From a virus, in IMG/VR virus record IMGVR_UViG_3300028045_001047, positions 1 through 40,597 of that record: a stretch of DNA of 40,597 nucleotides. One strand, 5' to 3'. Positions within the stretch are counted from its first letter, which is position 1, and the number at the start of each line of letters is the position of its first letter. A program made the translations under genes and the position numbers. This document shows, piece by piece, positions 1 through 40,597 of this stretch. Below the pieces are notes generated by a model that saw only the letters and a program-made list of their open reading frames with translations, had not been told where the DNA came from and did no database searches.

Positions 1-417
1 AATTTAGAGTTGATATTAACAGATAAAACATTTGACAGTAGAATAACTGAACACGTCGAATGGAGAGGCCCCGGTGTATTAACATTAGTCAACATTAATT
101 CTAATTGTGATTCTGGTAAGACATTTGCAACCTCTGGTGGTACCGTTGTAGTCGAGACACCGCCCACATTAAATATCACTAATTTACAGAACAATACTGA
201 AGTAAGAATTTATGAGGGTGGGACTGTAACAGAACTTGTTGGTGAAGAAAATATAACAACTGGTTTATTTTCTAATCAAATCAGAGTATCAAATGTCGAT
301 ATACAGGTCATATCAGAACTTTATGAGAATTTAAGATTCGAGGCTGTTGATATGACGAGTGGTGATGTAAGTATTCCAGTCAATCAACAATTGGATAGAA
401 CATTTAACAACCCATGA
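1..417 (+). CDS. Virion structural protein, C-terminal part (cut by window edge)
   Basis: The frame is open to the first base of the window, so the gene starts upstream and only about 138 codons are seen. I recognise no named domain. The last residues (VNQQLDRTFNNP) resemble the end of the frameshifted gene two places downstream (IAQRLDRVYSNPT), and the preceding strand-rich segment aligns loosely as well, so the two share a C-terminal module. The setting, upstream of T4-type head genes and late promoters, suggests a late virion or fibre protein. The exact role is unknown. Confidence 0.6.
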   Translation, partial: NLELILTDKTFDSRITEHVEWRGPGVLTLVNINSNCDSGKTFATSGGTVVVETPPTLNITNLQNNTEVRIYEGGTVTELVGEENITTGLFSNQIRVSNVDIQVISELYENLRFEAVDMTSGDVSIPVNQQLDRTFNNP

Positions 418-429
418 GGATGATATGAT

Positions 430-618
430 ATGTATGCAATTAAAATGATGAATTTTTATGTTCGTATTTCAGATGTATTTGAGGAAGATGAAAATAATTT
501 GATTCAAAGAGTTGAATATGTAGAAAAAGATAATGCAACAATGTATGAGAGTGTTAGCGAAGCCGCTCTTGCTGCAGAAGCTATGGCTATTTCTGGTTTT
601 GATGTGAGTAAAATATAA
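430..618 (+). CDS. Small protein of unknown function in the structural block
   Basis: A 62-residue, acidic protein starting 12 bases after the preceding stop, with a purine-rich AGGATGA upstream of the ATG. It has no signal peptide, membrane span or cysteine motif. The second half (SEAALAAEAMA) is alanine/glutamate-rich and probably helical. Close spacing implies co-transcription with the partial structural gene before it. I do not recognise the family. Confidence 0.55.
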   Translation: MYAIKMMNFYVRISDVFEEDENNLIQRVEYVEKDNATMYESVSEAALAAEAMAISGFDVSKI

Positions 619-631
619 TGCATAATGCATT

Positions 632-639
632 GATAAATA
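632..639 (+). promoter_or_regulatory. Probable T4-type late promoter (one mismatch)
   Basis: GATAAATA lies about 28 bases upstream of the next ATG, one base away from the T4 late consensus TATAAATA. Exact copies precede several other late genes in this window, which supports the call. Confidence 0.45.
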
Positions 640-666
640 CACAATTAGGGTATAAGGGTTAAAAAC

Positions 667-938
667 ATGTCATCAACATTCGTACAAGTACCACCTCAAA
701 GCACAGGCAAGAGAGTTGCGACTGTTGCTAGAAGTGAAATAGTCTATGATAATTTAACCGCACCTATTAGTGTCCGAGATGTTATCACTGGCGCGACATC
801 CGCGGGGATTCTGTTGACATTCGGGTCTTTAATATCAATTGGATTGCGGATGATTTCAAGGCTTTCACAATTCCATCAGCAGATACAAACGTCCCAATTG
901 CACAACGTCTAGACAGAGTTTACAGTAATCCAACATAA
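667..938 (+). CDS. Virion structural protein with an apparent -1 frameshift
   Basis: Frame 0 starts well (MSSTFVQVPPQSTGKRV, matching TRIPPESTGDRV at the start of the next gene) but stops at 910-912 after a tail unlike its neighbours. The -1 frame from the G-run at 804-807 reads on to a TAA at 936-938 and ends IAQRLDRVYSNPT, like the C-terminus of the first gene in the window. Joining the frames at GGG (805-807) gives a 90-residue protein with both family ends. This could be programmed -1 slippage, a real disabling mutation, or a one-base G-run error. The downstream late promoter and large structural gene suggest a virion role. Confidence 0.6.
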
Positions 939-946
939 TAGTTGAT

Positions 947-954
947 TATAAATA
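947..954 (+). promoter_or_regulatory. T4-type late promoter
   Basis: Exact TATAAATA about 40 bases before the ATG of the large structural gene. In T4 this element is read by RNA polymerase carrying gp55, and a gp55 homologue is present in this window. Confidence 0.75.
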
Positions 955-994
955 TATGAATAAATATTATAAAACAGAATTCGGAGTAAAGTAA

Positions 995-3553
995 ATGGCA
1001 GGTGAACGCAAATATACAAGAATACCACCTGAAAGCACTGGTGATCGTGTGTATATGATACACACCGCCGAAGTTAATTATGACGGTAAGGACGTCGCCC
1101 ACGTTTGGCAAGTGGGTGAATTTTATACTATCACGGGTAATGGCGGTGATACGTTTAATGTGCATTTGCATGGGGTATATGAAGCCACCACCACTACAGG
1201 AAGGTTATCTGTACACTATTCAAAAGCAGCCAAAGAAAGTGGAAGTATAGCTGCTGATGATCAAAGCATAGAATATAATAGTTCTCCTATTGCGACAGTT
1301 CTTGGAGACGCATATGATCTTTACACTCCTGCTCAACAAATCGTAGGTTTTGGCAATCCAGAGTATGGATTGAATGTTGATAGATATGGATCAGCATTAA
1401 CAACCTTTGCAGAAGGCGATCCAGAAGTAACAGTTTTTGGTAAGTTGCGGGTAACTAATCCTAGACTTTTGGCTAATTATGATTTCACGAATTCGAAATT
1501 AAAAGATCAATTTGTAAATTCAAACGAGGGCGCAGGAGTAACAGTAACATACGATGAAGATAATGGTTATGTAAGACTGTATAATCCTGACTCAGCGGCC
1601 TTTGCTCGTTCCACGCACACATCAAACTTATTTCACGCAATGACTCATGGCACCGGAATGTATTATGTATTTGGTGTTAGATTGGGTGATACCGGAAAAG
1701 ATTATGTAATTAGAAATTGGGGACCGTTTGACGCAACAGATGGATTCTTTTTTCAGCAAAACGGCACTACATTGAATGTTGTTCATAGATCGACATTTGC
1801 CGCAAAATATGAACATACCGCCGCTCAATCAACTTGGAATAGGGATACGCTAGACGGAACAGGAGGCGCGGCCAATCCTTCGGGCATGAACCTAGATGTA
1901 ACTAAGTCAAATATTTATTGGATAGATTTTCAAAATCTCGGTGCTGGTACAGTTAGGTACGGAGTTTTCTATAAAGGTCGGCGCATTGTATGTCATACCA
2001 TGAGTATGGAAAACGGAGCGGGACATGCCGGTTCTGGAAATACGAATGCACTAAGAAATCAACATAGACCTTTATGTTTCGCCCAAGCGCTAACGGGTGC
2101 TGGTACGCCGGGAAGTGCTTCTGAAATGTTTGCATTAGGCGGCGCTGTCTATTACGAAGGCACTGACGATCCTCTCGTTTACGCACAACAATATTCACGA
2201 TCTACAGTTACTAAAGTCTTTGGCGCACCACAAGATAAACCTTTCCATAGAACATATCAAAGCGATGGCGGATTGCCGGGAACTGTGGCGGCTAATAGTT
2301 ATTCTAGCGATACCGCTACACAATATCAGTTTTCAATTTCTCCAATACAATTTTATACAAATTCAGGAACTCCGGGTAAAGAAAACCATAGTGTTTATCA
2401 GCCTCTAAAATTTTACTTTGGTTGTTATGATGCTATCACTGGCGCGCCTAGATCTGTACAAATAAGACTTTTTTCTGGATGTAGCATACGTGGCCGAGAG
2501 TATGGTTTACCTTCTGTTAGTGCCTCTACGGTTGCACTCGATCACGCGGGAGATCATATTTCGCATGGACCAGAAATTGCTAGAATTACGGTAACTGGAG
2601 ATCAAGTGCTGGAGTTTACTTCCAGTGATAATTCTTATCAATATAATACAGTAAGAAATACATCAGATCAGGCGTTTGCTAGAAACTTACAACCACTTGC
2701 TGAGTTTAAAACAGATGACGACAAATATAGTACCGGCGCGAGCCGAGTAAAGGTTACTATAAAAGAACATCCTATATTTGGTACTAACACTCATTTCTTT
2801 GAAGATAAACAGCCTATAGTTATTTCGCAAAATAACGCAGGATTTGCTTTTACTGCTTTTGCGGGAACTAATGCTCTAAAAACTTCAGCGCCCGGCGGCT
2901 ATGCTTCAGTCGATTATTCTACCGACACTACAAATTGGTATTATCTGAGCATTATCGGCAATGCCGAAGCTTGGTTATATAATTCACTTGCAGATCTTGA
3001 CAACGATAGAACTGTACGGGTAGTAACTGTGTCTGGAGTAGGAACAACAGCGGTCGGAGATACTTTTACAGTTACTACCGCTGGTGCCGCAATCGGTGCA
3101 ACTGCTACGGTTATTAAAATAGTAGGTAATGATTTATATATTGTTGGTAGAAGTCTCGCTACTGCGGACGCAACTACAGCGGTGATTTCATCGCTCGACG
3201 TAGGACTAGTTTTGGGGTCTTTCGATACAACCACGGGTGGCGCAACTGTTGGCACAATTACTTCTATCGCATTAAATACGATAGATACTGACTTAAAAGA
3301 TTATTGGACATCCTTGATGGCCTTCGGAGCACAGACAACAGATTCCACAACCAATCTCGGATTAAGCGCCGTTGAAACTTTATCAGATCCAGATTTATCT
3401 TTATATGGTGCACCTCCACCAAGACAAGCTTGGATAGTTATGGCGAAAAACGTATCATCAACTACGCCAGACGAAGATGGCGATGCTCTAGCAAGCCCAT
3501 TAAATAATGCAATATTGAAAACGACTGTCGTTTGGCGAGAAAGAGCTTTGTAA
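995..3553 (+). CDS. Large virion structural protein (fibre/decoration type)
   Basis: An 852-residue protein without signal peptide. Residues 1-60 repeat the short module seen in the preceding gene (IPPESTGDRVYMIHTAEVNYDG against VPPQSTGKRV...SEIVYDN), which suggests a common virion-attachment domain. The rest is rich in Gly, Thr, Ser, Asn and aromatic residues with few charged helices, as in beta-structured phage fibre or adsorption proteins. It has its own late promoter and its stop overlaps the next start (TAATG). By general resemblance it belongs with the large structural proteins of aquatic T4-like phages. The receptor-binding or decoration role is inferred. Confidence 0.65.
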   Translation: MAGERKYTRIPPESTGDRVYMIHTAEVNYDGKDVAHVWQVGEFYTITGNGGDTFNVHLHGVYEATTTTGRLSVHYSKAAKESGSIAADDQSIEYNSSPIATVLGDAYDLYTPAQQIVGFGNPEYGLNVDRYGSALTTFAEGDPEVTVFGKLRVTNPRLLANYDFTNSKLKDQFVNSNEGAGVTVTYDEDNGYVRLYNPDSAAFARSTHTSNLFHAMTHGTGMYYVFGVRLGDTGKDYVIRNWGPFDATDGFFFQQNGTTLNVVHRSTFAAKYEHTAAQSTWNRDTLDGTGGAANPSGMNLDVTKSNIYWIDFQNLGAGTVRYGVFYKGRRIVCHTMSMENGAGHAGSGNTNALRNQHRPLCFAQALTGAGTPGSASEMFALGGAVYYEGTDDPLVYAQQYSRSTVTKVFGAPQDKPFHRTYQSDGGLPGTVAANSYSSDTATQYQFSISPIQFYTNSGTPGKENHSVYQPLKFYFGCYDAITGAPRSVQIRLFSGCSIRGREYGLPSVSASTVALDHAGDHISHGPEIARITVTGDQVLEFTSSDNSYQYNTVRNTSDQAFARNLQPLAEFKTDDDKYSTGASRVKVTIKEHPIFGTNTHFFEDKQPIVISQNNAGFAFTAFAGTNALKTSAPGGYASVDYSTDTTNWYYLSIIGNAEAWLYNSLADLDNDRTVRVVTVSGVGTTAVGDTFTVTTAGAAIGATATVIKIVGNDLYIVGRSLATADATTAVISSLDVGLVLGSFDTTTGGATVGTITSIALNTIDTDLKDYWTSLMAFGAQTTDSTTNLGLSAVETLSDPDLSLYGAPPPRQAWIVMAKNVSSTTPDEDGDALASPLNNAILKTTVVWRERAL

Positions 3554-4236
3554 TGCCATCATTAGTTTTCAATTATGGAAATTGGCAGTTTTGGGGTGCC
3601 TACGCTCCACCATTATATCTTGGTGAACAAAAAGTCACCTTTGATGGTCCTAATAAAATTATTATCGTAAACGAAGGTGTCACTGAATTAGATTTCCGTG
3701 TTGACGTTTATTCTGCATGGAAAGAATGGACATTAGATCCAAATCAAATTAATTTGAAATGGGAACAAGTATTGAGCGCGGTTGGTGGTGACCCACTTCC
3801 TGGTGATCGTGTTCTTGGTACCACATACTTCCTAGAAAACGGTTGGCGTATGCGTACATGGGAAGGTAACCATTCTCTTACAGTTACAGGTAATGTGTTT
3901 ACTAGTGAAGGTGAACCTATTTTTGTGAATACTTTAAATCCATGGACAATTACAATTAACCTGAACACATCTACACTAGTAGAAACAATACTACCTTCAC
4001 TGTCGCTTGGTTCTGGCGATATTGCTGGTATCGCTGATGCGGTCTGGGCTGAAGTGCTTTCTGGTACTGCGGCAGGTACAAGACTCGTTGAACTAGCCGA
4101 CGCCGTTGCTGCAGCAAATACATCATTGACAGCAACAGAAGTTTGGAGTTATATCATTGACACTGGTAAAAATCAAGCTGCTGGTGATAAACTTAAAAAG
4201 ATTGCGACAAAAACACAAGACTTGGCGTTATCTTAG
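3553..4236 (+). CDS. Virion structural protein
   Basis: A 227-residue protein. I chose the ATG that overlaps the preceding stop (TAATG) over a TTG 21 bases upstream. The N-terminal 130 residues are aromatic and beta-rich (FNYGNWQFWGAYAPP); the C-terminal third is alanine-rich and helical (ADAVWAEVLSG, ATEVWSYIIDTG). Translational coupling to the large structural gene suggests that the two products work together, perhaps as fibre and adaptor. I cannot name the T4 counterpart. Confidence 0.6.
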   Translation: MPSLVFNYGNWQFWGAYAPPLYLGEQKVTFDGPNKIIIVNEGVTELDFRVDVYSAWKEWTLDPNQINLKWEQVLSAVGGDPLPGDRVLGTTYFLENGWRMRTWEGNHSLTVTGNVFTSEGEPIFVNTLNPWTITINLNTSTLVETILPSLSLGSGDIAGIADAVWAEVLSGTAAGTRLVELADAVAAANTSLTATEVWSYIIDTGKNQAAGDKLKKIATKTQDLALS

Positions 4237-4240
4237 TTTT

Positions 4241-4248
4241 TATAAATA
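4241..4248 (+). promoter_or_regulatory. T4-type late promoter for the head cluster
   Basis: Exact TATAAATA just after the preceding stop and 31 bases before the gp67-like start codon. It would drive the prohead-core and protease genes. Confidence 0.8.
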
Positions 4249-4279
4249 GATTAATAGATATTTAAATAGGAGTATTACA

Positions 4280-4585
4280 ATGTCAACTAAAGAAGCACTT
4301 GAAGCACTTATCGGAGGACAGGCCTTTGAGTTTCGTTCAAAGATTGAAGATGAACTTGCTGCTCGTTCATTAGAGGCGATTCAAACAAAAAGATTTGAAG
4401 TAGGTGCTTCTATGTTCGAGGAAGAAGAAAACGTCGAAGAATCGCTTTCTCCTGATGCAAAACAACAGCGTTATTCTGATATTAAGAAAGCCGCATTATC
4501 AAGTAAAAAGAATCAAGCTTTGAAATCTGCGGAAAATAAAGCAGCTGCAAGAGCAAAGAAAGACATTGTAGATGAAGAGGACTAA
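4280..4585 (+). CDS. 67: Prohead core protein, gp67-like
   Basis: A 101-residue, highly charged protein at the T4 position of gene 67 (before 68, 21, 22, 23). The segment EDELAARSLEAIQTKRFEVG followed by an acidic stretch (EEEENVEE) has the same plan as T4 gp67 (helical AARxxxLI...K followed by acidic residues). In T4 this is an internal scaffold component that is needed for head shape and is degraded by the prohead protease. Unlike T4 gp67 the C-terminus is lysine/alanine-rich. A GGAG ribosome site precedes the ATG, and the next gene begins 2 bases after the stop. Confidence 0.65.
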   Translation: MSTKEALEALIGGQAFEFRSKIEDELAARSLEAIQTKRFEVGASMFEEEENVEESLSPDAKQQRYSDIKKAALSSKKNQALKSAENKAAARAKKDIVDEED

Positions 4586-4587
4586 AA

Positions 4588-5151
4588 ATGAACTATTTAA
4601 AACTCATGTCTATTCTATCTGAAGCTGATGCTGACGAATACGGTGTTTCAACTCAGAAGAAAAAGAAAGACGAGAAAGACGATTACACTCGTTCAAAGGC
4701 CGATCAAGCATTCAAAGATATGCACAAAGTTGATATAACAACCGAAAAAGATTTTGAATCACTTGGTCCAATCACAACAAAACATGTCGGCGACCATAAA
4801 GGCCAACCTTCAAATATCAATATTGGTGATGCTACACAACAATCGCCTTTGAAAAAGTTTGATATGGGCGGTATTGGTAAATCATCTTATCGTAAGATTG
4901 ATAAAACCGAAGGTCAGAAAGCCATGCCTAAAGTGGACGATGGTGCTACTAAAGTTTTGAGAATGAAAGAAGAATCTGAACAACTTGATGAACTGTCACC
5001 AAAGACATTGAACAGTTATGCTACAAAGGCACAACCAGATATTCGTAAACAATCTCTTGATCCAGAAAAGAGAAAGAAAAGAGCAAAGATGGTTGGTCTT
5101 GCAAGATACAAGGCAGCAACAACAATAAAGCCTAACGTGAATAAGGAGTGA
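4588..5151 (+). CDS. Prohead core-associated protein (gp68 position)
   Basis: A 187-residue lysine- and aspartate-rich protein of low complexity in the middle (KKKKDEKDDYTRSKADQ). It sits where T4 has gene 68, between 67 and 21. The N-terminus holds ILSEAD, which resembles the (L/I)xE cleavage rule of T4 prohead protease, so processing is possible. The C-terminal part is basic (EKRKKRAKMVGLARYK), which would suit DNA contact inside the head. Assignment rests on position and composition, not on clear homology. Confidence 0.5.
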   Translation: MNYLKLMSILSEADADEYGVSTQKKKKDEKDDYTRSKADQAFKDMHKVDITTEKDFESLGPITTKHVGDHKGQPSNINIGDATQQSPLKKFDMGGIGKSSYRKIDKTEGQKAMPKVDDGATKVLRMKEESEQLDELSPKTLNSYATKAQPDIRKQSLDPEKRKKRAKMVGLARYKAATTIKPNVNKE

Positions 5152-5156
5152 TATAA

Positions 5157-5525
5157 ATGGCTACTGATATTACAGTAAGACAAAGTTCTGGCAGCCGAGG
5201 TTCTGGCATTGTAGTTATTCGTTCAGATGTTACGGGTGGTTTACTTTTAAATACATCAGGAGCAGTCGAAGGCGCCAATTCTGTAGGAGAAACTGTAGTT
5301 AGTATGACTATTGCTCACATAGCATGGACTGGTGAATGGACAATAAAAAGAGGTGACGATACGGTATTTTCAACACCTACTGGTTCTTGGGGACAATATG
5401 ATTTTGCGGACGAACAATTAAAATTAGAAATTCCTGCACAAGAAACTGCAAATGTTGTGTTCGCCGCTGGCGCTGGTGCTAATTCAATTATAATCAAAAT
5501 GCACAAGAGATCGGGAGCATCATAA
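5157..5525 (+). CDS. Small beta-rich virion protein between gp68 and gp21 positions
   Basis: A 122-residue protein with an alternating hydrophobic/polar pattern (GIVVIRSDV, ANSIIIKMHK) typical of a beta sandwich and few helix formers. It has no signal peptide or cysteines. T4 has no gene here, so this is an addition to the head cluster, perhaps a decoration protein. It lies 5 bases after the preceding stop behind AAGGAG, and the protease gene follows at once. Function is inferred only from position. Confidence 0.5.
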   Translation: MATDITVRQSSGSRGSGIVVIRSDVTGGLLLNTSGAVEGANSVGETVVSMTIAHIAWTGEWTIKRGDDTVFSTPTGSWGQYDFADEQLKLEIPAQETANVVFAAGAGANSIIIKMHKRSGAS

Positions 5526-5526
5526 A

Positions 5527-6174
5527 ATGAAACTCATCACAGAAGTATATGATCAAGACATAGAATACCTTACCGAAGCAACAGAAGACGGTAAGAAAAA
5601 TTATTACATCGAAGGTGTATTCATGGAAGGCGATATTAAAAACAGAAATGGTCGTCTTTATCCTATGACTACTTTATCAAAAGAAATGAATCGTTACAAC
5701 GAACAATATGTAAATAAAAATCGCGCCTATGGTGAGTTGGGTCATCCAGATGGTCCTACCATTAATCTAGAACGTGTTAGCCATATGATTAAATCTCTTC
5801 GTCAAGAAGGTAATCAAGTCATTGGTAAAGCGAAGATTATGGAAACACCGATGGGATCTATTGTAAAGAATTTGATGAACGAAGGCGCTAAGCTTGGCGT
5901 TTCATCAAGGGGTATGGGTTCACTTGTACAGAAAAATGGTTTGAATGAAGTACAAGGCGATTTCATGCTTGCAACAGCGGCAGATATTGTCGCAGATCCA
6001 TCTGCGCCAAATGCATTTGTAGAGGGTATTATGGAAGGTGTTGAGTTCTATTATGATTCAGATCGAAAGACTTGGATTTCAGAACAGATTAAAAATGAAG
6101 TAAAGAAGATGAGTGTGAAAGAACTGGAAGAACAAAAGCTTTTTCTGTTCAAACGTTTCATCAATAATTTGTAA
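5527..6174 (+). CDS. 21: Prohead core protease gp21
   Basis: A 215-residue serine protease of the T4 gp21 family (MEROPS S80). GELGHP carries the catalytic His (H73) and LGVSSRGMGS carries the catalytic Ser (S126 or S127), in the family order. The opening EGVFMEGDIKNRNGRLYP is characteristic. It cleaves scaffold, core and capsid proteins after (L/I)xE in the prohead; its own N-terminus contains LTEAT (residues 15-19), a likely autocleavage site. It lies between core and scaffold genes as in T4. I see no missing catalytic residue. Confidence 0.93.
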   Translation: MKLITEVYDQDIEYLTEATEDGKKNYYIEGVFMEGDIKNRNGRLYPMTTLSKEMNRYNEQYVNKNRAYGELGHPDGPTINLERVSHMIKSLRQEGNQVIGKAKIMETPMGSIVKNLMNEGAKLGVSSRGMGSLVQKNGLNEVQGDFMLATAADIVADPSAPNAFVEGIMEGVEFYYDSDRKTWISEQIKNEVKKMSVKELEEQKLFLFKRFINNL

Positions 6175-6185
6175 AATTTAAATAT

Positions 6186-6193
6186 TATAAATA
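6186..6193 (+). promoter_or_regulatory. T4-type late promoter before the scaffold gene
   Basis: Exact TATAAATA about 43 bases upstream of the scaffold ATG. Confidence 0.8.
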
Positions 6194-6236
6194 AGTAATA
6201 AATTGTAAATTATTCTCAATAATCAAGGAGAAAAAC

Positions 6237-7334
6237 ATGTCCGATTACGAAAACCATGAAGATGAGAACATTGATGAACTTTCAGAAGTAAAGGCATCAA
6301 TGGGTGATCCATCTGAAGTTGCAGATCCAGTAACAAAAGGCAATAATAAGTCTAAAGTTGCTATGAGGGGTTCTGCAAAGGCTGCTAAATTAAAGGGTGT
6401 AGAAGATAAAGAAGATACTACTTCATTGAATCTTCCTGTAAAAGAAAGCAAGTTTGGTATGTTGAATGCCATGATTGCTGAAATGCAAAGAATGTCCCAC
6501 GAAGAAGTAGAAGAAATCTATACTGCTTTTGCCGAAGGCGCAGAAATGGACGACGAAGATTACGAAGCTTCTGATAAAGAACCAGTATATTCCTTCAACG
6601 CGGAACAAGAAGTTGCTTCTATCTTTAACGGTCAAGAGCTGACTGAAGAAGGTATGAGTAAAGCAGCTACTATCTTCGAAGCTGCTGTCGCGTCAAAGGT
6701 CAACGAAGAAGTTGAGTCATTTGTTGCAGCTGCTGCTCAAGAATTAGAAGAAGAGAAAATGTCAGTTGTTGGTACTCTTGAAGAGCAAGTAAGTTCATAT
6801 CTCGATTATGTTACTAACGAGTGGATTGAACAAAACGAGCTTGCTGTAGAACAAGGTATCAAGAATGATATTGTAGAAGATTTTATGGGTTCCATGAAGA
6901 ATTTATTTGTTGAGCATTACATTGAAGTGCCAGAAGAGAAGCAAGATGTTGTTGAGCAGTTAATGTCTCGTGTTGCTGACTTAGAAGAAAGTCTGGATGT
7001 TGTCATGGAAGAAAACTTCGAAATGAATGATCTTATTGCTGATACAGCAAAGAATGCGATTTTCGCCGATGTTGCAGAAGATATGGTCGGAACTGATGCG
7101 GAAAAACTGCGCGAATTTTCAGAATCAATTGAAGCAAATAATGCTGATGATTTTCAAGCAAAACTTGAAACTCTGAAAGAACATTATTTTGGTTCAGAAT
7201 CTGTCTCACCAACTGCTTCAGTTGTGTTGCGTGAAGATTTCGAACCTTATGTTGAAATTAATGAAGAATCTGTTAATGTTGCTCCCGAGATGCAATCTTA
7301 TATGGCTGCAATTTCCAGAAACGTCAAAAAGTAG
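6237..7334 (+). CDS. 22: Prohead scaffold protein gp22
   Basis: A 365-residue, very acidic, mostly helical protein between the prohead protease and the major capsid gene, the fixed place of T4 gene 22. Long glutamate-rich helical stretches from about residue 80 to 300 (EEVEEIYTAFAEGAEMDDED, VEQLMSRVADLEESLD) fit an internal scaffold that is digested by gp21 during maturation. Several LxE sites are present. Length is somewhat above the T4 protein (269 residues). Its own late promoter and an AAGGAG site allow high expression. Confidence 0.85.
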   Translation: MSDYENHEDENIDELSEVKASMGDPSEVADPVTKGNNKSKVAMRGSAKAAKLKGVEDKEDTTSLNLPVKESKFGMLNAMIAEMQRMSHEEVEEIYTAFAEGAEMDDEDYEASDKEPVYSFNAEQEVASIFNGQELTEEGMSKAATIFEAAVASKVNEEVESFVAAAAQELEEEKMSVVGTLEEQVSSYLDYVTNEWIEQNELAVEQGIKNDIVEDFMGSMKNLFVEHYIEVPEEKQDVVEQLMSRVADLEESLDVVMEENFEMNDLIADTAKNAIFADVAEDMVGTDAEKLREFSESIEANNADDFQAKLETLKEHYFGSESVSPTASVVLREDFEPYVEINEESVNVAPEMQSYMAAISRNVKK

Positions 7335-7339
7335 TATTT

Positions 7340-7347
7340 TATAAATA
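7340..7347 (+). promoter_or_regulatory. T4-type late promoter before the major capsid gene
   Basis: Exact TATAAATA about 49 bases upstream of the capsid ATG, giving the most abundant virion protein its own transcript. Confidence 0.82.
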
Positions 7348-7395
7348 ATATAACATTGAATAAAGACAAAAAAACCTCAACAAGGAGAACTAACA

Positions 7396-8802
7396 ATGTC
7401 AGTTAATACTTTAGTAGAAAAGTGGCAACCGATTCTGGAACATCCAGATCTGCCAAAAATAGAAGATACTCACAAAAGAGAAGTTGTTGCACAACTCTTG
7501 GAAAACCAAGAGTTAGATGCTCGCCAAAATATGTCTGGTGGTTATAACACACCTACTCTGCTTGGTGAAACACCAATTAACGCAATGGGTACAGCTGATG
7601 GTGCCGGTGGTACTACTGGTCAGGTAGATGTTTTTGATCCAGTTCTTATCTCACTGATTCGTCGTGCTGCTCCTCAAATGATCGCATATGATATTTGTGG
7701 TGTTCAACCAATGACTGGTCCTACTGGACTTATCTTCGCAATGCGTTCACAGTACGCTGCAAATACAGCTGGTACAGGTACTGCGGCTGCTAACGAAGAA
7801 CAAAAACGTGCAGAAGCATTCTTCAACGAAGCTGATACCAACTACTCTGCAACAGCCAACAACAATATTGGAGGACCTGGATCACTTGGTTCAACATTGT
7901 CTGACACAGATGCTGGCAATCAATCAGATCCAGCAAGAGGACAAGGTGGTACATATTCACTTCGTCAAGCAATGGGAACAGCTCTTGCTGAAAATCTCGG
8001 CGCAACAGATAACGGTTTCTCAGAAATGGCATTCTCAATCGAGAAGGTTTCTGTTGTTGCACAATCGCGTGCTCTGAAAGCTGAATACACAATGGAACTG
8101 GCACAAGATCTGAAAGCAGTTCATGGTCTTGATGCAGAACAAGAGTTGTCAAACATTTTGTCAACTGAAATTCTTGCTGAAATCAACCGTGAAGTTGTTC
8201 GTACAGTTAATGTTGTTGCTAAAGATGGTGCACAAGATAATGTTGCTTCACCTGGTACTTTTGACCTTGATGTTGACGCAAATGGTCGTTGGTCTGTTGA
8301 ACGCTTTAAAGGTTTGATGTTCCAACTGGAACGTGAAGCTAACGCGATTGCAAAAGCAACTCGTAGAGGTAAAGGTAACTTGATCATCTGTTCATCTGAT
8401 GTTGCTTCTGCTCTTCAGATGGCTGGTGTTCTTGATTACACTCCTGCTCTTACAAACAGCATGTCTGTAGATGACACAGGTAACACATTTGTTGGTGTTC
8501 TGAATGGTCGTTTCAAAGTCTACATTGATCCATATTTCCAATCATCTGCTGGTCTTCAGTACGTTAACGTTGGTTATAAGGGTTCAAATGCATTTGACGC
8601 TGGTCTCTTCTACTGCCCATACGTTCCATTGCAAATGGTTCGTGCAATCGGTGAAGAAACTTTCCAACCTAAGATTGGTTTCAAGACTCGCTACGGCATG
8701 GTCTCAAATCCATTCGCGGGTGGTGCAACTCGCCTGGAAGGTGCATTGACAGCGGCATCAAATCAATACTACCGTCTGTTCGGTGTGAAGAACCTGATGT
8801 AA
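7396..8802 (+). CDS. 23: Major capsid protein gp23
   Basis: A 468-residue HK97-fold major capsid protein of the T4 gp23 family. Typical stretches are VFDPVLISLIRRAAPQMIAY (about residues 77-96), the GVQPMTGPTGLIFAMRSQY that follows, and a C-terminal part with TRYGMVSNPFA. The N-terminal delta domain, removed by gp21 in T4, contains (L/I)xE sites such as LGE near residue 55. Codon choice is tuned (frequent GGT, GTT, CGT), as expected for a highly expressed gene. A strong AAGGAG site lies 9 bases upstream and a strong terminator follows. Confidence 0.96.
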   Translation: MSVNTLVEKWQPILEHPDLPKIEDTHKREVVAQLLENQELDARQNMSGGYNTPTLLGETPINAMGTADGAGGTTGQVDVFDPVLISLIRRAAPQMIAYDICGVQPMTGPTGLIFAMRSQYAANTAGTGTAAANEEQKRAEAFFNEADTNYSATANNNIGGPGSLGSTLSDTDAGNQSDPARGQGGTYSLRQAMGTALAENLGATDNGFSEMAFSIEKVSVVAQSRALKAEYTMELAQDLKAVHGLDAEQELSNILSTEILAEINREVVRTVNVVAKDGAQDNVASPGTFDLDVDANGRWSVERFKGLMFQLEREANAIAKATRRGKGNLIICSSDVASALQMAGVLDYTPALTNSMSVDDTGNTFVGVLNGRFKVYIDPYFQSSAGLQYVNVGYKGSNAFDAGLFYCPYVPLQMVRAIGEETFQPKIGFKTRYGMVSNPFAGGATRLEGALTAASNQYYRLFGVKNLM

Positions 8803-8833
8803 GAAAAAGATCTCCATTAAGGAGACATTTTAA

Positions 8834-8859
8834 GGGGCACTTCGGTGCCCCTTTTTTTT
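8834..8859 (+). terminator. Strong intrinsic terminator after the capsid gene
   Basis: GGGGCAC pairs with GTGCCCC around a TTCG tetraloop, followed by eight T. It ends capsid transcripts just before the next late promoter. Confidence 0.93.
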
Positions 8860-8862
8860 GTT

Positions 8863-8870
8863 TATAAATA
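8863..8870 (+). promoter_or_regulatory. T4-type late promoter for the tail-tube-like gene
   Basis: Exact TATAAATA 4 bases after the T-run of the capsid terminator. The leader to the next ATG would be only about 10 bases if initiation occurs at the usual T4 distance. Confidence 0.78.
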
Positions 8871-8891
8871 GTTAAAAAAGTGGATATAATT

Positions 8892-9407
8892 ATGTCTGAA
8901 CTCACCGCAAATAAAAACTTTCTTTCACCACTAGGATTTAGATTTGTTCTTCAAAGAGCTCCTAACCTAGAATTCTTTTGCCAAGAATTTACATTACCAG
9001 AAATATCAATTGAAGATGTAAATCAAGAAACGCCCAATTTAAGACTGTATCGTCCCGGCACAAAGTTAGAATATTCTCCTTTAAATGTGGAATTCATCGT
9101 TGATGAAGATTTATCAAATTATAAAGAAATACAAGAATGGTTATTTGGCTTAGGTTCTCCTCAAAAAACTCAACAATTTCAAAATCTGAGACAACAAGAG
9201 GTTATAGGTGAACCCGGTGGTATTGTTTCAGATGGTACACTTGTTGTTTTAACTTCAAATCATAATGCAAACATAGAAATTGTTTTTAGAAACTTATTTC
9301 CTATCTCACTTTCTCCTTTAAATTTCACAACCACGTCATCTGATGTAGACTACATAAAAGCAACTGCTACATTTAGATATAACGCATTTACCTTTGTGGG
9401 CTCTTGA
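8892..9407 (+). CDS. Tail tube-like structural protein (gp19 type)
   Basis: A 171-residue protein. NFLSPLGFRFVLQRAPNLEF at the start, then a beta-rich body (CQEFTLPEISIED, LEYSPLNVEFIVDEDLSNY, IEWLFGLG-like helix, ending TATFRYNAFTFV), fits the Hcp/gp19 tail-tube fold. T4 gene 19 lies elsewhere in T4, so the position is not diagnostic. The ATG was chosen over a GTG 12 bases earlier; both have weak ribosome sites. The stop codon lies inside the -35 box of the next promoter. It could also be a baseplate protein of the same fold. Confidence 0.6.
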   Translation: MSELTANKNFLSPLGFRFVLQRAPNLEFFCQEFTLPEISIEDVNQETPNLRLYRPGTKLEYSPLNVEFIVDEDLSNYKEIQEWLFGLGSPQKTQQFQNLRQQEVIGEPGGIVSDGTLVVLTSNHNANIEIVFRNLFPISLSPLNFTTTSSDVDYIKATATFRYNAFTFVGS

Positions 9408-9432
9408 CAAACGGTTCACTCTATGATATAAT
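9404..9432 (+). promoter_or_regulatory. Sigma70-type early promoter with extended -10
   Basis: TTGACA, 17-base spacer, TATAAT preceded by TGA. It marks the switch from late to early/middle genes and drives uvsY and uvsW. The -35 and the following ACGGTTCA are repeated exactly in the promoter at 24315. Confidence 0.88.
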
Positions 9433-9464
9433 AGCTATGTTGTTTTCGATAATAGGATAATATA

Positions 9465-9902
9465 ATGGACATTGATGAGATAATTAAAGAGTGGTCTAAT
9501 GATTGCGTTGTAGATGAAACGAATTTATCAGCTGCTAGTACGAATATACCTATTCTACATGCCAAATATATAACTATGTATACGAATGCTAGATTGCGTA
9601 GAACGAGGCTATATGAGAAAAGAAAAGAGGCTAAAAGAATTCTGACAGAATATTACTCTGGTGATTTGAATAATCCACAAGATTTGAATATGATTCGTAG
9701 AGAACCTTTTAGTAAGAAATTATTAAATCAGCAAGTACAAACATATGTTGATGGTGATAAAGAAATGATTGAAATGAATTTAAAGGTTGGTTATCAAGAA
9801 GAACTAATTAAATTATTAGAAGACATTATTAAATCAGTACATACACGAGGTTTTGTTATTAAAAATTCTTTAGACTATCAGAGATTTATGAATGGTGGTT
9901 GA
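9465..9902 (+). CDS. uvsY: Recombination mediator UvsY
   Basis: A 145-residue protein with the UvsY pattern: DETNL...AKY near the start, a basic helical middle with EYYSGD, and the C-terminal signature IKSVHTRGFVIKNSLDYQRF, close to the corresponding T4 segment. UvsY loads the UvsX recombinase onto gp32-coated single-stranded DNA. T4 UvsY has 137 residues. It stands first after an early promoter and just upstream of uvsW, as is common in T4-like phages. The uvsX gene itself is not in this window. Confidence 0.87.
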   Translation: MDIDEIIKEWSNDCVVDETNLSAASTNIPILHAKYITMYTNARLRRTRLYEKRKEAKRILTEYYSGDLNNPQDLNMIRREPFSKKLLNQQVQTYVDGDKEMIEMNLKVGYQEELIKLLEDIIKSVHTRGFVIKNSLDYQRFMNGG

Positions 9903-9914
9903 AATATATACTTT

Positions 9915-10154
9915 ATGGATAAAATGAATAATTTTAACGGTGAATACCTAACAATATCAAAAGACACTTGCAAATACTATCACGACCACTTGGAACGCTA
10001 TATGTACATATATAGTCCAGAGTATAGATATACTACAGAAGAAGTTCATGCAATGAGCGTATTAAAGGCTCTAATTTCTTTATTAGGAGAACCATTAATA
10101 GATAGACACCACGATCCTGTTGTTCATCCGATTCAATATGAGTTAAATTTGTAA
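9915..10154 (+). CDS. Small protein of unknown function between uvsY and uvsW
   Basis: A 79-residue protein rich in Tyr and His (CKYYHDHLERYMYIYSPEYRY, DRHHDPVVHP). No membrane span or paired cysteines. It begins 12 bases after uvsY and has only a weak ribosome site. Location suggests a recombination-repair accessory role, but nothing in the sequence proves it. Confidence 0.55.
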   Translation: MDKMNNFNGEYLTISKDTCKYYHDHLERYMYIYSPEYRYTTEEVHAMSVLKALISLLGEPLIDRHHDPVVHPIQYELNL

Positions 10155-10242
10155 AAGGTCAAGTCGTTTTGAATTGGCAATTATCCATATGCCAGCGTTG
10201 TGGTCGGGAATCTTATATCTATTTATAAAAATGGAAATCACA

Positions 10243-11688
10243 ATGACTGACATTCTAAGAATTACAAAATTAAATGAAGTGAACATGCGGGTAGATGCTG
10301 AATCAGGTATTCGTATGGAATTAAGTGATAAGCTCACATTTGAAGTTCCTGGTGCTAAATTTATGCCCAGCGTGAGAAACCGCGTGTGGGATGGTAAGAT
10401 ACGATTGTTAAATGCTATGACTGGTGAGCTCTATGTTGGTTTGTTACCAGAAGTATTAGAGTTTGCAAAGGCCCGCGGTTACGAATGCATTGTAGATGAA
10501 AGTTTATCAAAACAAGAAGACTTTACACTGAATAAGGCCGAAGAGTTTGTAAAAGATTTATCATTACCTTTTGAACCAAGAGACTATCAGTACAACAGTT
10601 TTGTTCATGCGGTACAAAACAATCGCGCACTGGTGTTGTCTCCAACTGGTAGTGGTAAATCTTTTATAATCTATTTGTTGGTCAGATACTATGCAAAGAA
10701 AACACTTATTATTGTACCAACAACAAGTTTAGTATCACAATTAAGAAAAGACTTTGTTGCCTATGGACTGAATGATAAATATATACATACAGTAACAGCA
10801 GGTAGTGAGAAGGGTTCAGACAAACCTATTGTTATTAGTACATGGCAATCTATTTACAAACAACCGAAGAAATACTTTTTACAATATGATGTTGTGATTG
10901 GCGATGAGTGTCACCTGTTTAAATCCAAATCTCTTACCTCAATTATGACAAAGTTACTTACCTGTAAATATCGTTTTGGATTTACTGGTACCCTTGACGG
11001 TACATTAACAAATGAACTTGTTTTGCAGGGTTTGTTTGGCGAAAAGAAAATGTACACTAAAACTAAAAAACTCATTGATGAGAAAAGATTAGCACCTTTT
11101 AATATTAAATGTTTAGTTTTAAAACATAAAGAAGAGGAAGCGAAAGATGTTATCAATAGAAATTATCAAGATGAAATGGATTACTTGGTCTCACATGATA
11201 GGAGAAACAGTTTTATCACTAATCTTGTTCTTAGTCTTAACGGGAACAGTTTACTCCTTTTTCAATACGTAGAAAAACACGGAAAAATACTGAATGATTT
11301 AATTAAAACTTCAGCTCCAGATAGAGAAATATATTTTATACATGGAGGAGTGAATACAGAGGAAAGAGAATATGTGCGTAAACGAGTTTCGGAAAAAAAC
11401 GACATTATTATCATTGCTAGTTATGGTGTTTTTAGTACCGGTATTAATGCTCCTAATCTCCATAATATTATCTTTGGTAGTCCTTCTAAGTCTCGTATAC
11501 GTAATTTGCAGTCGATTGGTCGAGTGCTTCGTGTCAGTGAAGGAAAGGATCAAGCAGTTCTTTATGATATAGCTGACGATTGTAAATACAAATCAAAAAT
11601 GAATTTTACATTGAAACACTTTGTAGAAAGAGTACGCATTTATAAAGATGAAGAATTTCGATTTAAAATTTATAATATTGAAATTTAA
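10243..11688 (+). CDS. uvsW: UvsW DNA/RNA helicase
   Basis: A 481-residue SF2 helicase. Walker A SPTGSGKS is at 133-140, the Walker B DECH at 221-224, motif III FTGT near 247, and motif VI QSIGRVLR at 423-430. The N-terminal domain (FMPSVRNRVWDGKIRLL) matches UvsW, and ASYGVFSTGINAPNLHN is a family signature. UvsW unwinds R-loops and branched DNA, shutting off origin replication and driving recombination-dependent replication. The ATG at 10243 with GGA upstream was preferred; an in-frame ATG 12 bases earlier is the alternative. Confidence 0.93.
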   Translation: MTDILRITKLNEVNMRVDAESGIRMELSDKLTFEVPGAKFMPSVRNRVWDGKIRLLNAMTGELYVGLLPEVLEFAKARGYECIVDESLSKQEDFTLNKAEEFVKDLSLPFEPRDYQYNSFVHAVQNNRALVLSPTGSGKSFIIYLLVRYYAKKTLIIVPTTSLVSQLRKDFVAYGLNDKYIHTVTAGSEKGSDKPIVISTWQSIYKQPKKYFLQYDVVIGDECHLFKSKSLTSIMTKLLTCKYRFGFTGTLDGTLTNELVLQGLFGEKKMYTKTKKLIDEKRLAPFNIKCLVLKHKEEEAKDVINRNYQDEMDYLVSHDRRNSFITNLVLSLNGNSLLLFQYVEKHGKILNDLIKTSAPDREIYFIHGGVNTEEREYVRKRVSEKNDIIIIASYGVFSTGINAPNLHNIIFGSPSKSRIRNLQSIGRVLRVSEGKDQAVLYDIADDCKYKSKMNFTLKHFVERVRIYKDEEFRFKIYNIEI

Positions 11689-11691
11689 TGG

Positions 11692-11720
11692 TTGACAGAC
11701 CATTGAAAATATGTTAAAAT
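11692..11720 (+). promoter_or_regulatory. Sigma70-type promoter with extended -10
   Basis: TTGACA, 17-base spacer ending TGT, then TAAAAT, just after the uvsW stop. It drives the operon containing gp55, gp47 and gp46. Confidence 0.82.
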
Positions 11721-11732
11721 AGGACTCATAGT

Positions 11733-12149
11733 ATGGATAAAGTAATGTATTTGAAGATGGTCACCGGTGAAGATTTAATCGCGACTGTTGATAACAGTCA
11801 AATATTTGATGATGTAGATGAATTAGAAATTATAGAACCCTTTGTTATACGCATTTCAAAGTCACATGGATTTTATGAATACTCTGCTGTAAGATGGGGT
11901 ATGTTTTTGAGTGAAAAACATGATCAAACATTTTATGTACTAACAAAACATATTTTGATTTATGGTGACGCAAATCAACAAGCAAAAGATATGTACGACG
12001 GTTGGATAAATGAATCTACTAGCTCTACGGCCATTACAATGTCTAACAACGATTCATCCTCATTCGATCCGGATCCATCCGATATGAATGAGGATGAATT
12101 AGAAGCATATAAAGAAATGTATAGGGAATATTTAAAAAAGGTACATTAG
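11733..12149 (+). CDS. Conserved phage-type small acidic protein, possible Sm-like barrel
   Basis: A 138-residue protein. The first 85 residues (MYLKMVTGEDLIATVD, then IIEPFVIRI and FYVLTKHILIYGD) show five short strands as in the Sm-like small proteins of T4-like aquatic phages. The C-terminal third is acidic and probably disordered. It ends directly against the gp55 start, so it is co-expressed with the late sigma factor. An RNA-binding role would fit an Sm-like fold but is inference. Confidence 0.6.
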   Translation: MDKVMYLKMVTGEDLIATVDNSQIFDDVDELEIIEPFVIRISKSHGFYEYSAVRWGMFLSEKHDQTFYVLTKHILIYGDANQQAKDMYDGWINESTSSTAITMSNNDSSSFDPDPSDMNEDELEAYKEMYREYLKKVH

Positions 12150-12701
12150 ATGGCAAAAAATCATTATGTGAATAACAAAGACTTTTTTGCAGCAATGGTA
12201 GAATTTAGAAATTCTGTTATCATTGCTAAGGCTGAAGAGAAATCAAGGCCGCGAGTTACAAATTATATAGGACATTGTATTAAAGAAATAGCTGTAAATT
12301 TGGCACGAAAACCCAACTTCATGAATTATCCCTTTAAGGATGAAATGATAGGCGACGGTATTGAAAATTCTTTAATGTACATAGATAATTTTAATCCAGA
12401 AAAATCTAAAAATCCATTTGCTTATTTCACGCAAATTATATATTATGCATTTTTAAGAAGAATACAGAAAGAAAAAACGCAACTATATACAAAATATAAA
12501 TTGATGGAAGATATGGATTGGCAGACCTATGAGAAAGGCTTCGGTGATTCTCCTGTAGAAATTAAACATGAACATACTGATTGGTCACAAGAATATATTT
12601 CACGATTTATTGTAGATTTTGAGAATAATAAACGTAGAGAAGTAAAAAAAAGGAACGCCAAAAATGATAGTACCGCATCAGATCCAGGAGTGGATAAATG
12701 A
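12150..12701 (+). CDS. 55: Late-promoter sigma factor gp55
   Basis: A 183-residue homologue of T4 gp55. HYVNNKDFFAAMVEFR at the start and KDEMIGDGIENSLMYIDNF followed by KNPFAYFTQIIYYAFLRRIQ match region-2-like segments of gp55. It binds host core RNA polymerase and recognises TATAAATA, which is present before the structural genes here. The start codon follows the preceding stop directly. The C-terminus is basic then acidic; in T4 the end of gp55 contacts the polymerase flap. Confidence 0.92.
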   Translation: MAKNHYVNNKDFFAAMVEFRNSVIIAKAEEKSRPRVTNYIGHCIKEIAVNLARKPNFMNYPFKDEMIGDGIENSLMYIDNFNPEKSKNPFAYFTQIIYYAFLRRIQKEKTQLYTKYKLMEDMDWQTYEKGFGDSPVEIKHEHTDWSQEYISRFIVDFENNKRREVKKRNAKNDSTASDPGVDK

Positions 12702-12843
12702 ATTGAACAATAAGCGTTCAAACGAAATGACGCGTTTGACTTATTTACAGAAGTTAGAAGATCTGAACGGTTTAATCCATAAAGCAATTATGGGTTATAA
12801 AAGTAATAAGAAAATGAATAAATCGTTAGAAACTTGGAAATGA
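12664..12843 (+). CDS. Small helical protein overlapping the gp55 end
   Basis: A 59-residue reading frame overlapping gp55 by 38 bases in another frame. AAGGA lies upstream of the ATG. The product (IPHQ-like start, then WINELNNKRSNEMTRLTYLQ and KLEDLNGLIHKAIMGYKSNK) is amphipathic and helical, and the stop overlaps the next start as ATGA. Those two features argue that it is real. Function unknown. Confidence 0.55.
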   Translation: MIVPHQIQEWINELNNKRSNEMTRLTYLQKLEDLNGLIHKAIMGYKSNKKMNKSLETWK

Positions 12844-13037
12844 AGGGTTACATACATCTACATGTGAATGGACATTTTGTAAATTATTATATAGATGGTA
12901 TTGGAATTAGGTTAGAAGATTTTATAGTGAATAAATTAGTGAATATAAACGATGTTACATATCTCGTAAAAAAGATTGAGCCTCTTATTGTAGGACCAAA
13001 TGCTGTGTCTATGACATATGTGTATGTTGAAGAATGA
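12840..13037 (+). CDS. Small protein of unknown function
   Basis: A 65-residue protein starting in an ATGA overlap with the preceding stop. Predicted beta-rich: GYIHLHVNGHFVNYYIDG, then VNINDVTYLVKKIEPL and SMTYVYVEE. It is followed by a second ATGA overlap, so it belongs to a chain of translationally coupled genes leading to gp47. I do not recognise the family. Confidence 0.6.
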   Translation: MKGYIHLHVNGHFVNYYIDGIGIRLEDFIVNKLVNINDVTYLVKKIEPLIVGPNAVSMTYVYVEE

Positions 13038-13114
13038 ATCTTGATGACTTTAAGAATGTGAGAAAAGAAATAATGAAAGTAGTGATTAGAAATAAGGCTT
13101 GGTATTTTTTATGA
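13034..13114 (+). CDS. Micro-ORF (26 residues) coupling to gp47
   Basis: A 26-codon frame (MNLDDFKNVRKEIMKVVIRN...) that begins in an ATGA overlap with the upstream stop and ends in an ATGA overlap with the gp47 start, exactly filling the gap. There is no strong ribosome site, so translation would come by re-initiation. It may be a real microprotein or just a translational bridge for gp47. Confidence 0.45.
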   Translation: MNLDDFKNVRKEIMKVVIRNKAWYFL

Positions 13115-14178
13115 AAATAGCTTTGATTACTGATCAACATTTTGGTGCTAGAAACGATAGTTTAGTATTTGTTGATCATATGGAAAAATTCTATAACAAT
13201 GTTGTTTTTCCTTTTTTAATTGAAAATAAAATTGACACTGTTATTGACCTCGGTGATACTTTTGATAGAAGAAAATTTGTCAACTTTAATACCTTGGATT
13301 CTGCGAAAAAAATGTGGTTTGATCGGCTAAGAGATTGTAATATACATTTACATTCGCTCGTTGGTAATCATACGATATATTTTAGAAATACCAATGAATT
13401 AAACACAATAGATCAATTGTTTAAAGAATATGAAAACATCACGGTCTATTCAGAACCAACTGATGTTTCTTTTGGTAATCTGAAGCTTACGATGATGCCA
13501 TGGATTCATAATATGAACTATGCGGATTGTATGGAACATATCGCGAATACGGATACTCGTGTATTGTTTGGTCATCTTGACTTGAGTGGTTTTGTAATGC
13601 ATCAAGGTGTAGTGCAACATCATGGTATGGACACCAAGCCATTTGAAAAGTTTGAGTTGGTGTGTTCAGGTCATTTTCACCACAAGTCGCGTAAGAATAA
13701 CATTCAGTATCTTGGCAATCCATTTGAGCTGACTTGGGGTGACTTTAACGATGCTCGTGGTTTCCATTTGTTTGATACAGAAACGCTTGATCTAAAGTTT
13801 ATACAAAATCCATACCGTATGTTCTATAAGGTATTCTATGATGATACCGATAAAACAATGGATGAAGTGGTAGAAAAAGATTTTACAAACTACGAAAACA
13901 CTTATGTAAAAGTGATTGTACAGAACAAATCAAACCCATACTGGTTTGATTTGATGTTAGATAAACTATATAAATGCAATCCAGCAAATGTAAGTATCGT
14001 AGACGATAACAAAAATCTTGGTGAAATAGACGATGAAGAAATCGTAAACGAGGCTGAAGATACACTGACAATTATGCGTAAGTATGTGGGTAGTTCCAGT
14101 CTAAATGTAGATGCGGTACAATTAAACACATTACTCACTTCACTTTATAGTGAATCACAGTCATTAGATATAGAATGA
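13111..14178 (+). CDS. 47: Recombination nuclease subunit gp47 (Mre11-like)
   Basis: A 355-residue calcineurin-type phosphoesterase. Metal-binding motifs are DQH at 8-10, DLGDTFDRR at 46-54, GNHT at 85-88 and GHFHH at 187-191. With gp46 it forms the SbcCD/Mre11-Rad50-like complex that resects DNA ends for recombination and host DNA turnover. The ATG in the ATGA overlap with the micro-ORF was chosen over an upstream TTG. Its stop overlaps another ATG. Confidence 0.93.
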   Translation: MKIALITDQHFGARNDSLVFVDHMEKFYNNVVFPFLIENKIDTVIDLGDTFDRRKFVNFNTLDSAKKMWFDRLRDCNIHLHSLVGNHTIYFRNTNELNTIDQLFKEYENITVYSEPTDVSFGNLKLTMMPWIHNMNYADCMEHIANTDTRVLFGHLDLSGFVMHQGVVQHHGMDTKPFEKFELVCSGHFHHKSRKNNIQYLGNPFELTWGDFNDARGFHLFDTETLDLKFIQNPYRMFYKVFYDDTDKTMDEVVEKDFTNYENTYVKVIVQNKSNPYWFDLMLDKLYKCNPANVSIVDDNKNLGEIDDEEIVNEAEDTLTIMRKYVGSSSLNVDAVQLNTLLTSLYSESQSLDIE

Positions 14179-14261
14179 TTCACTTTGAAAAAATTCGTGA
14201 GATATATAGATATTTAATATACGGTGTTAGGCCGGTGAATGTTTATATGGACTATTGGTGA
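14175..14261 (+). pseudogene. Probable duplicated start of gp46 (28 codons)
   Basis: A short frame begins in an ATGA overlap with the gp47 stop and reads MIHFEKIRE. The true gp46 further on reads IIHFENIKFKN. At the DNA level 17 of the first 20 bases agree, after which similarity ends and a stop follows. The simplest reading is that gp46 once started here, and that insertion of the membrane-protein gene left this stub. It may still be translated. Confidence 0.5.
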
Positions 14262-14424
14262 TGCAATTTTTATTTTTGCATCGAGTTTTATAGCAGGTCT
14301 TTATATTTATTTTAGTATTAAAGACTATATAAAACAGAAATTATGCAAACATGAACGTACATATAAGCAGTTAGGCGGAAGGCTAGATACAATATGTAAA
14401 GATTGTGGTAAAAAGGTGAACTAA
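14239..14424 (+). CDS. Small membrane protein with zinc-finger-like tail, inserted before gp46
   Basis: A 61-residue protein: one membrane span (about residues 4-26, IGDAIFIFASSFIAGLYIYF), then a basic cytosolic tail with CKHE at 36-39 and CKDCGKK near the end, a possible zinc knuckle. It starts inside the gp46-like stub and ends 1 base before the proposed gp46 start. Similar short CKHE...CxxCG proteins occur in phages without known function. Its position between gp47 and gp46 looks like a recent insertion. Confidence 0.6.
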   Translation: MFIWTIGDAIFIFASSFIAGLYIYFSIKDYIKQKLCKHERTYKQLGGRLDTICKDCGKKVN

Positions 14425-14425
14425 A

Positions 14426-16135
14426 ATCATACACTTTGAAAATATAAAATTTAAAAATTTCCTATCAACAGGAGATGTTTGGACGCAGATTGATTTGTCT
14501 CGTAGTTCAACCACACTTGTTCTTGGAGAAAATGGTTCCGGTAAATCAACAATGCTTGACGCCTTGTGTTTTGCGTTATTCGGTAAACCGTTTCGTAAAA
14601 TCAACAAACCACAGTTAGCTAATTCAATCAACGAAAAGAATTGTTTGGTTGAAGTAAACTTTCGTATTGGTACTAACTCGTATCGTGTGTTGCGTGGTAT
14701 CAAACCAGCAAAGTTTGAAATTTACTACAATGATGTTTTGTTAGGCCAAACTGCTGCGGTAAAAGATTATCAAGAACACCTTGAAAAGAATATTCTGAAA
14801 CTGAATTATACTTCTTTCACACAAGTTGTTATTCTTGGTTCTTCTACATTTATTCCTTTCATGCAACTGTCGGCACAGGCTCGTCGTGAAGTGATTGAAG
14901 ACCTTCTTGATATTAAGATCTTTTCTGTTATGAATGTGTTGCTTAAAACACGCATACAGGAAAATAAAGAATTGTTGAACGATTTGAAATATCAACTTCA
15001 AATCGTTCAAGAAAAACGAGCACTACAACAGAAACATATGAAAGAACTTCGTAGTCAAAACGAAGAACGAGTGAATGAAATTAAGAACGAACTTGAAAAA
15101 AGTAAACTTCAGATTAATGAATTGTCTTTGAAGAAACATAATATTCTAGTTAAGATTAATGAAAACGAAGAAGCTAAACGGAATAAATATGAAGGTGTAT
15201 TAAAGAGATTTTCTGATCTAGAGAAATATCAAAGTCAAATACAAACAAAACAAAACAAGTTAATGAAGGATAGAGATTTTTATCTTGTAAATGATAATTG
15301 TCTGTCTTGTGAACAATCTTTACCCACGGAGTTTAAAGAAAATAAAATAAAGGTACTACAAGAAAGTATAACAGAATATTCTGTAAATATGTTAAAACTA
15401 AAACACGAGTTGGATAAAACTTCTGTGTTTAAAGATGAATTGAAAGTATTAGAAGAACAATACTCAACTCTTGTAGAAGAAAAGTTTAGTTGCGATAAAG
15501 ATGTTGATAATCACAATAGTTACATACGAAAACTTGAAAAACATTTATCCAGTGTAAGTAAGATTGATATGATGACAACACTGGAAGAACTAAAATTAAC
15601 CGAAAGTAAGATTATAGAGATAGAAAAACAACGTGAAGAATCAGTAAAACAAAGAGAATTATATACAGTAGCCGCTGAACTATTGAAAGATAAGGGTATT
15701 AAAACACAAATTGTGAAACAGTATGTTCCCGTGATGAATAAACTTATTAATAAGTATCTTGCAAAGATGGAATTTTTCGTTAACTTTGAACTTGATGAAA
15801 ATTTTAATGAAGTAATAAAGTCTCGTCACCGCGATGAATTTAGTTATGCGTCATTTAGTGAAGGAGAAAAGGCTAGGCTTGACCTTGCATTGTTGCTTAC
15901 TTGGCGTAGTATTGCAAAGATGAAGAATAGTTCTCACACGAATCTGTTAATATTAGATGAAATATTTGACGGTTCGCTTGATAATGTAGGGACTGAAAGT
16001 TTAATGGAAATATTGAACGAAGCACAAGACACGAATATCTTTATTATCTCCCACAAAGGTGAGTCACTACAAGATAAGATGCGTTCAATCATTCGCTTTG
16101 AGAAACATAAAAACTTTTCTAGGATGGTCGCATGA
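14426..16135 (+). CDS. 46: Recombination nuclease ATPase subunit gp46 (Rad50/SbcC-like)
   Basis: About 569 residues. Walker A GENGSGKS is at 34-41, the zinc hook CLSC at 292-295 sits in long coiled coils (about 150-400), and the C-terminal ABC signature FSEGEKARLDLAL and Walker B LLILDEIFDG are present. The family N-terminus IIHFENIKFKNFLSTGD is fully encoded, but no ATG, GTG or TTG lies upstream in this frame: an in-frame TGA at 14417 is followed only by ACT AAA ATC ATA. AAGGTGA is spaced correctly for ATC or ATA. The first standard start is TTG at 14495, which would remove the conserved first strand. Start therefore uncertain. Confidence 0.9.
   Translation: MIHFENIKFKNFLSTGDVWTQIDLSRSSTTLVLGENGSGKSTMLDALCFALFGKPFRKINKPQLANSINEKNCLVEVNFRIGTNSYRVLRGIKPAKFEIYYNDVLLGQTAAVKDYQEHLEKNILKLNYTSFTQVVILGSSTFIPFMQLSAQARREVIEDLLDIKIFSVMNVLLKTRIQENKELLNDLKYQLQIVQEKRALQQKHMKELRSQNEERVNEIKNELEKSKLQINELSLKKHNILVKINENEEAKRNKYEGVLKRFSDLEKYQSQIQTKQNKLMKDRDFYLVNDNCLSCEQSLPTEFKENKIKVLQESITEYSVNMLKLKHELDKTSVFKDELKVLEEQYSTLVEEKFSCDKDVDNHNSYIRKLEKHLSSVSKIDMMTTLEELKLTESKIIEIEKQREESVKQRELYTVAAELLKDKGIKTQIVKQYVPVMNKLINKYLAKMEFFVNFELDENFNEVIKSRHRDEFSYASFSEGEKARLDLALLLTWRSIAKMKNSSHTNLLILDEIFDGSLDNVGTESLMEILNEAQDTNIFIISHKGESLQDKMRSIIRFEKHKNFSRMVA
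14975..15010 (+). repeat. Perfect 14-bp inverted repeat inside gp46
   Basis: TTGAACGATTTGAA and its exact reverse complement are separated by 8 bases, within the first coiled-coil region of gp46. No T-run follows, so it is not a terminator. It could be an mRNA stem or cleavage site, or a product of the coiled-coil coding. Confidence 0.7.
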
Positions 16136-16311
16136 AAAAATACGGTATAAAAGTAAGAGTATCTAATGAAGAGTATCGTTGGGTACTAAATGGCTCAACA
16201 ACAAATGTTAGACCAATAGTGTTTGACACAGAACAAGAGTCAATTGACTTTGCAGAAAAAATGCAATGGAAATTGTATGAAGTAGAATTATATCCGTATA
16301 AGGAGTTTTAG
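16132..16311 (+). CDS. Small protein of unknown function between gp46 and def
   Basis: A 59-residue protein in an ATGA overlap with the gp46 stop. KYGIKVRVSNEEYRWVLNGS, then VFDTEQESIDFAEKMQWKLY and YEVELYPY give a strand-strand-helix-strand pattern. AAGGAG in its last codons serves as the ribosome site for the deformylase gene. Function unknown. Confidence 0.6.
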   Translation: MKKYGIKVRVSNEEYRWVLNGSTTNVRPIVFDTEQESIDFAEKMQWKLYEVELYPYKEF

Positions 16312-16314
16312 AGT

Positions 16315-16851
16315 ATGAGTGTGTTGAAAGAATTGGTACCGATGACCGATCCAATACTCAAACAGAGTACGGTTTCTTTTGATTTTGAAAATCCACCAAT
16401 AGATCCTATGGATCTAGCTGAAGAAATGCGTTATAATATGATCACACATCGCGGTATTGGTCTTGCAGCACCACAGATAGGTTATAATTATTCTGTATTT
16501 GCAGTAGGTAACCCTGATGTGGAAGAGAGTATTCTAGTGTTCTTTAATCCAAGAATCGTACACTACTCTGACGATTTAGTTTTAATGGACGAAGGTTGCC
16601 TATCATTTCCAGGAATTACTTTTAAAATTAAAAGACCTTCAGATATAAGAATGCGTTTTACTGGAGCCACTGGTATTACAGAGACTATGAGGTTTAACGG
16701 TATGACCGCAAGAGTGGTGCAACATGAGTACGACCACTTACACGGAATTACTTTTGATACGAAAATGAGTAAGTTTCATTTAGAAAAAGCAAAGAGGAAG
16801 AAGACGCTAAATAATCGCAAGAAGCGAAAAAAACACTTGTCAAGTGTGTGA
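16315..16851 (+). CDS. def: Peptide deformylase
   Basis: A 178-residue deformylase with all three motifs: GIGLAAPQIG at 47-56, EGCLS at 93-97 (metal ligand C95), and QHEYDH at 136-141 (ligands H137 and H141, catalytic E138). It removes the formyl group from nascent proteins. Phage copies are known from aquatic T4-like phages. The C-terminal 25 residues are lysine/arginine-rich, and the next promoter lies across the gene's 3' end. Confidence 0.95.
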   Translation: MSVLKELVPMTDPILKQSTVSFDFENPPIDPMDLAEEMRYNMITHRGIGLAAPQIGYNYSVFAVGNPDVEESILVFFNPRIVHYSDDLVLMDEGCLSFPGITFKIKRPSDIRMRFTGATGITETMRFNGMTARVVQHEYDHLHGITFDTKMSKFHLEKAKRKKTLNNRKKRKKHLSSV

Positions 16852-16865
16852 GAATATGATATAAT
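16837..16865 (+). promoter_or_regulatory. Sigma70-type promoter with palindromic -35 region
   Basis: TTGTCA, 17-base spacer ending TGA, TATAAT. The -35 sits at the centre of a perfect 7-1-7 palindrome (ACACTTG-T-CAAGTGT, 16833-16847), a possible operator. It overlaps the end of def and drives the MazG/glycosyltransferase operon. Confidence 0.85.
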
Positions 16866-16896
16866 GGTAAGCATATAATGACGGAGAACAAGTATT

Positions 16897-17232
16897 ATGG
16901 TAAAAGAAACCACGAAATATGAAAGTTTAATTGGTGTAAAAGAAAAATCAAACTCCGACTTGTCTGATTTTCTTCCAGAACTTGATGAACTAGAAACTGG
17001 TGAGCCATGGAAAAAACACTGGAAAGAAATGCCAGAGTTTGAAAATGACGCGAATCAATCATACAAAACAATTCAACTACATTTTAGAAGTCAAGAAGAC
17101 TATGAAGAGTTTTGTCGTAAATATAAATCCGTTGATGATGAGATGAATTTTGGTCCTAAAACAAAAAGTATGTGGTATCCTAAAATGGATATAACTAAAA
17201 ACTCTTTGTTGAGATGGATAGAAGAGGAATGA
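16897..17232 (+). CDS. Conserved small protein with WYP motif, unknown function
   Basis: A 111-residue protein. The N-terminal half is acidic; the C-terminal half, IQLHFRSQEDYEEFCRKY followed by KTKSMWYPKMD, resembles a small domain seen in phage proteins. I cannot name the family. It is first in the operon that contains the TET-associated-type glycosyltransferase, so a link to DNA modification is possible but unproven. GGAGAAC precedes the ATG. Confidence 0.6.
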   Translation: MVKETTKYESLIGVKEKSNSDLSDFLPELDELETGEPWKKHWKEMPEFENDANQSYKTIQLHFRSQEDYEEFCRKYKSVDDEMNFGPKTKSMWYPKMDITKNSLLRWIEEE

Positions 17233-17288
17233 TGGATGTTATTTGATTGTGTAAGTAATATATTTTGTTCTAATGAAAAGTGATAATT

Positions 17289-18209
17289 ATGAGAAACCCT
17301 AAACATCCTATCTATATCATATCAAAGGGTCGTCATGAATCCATGCAGACTTCACGAAGTCTTGCAAGAATGAAAGTACCACATTTCATTACTATTGAAC
17401 CACAAGATTGGGATAATTATGCAGAATCATTAAACAAATTTAATATTAAAGATTATGTGACTTTACTAGAATTACCATTTAGTAATCATGGTGATGGACC
17501 AGGTAGAGCTAGAAACTGGTGTTGGGATCATTCAATTGAAAATGGACATGAGTATCACTGGGTTCTTGATGATAACATTCAAGACTTCTATAGATTACAT
17601 AAGAATGTAAGAATAAGAGTTGAGAGCGGTGCAATATTTAAAGCCGCAGAAGATTTTGTAGAAAGATTTGAGAATGTTCCTATTTCTGGTTTGCAATATA
17701 GATTTTTCATTGCACCAAATCAAAAGTATCCACCTTATGTTAAGAACACGAGAATATATTCTACACTTCTAATTAGAAACGATTGTAAACATCGTTGGCG
17801 TGGTAGATATAACGAAGACACTGATATTTGTTTGCGAGTATTAAAAGATGGTGATTGCACAATTCAGTTCAATGCGTTTCTTCAGGGTAAATCAGCAACA
17901 CAAACAGTAAAGGGAGGTAATACAGAAGAATTTTATCACAAAGAGTTTTCAGAAAATGGAGATTTTCAAAAGACTGGATACAATAGTGATGGCACAATTA
18001 ATAAATCTAAAATGTTAGCTGATTTACATCCAGATGTAGCAAGAGTGGTTTGGAAATATGGTAGATGGCATCATTATGTTGATTATGGTTCTTTCAAGAA
18101 AAATAAACTCATATATAAAAGAGATGTGAAAGAAAAATTGAAAAATGTAAATAACAATTATGGTATGAGATTGATTACAAATTATGGAGTAAATGATGTT
18201 CAAAACTAA
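17289..18209 (+). CDS. TET-associated-type glycosyltransferase
   Basis: A 306-residue GT-A-like enzyme. MRNPKHPIYIISKGRHES is the typical start of TET-associated glycosyltransferases of phages; WVLDDN (91-96) and NEDTD (175-179) supply the acidic nucleotide-sugar and metal residues; GKSATQTVKGGN follows. In known systems this family is linked to oxidised thymine or cytosine bases and is proposed to glycosylate them. No TET/JBP oxygenase is seen in this window. The ATG was chosen over a GTG 9 bases earlier. Its end overlaps the MazG-like gene. Confidence 0.78.
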   Translation: MRNPKHPIYIISKGRHESMQTSRSLARMKVPHFITIEPQDWDNYAESLNKFNIKDYVTLLELPFSNHGDGPGRARNWCWDHSIENGHEYHWVLDDNIQDFYRLHKNVRIRVESGAIFKAAEDFVERFENVPISGLQYRFFIAPNQKYPPYVKNTRIYSTLLIRNDCKHRWRGRYNEDTDICLRVLKDGDCTIQFNAFLQGKSATQTVKGGNTEEFYHKEFSENGDFQKTGYNSDGTINKSKMLADLHPDVARVVWKYGRWHHYVDYGSFKKNKLIYKRDVKEKLKNVNNNYGMRLITNYGVNDVQN

Positions 18210-18573
18210 TTTTAAGCGTGTGGCTGAATTCATGAAAGCCTTCGGTCAGAATGTGGAGAAAAAACCAAAACTGGTGAATCATGAAACTTCTACACTTCGT
18301 TACTCTTTAATCGCAGAAGAACTTGATGAGTTCGGTGAAGCTGTAGAGAAGAATGATTTGGTAGGTATTGCCGATGCACTAACAGACTTATTGTATGTTG
18401 TTTATGGTGCGGGCCATGCGTATGGTATTAACCTTGATAAATGTTTTAAAGAGGTACATCGTTCTAATATGAGTAAGTTAGGACCAGATGGTACACCAAT
18501 TTATCGCGAAGATGGTAAGGTAATGAAAGGTCCTGATTATAGAGAACCTAACTTGGAGAAATTCATAAAATGA
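18196..18573 (+). CDS. MazG-like nucleotide pyrophosphohydrolase
   Basis: A 125-residue all-helical protein with the metal-binding pattern AEELDEFGEAV, then DALTDLLYVVYG, of the MazG/PRA-PH superfamily. YGINLDKCFKEVHRSNMSK is a typical C-terminal helix. It would hydrolyse NTPs or dNTPs to monophosphates. Phage copies are thought to adjust nucleotide pools or alarmone levels, or to remove competing unmodified dNTPs. Of two adjacent ATGs the second is better spaced from GGAG. The stop overlaps the next start. Confidence 0.85.
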   Translation: MFKTNFKRVAEFMKAFGQNVEKKPKLVNHETSTLRYSLIAEELDEFGEAVEKNDLVGIADALTDLLYVVYGAGHAYGINLDKCFKEVHRSNMSKLGPDGTPIYREDGKVMKGPDYREPNLEKFIK

Positions 18574-18866
18574 GTGTTATACCAAAATCAAGATATGTGC
18601 CCGAAGGCAAAATCAACACTTTGTCAGGAAAATTGGGTATAAGAAAGAAAATGTGTAAATGTTGTGGACAAGTAAAAGAACAATCTCTATTTTATCATGA
18701 ATATAAATCTGAACTTAAATCTTTTGGTGTATGTGTTATATGTGATGATGAACGCCGATCAAGAAATCTTCGGGTTAAAACTGCTGAACGAAATGGAATT
18801 TATATAGATAAAAAAACAGAGGAATCTATCGTTAATACTTTGGAATTTTGGATGGAAGATGATTAA
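18570..18866 (+). CDS. Putative zinc-binding protein (two CxxC motifs)
   Basis: A 98-residue basic protein starting in an ATGA overlap. CKCC (about residues 29-32) and CVIC about 24 residues later could bind one zinc ion in a treble-clef-like fold, but the H-N-H residues of a nuclease are not evident. The C-terminal part is helical and charged. Perhaps DNA- or RNA-binding; function unknown. Confidence 0.55.
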   Translation: MSVIPKSRYVPEGKINTLSGKLGIRKKMCKCCGQVKEQSLFYHEYKSELKSFGVCVICDDERRSRNLRVKTAERNGIYIDKKTEESIVNTLEFWMEDD

Positions 18867-18867
18867 A

Positions 18868-19293
18868 ATGAGTGAAATTGACTATAAGTACAATGAAGAT
18901 AAAATACTGCGCCAGGTTGTTGATTATATAGATAATACATATTCGCAACATTACGCCTTCAATAAAATTGAAGCATCAGAGTTTATTATGGATGCTGGTC
19001 ATGGTGAAGGTTTCTTTATAGGTAACATTCTTAAATACGCGCAACGATATGGTAAGAAAGGTAAAAGAGAAGATTTCCGTAAAGATTTGATGAAAGTAAT
19101 TCACTATGCCGTGATGGCCATATATAGTCATGATGAATTAGATACTAAATATTGGAATGAAAATCATGATGATCTTTACAGTAGAAAAAAAGATTGTGAA
19201 TTAGTGTATGGTAGAAATTATACTCTAGGCGATGATTATGACATACCAAAAGATTATAATAATTACAATGAAGAATATCCAAGTTATTATTGA
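18868..19293 (+). CDS. DUF3310-like small protein
   Basis: A 141-residue protein. GEGFFIGNILKYAQRYGKKGKREDFRKDL in the middle closely follows the DUF3310 pattern (G-NxxKYxxRxxxKG...DLxK), a helical phage family often labelled nucleotide kinase without good proof. The C-terminal 40 residues are Asp/Tyr/Asn-rich. The ATG at 18868 has GGAAGA at proper spacing; an in-frame ATG 9 bases earlier overlaps the upstream stop. Confidence 0.6.
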   Translation: MSEIDYKYNEDKILRQVVDYIDNTYSQHYAFNKIEASEFIMDAGHGEGFFIGNILKYAQRYGKKGKREDFRKDLMKVIHYAVMAIYSHDELDTKYWNENHDDLYSRKKDCELVYGRNYTLGDDYDIPKDYNNYNEEYPSYY

Positions 19294-19302
19294 GGAGAAA
19301 AT

Positions 19303-20148
19303 ATGGAACTATCAATTGATGTGGGTGAGTTGAGAAAGAGAAAAATCTTTGTTGCGACTCCAATGTATGGAGCAATGTGCGGTGGTCAATACACTAAATC
19401 AAGTGTTGATTTGGCAAAACTTGCGATGCATTATGGAATTGAATTAGAATTCTTTTATCTGTTTAACGAGTCTCTTATTACTCGTGCAAGAAACTATTGT
19501 GTAGACGAATTTCTTCGTAATGAAAAGTTCACTCACTTGATGTTTATTGACAGTGATATTGGATTTGATCCAAACGATGTTCTCGCACTGGCTGCTGTTG
19601 CAGACCCAGACAGCGATAAAGACGTTGTGTGTGGTCCTTATCCTAAGAAAACAATTTCTTGGGAGAAGATTAAACTTGCAGTAGACAAAGGTTATGCGGA
19701 TGAAAATCCACAAAATCTTAACAAGTATGTTGGTGATTATGTTTTCAATCCTGCAGCAGGACAAACACAGATTGCTTTGAATGAACCAGTAGAAGTGCTT
19801 GAAGGTGGTACTGGATTCATGATGATTCAACGCAAAGCTTTTGAGAAATACGAGGCTGCTTATCCAGAGTTTAAGTACAAACCAGATCATGTTCGTACTG
19901 CTAACTTCGATGGCACGCGTGAAATTATGGCTTACTTCGATTGTGTTATTGATCCAGACACAAAACGTTATCTTTCAGAAGATTATATGTTCTGTCAATG
20001 GGCAAGGAAAGCAGGTATTAAGGTATGGATGTGTCCTTGGATGAAGACACAACATATGGGTTCTTATTTCTTTGGTGGATCTCTTATTGATCTTGCAACA
20101 ATCGGTGCTAGTGCAACGGCAGATCCTTCTCAAAAAATAAAACAGTAG
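19303..20148 (+). CDS. GT-A-fold glycosyltransferase
   Basis: A 281-residue protein. IFVATPMYGAMCGGQYTKSS opens the nucleotide-binding domain; FIDSDIGFDP (81-90) carries the DxD motif (D83, D85) for metal and nucleotide sugar; YLSEDYMFCQWARKAG is the usual acceptor-side ED motif. Acceptor unknown: modified DNA bases, virion proteins or LPS. A strong GAGGAG site precedes the ATG. It is the last gene before the clamp promoter, in the same operon as the TET-associated-type enzyme. Confidence 0.75.
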   Translation: MELSIDVGELRKRKIFVATPMYGAMCGGQYTKSSVDLAKLAMHYGIELEFFYLFNESLITRARNYCVDEFLRNEKFTHLMFIDSDIGFDPNDVLALAAVADPDSDKDVVCGPYPKKTISWEKIKLAVDKGYADENPQNLNKYVGDYVFNPAAGQTQIALNEPVEVLEGGTGFMMIQRKAFEKYEAAYPEFKYKPDHVRTANFDGTREIMAYFDCVIDPDTKRYLSEDYMFCQWARKAGIKVWMCPWMKTQHMGSYFFGGSLIDLATIGASATADPSQKIKQ

Positions 20149-20177
20149 TTGACTTACTACATGGTATATGATATAAT
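20149..20177 (+). promoter_or_regulatory. Sigma70-type promoter of the replication operon
   Basis: TTGACT, 17-base spacer ending TGA, TATAATGG. It directly follows the glycosyltransferase stop and drives gp45-44-62-regA. Confidence 0.87.
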
Positions 20178-20207
20178 GGTTGTTCATTAATTAATGAGGT
20201 GTATAAA

Positions 20208-20864
20208 ATGAAAGTGTCTAATGAAATTTGTGATGTTTTGAAAAGTTTTTCTGGTATTAATCAATCGATTTGGGTAGATGAGGGTAATGTATTGCGTACC
20301 ATTTCTCCTGCCAAAACAATTCTTGCGAAGGCTACCGTTGAAGAAGATTTCGAAACACCCTTTGGTATCTATGATTTGAATCAGTTTCTTGGTTGCCTGT
20401 CTCTTGTCGATAATGCAGAAATTGATTTAAAAGATACTTACATGCGAATTCATAATGATCGCAATAAAATTAAGTATGGTTATGTAGAAAGGGATATTAT
20501 TACTACACCACCAGTAAAAGAAATGAATTTTCCTAGCGAAGATGTTACTGTTACATTCATTCTTACGAATGATGTGATGCAGAAAGTAATGCAGTCATGT
20601 AATGTCATGCAGTTTCCAAATGTCGTTGTCGAAGTAAAAGATAATCAATTATCTCTTGTGGCTTGCGATATAAAAAATCCTGGTGGCAATAGGTTTGAAT
20701 CATTTGTTTGTGATCATGAAGGTGAGTACTCATTCACTTATCGTTCTGATAATCTAAAAGTAATGCCCTTTGATTACAATGTAAGTATTTCAGATAAGGG
20801 TATTTCTAAGTGGTCTTCTCGTCCAGAAAAAGTGGAGTATTTTATAGCTCTAGAAAGAGAATAA
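20208..20864 (+). CDS. 45: DNA polymerase sliding clamp gp45
   Basis: A 218-residue protein of the T4 gp45 family (T4: 228). Position upstream of 44-62-regA is exactly as in T4. Domain features include INQSIWVDEGNVLRTISPAK near the start and a C-terminal domain ending YFIALE. The trimeric clamp tethers the polymerase; in T4 it also activates late transcription together with gp55 and gp33. The ATG behind GAGGT was chosen over the GTG within that ribosome site. Confidence 0.88.
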   Translation: MKVSNEICDVLKSFSGINQSIWVDEGNVLRTISPAKTILAKATVEEDFETPFGIYDLNQFLGCLSLVDNAEIDLKDTYMRIHNDRNKIKYGYVERDIITTPPVKEMNFPSEDVTVTFILTNDVMQKVMQSCNVMQFPNVVVEVKDNQLSLVACDIKNPGGNRFESFVCDHEGEYSFTYRSDNLKVMPFDYNVSISDKGISKWSSRPEKVEYFIALERE

Positions 20865-20865
20865 A

Positions 20866-21078
20866 ATGACAGAAAGTGAACAGAAATATGGTGACTTTCG
20901 GGAAGACTTCCGGGAGTCTACCACAGTTACTCTTAAAAAAATTGAAATACAAAATGAGATATTGAAAGTACAGATAAATACTTTACAACACAATTTGTTG
21001 AAATATAAAACGATTGCATTTATATTGACATTTAATTTTATCATTTCTTGTATTATTATCTGGTGGAATTTATTATGA
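20866..21078 (+). CDS. Small membrane-anchored coiled-coil protein between gp45 and gp44
   Basis: A 70-residue protein: acidic start, coiled-coil-like helix (about 22-47, LKKIEIQNEILKVQINTLQ), then one C-terminal membrane span (IAFILTFNFIISCIIIWW). It starts 1 base after gp45 and overlaps gp44 by ATGA, so it is embedded in the replication operon. T4 has no membrane protein here. It could anchor the replisome to the inner membrane, but that is a guess. Confidence 0.6.
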   Translation: MTESEQKYGDFREDFRESTTVTLKKIEIQNEILKVQINTLQHNLLKYKTIAFILTFNFIISCIIIWWNLL

Positions 21079-22019
21079 CTGATGTGAATCAACTGTGGTG
21101 CGAACGATATCGTCCACGAACTATTGCCGATTGTGTTCTACCAGAGGACCTAAAAAACACATTCTCTGAATTCGTAAAATCAAATTATGTTCCAAACCTT
21201 CTTCTGACTGGTCGTGCTGGTGTAGGTAAAACTACAGTGGCACGAGCCATGTTAGAAGAATGTGATTTTGAATACATTGTTATCAACGGTTCTATGAACG
21301 GCAACATTGACACTTTGCGTACCGAGATTCGCGACTTTGCTTCTACCATGTCGTTTAGTGGTAATCGTAAGTATGTGATTCTCGATGAGGCTGATTATCT
21401 CAACCCGCAATCTACTCAACCAGCGCTTCGTAATTTTATGGAAGAGTATTCAAAAAATTGTGGTTTTGTTATGACGTGTAATTTCAAAAATCGTATCATT
21501 GAACCGCTTCATTCAAGATGTTCTGTGATTGATTTTAATCTACGCGTAAAGGATAAACCAAAACTAGCAAAACAGTTTATGGTTCGTATTCAGAATATTC
21601 TAAAAGAAAACGATGTAGAATATAAAGATGGTGTTATTGCCGAACTTATTTTGAAACATTTTCCGGATTGGCGTCGGGTGTTGAATGAACTTCAACGATA
21701 TTCAGCCACTGGTAGTGTGATTGATGTAGGCGTTCTTTCAAATCTGAGTGATGATAATTTTAAAGAAATTATTTCTTTTCTAAAGAGAAAGAACTTTAAA
21801 GAAATGCGAAAGTGGATCGGTAAGAATTCTGATATTGAATCTACTGTTATGTTTCGCAAACTCTATGATGTGTCGTGTAATGTGATGCAGCCTGCGAGTA
21901 TACCACGACTTGTTTTAATTCTTGCTGACTACGGTTACAAAAGTGCATTTGTGGTTGATCAAGAGATTAATCTTGTGGCTTGTCTGACTGAGATTATGAT
22001 GGAGTGTGAGTTCAAATGA
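21075..22019 (+). CDS. 44: Clamp loader large subunit gp44
   Basis: A 314-residue AAA+ ATPase. WCERYRPRTIADCVLP is the clamp-loader start; Walker A GRAGVGKTT is at 46-54, Walker B DEAD at 104-107 and the arginine-finger SRC at 147-149. With gp62 it opens and loads the gp45 clamp. Start is the ATG in the ATGA overlap with the membrane protein. Its stop overlaps gp62. Confidence 0.95.
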   Translation: MTDVNQLWCERYRPRTIADCVLPEDLKNTFSEFVKSNYVPNLLLTGRAGVGKTTVARAMLEECDFEYIVINGSMNGNIDTLRTEIRDFASTMSFSGNRKYVILDEADYLNPQSTQPALRNFMEEYSKNCGFVMTCNFKNRIIEPLHSRCSVIDFNLRVKDKPKLAKQFMVRIQNILKENDVEYKDGVIAELILKHFPDWRRVLNELQRYSATGSVIDVGVLSNLSDDNFKEIISFLKRKNFKEMRKWIGKNSDIESTVMFRKLYDVSCNVMQPASIPRLVLILADYGYKSAFVVDQEINLVACLTEIMMECEFK

Positions 22020-22402
22020 ACCCATTTGATTATGTGAACAGCATTAATAATGGTAAAAATCTTCTAGAAGAAAGTGATGATAAAGAAGTGGTTGTAAAGG
22101 ACTACAACCCCTTCATGACGAATCGTGCATTATCTTATCATAATGATACGTTGATGTTGGCTAATGCCATGAATCAATTTTCGCATTTAGATAAAGATTT
22201 GCAGTACTTGTTTTTTATAAATACAGTAAGACCTAAGAAGAGGTTCGCCAAGTGGGCTAAACCTGAAAAGAATGGTGATTTGAGTACCATTGTTGAATAT
22301 TATGGTTATAGTTACGAAAAGGCAAAACAGGTACTAGATCTTTTTAATCATGAAGATTTAGATAGAATGAAAAAAAAATTAGAAAAAGGTGGTGTGAAAT
22401 GA
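22016..22402 (+). CDS. 62: Clamp loader small subunit gp62
   Basis: A 128-residue helical protein starting in an ATGA overlap with gp44, at the fixed gp62 position before regA. NPFDYVNSINNGKNLL and YNPFMTNRALSYHNDTLMLA fit gp62 of aquatic T4-like phages; T4 gp62 is larger (187 residues). It clamps the gp44 tetramer into the loader complex. The TATAAATA within this gene is probably chance. Confidence 0.85.
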   Translation: MNPFDYVNSINNGKNLLEESDDKEVVVKDYNPFMTNRALSYHNDTLMLANAMNQFSHLDKDLQYLFFINTVRPKKRFAKWAKPEKNGDLSTIVEYYGYSYEKAKQVLDLFNHEDLDRMKKKLEKGGVK

Positions 22403-22830
22403 ACTTCGACATTAACGATTTGATCGAAGTGGAAATCGGCGGAGATGACGATTTCCTAAAGATCAGGGAAACACTTACACGCATTGGCATTGCTTCGCGA
22501 AAACTCCAAGTTGTAGATGGTGTAGAAAAAATGACACTTTTTCAAAGTTGTCACATTCTACACAAAAGACAAAGATATTATATCGTTCATTTTAAAGAAC
22601 TTTTTGCTCTTGATGGTAAACCATTTAATATTACAGAAGACGACATATCAAGAAGAAATACTATCGCTCGTCTTCTTTCAGAATGGGGCCTCGTGAAATT
22701 GATAGACCCACTCCAGATAGAAGATAAGCAAGCTCCTCTATCCAAGATTAAGGTTTTATCCCATAAAGAAAAGACTGATTGGAAGTTAGCTTCTAAGTAT
22801 AATATAGGTAAAAAATACGTCAGTTCTTAA
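22399..22830 (+). CDS. regA: Translational repressor RegA
   Basis: A 143-residue protein overlapping gp62 by ATGA. FLKIRETLTRIGIASRKLQ, LFQSCHILHKRQRYYIVHFK and the ending are RegA signatures. RegA binds the start regions of early mRNAs and blocks ribosomes. In T4 the polymerase gene 43 follows; here a leftward HNH gene converges on regA, with an 11-base overlap of the 3' ends. Confidence 0.92.
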   Translation: MNFDINDLIEVEIGGDDDFLKIRETLTRIGIASRKLQVVDGVEKMTLFQSCHILHKRQRYYIVHFKELFALDGKPFNITEDDISRRNTIARLLSEWGLVKLIDPLQIEDKQAPLSKIKVLSHKEKTDWKLASKYNIGKKYVSS

Positions 22831-23377
22831 TCCTTATCTCCGCGTACCAAGACCCTAACCAGTGGATCCACGATTTGTGGTCCACTGTTATTTCATAATA
22901 TCTTCTCATATGCGCTAGTTTGTGATAACTGGGATAATATGGTTTGTGTTTCGGTTTCTTTTTATTCGCCGGTGTTCTACCATAATTGTAATTACATTTC
23001 TTACAAGAGCTAAGAATGTTATTCCATTCAGTCAAACCGCCACTTGATGATGGAACATAATGATCAAATGTAACTATATCTTCATTCAACGCGATACCAC
23101 AATAAATACACTCATAATCATCGCGTAATAACAAATTTTTTTTATGCAACGGTAATGTTTCTGGTCTTTTATACATCTTCTTATATACAATAACAGATGG
23201 TATCGTTACCCTATTCTCTACTTTCATCGTCTTAACTACACGATCATAGGTATCCACGACTGTACAATTTTGCGAAAAAAAATCCGACAGAGCATGCTCT
23301 GCCGGAATTGTTTCAAGTTTTAGTAGATTTTTGGGTTGATAGTCTGCGTTTAAAACGAGAGTTTTCAAACCAATCAT
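22820..23377 (-). CDS. HNH endonuclease
   Basis: A 185-residue protein. LVLNADYQP near the start is typical of a free-standing HNH family. The nuclease core has CIYC (90-93), DH (105-106), NN (119-120) and CKKC (125-128), that is, a zinc-supported HNH fold. It may be a homing endonuclease or a terminase-associated or host-DNA nuclease. Start is ATG behind GAGG; a longer upstream frame overlaps the PEP-CTERM-like gene and was rejected. It occupies the place where T4-like genomes usually have gene 43. Confidence 0.85.
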   Translation of the reverse strand: MIGLKTLVLNADYQPKNLLKLETIPAEHALSDFFSQNCTVVDTYDRVVKTMKVENRVTIPSVIVYKKMYKRPETLPLHKKNLLLRDDYECIYCGIALNEDIVTFDHYVPSSSGGLTEWNNILSSCKKCNYNYGRTPANKKKPKHKPYYPSYHKLAHMRRYYEITVDHKSWIHWLGSWYAEIRIKN

Positions 23378-23384
23378 TAGATTT

Positions 23385-23972
23385 TTACCTCGTGTGTGAT
23401 TTCTTCCTACGAAAAGCAATAATACCCATAACACCAAGTGCTGTAAGAATACCAGTTGTTGGTGCTGATGCAATTGTAGTACCATTCTTTACACCAAACA
23501 TATCAATATGTGACACACCTTTGATTTCCATGGGCATAAAATTTTCTTCTGTCAATTCAGAAAACAAGTCAAAAGAACCATATGCCGATACAGGTACATG
23601 CGGATCCAACTTAAAGTAATGATTGATGTTTCCTGCTTTTACAGCAAGTCCAACTACATTCCATGGTGTTGGACTTGTACTGGTTACAGACCAATCAAAA
23701 GAATATTCGCCGGTGGACGAGAAATTTGTTGAAAGAAATTGAATCAACACTTCCTCGTCTTCTGTAATACCATCAACCACGATAACATCAACATCTTGAT
23801 CAAGAATCGCATCAATCAGACCAATGTTATGCGGATCACCTGGCGACAAAAAGTTTGAGCTTGCACTACCACGATACTCGTATTCTCCAGTAAATTCTAT
23901 AGGTATTGACATGGCCGCAGTACTTACTGCTAACAGTCCAATACCCACTACCGTTTTTGTTAAAAAATTCAC
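23385..23972 (-). CDS. Exported protein with PEP-CTERM-like sorting signal
   Basis: A 195-residue protein. Residues 1-22 form a signal peptide (TKTVVGIGLLAVSTAAMS); the body is acidic and beta-rich with few cysteines; the end has SAPTTG (169-174), a hydrophobic helix to 187 and a basic RRKK cluster (188-191). This tripartite end is the plan of exosortase-recognised PEP-CTERM proteins, in the SAP variant. Such proteins are exported, cut and released or displayed. Start is GTG behind a perfect AAAGGAGGT, and a T4 late promoter lies just upstream. A phage origin is odd; see findings. The hydrophobic end could alternatively be a plain membrane anchor. Confidence 0.75.
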   Translation of the reverse strand: MNFLTKTVVGIGLLAVSTAAMSIPIEFTGEYEYRGSASSNFLSPGDPHNIGLIDAILDQDVDVIVVDGITEDEEVLIQFLSTNFSSTGEYSFDWSVTSTSPTPWNVVGLAVKAGNINHYFKLDPHVPVSAYGSFDLFSELTEENFMPMEIKGVSHIDMFGVKNGTTIASAPTTGILTALGVMGIIAFRRKKSHTR

Positions 23973-24008
23973 ATTTTACCTCCTTTCAGTTTTATCATTT
24001 TACACACC

Positions 24009-24016
24009 TATTTATA
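24009..24016 (-). promoter_or_regulatory. T4-type late promoter for the PEP-CTERM-like gene
   Basis: Exact TATAAATA on the minus strand about 37 bases upstream of the GTG start, in non-coding DNA, with the ribosome site AAAGGAGGT between. Confidence 0.75.
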
Positions 24017-24022
24017 AATTGA

Positions 24023-24095
24023 TGGGTCCTGCAAGGATCGAACTTGCGACTTTCGCCTTGTAAGGGCGACACTCTACCATCTGAGCTAAGGACCC
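24023..24095 (-). tRNA. tRNA-Val (UAC)
   Basis: Full cloverleaf on the minus strand: acceptor GGGTCCT/AGGACCC, D-stem GCTC/GAGT, anticodon stem TCGCC/GGCGA with loop CTTACAA (anticodon TAC), T-stem GCAAG/CTTGC with TTCGATC loop. CCA is not encoded (TCA follows the discriminator), so it needs host CCA addition. It has its own promoter upstream. Confidence 0.95.
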
Positions 24096-24113
24096 ATCTC
24101 TTTATATATAACC

Positions 24114-24142
24114 ATTATAACACATTTTAATAAGAATGTCAA
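24114..24142 (-). promoter_or_regulatory. Sigma70-type promoter for tRNA-Val and the leftward genes
   Basis: On the minus strand: TTGACA, 17-base spacer ending TGT, TATAATGG. It lies 18 bases before the tRNA and is divergent to the two promoters at 24242 and 24315. Confidence 0.87.
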
Positions 24143-24177
24143 CCCCCTCCGTAAGTCATTGATTTCATTGAGATTTT

Positions 24178-24216
24178 TCTTATACGCTCTTATAACCTCT
24201 TATGTCTCTTATAATC
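24178..24216 (+). repeat. Four tandem about 10-bp repeats between divergent promoters
   Basis: Units TCTTATACGC, TCTTATAACC, TCTTATGTC and TCTTATAATC start at 24178, 24188, 24198 and 24207, one per helical turn. The 300 bases between tRNA-Val and tRNA-Leu hold no gene, only three promoters and this array, which suggests a protein-binding control site. Confidence 0.6.
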
Positions 24217-24241
24217 TCTAAAAATATTTTAAAAAAAGGGG

Positions 24242-24270
24242 TTGACAACCGACTCTGGATGTGATATAAT
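24242..24270 (+). promoter_or_regulatory. Sigma70-type promoter P1 before tRNA-Leu
   Basis: TTGACA, 17-base spacer ending TGA, TATAATGG, preceded by an A-rich tract. The -35 lies in the palindrome GGTTG-A-CAACC. Confidence 0.87.
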
Positions 24271-24314
24271 GGTACCATGATCTGCAATCAACTTAAAAAA
24301 GTTCCAAAAAAGGG

Positions 24315-24343
24315 TTGACAAACGGTTCAGAATGTGATATAAT
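24315..24343 (+). promoter_or_regulatory. Sigma70-type promoter P2 before tRNA-Leu
   Basis: TTGACA, 17-base spacer ending TGTGA, TATAATGG, about 54 bases before tRNA-Leu. Its first 14 bases equal those of the uvsY promoter. With P1 it forms a tandem pair, both preceded by AAAAAAGGG. Confidence 0.88.
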
Positions 24344-24396
24344 GGATACACACTAGGAAATGATACTCGATAATCAGAGGTTGCTAGTAAAAATGT

Positions 24397-24481
24397 GGTC
24401 ATGTGGTGGAATTGGTATACACAACAGGCTTAAAACCTGTGGCCCTCGGGCTTGCCGGTTCGAGTCCGGCCATGACTACCA
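24397..24481 (+). tRNA. tRNA-Leu (UAA)
   Basis: An 85-base class II tRNA: acceptor GGTCATG/CATGACT (first pair G-U), D-arm GTG/CAC, anticodon stem ACAGG/CCTGT with loop CTTAAAA (anticodon TAA), long variable arm, T-stem GCCGG/CCGGC. CCA is encoded. Confidence 0.96.
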
Positions 24482-24488
24482 ATCAAGT

Positions 24489-24564
24489 CCAGTGTTCGTG
24501 CGCCGCCCAGGTTTTTTTCATTTCGTTTTACCTGAAACGCGGCGCTCATATTCGCGAACACTGG
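24489..24564 (+). ncRNA. Candidate structured RNA with three nested stems
   Basis: Between tRNA-Leu and the DUF932 gene three perfect stems nest: CCAGTGTTCG/CGAACACTGG (10 bp), GCGCCGC/GCGGCGC (7 bp) and CAGGT/ACCTG (5 bp), with a 17-base U-rich apical loop and a 1 by 9 asymmetric internal loop. GC content of the stems is far above the local average. No long T-run follows. It is transcribed with the tRNA. Could be a small RNA, a processing signal or a regulator of the DUF932 gene. Confidence 0.65.
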
Positions 24565-24598
24565 CATTTATTTTAATGAAATTAAGAGGTAATATATT

Positions 24599-25549
24599 AT
24601 GAGTCACGAAGTAGAAACAATGGCATATGCCGGTAATGTTCCTTGGCACGGTCTTGGTACCCGTGTTCCTAACGATCTTTCACCTGAGCAAATGCTTGAG
24701 AAAGCTGGTCTTAACTGGGAAGTAGAAAAGAAAGAATTGTATTTCTTTGGCGATGATGATGAAACTGTCTATCACGCTCCTGGTAAACAGGCTCTCATTC
24801 GCACTTCAGATAACACCGTGCTTGATATGGTTGGAGAAGAATGGAACCCACTACAAAACGTAGAGGCTTTTGAGTTCTTTGACGACTTTGTAAAGTCAGG
24901 TGATATGGAAATGCACACTGCTGGTTCTCTTATGGATGGCAGACGTGTTTGGGCACTTGCAAAGGTCAACGACGCCTTTGAAGTCTTCAAGGAAGATATA
25001 ATCGAACAGTATTTGCTGTTCTCAAATCCGCACACCTATGGTATGACCATTGATGTTCGGATGACTCCTATTCGTGTTGTGTGTAATAACACGTTGACTC
25101 TTTCGTTGCGTAATGAATCAAACCGTATGGTGAAAGTAAATCACCGTCGTGCATTTGACGCTGAGTTGGTGAAAGAAACTCTTGGTGTTGCGAAAGAAAA
25201 ACTTGACACCTACAAAGAAGCTGCTAAGTTTCTTGGTTCTAAGAAGTACAAGAACGAAACACTGATGGAATACTTTGATCGTGTGTTTCCTCTTGTTACT
25301 AATAAAAACCATAAGGAAAGGAAGTTCTCTCGTAATGCGAAGTTGAGTGCTGAAATCATTCATACTCAACCTGGCGCTGTACATGGAGCAGGTACATGGT
25401 GGCAGGCTTTCAATACCGTTACCTATATGATGGATCATATTGTTGGTCGTTCCGACGACACTCGTATTACTTCTTCTTGGTTCGGTGCTGGTAAGAAGAC
25501 GAAAGAAAACGCTTTGACTACCGCACTTGAAATGGCAGAGGTTGCATAG
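24599..25549 (+). CDS. DUF932 / phage-plasmid-like protein
   Basis: A 316-residue protein of the DUF932 family (TIGR03299 type): starts SHEVETMAYAGNVPWHGLGT, then ALIRTSDNTVLDMVGEEWNPLQN, and RMTPIRVVCNNTLTLSL in the middle. Widespread in phages and plasmids; biochemical role not established. Its codon use (CGT, GGT, CTT) indicates strong expression. AGAGGT lies upstream of the ATG, and a terminator follows. Confidence 0.9.
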   Translation: MSHEVETMAYAGNVPWHGLGTRVPNDLSPEQMLEKAGLNWEVEKKELYFFGDDDETVYHAPGKQALIRTSDNTVLDMVGEEWNPLQNVEAFEFFDDFVKSGDMEMHTAGSLMDGRRVWALAKVNDAFEVFKEDIIEQYLLFSNPHTYGMTIDVRMTPIRVVCNNTLTLSLRNESNRMVKVNHRRAFDAELVKETLGVAKEKLDTYKEAAKFLGSKKYKNETLMEYFDRVFPLVTNKNHKERKFSRNAKLSAEIIHTQPGAVHGAGTWWQAFNTVTYMMDHIVGRSDDTRITSSWFGAGKKTKENALTTALEMAEVA

Positions 25550-25570
25550 TTTCTCTCTTGTTGTCTCCTT

Positions 25571-25594
25571 GGAGGCCTTCGGGCCTCCCTTTTT
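25571..25594 (+). terminator. Intrinsic terminator after the DUF932 gene
   Basis: GGAGGCC pairs with GGCCTCC around TTCG, then C and five T. The T-run touches the first base of tRNA-Ile. Confidence 0.9.
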
Positions 25595-25670
25595 GGGACG
25601 GTAGCTCAGCGGTAAGAGCAGGGTTCTTATATAGCTTTGGTCGGAGGTTCGAATCCTCCCCGTCCTACCA
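25595..25670 (+). tRNA. tRNA-Ile (UAU)
   Basis: A 76-base cloverleaf: acceptor GGGACGG/CCGTCCT (first pair G-U), D-stem GCTC/GAGC, T-stem GGAGG/CCTCC, encoded CCA. The anticodon loop CTTATAT gives UAU, reading AUA. The anticodon stem GGGTT/AGCTT is weak, with three G-U pairs of five. It would supply a tRNA for AUA codons, frequent in this A+T-rich genome. Confidence 0.88.
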
Positions 25671-25687
25671 ATTTTTTGAGGTATTAT

Positions 25688-25978
25688 ATTATAGGTCGTC
25701 CAGCGACAAAGGAATGCACAAGTTGCCATCATAGATATCCTGTAACAAGAATGCACAAAACAAATCAAACTGTAAATTCGGGGCACAGTGTTGGTGCTTC
25801 TTTTAATCCGTCTAGATCAAAGTCTACTAGACTAGGTGCTAGAAATCATTACAGAAATAAAATTGCATGGATCTGCAATGATTGTTGGCCGTCATATAGA
25901 AACGATCAAATTACCTGGGCTCTAGTGAAACTGACCTTTGTGGGAAGTATAATATACTTTTTATTTTTTAACAACTAA
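25688..25978 (+). CDS. Zinc-finger-like membrane protein with non-standard start
   Basis: About 96 residues from the proposed start. CTSCHHRYPV and, 45 residues on, CNDCWPSYR form a probable zinc site; the last 20 residues are a membrane span (WALVKLTFVGSIIYFLFF). No ATG precedes the first cysteine pair: the frame runs back into tRNA-Ile, GAGG at 25678-25681 points to ATT (25688) or ATA (25691), and a TTG at 25676 lacks a ribosome site. The first ATG (25751) would lose CTSC. Function unknown. Confidence 0.6.
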   Translation: MIGRPATKECTSCHHRYPVTRMHKTNQTVNSGHSVGASFNPSRSKSTRLGARNHYRNKIAWICNDCWPSYRNDQITWALVKLTFVGSIIYFLFFNN

Positions 25979-25987
25979 TGGTGTTAT

Positions 25988-26338
25988 ATGAATCGTTATC
26001 AAAAAACTGGAAACTATCTTGTTTGGACAGAAGGTGAGTATTCTGATTACCGATGGGTTGCTTTTTATCGTGTTCTAAAAGACTTTGATTTTTTAGAGAT
26101 GGTCGAAGAATGGGCTTCTCATATTGGTATTGAGTTTGATGAAGAGTTTGAACAAGGCGGCCATGACTTTCTAACATTTGTTATCTACAGTAAAAAAATG
26201 TACGATATTCGAGATGGAAAATATAATGATTCCATAATGTTTTTTCCGTACCTTTTTCGCAAAGGTTATATTGAAGAAGTGGATGTACAGGAAGGTCGTA
26301 CCAGTGGTTACGGTGATTTTGAACTAACAGTAAAATAG
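25988..26338 (+). CDS. Protein of unknown function
   Basis: A 116-residue acidic, aromatic-rich protein (YLVWTEGEYSDYRWVAFYRV, EEWASHIGIEFDEEF). No signal peptide, membrane span or cysteines. It lies 9 bases after the zinc-finger-like gene and 19 bases before the helicase gene, so all three are probably co-transcribed. I do not recognise the family. Confidence 0.6.
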   Translation: MNRYQKTGNYLVWTEGEYSDYRWVAFYRVLKDFDFLEMVEEWASHIGIEFDEEFEQGGHDFLTFVIYSKKMYDIRDGKYNDSIMFFPYLFRKGYIEEVDVQEGRTSGYGDFELTVK

Positions 26339-26357
26339 TGAGTAGAGGAATTAAATA

Positions 26358-27809
26358 ATGAATAAAATGACAATGAATGGAGATATTCGTCTTCAATACA
26401 TTTATGAGCCTTTTAAAGAGAAAGTTAATGGTCCGTCGTTTTACACCAGTACAGGTGTAATGAAAGTTATTCTTGGTCATATGGGTCAAGGTAAAACATA
26501 CCAGTCGCAAAATCATCTGATTCCTTATCTCATTCGAGAAAAGGGTGTTAAGTTGGTTATTAACACAGTTCCTAGAACTGAAATTGTAGATAAGAAAGCT
26601 TGGAGCAGATGTGGTATTAACTCTGGTGCTCATATCATAAACTGTATTAACGATAAATTTAAACCTGAAGATATAAAGAATTATCTAAAAGATGGTGATC
26701 CTGTCATTGCCGTAATGACAACAGCAAAATTAATCAACGGATTTGGTAAAAAGGTTATTGATGCGTGTCGAGAATATGGCGTTCTTTCTGCGATATTCTG
26801 TGATGAATGTCACACACAATTTACCTCTGAGTCAGAAAACGCTAAAGACAATATGGGTTGGCCTTATGGCGAAAATTTCGAAGCCGTAATCTACAATACA
26901 GTTTCTAAGATTTCTCAATATACTCCTTACGTTTTTGGTTTAACTGCTACTGTTAACGCAGAACAACGAGGAGACATTCGAGTCTCTCGTGAAATGAAGT
27001 TTGAAATAATCAACGAATTGCCCCCAAGTGACTTATTAATCGATAATCAATGTTGGTTGAGAGATAATTATCTATATAACATATATGATCCTTATGGTAA
27101 TTTTAATCGTGACATTTATGAGAATAATGCTTTTTCAGAATTCGGCCGACAGATTCAATCTATGGTGAATGGCAATAATAAATTGAATACGAAGAGAACG
27201 ATGATGTCGACTGTTCCGAACGATAATTCTAAAAATCATACTGTTATGAGTGATGTTGTCAATTTTATTCGAAACTTGAATGTCAAACATAATCATTGGA
27301 ATGATGACGAGTTTGTTTTCGCAAGCATGACTTGTGATAGTAATAAGATTTATTCTTGCAACGGAAATTTTCTTAATTCTACTGATGAAGAAATTAAAGG
27401 AAGATTAGAGGATCCGGAAGATCCTCTTTGCATTTTGTTGGTGAAACAAAAAGGTAATATGGGTATAAGTATCGATAATTTGTGTTATTTACACTGTTTT
27501 CGAGTACAAAATAAATCGGATTCCAACAAAGACGCTATTATCGAATTCGCCGTACAGTTATTGGGTAGACTTGTGAGACCATTTTTTGGTATATCTCGTG
27601 AAGAATTGGAATCAGAGTATAATGGTGATGTAAAACAATACATTTCAACTCTTAATGATAAAGAAATTCAAGAGTTATTGTCTTTGAATTCCTTCCAATA
27701 TTCTGTTCCTAACACAAATATGTGGAAAAACGCTGATTACGAGTTTAATCGTAATCGATGTTCAACTGTTTCTCAAGCTGAAACTTGGATTACAAACAAC
27801 GTAAAATAG
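26358..27809 (+). CDS. Second SF2 DEAD-like helicase
   Basis: A 483-residue SF2-type ATPase unlike UvsW in detail. Walker A GHMGQGKT is at 40-47, the Walker B DECH at 149-152, motif III as GLTATV near 194, and a motif VI-like QLLGRLVRP in the C-terminal domain. All key motor residues are present, so it is probably active. Substrate unknown. GAGGA precedes the ATG. Confidence 0.8.
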   Translation: MNKMTMNGDIRLQYIYEPFKEKVNGPSFYTSTGVMKVILGHMGQGKTYQSQNHLIPYLIREKGVKLVINTVPRTEIVDKKAWSRCGINSGAHIINCINDKFKPEDIKNYLKDGDPVIAVMTTAKLINGFGKKVIDACREYGVLSAIFCDECHTQFTSESENAKDNMGWPYGENFEAVIYNTVSKISQYTPYVFGLTATVNAEQRGDIRVSREMKFEIINELPPSDLLIDNQCWLRDNYLYNIYDPYGNFNRDIYENNAFSEFGRQIQSMVNGNNKLNTKRTMMSTVPNDNSKNHTVMSDVVNFIRNLNVKHNHWNDDEFVFASMTCDSNKIYSCNGNFLNSTDEEIKGRLEDPEDPLCILLVKQKGNMGISIDNLCYLHCFRVQNKSDSNKDAIIEFAVQLLGRLVRPFFGISREELESEYNGDVKQYISTLNDKEIQELLSLNSFQYSVPNTNMWKNADYEFNRNRCSTVSQAETWITNNVK

Positions 27810-27817
27810 GAGGTATA

Positions 27818-28027
27818 ATGCCTAGTCGTAAAAACTTTGAGAGCAATGTAAAAGCTCGTCGTGTAACTGCTGCTGCTCGTCGGCAGACAGAGATTGGTGG
27901 CTTCAACAAAACTGAGGTTGAAGCTTATATTAACCGCATCACCGAAAACGGTGAGCGTAAGAACTCTAAGATGATTAGAGCTCAGGTCTTGGCAGAGGTT
28001 GAAGCCCTCAAGAAGGTGAAGGTGTAA
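27818..28027 (+). CDS. Small basic helical protein of unknown function
   Basis: A 69-residue protein rich in Arg, Lys, Ala and Glu (KARRVTAAARRQTEIGG, then KTEVEAYINRITENGERKN). A perfect AGGAGGT lies before the ATG; a longer upstream frame overlapping the helicase was rejected. Its basic nature suggests nucleic-acid binding, unproven. Confidence 0.65.
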   Translation: MPSRKNFESNVKARRVTAAARRQTEIGGFNKTEVEAYINRITENGERKNSKMIRAQVLAEVEALKKVKV

Positions 28028-28072
28028 GGTGATATAAAATGGCTCTAAGAAAAATTAAAAATGATATCACCT
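28027..28072 (+). promoter_or_regulatory. Hairpin that can hide a ribosome site, upstream of the lipoprotein gene
   Basis: AGGTGATAT (28027-28035) is exactly complementary to ATATCACCT (28064-28072). The 5' arm is the ribosome site of a 17-codon frame, so the stem would block it. This lies in the 80-base leader of the lipoprotein gene. Confidence 0.5.
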
Positions 28073-28092
28073 GTCGAAAAGGAAATAGATAG
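28039..28092 (+). CDS. Possible 17-residue leader peptide
   Basis: MALRKIKNDITCRKGNR, with AAGGTGA well placed before the ATG. A second frame of 16 codons (28061-28111, MISPVEKEIDRLEDKV) ends in an ATGA overlap with the lipoprotein start. One or both may couple translation to that gene. Confidence 0.35.
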   Translation: MALRKIKNDITCRKGNR

Positions 28093-28107
28093 GTTGGAGG
28101 ATAAAGT

Positions 28108-28566
28108 ATGAAGAAACTATTGATTCTTCCATTGGTTGCAACGCTTGTTGGTTGCCAATCAATGGGACAAAGAGAAACAGTCGGCACTCTTGGTGGTGCC
28201 GCACTTGGTGGTCTTGTTGGTGCACAAATCGGTGGTGGTTCAGGTCGAGCCATCGCTACTGCTGTTGGTATTATGGGTGGTGCTTTGATTGGTCGTGGTA
28301 TTGGTCAACAGCTTGACCGGACTGACCGAGTTCGTCATGCACAAACTTTTCATACTGCACTTGAACACAATCGCTCAGGTTCAATGCGCCGCTGGCGAAA
28401 CCCTAACAATCGAACGCAAGGTTATGTAGTACCTCAACGTACATACCAAACAAGTTCTGGTAGATATTGTCGCGAATACCAAACGAGTATTAGTGTTGCC
28501 GGTAAAACACAAAACGGATACGGTACAGCTTGTCGTCAACCCGATGGTTCTTGGAAATTGCAATGA
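28108..28566 (+). CDS. Outer-membrane lipoprotein with glycine-zipper domain
   Basis: A 152-residue lipoprotein: signal peptide with lipobox LVGC (acylated C16), then a glycine-zipper hairpin (about 25-62, GGAALGGLVGAQIGGGSGRA) as in SlyB and the Rickettsia 17-kDa antigen family, then a soluble domain with GRYCREYQTSISVAGKTQNG, typical of this family in proteobacteria. Residue 17 is Gln, not Asp, so export to the outer membrane is expected. In an infection it could alter the envelope or block superinfection; that is inferred. GGAGG lies upstream. Confidence 0.88.
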   Translation: MKKLLILPLVATLVGCQSMGQRETVGTLGGAALGGLVGAQIGGGSGRAIATAVGIMGGALIGRGIGQQLDRTDRVRHAQTFHTALEHNRSGSMRRWRNPNNRTQGYVVPQRTYQTSSGRYCREYQTSISVAGKTQNGYGTACRQPDGSWKLQ

Positions 28567-28733
28567 GTATAAAGGATGATATCGCACAAGCTTTTCATGA
28601 AACATTAGACGAAAATAATATTAAAGAAAATGATGTGACTAGAACTATTGCTGTACTTAGTCTATTTGTTTTAGGGATAATATCATTTAGTTGTATTGTA
28701 TACACATCATTATCATTGACGGGAGTTATTTAA
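28563..28733 (+). CDS. Small single-span membrane protein
   Basis: A 56-residue protein starting in an ATGA overlap with the lipoprotein stop. Charged N-terminal half, then one membrane span (IAVLSLFVLGIISFSCIVYTSL). Coupling to the lipoprotein suggests a joint envelope role. A holin-like role is possible, but there is no lysis gene nearby. Confidence 0.6.
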   Translation: MSIKDDIAQAFHETLDENNIKENDVTRTIAVLSLFVLGIISFSCIVYTSLSLTGVI

Positions 28734-28990
28734 TGCATTTATCCAAACAAGACATTGATTATATGGATAGAAAACAGGCCTTGCGAAAACGCCAAAGGTT
28801 TATTGAAGACATTATCATACAATGTCTTAAAAACAAAAAGTTTAAACAAGGTAGAGACATTGTGGATGTTGTGATGATGTTTTTTCCTGATGAACTTCCA
28901 CGTAATGTTTTGCGTAACATATATAAGATTATGCACATTGATACGGAATTTCTACCCGAAAATTATGAAGAGGATTTGGTACTGTTATGA
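28733..28990 (+). CDS. Small helical protein of unknown function
   Basis: An 85-residue protein starting in a TAATG overlap. Basic and helical in the first half (DYMDRKQALRKRQRFIEDII), with DIVDVVMMFFPDELPRNVLR in the second. No membrane span. Stop overlaps the next ATG. Family not recognised. Confidence 0.6.
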   Translation: MHLSKQDIDYMDRKQALRKRQRFIEDIIIQCLKNKKFKQGRDIVDVVMMFFPDELPRNVLRNIYKIMHIDTEFLPENYEEDLVLL

Positions 28991-29256
28991 ATCGTGAAGA
29001 AATGATAAACTTCTTAAAGGAAGATGTGTGTCGTGTCACCTTTAATAAAGTGAACGGTGATACTCGACTGATGTATTGCACACTCAATCATTCTTTTCTA
29101 CCAGAAAATGATAGAATGGTGAATCAAGTTGGGTTTGAATCAAAGAAACAAGTAAACGAAAAGATACTTGCAGTATGGGATATTGATGCGCAAGGATGGC
29201 GTTCTTTCCGTATAGATTCTGTCACACATTTTGACATGAATCCAAATGCGGAGTAA
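28987..29256 (+). CDS. SH3-barrel-type small phage protein (DUF2693-like)
   Basis: An 89-residue protein. The start MNREEMINFLKEDVCRVTF, then LMYCTLNHSFLPEN and AVWDIDAQGWRSFRIDSV follow a common small phage family with an SH3-like barrel (DUF2693 pattern). Function unknown. ATGA overlap with the upstream stop; KdsA starts 3 bases after its own stop. Confidence 0.65.
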   Translation: MNREEMINFLKEDVCRVTFNKVNGDTRLMYCTLNHSFLPENDRMVNQVGFESKKQVNEKILAVWDIDAQGWRSFRIDSVTHFDMNPNAE

Positions 29257-29259
29257 AGG

Positions 29260-30027
29260 ATGAGAATCATTGCCGGTCCTTGTCTTTATGAATCCTTCAC
29301 ACAATCTTTAAATATTGCGGACCACTGTTCTCGTGTTTGTAGTAAATACGGATTTGAGTATTACTTCAAAGCTTCATATGATAAAGCCAATCGTTCTTCT
29401 TATAAAAGTATAAGAAGTGAAATTGATTTTAAAGATTTTAGACTAAATTTTGCTGATATGCAATATCAAGGACATAAAACACTTACCGATGTACATGATG
29501 TATCACAAGTAAGTAAAATCTCTGATGTTGTGAATGTTATTCAGATACCAGCATTTCTTTGTCGTCAAACTGATTTGATTGAAGAAGCTGCGGAATGTTC
29601 TAAAATTCTTAATATAAAGAAAGGTCAGTTTTTAGCACCGTGGGATATCGGCAACATTATAGATAAAGTGCGCAATGTGAATCCGAATTGTGAAGTTTGG
29701 ATTACAGAACGTGGTACATCATTTGGATACAATCGTCTTGTGGTTGACTTTACTGGTATGCAATATATAATGGATAATTATGATGTTCCTTTGATATTTG
29801 ATGCAACTCATAGCGCACAACAACCAGGTGGTGAAGGTACAAAAAGTGGTGGCAATCGTGAATATGCGAAGTCACTTGCTTATGCTGCGGCTGGTATGGG
29901 TGTCCAGAACTTCTTCATGGAAGTACACCCTGATCCAGACAATGCGCCAAGTGATGGGCCAAACATGATACGATTAGAAGACTTTGAGGAAGTTACACAT
30001 AGAATAAGTAAACTGATTAGGAGTTAA
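29260..30027 (+). CDS. kdsA: KDO-8-phosphate synthase, metal-dependent type
   Basis: A 255-residue aldolase. AGPC (5-8), FKASYDKANRSS (36-47), TDVHD (76-80), QIPAFLCRQTDL (95-106), ERGTSFGYN (150-158) and FDATHSAQQPGG (180-191) are KdsA signatures. It joins phosphoenolpyruvate and arabinose 5-phosphate to KDO-8-phosphate for inner-core LPS. Cys8 in AGPC matches the metal ligand of the metal-dependent class; the E. coli enzyme has Asn there. It is somewhat shorter than the usual 280 residues. A DAHP synthase is unlikely given the KANRSS motif. Confidence 0.92.
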   Translation: MRIIAGPCLYESFTQSLNIADHCSRVCSKYGFEYYFKASYDKANRSSYKSIRSEIDFKDFRLNFADMQYQGHKTLTDVHDVSQVSKISDVVNVIQIPAFLCRQTDLIEEAAECSKILNIKKGQFLAPWDIGNIIDKVRNVNPNCEVWITERGTSFGYNRLVVDFTGMQYIMDNYDVPLIFDATHSAQQPGGEGTKSGGNREYAKSLAYAAAGMGVQNFFMEVHPDPDNAPSDGPNMIRLEDFEEVTHRISKLIRS

Positions 30028-30029
30028 GA

Positions 30030-30980
30030 ATGGAGTTTAAGATTACAGGTGCAGACACGATTACAACTGATGGTACTGCTGCGAACGCAAAGGGGGGTAC
30101 TGAACGAATGAGGGACGAGCTCATGTCTCGTCTTTCACCAGAACTAAAAGAAGAGTTTAACATTATCCATTCACGAGTGCGTGAAATAAGTAACGACAAG
30201 AAAAATGTATTAGTTCTCCACGACCTTTGGAACGACCCAGAGGCCATGCACCTACGCGAAGAAGGTTCTATTGATAGATTCAATAAACTTGTTTTCGTTT
30301 CTAACTACCAGTTTCAGACTTATCATATGGGCCATGGTGTTCCTTATAATAAGTCTATTGTTCTTCGTAATGCGATTGAAGTGTTTGAAGAACATGAGAA
30401 ACCAAAAGATCAAATTCGTTTAATCTATCATACTACACCACATCGCGGCCTTGAACTCCTTGTTCCTGTATTTGAACATCTTTACCAGTCTTATGGCGAT
30501 AGAATTGTTCTTGATGTATACAGTAGTTTTGATATCTACGGATGGCCGCAACGAAACGAACCATACGAACCACTCTTTGAACAATGTCGTCAACACCCTG
30601 GTATTAACTATCATGGTACTGTTTCTAACGAAGAGGTAAGAGAAGCACTCAAGAAGTCTCACATCTTCGCATATCCGTCTATTTGGATGGAGACTTCTTG
30701 TATTGCAGCGATTGAAGCTATGAGTGCTGGTTGTGCAGTGGTTTGTCCTAACTATGGTGCATTACCAGAAACAACAGGTGGTCTTGCGACTGTTTATCCA
30801 TGGTCAGAAGACACTAACTACCATGCAAATCAATTCGCAAATGTATTGAAGATCGTCATTGATAACTTCTGGCACGAAGGTCTGCAAGGTAAGTTGAAAT
30901 TCACCAAGACCTATGCAGATAATCTATATAATTGGGACACTCGTATCGAAGAGTGGAATGCTTTGTTGAGAAGTTTATAA
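30030..30980 (+). CDS. Glycosyltransferase, GT4-like (GT-B fold)
   Basis: A 316-residue protein. GGTERMRDEL near residue 23 resembles a GT-B donor loop; LIYHTTPHRGLELLVPVFEHL is the usual linker; the C-terminal domain has FAYPSIWMETSCIAAIEAMSAGCAVV with the E-x7-E motif. It would transfer a sugar from a nucleotide donor, probably in LPS or capsule synthesis, given KdsA next door. It ends facing the exostosin-like gene, with a 6-base overlap. Confidence 0.85.
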   Translation: MEFKITGADTITTDGTAANAKGGTERMRDELMSRLSPELKEEFNIIHSRVREISNDKKNVLVLHDLWNDPEAMHLREEGSIDRFNKLVFVSNYQFQTYHMGHGVPYNKSIVLRNAIEVFEEHEKPKDQIRLIYHTTPHRGLELLVPVFEHLYQSYGDRIVLDVYSSFDIYGWPQRNEPYEPLFEQCRQHPGINYHGTVSNEEVREALKKSHIFAYPSIWMETSCIAAIEAMSAGCAVVCPNYGALPETTGGLATVYPWSEDTNYHANQFANVLKIVIDNFWHEGLQGKLKFTKTYADNLYNWDTRIEEWNALLRSL

Positions 30981-31598
30981 AATATCTTTTAAATTTTCTG
31001 GAAGAGAAAATTTATTTCTGGCCTTAATAAAATTTTCTTCAAGTGTTGTATGATCTATTTTTTTTGGTAATTGATCATCGTCCCATTGATAGAAAAACTC
31101 CTCTATGAAATCTTCGCATAGAGGAGTTTTTCTAAAAATTATAGGCACTGATTTTACCATCATAGATTCTATAAATCGATATGTCCATAACGCATTTTTA
31201 TCTCCCGGCCAATTTAATTGATGTGGACACAATGTGTATTTAGAACGTGACATATCTAAAAAATATTCATAATTCATTTTATTCTTATTTTCTACTATTC
31301 TTCCTTCCTGGTTGAATTTAATGACACTATTTTGTTTTCCAATAAAATTTTCTATTATCTGTTTTCTAGAATTATTATTACCAGGATGACCATTGAAATA
31401 AAAAGATATTATTTTTTTGTTATTATGAAATTTTTTAGCCTCTATCCAAAATGAATCTGGATATATTATAGGTAACCGAATTTCATTTATTTTTGAATAA
31501 CCTAAATCATGATTAATTTCAATTCTATATTTCTTATAATTTAACCCGCGTTCTTTTAAGGCTTCATGTAAGAGAATTGTTTGTCTAAGATGATTCAT
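30975..31598 (-). CDS. Exostosin-like glycosyltransferase
   Basis: A 207-residue protein. KYTLCPHQLNWPGDKNALWT followed by RFIESMMVKSVPIIF is the core of exostosin/GT47-like proteins (acidic-Ala-x-RxxE..xxxxPVI pattern). The N-terminal donor half is short, so it may be partial or a minimal form. Lys/Asn/Ile-rich and A+T-rich like its neighbours. Its start overlaps the end of the aminotransferase-like gene. Confidence 0.65.
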   Translation of the reverse strand: MNHLRQTILLHEALKERGLNYKKYRIEINHDLGYSKINEIRLPIIYPDSFWIEAKKFHNNKKIISFYFNGHPGNNNSRKQIIENFIGKQNSVIKFNQEGRIVENKNKMNYEYFLDMSRSKYTLCPHQLNWPGDKNALWTYRFIESMMVKSVPIIFRKTPLCEDFIEEFFYQWDDDQLPKKIDHTTLEENFIKARNKFSLPENLKDIL

Positions 31599-32788
31599 TT
31601 GTATTGATCAATAAATTTTTCTATTGTTTTGTGTAATCTAATGAACATACTATTTGCCATACCGTGATGCACTGGAAGTAGAACACAATTTTTCATGACA
31701 TTATCCGCATTCGAATATCCACTTTCATTAATCTTTTTATCAAATAACTGAGACATTGGTTGTCTTAAAATATTACCAGTAAAACACACTCTTGTTTGTA
31801 TATCATTTTTTTCTAAGTATATTTGAAACTCCTTTCTAGTAAAAGGAGCAAACGAAGACAATAGTATTGGAAATGCTAACCACGCGGTTTGAGTATTTTT
31901 AGTTTGCTCTGGGTTTACAAAAAAATCTAATCCCTCAAAGAAATTAATTTGTCGATCAAAGTTTTCTTGACGAAGTTTCATGTTATCGGATAATTTTTGT
32001 AATTGAACTAATCCAAACGATGCACCAACTTCATTCCCTTCTAGGTTATATCCAGGTAAAGAAAAGATGAATTTTGCGTCATATTCCAAATTATCTACAC
32101 TAATATTAAATCTATTTTCTATTTTTTCACTTTCTTCAAAAAGACTTGAAGATCTTCCCCAGCTTCTCAATAGCAATGCGCGTTCTATTACTTCATCATC
32201 ATTTAAACAAAGAGCTCCACCATTTCCAGCACAATTTATGATATGAGAACCATAAAAACTTGTAATGCTCATATCAGAATATTGACCCGTAGATATTCCA
32301 TTTATTTCAGATCCTAATGTATCTGCACTATCTTGTATAACTTTTAAATTATACTTATTTGCTATTCTTCTTATTTCAGGCCAATTACAAATGTTTCCTA
32401 AAAGATCTGGTGCTAATATAGCAACAGTATTATCTGTTATCATATACTCTATTTGATTTTCATCTATACAAAAAGTTCTTTCTTTCACATCAACAAAAGC
32501 GGGAATTAAATTATTTTTTACAATACTACTGACAGTCGTGCCAAATGTTAATGCTGGTGTAATCACTTCAGATCCTTTAGGAAAATCAAATGATTCTATT
32601 CCTAAATGCAACGCACTAGATCCACTATTCACATATAAGCATTTTTTCTTTTTAAAAATTCTTGCTATTTTTTCTTCAAATAATTTACTGTATTTTCCCA
32701 TCTGTGTAGATTCGTGTAAACATTTTACCACAGCATCAATTTCTTCTTGGCCATAAACGGTTTTGGCATAAGATATTTTTTCATTCAT
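31595..32788 (-). CDS. CDP-4-keto-6-deoxyglucose 3-dehydratase-like PLP enzyme
   Basis: A 397-residue DegT/DnrJ/EryC1/StrS-family protein. D153 in IQDSADTLG would hold the PLP ring. In SFYGSHIINCAGNGG the lysine that binds PLP in aminotransferases is replaced by His (H182), the hallmark of the 3-dehydratases ColD and RfbH/E1. With cytidylyltransferase and 4,6-dehydratase genes beside it, the likely reaction is C3 deoxygenation of CDP-4-keto-6-deoxyglucose. E1-type enzymes need a reductase partner (E3), which I do not see. Overlaps the upstream rfbG-like gene by 8 bases. Confidence 0.82.
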   Translation of the reverse strand: MNEKISYAKTVYGQEEIDAVVKCLHESTQMGKYSKLFEEKIARIFKKKKCLYVNSGSSALHLGIESFDFPKGSEVITPALTFGTTVSSIVKNNLIPAFVDVKERTFCIDENQIEYMITDNTVAILAPDLLGNICNWPEIRRIANKYNLKVIQDSADTLGSEINGISTGQYSDMSITSFYGSHIINCAGNGGALCLNDDEVIERALLLRSWGRSSSLFEESEKIENRFNISVDNLEYDAKFIFSLPGYNLEGNEVGASFGLVQLQKLSDNMKLRQENFDRQINFFEGLDFFVNPEQTKNTQTAWLAFPILLSSFAPFTRKEFQIYLEKNDIQTRVCFTGNILRQPMSQLFDKKINESGYSNADNVMKNCVLLPVHHGMANSMFIRLHKTIEKFIDQYK

Positions 32789-33809
32789 ACATATATTCCT
32801 CTATTTGTTCGATTGAAAACTTTTTCATATCCTTTTTGTTTATATGAGAGATATACCAATCAAATGTTTTTTCTAAACATTTTTCTATAGACCATTTAGG
32901 AAACCAATTCAAACTATTCTTAGCCTTATTGATGTCTAATTTTAAAAGTTTGTGTTCATGTAAAACACTATCTTTCTCATACGACCATGTAAAGTCGTTT
33001 AGTATATTTTTTTTACAATAATCTAATATATATTTAACCGATTTAATATCATCGTCTTCGGGCCCAAAATTCCACGCATCGCAATATTTTTCAGATTTTT
33101 TATATAAATTTTCTGCTAAAATCATATAACCACATAGAGGTTCTAATACATGTTGCCATGGTCTTATTGCGTCAGGATATCTTATAATAAGTTTTTCTTT
33201 TTTTGTATAGGATCTTATTATATCCGGTATAATTCTATTATCAGATAGATCTCCTCCTCCTATAACATTGCCTGCTCTTGTAGTAGCTAGGGGTATATTA
33301 TAACTTTTTCTAAAAGAATTACTTAATAGTTCACTGCATCCTTTACTACTACTGTAGGGATCATGGCCGCCCATTCTTTCATTTTCTCTATATGGCCAAA
33401 TTATTTCTTTATTTTCATAACATTTGTCTGAAGTTACGTTAACGATACTTTTAATACTAGAATTTTTTTTACATGCTTCTAAAACATTCAATGTACCTAT
33501 TACATTTGTCATGTATGTATCGTAAGGATTCTTATAAGATTCTATAACAAGAGGTTGGGCTGCTAAATGAAAAACTATTTCGGGTTGAAATTTTTCTATA
33601 GTTTTAAAAAGATTTTTTCTGTCTGTTATGCAAAAATTATTATGTTGAATATCATTATTAATCAAATGTATTGAATTTTTAGATATATTTAAACCGTAAC
33701 CACAGACATTTGCTCCTAAATAATTTAACCATAAAGATAACCAACTACCTTTGAATCCTCTATCACCAGTAATAAAAACTTTTCTATTTTTCCAAAAATC
33801 TCTATTCAC
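32781..33809 (-). CDS. rfbG: CDP-glucose 4,6-dehydratase
   Basis: A 342-residue SDR-type enzyme. TGDRGFKGSW (14-23) is the NAD-binding loop special to CDP-glucose dehydratases; VTSDKCYEN (125-133) and Y152-xxx-K156 (PYSSSKGCSELL) form the active site; RAGNVIGGGD and RPWQHVLEPL complete the family pattern. It converts CDP-glucose to CDP-4-keto-6-deoxyglucose. It stands between the genes for the preceding and following steps. Confidence 0.93.
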   Translation of the reverse strand: MNRDFWKNRKVFITGDRGFKGSWLSLWLNYLGANVCGYGLNISKNSIHLINNDIQHNNFCITDRKNLFKTIEKFQPEIVFHLAAQPLVIESYKNPYDTYMTNVIGTLNVLEACKKNSSIKSIVNVTSDKCYENKEIIWPYRENERMGGHDPYSSSKGCSELLSNSFRKSYNIPLATTRAGNVIGGGDLSDNRIIPDIIRSYTKKEKLIIRYPDAIRPWQHVLEPLCGYMILAENLYKKSEKYCDAWNFGPEDDDIKSVKYILDYCKKNILNDFTWSYEKDSVLHEHKLLKLDINKAKNSLNWFPKWSIEKCLEKTFDWYISHINKKDMKKFSIEQIEEYMYE

Positions 33810-33810
33810 T

Positions 33811-34581
33811 TTACCAATTTTTCCAAGGTGCGTTTGTTTGCCATAGAGATTCTAATATATTTTTATCTGGTAGTGTGTCCATTGGTCTCCAAAATCCTTC
33901 ATGTTTAAAAGCTTTCAGTTCTCCTCTTTTTGCTAAATTTCGTAAAGGAGTTTCTTCCCAAATAGTAGTATCGTTTTCAATATAACCAATCACTTTGGGA
34001 GACAATACAAAAAACCCAGCATTTATCATCGAACCGTCTCCGTCAGATTTTTCTTGAAATTTTTTTATAGTATCTCCTTCTAATTCTAGATTACCAAATC
34101 TTCCAGGAGGAAAGGCTGTTGTCATTGTTGCTAATTTTTTATGAGATTTATGATACTCTATAGATTTTTTTACATTTATATTTCCGATACCATCTCCATA
34201 AGTAAAACAGAATAATTCATCTTCTGAAACATAATCTTTCACTCTTCTCAATCTTCCGCCGGTCATTGTATCTAATCCAGTATCAATTAAATTTATATTC
34301 CAATCTTCAATATCATTATTATAAAATTTAATATGATTGTTTTTTAAATTTAGATAGATATCGGAATTTTTTCTATGATAATTTAGAAAATAATCTTTTA
34401 TATAATCTCCTTTGTAACCACAACAAACGATAAAATCGTTTACACCATAAGAAGAATAAAGTTTCATTATGTGCCATAATATAGGTTTATTTCCTATTTC
34501 TACCATGGGTTTTGGTTTATATACTGTTTCTTCGCTTAATCTAGTACCTAGACCTCCCGCAAGTATTACACATTTTATCAT
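33811..34581 (-). CDS. rfbF: Glucose-1-phosphate cytidylyltransferase
   Basis: A 256-residue nucleotidyltransferase. LAGGLGTRL (7-15) and KPKPM (22-26) are the nucleotide-binding motifs; TYGDGIGN, INAGFFVLSPKVI and WRPMDT are typical of the cytidylyltransferase branch. It makes CDP-glucose, the first step for dideoxyhexoses. ATG chosen behind GGAAAG; a TTG 15 bases earlier is less likely. The start overlaps the stop of a 30-codon frame (ATGA). Confidence 0.93.
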   Translation of the reverse strand: MIKCVILAGGLGTRLSEETVYKPKPMVEIGNKPILWHIMKLYSSYGVNDFIVCCGYKGDYIKDYFLNYHRKNSDIYLNLKNNHIKFYNNDIEDWNINLIDTGLDTMTGGRLRRVKDYVSEDELFCFTYGDGIGNINVKKSIEYHKSHKKLATMTTAFPPGRFGNLELEGDTIKKFQEKSDGDGSMINAGFFVLSPKVIGYIENDTTIWEETPLRNLAKRGELKAFKHEGFWRPMDTLPDKNILESLWQTNAPWKNW

Positions 34582-34670
34582 AAGAAATCTTTCCAAATAA
34601 ATGGTTTTTTATTATTATAATTTTTATACCAAATAAAGATGTTTAAAGAGGGTTGTTGAAAACTTTGCAT
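34578..34670 (-). CDS. 30-codon frame coupled to rfbF, possible gene remnant
   Basis: MQSFQQPSLNIFIWYKNYNN and a short end, WKDFL, whose stop overlaps the rfbF start as ATGA. The overlap suggests that ribosomes reach rfbF through it. It reads across the oxygenase-like stub in another frame. It may be the tail of a deleted gene. Confidence 0.35.
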   Translation of the reverse strand: MQSFQQPSLNIFIWYKNYNNKKPFIWKDFL

Positions 34671-34701
34671 TTTCAATTTTATCTAAAATATATTTAAACA
34701 T
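34624..34701 (-). pseudogene. N-terminal stub of a possible 2OG-Fe(II) oxygenase-like gene
   Basis: A 25-codon frame, starting across the pyruvyltransferase-like stop, reads KIENAKFSTTLFKHLYLV and then stops. This resembles the opening of 2-oxoglutarate oxygenases in phages (KIE-AxF...PFxHLYI). The catalytic part is absent, so this would be a remnant left by a deletion. Identification from so short a piece is weak. Confidence 0.35.
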
Positions 34702-35404
34702 TATCTTTCACTATATCTATTAACTGTTTTTGATTATAGTGTGTGTAATCGAAAAAAATAGGTTTCTCATAAGATGAAGCTTTTTTTACTTCTAAGTTTA
34801 TTGAAGAAAAATAATCTTTAAACTTTACATCATCTCCTGTAAGTTTATTTACGCTTTTTGCCCATGAGGAAGGAATTCCATAAGAATGAGCGACTATTAT
34901 ACCATGTAAAGAAGACGATATAATTTTTTCACATTCAGAAATTTCTTCAGCTACCCGCAAAGGATTATTATTAATCACATTAATAATCTTATATTCATTT
35001 TTATATTTTTCGTTTATTAACTCATAATCAACATAATGAGGTACAATTCCTATTTTATGTTTTTTTATTTTCTCTGGACAAAATAATGGTAATATGGTTG
35101 CAGCATCTCCATATATTTCTGGACATTTTCCACCAGATTCCAATATTTTTTTTCTAGTTAATGGTCCTCTGACAAATTTATAATCTGCATTGGGATTAAT
35201 TTTGTCATTAGCGTCTATGATACCAGAGCCAAAAACTTTCATATCATTTCTAGCAAATCTTATTATAGAACCAATCATCATAGCATCAGATATGTCTATG
35301 TTATTTGTCATATTAAATTTTTTTATTTTTAAAAAATTTAATATAAATGGTGTTAAAAAATCTCCAAAATTTGGTTTAGAATATACACCCCAAAAAAAAT
35401 TCAT
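34694..35404 (-). CDS. Polysaccharide pyruvyltransferase-family protein
   Basis: A 236-residue GT-B-like protein. NFGDFLTPFILNFL near the start, FVRGPLTRKKILESGG with YGDAATILP in the middle, and SSLHGIIVAHSYGIPS near residue 170 are the motifs of PF04230 (CsaB/WcaK-like). Such enzymes add pyruvyl ketals to surface sugars; some members are glycosyltransferases. It starts in a TAATG overlap with the SDR stop. Strongly A+T-rich. Confidence 0.8.
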   Translation of the reverse strand: MNFFWGVYSKPNFGDFLTPFILNFLKIKKFNMTNNIDISDAMMIGSIIRFARNDMKVFGSGIIDANDKINPNADYKFVRGPLTRKKILESGGKCPEIYGDAATILPLFCPEKIKKHKIGIVPHYVDYELINEKYKNEYKIINVINNNPLRVAEEISECEKIISSSLHGIIVAHSYGIPSSWAKSVNKLTGDDVKFKDYFSSINLEVKKASSYEKPIFFDYTHYNQKQLIDIVKDNV

Positions 35405-36030
35405 TAAACATTTCCTCCATGCATCTGAATAACTGTTCTGTTAATATAAGGTTGTTCATATAACAATGTGTATATCAATCTGGATACTTCATATGATTGT
35501 ATAAGTCTTTTCATCGGATGATTTTTTCTTTTTTTATTAACATTTTCTAAATCTTTTCTTCTTTGGGTCATACCAGAATCTTCTATAGCCGAAGGAGCAA
35601 TTCCCACAAGCTGTTGTTTGGGAGTTCTTAACTCCTTTCTTTCAATATATTGATTGAGTAAAGCTTTACTCAATGCGTAAGTATTATCATATGATCCAAC
35701 AAACGCACTATAGGAACTTATTATACAAATTCTAGCTTTATCATTGTACTCTATTATCTTATCACACATTTCAACTACACTAATGAAATTTGTATACATG
35801 CTATTTTCTTTTTCCGCATCTGTTAATTCATATGATTTTTTTGGATACATTACTCCGTGACAAAAGACATATCTATCTGCATCTAGATGATTATCTATTT
35901 CTTCTGTTCTTATTTCGATTGGCGGTAGGCCAAAGTTCTTGTTATTCGGATTAACTCCTTTGAGTGAAATTATATATTTAAAATTTTTGGCTATAGTGGT
36001 TTTATGACCTGTAATAACGACTTTATTCAT
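35404..36030 (-). CDS. Short-chain dehydrogenase/reductase
   Basis: A 208-residue SDR. The N-terminal glycine motif is altered (TGHKTTIAKN in place of TGxxxGIG); N81, S105/S106 and Y118-xxx-K122 (YALSK) form the catalytic set. It could reduce the 4-keto group of the CDP-sugar made by its neighbours, as final ketoreductases do, but that is inference from context. It is shorter than most SDRs (about 250). Confidence 0.75.
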   Translation of the reverse strand: MNKVVITGHKTTIAKNFKYIISLKGVNPNNKNFGLPPIEIRTEEIDNHLDADRYVFCHGVMYPKKSYELTDAEKENSMYTNFISVVEMCDKIIEYNDKARICIISSYSAFVGSYDNTYALSKALLNQYIERKELRTPKQQLVGIAPSAIEDSGMTQRRKDLENVNKKRKNHPMKRLIQSYEVSRLIYTLLYEQPYINRTVIQMHGGNV

Positions 36031-36063
36031 AAGATTATGTATTTATTTTTTTACAATTATGTC

Positions 36064-36171
36064 TTACTGAATTGAATAAGGTGACTGATTTTTTTCTATG
36101 ACTATTTTTTTGATTTGGAATTTATCTTCTGTGTGTAAGGTTTCATAATAACCCCAAGGTTTATTAATCAT
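36064..36171 (-). pseudogene. Truncated phosphomannose isomerase-type cupin (35 codons)
   Basis: MINKPWGYYETLHTEDKFQI, then KKIVIEKNQSPYSIQ and a stop. This is the opening of the type II phosphomannose isomerase/cupin domain (RPWGxYExL...KxKxIxVxPGxxLSLQ), but the metal-binding His motif that should follow is missing. It overlaps the DxD glycosyltransferase end. Probably the left end of a deleted sugar-metabolism gene; it could still be translated. Confidence 0.6.
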
Positions 36172-36868
36172 TATACCAATACTCCTTTACCCATTCACGA
36201 GGTTCATATGTTACACCCCAAGGTTGAACTGTTGTACTTATAGCTTCTTCGATACTTGGTTGGCCATGGAAACAAACGATTGAAGTGTCTTTCGGTAATC
36301 CTTCTTCGTAACATTCATACTTATACGAACGAAGTTTTCCCGGATATAATCTTTGAAGTAAATCAGGTGATTTTATCAACGCATGTAGAAACTCACCATC
36401 ACCTCTAAAATTTCTCATGATCTCATTTTTATGTTTTAAAAAGAAATCCCATATTTTAGAACACTCTAAACTATCCCAAGCCAAGACACCGGATTGTAAA
36501 ACGCCAACATATTGCCTAATGTCTTCATACTTCGAATTGTTTATTCCGAGATTTTCAATACCCATAAATTCACCATCGTAATCCAATAACCAATCTATGT
36601 TGCTTGTGATAATAGTATCTAAATCAAGAAACACATACTTCCCGATACCGTTTCTGATTGTGGTCTCGGGACTGAACAATTGCATCTTGTTCCACCAACC
36701 ACCTAGATCCATAGGAAGTTCTAGACACTTCACACCCGGGACTGGCTTATCAGTATAACAAAAGAATTTGTGATCTACTGTAACGTTTTTTGCAACACCT
36801 TCTTGAAGGTTGAGTACATAATCATCGCTAAACTTATCACCGGTTTTAACGCATACTACATTAATCAT
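36164..36868 (-). CDS. Glycosyltransferase with DxD motif (GT8-like)
   Basis: A 234-residue GT-A protein. VFLDLDTII (79-87) carries the DxD (D82, D84); GVLQSGVLAWDS and FRGDGEFLHAL match the substrate side of glycogenin/GT8-like phage enzymes; VCFHGQPS ends with the metal-binding His. It probably adds a hexose during envelope or virion glycosylation. The start overlaps the end of the methyltransferase gene by 8 bases. Confidence 0.78.
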   Translation of the reverse strand: MINVVCVKTGDKFSDDYVLNLQEGVAKNVTVDHKFFCYTDKPVPGVKCLELPMDLGGWWNKMQLFSPETTIRNGIGKYVFLDLDTIITSNIDWLLDYDGEFMGIENLGINNSKYEDIRQYVGVLQSGVLAWDSLECSKIWDFFLKHKNEIMRNFRGDGEFLHALIKSPDLLQRLYPGKLRSYKYECYEEGLPKDTSIVCFHGQPSIEEAISTTVQPWGVTYEPREWVKEYWYND

Positions 36869-37502
36869 TAGGCACCAACTTAATTAAATTGTGATAGACA
36901 TATTCAATGCTGTAATCTTTTTCCCAAAGATCTAAAGCCCATTGATACCAGGATTCTCGACCGTCAATATCATGTAAAAATACAACAGCGTCCTTCTTAA
37001 CTAAAATTTTTATTGTAGCTAAACATGCACCACGCGCAAGACCATCCACTAAAAAGACATCAATATCAGATAAATCAATTTCTGGTGGGTTTATATATTC
37101 AGTTAGTCCTGCTGTCACTTCTTCGAATGGAGTAGATATTACATTAAACGGAATGTTACCATCTGGAGTAGTAAAGGCTATAGAAGCATATGATGCTTCT
37201 TTATGAAGATACAAGAATTGTTCATCTGTTGGCGCGAGATGATTATTTACGGCAGATTTTACTTTATTATACCAGTCTGTATGATGCTCAACACTAATGA
37301 TTTGTGTATCGACTTTGTTTTTAATTATTTCATTAACATACCACAAAGTCGAACCACCAGAGCCCCACTCCAGATATTTTTTACCATCTCCGAAGTATGA
37401 ATAGATAGCTTCTCTTCCACTCAGAGACATTTGGTTGTTGTTCATTACTTCATCAAATATATCTTTTTCACTTTTATCTAAACCAACAATATCAAATTTC
37501 AT
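36861..37502 (-). CDS. Class I SAM-dependent methyltransferase-like protein
   Basis: A 213-residue protein. YLEWGSGGST (43-52) is motif I for SAM binding, IISVEHH supplies the acidic residue of the second strand, and DVFLVDGLARGACLATI a DG motif. This branch is common in phages and surface-polysaccharide loci; the substrate may be a sugar. It stands 3 bases from the IscA-like gene and overlaps the DxD transferase. Confidence 0.7.
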   Translation of the reverse strand: MKFDIVGLDKSEKDIFDEVMNNNQMSLSGREAIYSYFGDGKKYLEWGSGGSTLWYVNEIIKNKVDTQIISVEHHTDWYNKVKSAVNNHLAPTDEQFLYLHKEASYASIAFTTPDGNIPFNVISTPFEEVTAGLTEYINPPEIDLSDIDVFLVDGLARGACLATIKILVKKDAVVFLHDIDGRESWYQWALDLWEKDYSIEYVYHNLIKLVPND

Positions 37503-37505
37503 ATC

Positions 37506-37832
37506 CTAAAATCCTATACTTTCACCACACCCACACGTTGTTTTCACATTTGGATTATCTATCACAAATGATTGTGAGAAGATTGTGTCTTTAAAATCTA
37601 AAGTAGAACCTTCGAGATACATCATGCTCATTGGATCTACCACCACTCTTTCTCCTATGTATATATCATCTTCTTCAGGTTTAGATATGTCAAAGTTATA
37701 CTTGAATCCGGTACAGCCACCACCTTGTATTTCTATACGAAACACGTTATCGTTAGGTTTTGGCGCAAGTCCCATTCCATCTCCATATAAGACGAGTTCC
37801 ACTCTTTTCTGTGCAGCTTCTGATATATTCAT
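37506..37832 (-). CDS. A-type iron-sulfur carrier (IscA/ErpA family)
   Basis: A 108-residue protein with the three conserved cysteines, C40 (GGGCTGFKY) and C100/C102 (TTCGCGES). It would carry or deliver Fe-S clusters. Phage versions are known from aquatic T4-like phages. Chosen start is the ATG in an ATGA overlap with the upstream membrane-protein stop, with GGCGGA before it; a TTG 15 bases earlier is unlikely. Confidence 0.92.
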   Translation of the reverse strand: MNISEAAQKRVELVLYGDGMGLAPKPNDNVFRIEIQGGGCTGFKYNFDISKPEEDDIYIGERVVVDPMSMMYLEGSTLDFKDTIFSQSFVIDNPNVKTTCGCGESIGF

Positions 37833-38095
37833 TTTGTATTCCGCCAAATATCTTTCTCAATATTATTTCGTTTTTTCTGCGCATTTATCTTTTCTAAATG
37901 CTTTTTTGATATTTTGATTTGTCTGCGTTTCTCAAACCAAATATCAATATATTTCTTCATGGTGTATAGAACAGCCATTACTATAAGTGTAATAACTAAC
38001 TCAACAAACCATGGATATCCAGTACCCAGTGATACACCCCAAAGATTCACTCCTTCATTTTGATGTGTTTCTATTGTTATTGTTTTCTGTTGCAT
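37829..38095 (-). CDS. Small membrane protein with basic cytosolic tail
   Basis: An 88-residue protein: a 25-residue polar start, one membrane span (about 29-46, PWFVELVITLIVMAVLYTMK), then a long Lys/Arg-rich helix (EKRRQIKISKKHLEKINAQK). Tight overlaps on both sides place it in the same operon as the IscA-like gene and nrdB. Function unknown. Confidence 0.65.
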   Translation of the reverse strand: MQQKTITIETHQNEGVNLWGVSLGTGYPWFVELVITLIVMAVLYTMKKYIDIWFEKRRQIKISKKHLEKINAQKKRNNIEKDIWRNTK

Positions 38096-38373
38096 TATTG
38101 TGCTACCATATCTTTGAATTCGTTTACGAGTGTCATTGTATAGACTCCAAGCAAAAAGATATTCATTACAATTAGTGCTCTATCCTGCCACATCATACCA
38201 ACAATTGACCAGCATATGAAACAAAACAATCCAGTAAACATATTATATGGAAATAAATTAGACGCGCTTAAAATGGCAGTAATGATGCCAGTAATACTAC
38301 CTAACCATTTTAACCACCAAGAAAATCCTTCTGATGGTGTTGTTTTTTCTACAGTGTTAATTTCTTCGTCCAT
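38095..38373 (-). CDS. Small multi-span membrane protein
   Basis: A 92-residue protein with about three hydrophobic segments (WLGSITGIITAILSAS, MFTGLFCFICWSIVGMMW, ALIVMNIFLLGVYTMTLV) after an acidic N-terminus. Its size and segments resemble small membrane proteins of aquatic phages. It is not clearly a holin, as no endolysin is near. It overlaps both neighbours. Confidence 0.65.
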   Translation of the reverse strand: MDEEINTVEKTTPSEGFSWWLKWLGSITGIITAILSASNLFPYNMFTGLFCFICWSIVGMMWQDRALIVMNIFLLGVYTMTLVNEFKDMVAQ

Positions 38374-38800
38374 ATTGTCTATTCTCTACTATATGTTTCG
38401 GCTTTCGTCTATAATTACCGATGGTTTCATTGTACCATCCATCTTCTTCTAAGACATTGTTCAAAAACTGTTGTTTCACTTCTTCATAATTACAATCACC
38501 GCGAGTGATGTGTAGAGATAGTATTTCTCGTTTAAAGTCCATTATATCATATTTTTCTATGTCTGTCAATAGAACTTTAGAACTACCGTAGTATTCTTTC
38601 CAGTCGCTTTCAGAACGAACGCGTTTCTTTTTACCTTTTACTTTTCGAATGTTATAAAAGTATTTTCTACCAATATATTTTTTGTTATTTATTTTATTCG
38701 TGATACAATAAACGAACCCTTCGAACTTTTCTATATTTTCAGTTTCGAAGGGTCCGTTGTTGAAGATCCAGGAATTTTCGTAGGAGGATTCTAATCCCAT
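38357..38800 (-). CDS. GIY-YIG-type nuclease
   Basis: A 147-residue protein. FVYCITNKINNKKYIGRKYF (29-48) is a GIY-YIG motif (as FVY...YIG, with catalytic-type R45), followed by a basic loop (KVKGKKKRVRSESDWKEYYG), as in T4-like phage endonucleases. It may cut DNA or act as a homing-type enzyme. Start overlaps the zinc-ribbon gene end by 10 bases; its stop overlaps the next start. Confidence 0.78.
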   Translation of the reverse strand: MGLESSYENSWIFNNGPFETENIEKFEGFVYCITNKINNKKYIGRKYFYNIRKVKGKKKRVRSESDWKEYYGSSKVLLTDIEKYDIMDFKREILSLHITRGDCNYEEVKQQFLNNVLEEDGWYNETIGNYRRKPKHIVENRQYGRRN

Positions 38801-38988
38801 TCTTCATCGTCAATGGAATCGTCAAAATCAGGTTCCCAAGGCATACTATCTTTATCAACTATTTCTAGTGTTTTTTCACCACAAAATGGACAATAGTTCG
38901 ATTCTTGTATTTCGTTGTGATGTAGTTTAAACATAGCACCACATTCGGTACAATTATATGATTGTATTATGAGATCGTCATTCGACAT
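38791..38988 (-). CDS. Zinc-ribbon protein
   Basis: A 65-residue protein. CTEC (13-16) and CPFC (33-36) form a rubredoxin-like zinc ribbon; the last 20 residues are very acidic (EPDFDDSIDDEEWD). It is set between the nuclease and nrdB. The role may be regulatory or in RNA polymerase or nucleic-acid contacts; unknown. Confidence 0.7.
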   Translation of the reverse strand: MSNDDLIIQSYNCTECGAMFKLHHNEIQESNYCPFCGEKTLEIVDKDSMPWEPDFDDSIDDEEWD

Positions 38989-39009
38989 AGGTTATCCTTT
39001 ATTCTAGTT

Positions 39010-39963
39010 TTAAGTAGCCCATACTTCGTCCCAGTTTCCTGTCAGAGCACCTTTGGCATAATCTGTTGCACGATTTTCAAAGAAGTTTGTGTGAATAGGT
39101 GCGTTGACCATTTCTTCTACCCAGGGTAATGGATTCTTTTTCACTTTAAATATACCTTTCATTCCCATTGAAATAAGTCTTCTGTCTGCTATATATCTAA
39201 CATAAGTTTTTACTTCTTCTTCTGTCAGATTTTCCATTTGACCCATTGTAAACGCAAGGTCAATAAACTTATCTTCTAGTTCCACCATCTTTGTTGCAAT
39301 TGTATATATTTGACCTTTTGTTTCGTCGTTCCATACTTTACGATTTTCTTCAACGTATTCACGAAACAATCGAATCATTCCTTCAGCGTGCATTGTTTCA
39401 TCTACAATTGACCATGTGACAATCTGACCCATGCCTTTCATTTTACCATGACGTGGGAAGTTCAACAACATAATGAATGACGAAAACAATGCAAGACCTT
39501 CCGTAAAGGCACTTGTTGCAGCCACATTAATCGGAATCGAATCAGAGTTAAATGAGGTGAAGTACTCGTGTTTTTCTTTCATAGCATCATATTCATAGAA
39601 CTCATTGTATGTAGACTCAGGCATACCCAAAGTTTCAATCAGATGCGAGTAAGCTGCGATGTGTAATGCTTCTCTTGCTGCAAAACCAAGAAGCATCATA
39701 CGAACTTCCGGTTGCGGAAAATATGGAAGATAGTTATTTACATATCCAGATGCCACATCAATGTCAGACTGTGTAAAGAAACGGAAGATTTGTGTAAGAA
39801 AATACTTTTCTTCTTGTGACAATCGATTCTTCCAATCTTTTACATCTTCCATCATCGGTATTTCTGAGTGAAGCCAATGTGACTGTTCATGTTGGAGCCA
39901 ATAATCATAAGCCCACGGATAGTTAAAGGGTTTGAAATAAGGTCTTTCTTCTGTTAGATTCAT
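39010..39963 (-). CDS. nrdB: Ribonucleotide reductase class Ia small subunit NrdB
   Basis: A 317-residue di-iron protein. Ligands D67, E98 and H101, then the E of TEGLALF and the E/H of DETMHAEG, are all present, and Y105 stands where the radical tyrosine is expected (spacing from E98/H101 as in E. coli). It pairs with NrdA to make deoxynucleotides for replication. Start is the ATG in an ATGA overlap with the cupin stop. Confidence 0.95.
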   Translation of the reverse strand: MNLTEERPYFKPFNYPWAYDYWLQHEQSHWLHSEIPMMEDVKDWKNRLSQEEKYFLTQIFRFFTQSDIDVASGYVNNYLPYFPQPEVRMMLLGFAAREALHIAAYSHLIETLGMPESTYNEFYEYDAMKEKHEYFTSFNSDSIPINVAATSAFTEGLALFSSFIMLLNFPRHGKMKGMGQIVTWSIVDETMHAEGMIRLFREYVEENRKVWNDETKGQIYTIATKMVELEDKFIDLAFTMGQMENLTEEEVKTYVRYIADRRLISMGMKGIFKVKKNPLPWVEEMVNAPIHTNFFENRATDYAKGALTGNWDEVWAT

Positions 39964-40412
39964 AGTTTGTTCGGTGCCCAAGTTGGTTGTGTATCTGTTA
40001 TAGATATAGATGGTTTGACTGTAAGATTGTCAACAACATTATGATCGTCATCGATTGTTATATTTGAGGTGTATCCCACAGTTTCGCGTACAATATCATT
40101 AGCATTTAGTTCAGCCCAATATACCTCAAAAGCAACAGCATCCTCAAGACACTCAAACTGGTGCATCACACCGGGTCTAACCTTAGTCCAATCACCTGGA
40201 CCAAGGATGGTCTCGTCAACCAAGCCATAGTCATTCTGCCATACACGGATCAGAAGTTTACCTGATTCAACGAAAAAGCCATTCCATTTGAAAGAATGAA
40301 GATGTTTTGAACAGACACCTCCTCTTTTAGTTTCAATACGATGAAACTCTAGTGAGCCATTAGCTTCAACCAACTCAGTTTGGCCCCAGATTTTTCCAGA
40401 TTTATTTGCCAT
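39960..40412 (-). CDS. Cupin-domain protein
   Basis: A 150-residue protein with a single cupin fold: SLEFHRIETKRGGVCSKHLHSFKWNG carries the first metal motif (H-x-H), GKLLIRVW and GPGDWTKVRPGVMHQFE the second with its His. The C-terminal 45 residues are Asp/Thr-rich. It resembles phosphomannose isomerase-like sugar cupins. It lies between nrdA and nrdB, which is not its usual partner group. Start supported by GAGGAAG. Confidence 0.8.
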   Translation of the reverse strand: MANKSGKIWGQTELVEANGSLEFHRIETKRGGVCSKHLHSFKWNGFFVESGKLLIRVWQNDYGLVDETILGPGDWTKVRPGVMHQFECLEDAVAFEVYWAELNANDIVRETVGYTSNITIDDDHNVVDNLTVKPSISITDTQPTWAPNKL

Positions 40413-40521
40413 TGTCTATTTTACTTCCTCTTTTGATGCCTTTCAATCGGCCTCTAATCCAGTCAGTTCCTGTGGGTGGTTCATTAGTACACATTTCAGT
40501 TATACCATTGTTATATTTCAC
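40402..40521 (-). CDS. Small basic protein between nrdA and the cupin gene
   Basis: A 39-codon frame with GTG start (AAGG upstream) or ATG at 40494. The product has PPTGTDWIRGRLKGIKRGSK, strongly basic at its end. It overlaps the cupin start by 11 bases. Compact spacing in a dense operon supports it; no function known. Confidence 0.45.
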   Translation of the reverse strand: MKYNNGITEMCTNEPPTGTDWIRGRLKGIKRGSKIDNGK

Positions 40522-40538
40522 TCACATTAACCTTCGCA

Positions 40539-40597
40539 TCATCCTTCACATGCTAAGCATGAGGAATCTTCTACCATTGCGCTCATATCTAGCTCTT
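40539..40597 (-). CDS. nrdA: Ribonucleotide reductase large subunit NrdA, C-terminal end only
   Basis: The last 18 codons read ELDMSAMVEDSSCLACEG. The CxxC pair near the very end is the redox-active tail that re-reduces the active site in NrdA. Location directly upstream of nrdB agrees. The rest of the gene lies outside the window. Confidence 0.8.
   Translation of the reverse strand, partial: ELDMSAMVEDSSCLACEG

Follow-up and report, generated by a model that had tools for sequence, protein, structure and literature searches.

The stretch of DNA analysed here, referred to below as the window, is a virus record of 40,597 bases from IMG/VR, whose genes follow the order seen in a marine T4-like phage, Methylophilales phage Melnitz. 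The genes shared in synteny are those for the prohead protease, scaffold, gp23, uvsY, helicase, a gp55-like protein, gp47, gp46, peptide deformylase, gp45, gp44, gp62 and regA. The interval between regA and DUF932 is a small divergent region containing the gene under study, which encodes a predicted exported protein; in order, the region comprises an HNH endonuclease gene (-), the exported-protein gene (-), tRNA-Val (-), tRNA-Leu (+) and DUF932 (+) (Table 1). A scan with the clamp-loader protein brought up close relatives of this phage, two of which, L010 and L012, have homologues of the exported protein in the corresponding slot. The family is thus known from three phage records, all of them fragments. 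By clamp loader, the nearest isolates are Stenotrophomonas phage DLP6 (59.7%) and Melnitz (58.9%), followed by pelagi- and cyanomyoviruses; the capsid protein is nearest to Synechococcus phages (62%) and the ribonucleotide reductase to an Alcaligenes phage (63%). Naming a host from the nearest isolates was given up, since these three proteins disagree and indicate no consistent host.

Table 1. Coordinates of the features at the locus and elsewhere in the window.
Feature	Position	Strand	Basis or remark
Exported-protein gene	23385..23972	-	encodes 195 aa from a GTG start; tail PEP-CTERM-like
Signal-peptide-like N-terminus, aa 1-22 (MNFLTKTVVGIGLLAVSTAAMS)	23907..23972	-	sequence, hydropathy
Acidic body, aa 23-168	23469..23906	-	22 D/E against 5 K/R, counted from sequence
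Tail motif SAPTT, aa 169-173	23454..23468	-	alignment; siblings IAPET, AAPET, SAPET
C-terminal hydrophobic helix, aa 174-187 (GILTALGVMGIIAF)	23412..23453	-	14 residues; sequence
Basic cluster RRKK, aa 188-191	23400..23411	-	invariant in all four copies
Shine-Dalgarno AAAGGAGGT	23978..23986	-	sequence; perfect, 6 nt ahead of start codon
T4-type late promoter TATAAATA	24009..24016	-	exact; 36 nt ahead of start codon
Nine-codon frame MIKLKGGKM	23969-23998	-	spans Shine-Dalgarno; end overlaps the GTG start of the exported-protein gene
tRNA-Val (TAC)	24021..24096	-	ARAGORN; upstream of and co-directional with exported-protein gene
Sigma-70 (early) promoter TTGACA-N17-TATAAT	24114..24142	-	perfect; ahead of tRNA-Val
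Three perfect sigma-70 promoters (TTGACA-N17-TATAAT, TG before the -10)	24114-24343	-/+	pointing outward from tRNA region; one on minus strand before tRNA-Val, two in tandem on plus strand before tRNA-Leu and DUF932
HNH endonuclease gene	22820..23377	-	PF14279 and PF01844; downstream, 7 nt past exported-protein stop codon
Intrinsic-terminator-like hairpin in HNH frame	23283-23306	-	strong, with eight T; about 70 nt past HNH start
Lipoprotein-like phage gene	28108-28566	+	glycine zipper and 17-kDa outer-membrane antigen domain (PF16998, PF05433)
Surface-sugar gene island	30975-36030	-	low G+C (about 28%); GT47-like, DegT-like aminotransferase, CDP-glucose dehydratase-like, cytidylyltransferase-like, polysaccharide pyruvyl transferase; some named by eye from sequence
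ErpA/IscA-type iron-sulphur cluster protein	37506-37847	-	PF01521; phage-encoded, near ribonucleotide reductase gene

Several features were recorded beside the gene of interest. The stem of the hairpin within the HNH frame is apparently not conserved in L012, and the nine-codon frame ahead of the exported-protein gene is not seen in the siblings. Elsewhere, the window carries the surface-sugar island, the lipoprotein-like gene and the iron-sulphur cluster gene listed in Table 1.

The 195-aa open reading frame contains the parts described in the initial annotation, that is, a signal peptide, an acidic body and a SAP-type motif followed by a hydrophobic helix and RRKK. The signal peptide was judged by inspection and hydropathy: the N-terminus reads MNFLTKTVVGIGLLAVSTAAMS/IP, the best 12-residue hydropathy among its first 35 residues is 2.17, and the element is kept in the siblings, whose N-termini read MNFLTKTV.IGLFLVSSAVSA/LPI. 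The body had been described as both acidic and beta-rich; the composition bears out the former, while strands were predicted at low confidence only, in AlphaFold2 models with pLDDT of 41 and 48. These models were too poor for the fold to be assigned by structure search, and the best matches (E 1.0 in PDB, 0.21 in BFVD) are meaningless. No family matched the body, profile matches being confined to the tail, and by eye no further long hydrophobic stretch lies between signal peptide and tail. The C-terminus reads ASAPTT-GILTALGVMGIIAF-RRKK-SHTR, with RRKK standing 4 residues from the end. Among the 1330 open reading frames of at least 80 aa in the window and the related phage loci, the full architecture (signal-like N-terminus, C-terminal helix, basic cluster and upstream Pro) is unique to the exported-protein family. 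Judging from the sequence, we are confident that the protein would be exported.

The L010 and L012 homologues show 52 and 50% identity to the protein of the window and start with ATG at the position equivalent to the window GTG. The protein diverges far faster than its neighbours, the genes adjoining the slot being 85-96% identical; the dN/dS of 0.22 between L010a and L012 indicates that it is under purifying selection. Sibling tails (APETAILTALGFGGILAFRRKK and APETAILAAFGLIGIVAFRRKK) follow the pattern APETAILxAxGxxGIxAFRRKK, in which GxxGIxAF is invariant in all four copies, and the siblings retain both promoter and tail, with half of the remaining protein differing. L010 carries a second, tandem copy with a similar N-terminus and a mostly different middle; at the DNA level, the 3' end of this copy matches the L012 gene almost perfectly. 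A shared tail on differing bodies, as in L010 copies 1 and 2, is the hallmark of a sorting-signal suffix. In L012 and in L010 copy 2 the tail extends about 17-24 residues beyond RRKK, which is unusual for a PEP-CTERM. No homologue of body or tail, bacterial ones included, came to light among isolate phages, plasmids and genomes of 84,980 species, in searches that rely on near-exact short stretches or tblastn and that distant homologues can escape. A separate observation concerns the slot itself: in L012, a sulfotransferase gene (PF03567; 8344-9009, minus strand) lies between the exported-protein and HNH genes, and the slot therefore gains and loses cargo.

The initial annotation had also reported a perfect ribosome site and an exact TATAAATA upstream on the minus strand. 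Both are present, and TATAAATA recurs 33 nt ahead of the ATG in L010 as well as in L012. It is established that T4 and cyanomyoviruses use late sites of the form NATAAATA/TATAAATA; TATAAATA itself is the late site of T4 and resembles the one in cyanomyoviruses (PMC2984593). The number of octamers in the window (8, with 5.5 expected) is uninformative and was set aside in favour of their position. Six of the eight sites precede a gene start on the same strand by 24-48 nt (p about 2e-8), the starts having been hand-picked from the list of open reading frames, and no other permutation of the octamer matches this positional enrichment. Five of these positioned sites fall in the virion-gene region at 0.9-8.9 kb and the sixth precedes the exported-protein gene. 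The sliding clamp and gp55 sigma-like genes are assigned from synteny with Melnitz, the gp55 candidate giving no Pfam match. Late expression of the exported-protein gene is thus well supported by promoter position and by the siblings. Since L010 and L012 lack tRNA-Val and its promoter and keep TATAAATA, late control appears to be the state common to the three phages. No early promoter occurs at the equivalent place in L010 or L012; in the window phage, early read-through is possible because a sigma-70 promoter stands upstream of tRNA-Val and no terminator was detected between this tRNA and the exported-protein gene. The proposal that the protein is made together with the virion proteins is therefore upheld as regards the late promoter, and expression in the window phage may not be purely late. 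The sigma-70 promoter before tRNA-Val belongs to the outward-pointing trio of the tRNA region (Table 1); neither it nor tRNA-Val figures in the initial annotation.

To what extent the tail is a PEP-CTERM signal was assessed with profiles. Scored as a whole, the protein reached 13.0 bits with TIGR02595 (PEP-CTERM; alignment over aa 171-192), below the cut-off of 16, and 10.4 with PF07589, below the cut-off of 20.7. With TIGR02595 the tail alone gave 18.0 bits, above the cut-off, and a six-frame search 16.8, so that the verdict of this model depends on the length scored. In the whole-protein NCBIfam search VPDSG-CTERM scored 13.9 bits at the extreme end (cut-off 22), and the corresponding Pfam search returned the VPDSG-CTERM and PEP-CTERM families again, both below cut-off. 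TIGR02595 is short and noisy: it fires in 12 of 14 control genomes, in 2 of them above the cut-off, and on a 28-codon frame elsewhere in the window. As a control, motif and helix of an 88-residue piece were permuted separately with RRKK kept; of nine tails shuffled in this way a single one still hit TIGR02595, scoring 13.1 bits where the unshuffled piece scored 15.4, and hence composition explains part, not all, of the score. Sibling tails alone align to the extreme C-termini of the models for XDP1, EDSAP-1, THxN and the flocculation protein PepA; with XDP1, the L010 copy 2 tail reaches 19.3 bits (E 9e-4). Models of several sorting classes (VPDSG, PEFG, PFE, LPXTG anchor) also score weakly on the tail. 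No match to GlyGly-CTERM (TIGR03501) or MYXO-CTERM was listed at E 10, and the tail has neither a Gly-Gly motif, the Gly-rich motif of GlyGly-CTERM thus being absent, nor a Cys before the helix. An AcrF8 match on L010a (E 0.16) was rejected as noise. The search against PEP-CTERM profiles suggested along with the initial annotation thus had a mixed outcome: weak but consistent matches to several exosortase-substrate models, with the curated whole-protein cut-offs missed.

Compared with the PEP-CTERM/exosortase system (EpsH, Xrt; TIGR02595, PF07589; Haft, 2006, PMC1569441), the phage protein is alike in having a signal peptide, a motif followed by a helix of about 14 residues and a basic cluster at the C-terminus, an acidic body without known domains, no extra membrane segment, and one tail serving as a suffix on different bodies. 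The body holds few basic residues, and its acidity was counted in favour of the likeness because PEP-CTERM proteins are reported to be poor in basic residues (PMC1569441). In contrast to that system, the protein is encoded by a lytic phage behind a late promoter, carries ASAPTT (window) or APET (siblings) in place of Pro-Glu-Pro, scores below the curated whole-protein cut-off and is accompanied by no exosortase in the phage pieces examined. The exported protein lacks the PEP motif and falls short of the curated cut-off for whole proteins, so that the PEP-CTERM membership put forward initially does not hold and the term PEP-CTERM-like is to be preferred over PEP-CTERM protein. The exosortase-dependent surface protein XDP1 (NF041927) and the EDSAP-1, THxN and floc PepA families resemble it over the last ~28 residues (up to 19.3 bits), whereas the phage body is unmatched and the scores are far under the full-length cut-offs (80-125 bits). 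VPDSG-CTERM (TIGR03778, PF18205) shares the helix and basic end, with up to 20.2 bits (PF18205, L010a tail); however, the phage tail lacks the VPDSG motif, the match begins inside the motif, and the score is under the cut-off. A parallel of another kind is offered by the curli pore genes csgG/csgF of pelagimyophages and Melnitz (PMC9004378), which likewise represent a bacterial surface/biofilm export component carried by marine T4-like phages belonging to the same broad group, although they encode outer-membrane pore proteins whose sequence and mechanism are unrelated to the exported protein.

The reading that we favour, with a probability of roughly 50%, is that of a late exported phage protein whose tail is probably cut by a host exosortase-type enzyme, the acidic body being passed to the surface or matrix. 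Here a lytic T4-like marine phage would transcribe the gene in the late phase, the signal peptide would take the protein over the inner membrane by Sec export, and the C-terminal helix with its basic end would retain it there. A host exosortase-type enzyme would then probably recognise and cut at the SAP-T/APET motif, and the body would be released to the outer surface or matrix where, late in infection, it might for example alter what binds the infected cell and debris. We infer cleavage by a host exosortase from the tail, and likewise a surface location for the body; no exosortase (PF09721) was seen in the phage pieces examined, so that the enzyme would have to be the host's. Any benefit to the phage, including the roles in matrix change, re-adsorption or release put forward initially, is speculative. 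Against this reading stand the missing PEP tripeptide, the sub-cut-off whole-protein scores, the noisiness of TIGR02595, the long tail ends of L012 and L010 copy 2, and the lack of a detected bacterial homologue.

A plain membrane anchor would look similar to an exosortase-type tail, and the main rival, which we hold to be rather unlikely, is accordingly a type I membrane protein with a periplasmic acidic domain, a stop-transfer helix and a positive-inside RRKK, acting late in the periplasm, where it would influence when lysis occurs or exclude superinfecting phages without the help of a sorting enzyme. For such a protein a signal peptide, a helix and a basic end suffice; the absent PEP motif, the low whole-protein scores and the weak CTERM matches given by shuffled tails agree with it, as does the fact that late phage genes frequently act at the inner membrane. 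An anchor, however, has no need of the AP-T motif and GxxGIxAF, yet these are kept across copies half-different elsewhere; moreover, a tail of identical type sits on the second body of L010, and it is specifically to the ends of models for exosortase substrates that the sibling tails align. It is considerably less probable that the tail is recognised by a host system for C-terminal sorting other than exosortase, be it rhombosortase-like or undescribed. Tripartite tails are common to unrelated sorting systems (PMC3237569), and the non-PEP motif together with the weak scores of models from several sorting classes would suit this alternative, but the GlyGly-CTERM and MYXO-CTERM results and the lack of Gly-Gly or Cys before the helix speak against it, and the best full-length-model matches are exosortase substrates. 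Finally, the phage could have picked up a surface-protein gene from a host not long ago and carry it as a passenger that does nothing for the phage. Its rarity (three phage records) and its rapid divergence relative to its neighbours would fit, but the same slot and an own late promoter in three phages, the dN/dS value and the failure of the searches described above to find a close bacterial source render this very improbable.

Extending the favoured reading of host-exosortase processing to the family, we tentatively propose, and here lean slightly towards doubt, that a lytic phage keeps a small family of late exosortase-type substrates with a constant tail and fast-changing bodies, hijacking a host surface-sorting enzyme to put phage proteins on the dying cell and its debris. 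Our literature search, which covered only part of the literature and is therefore weak evidence of novelty, found no report of phage-encoded exosortase substrates. If true, the finding would add a host pathway exploited late by lytic phages, beside the curli pores of related marine phages, and would provide a compact, rapidly evolving substrate for studying exosortase target choice. It would also connect the expression of late phage genes with the surface and matrix of the host, which is where the outcome of re-adsorption and release is settled. The resemblance of the tail to a bacterial surface-address tag suggests that the phage may borrow host surface-sorting machinery late in infection.
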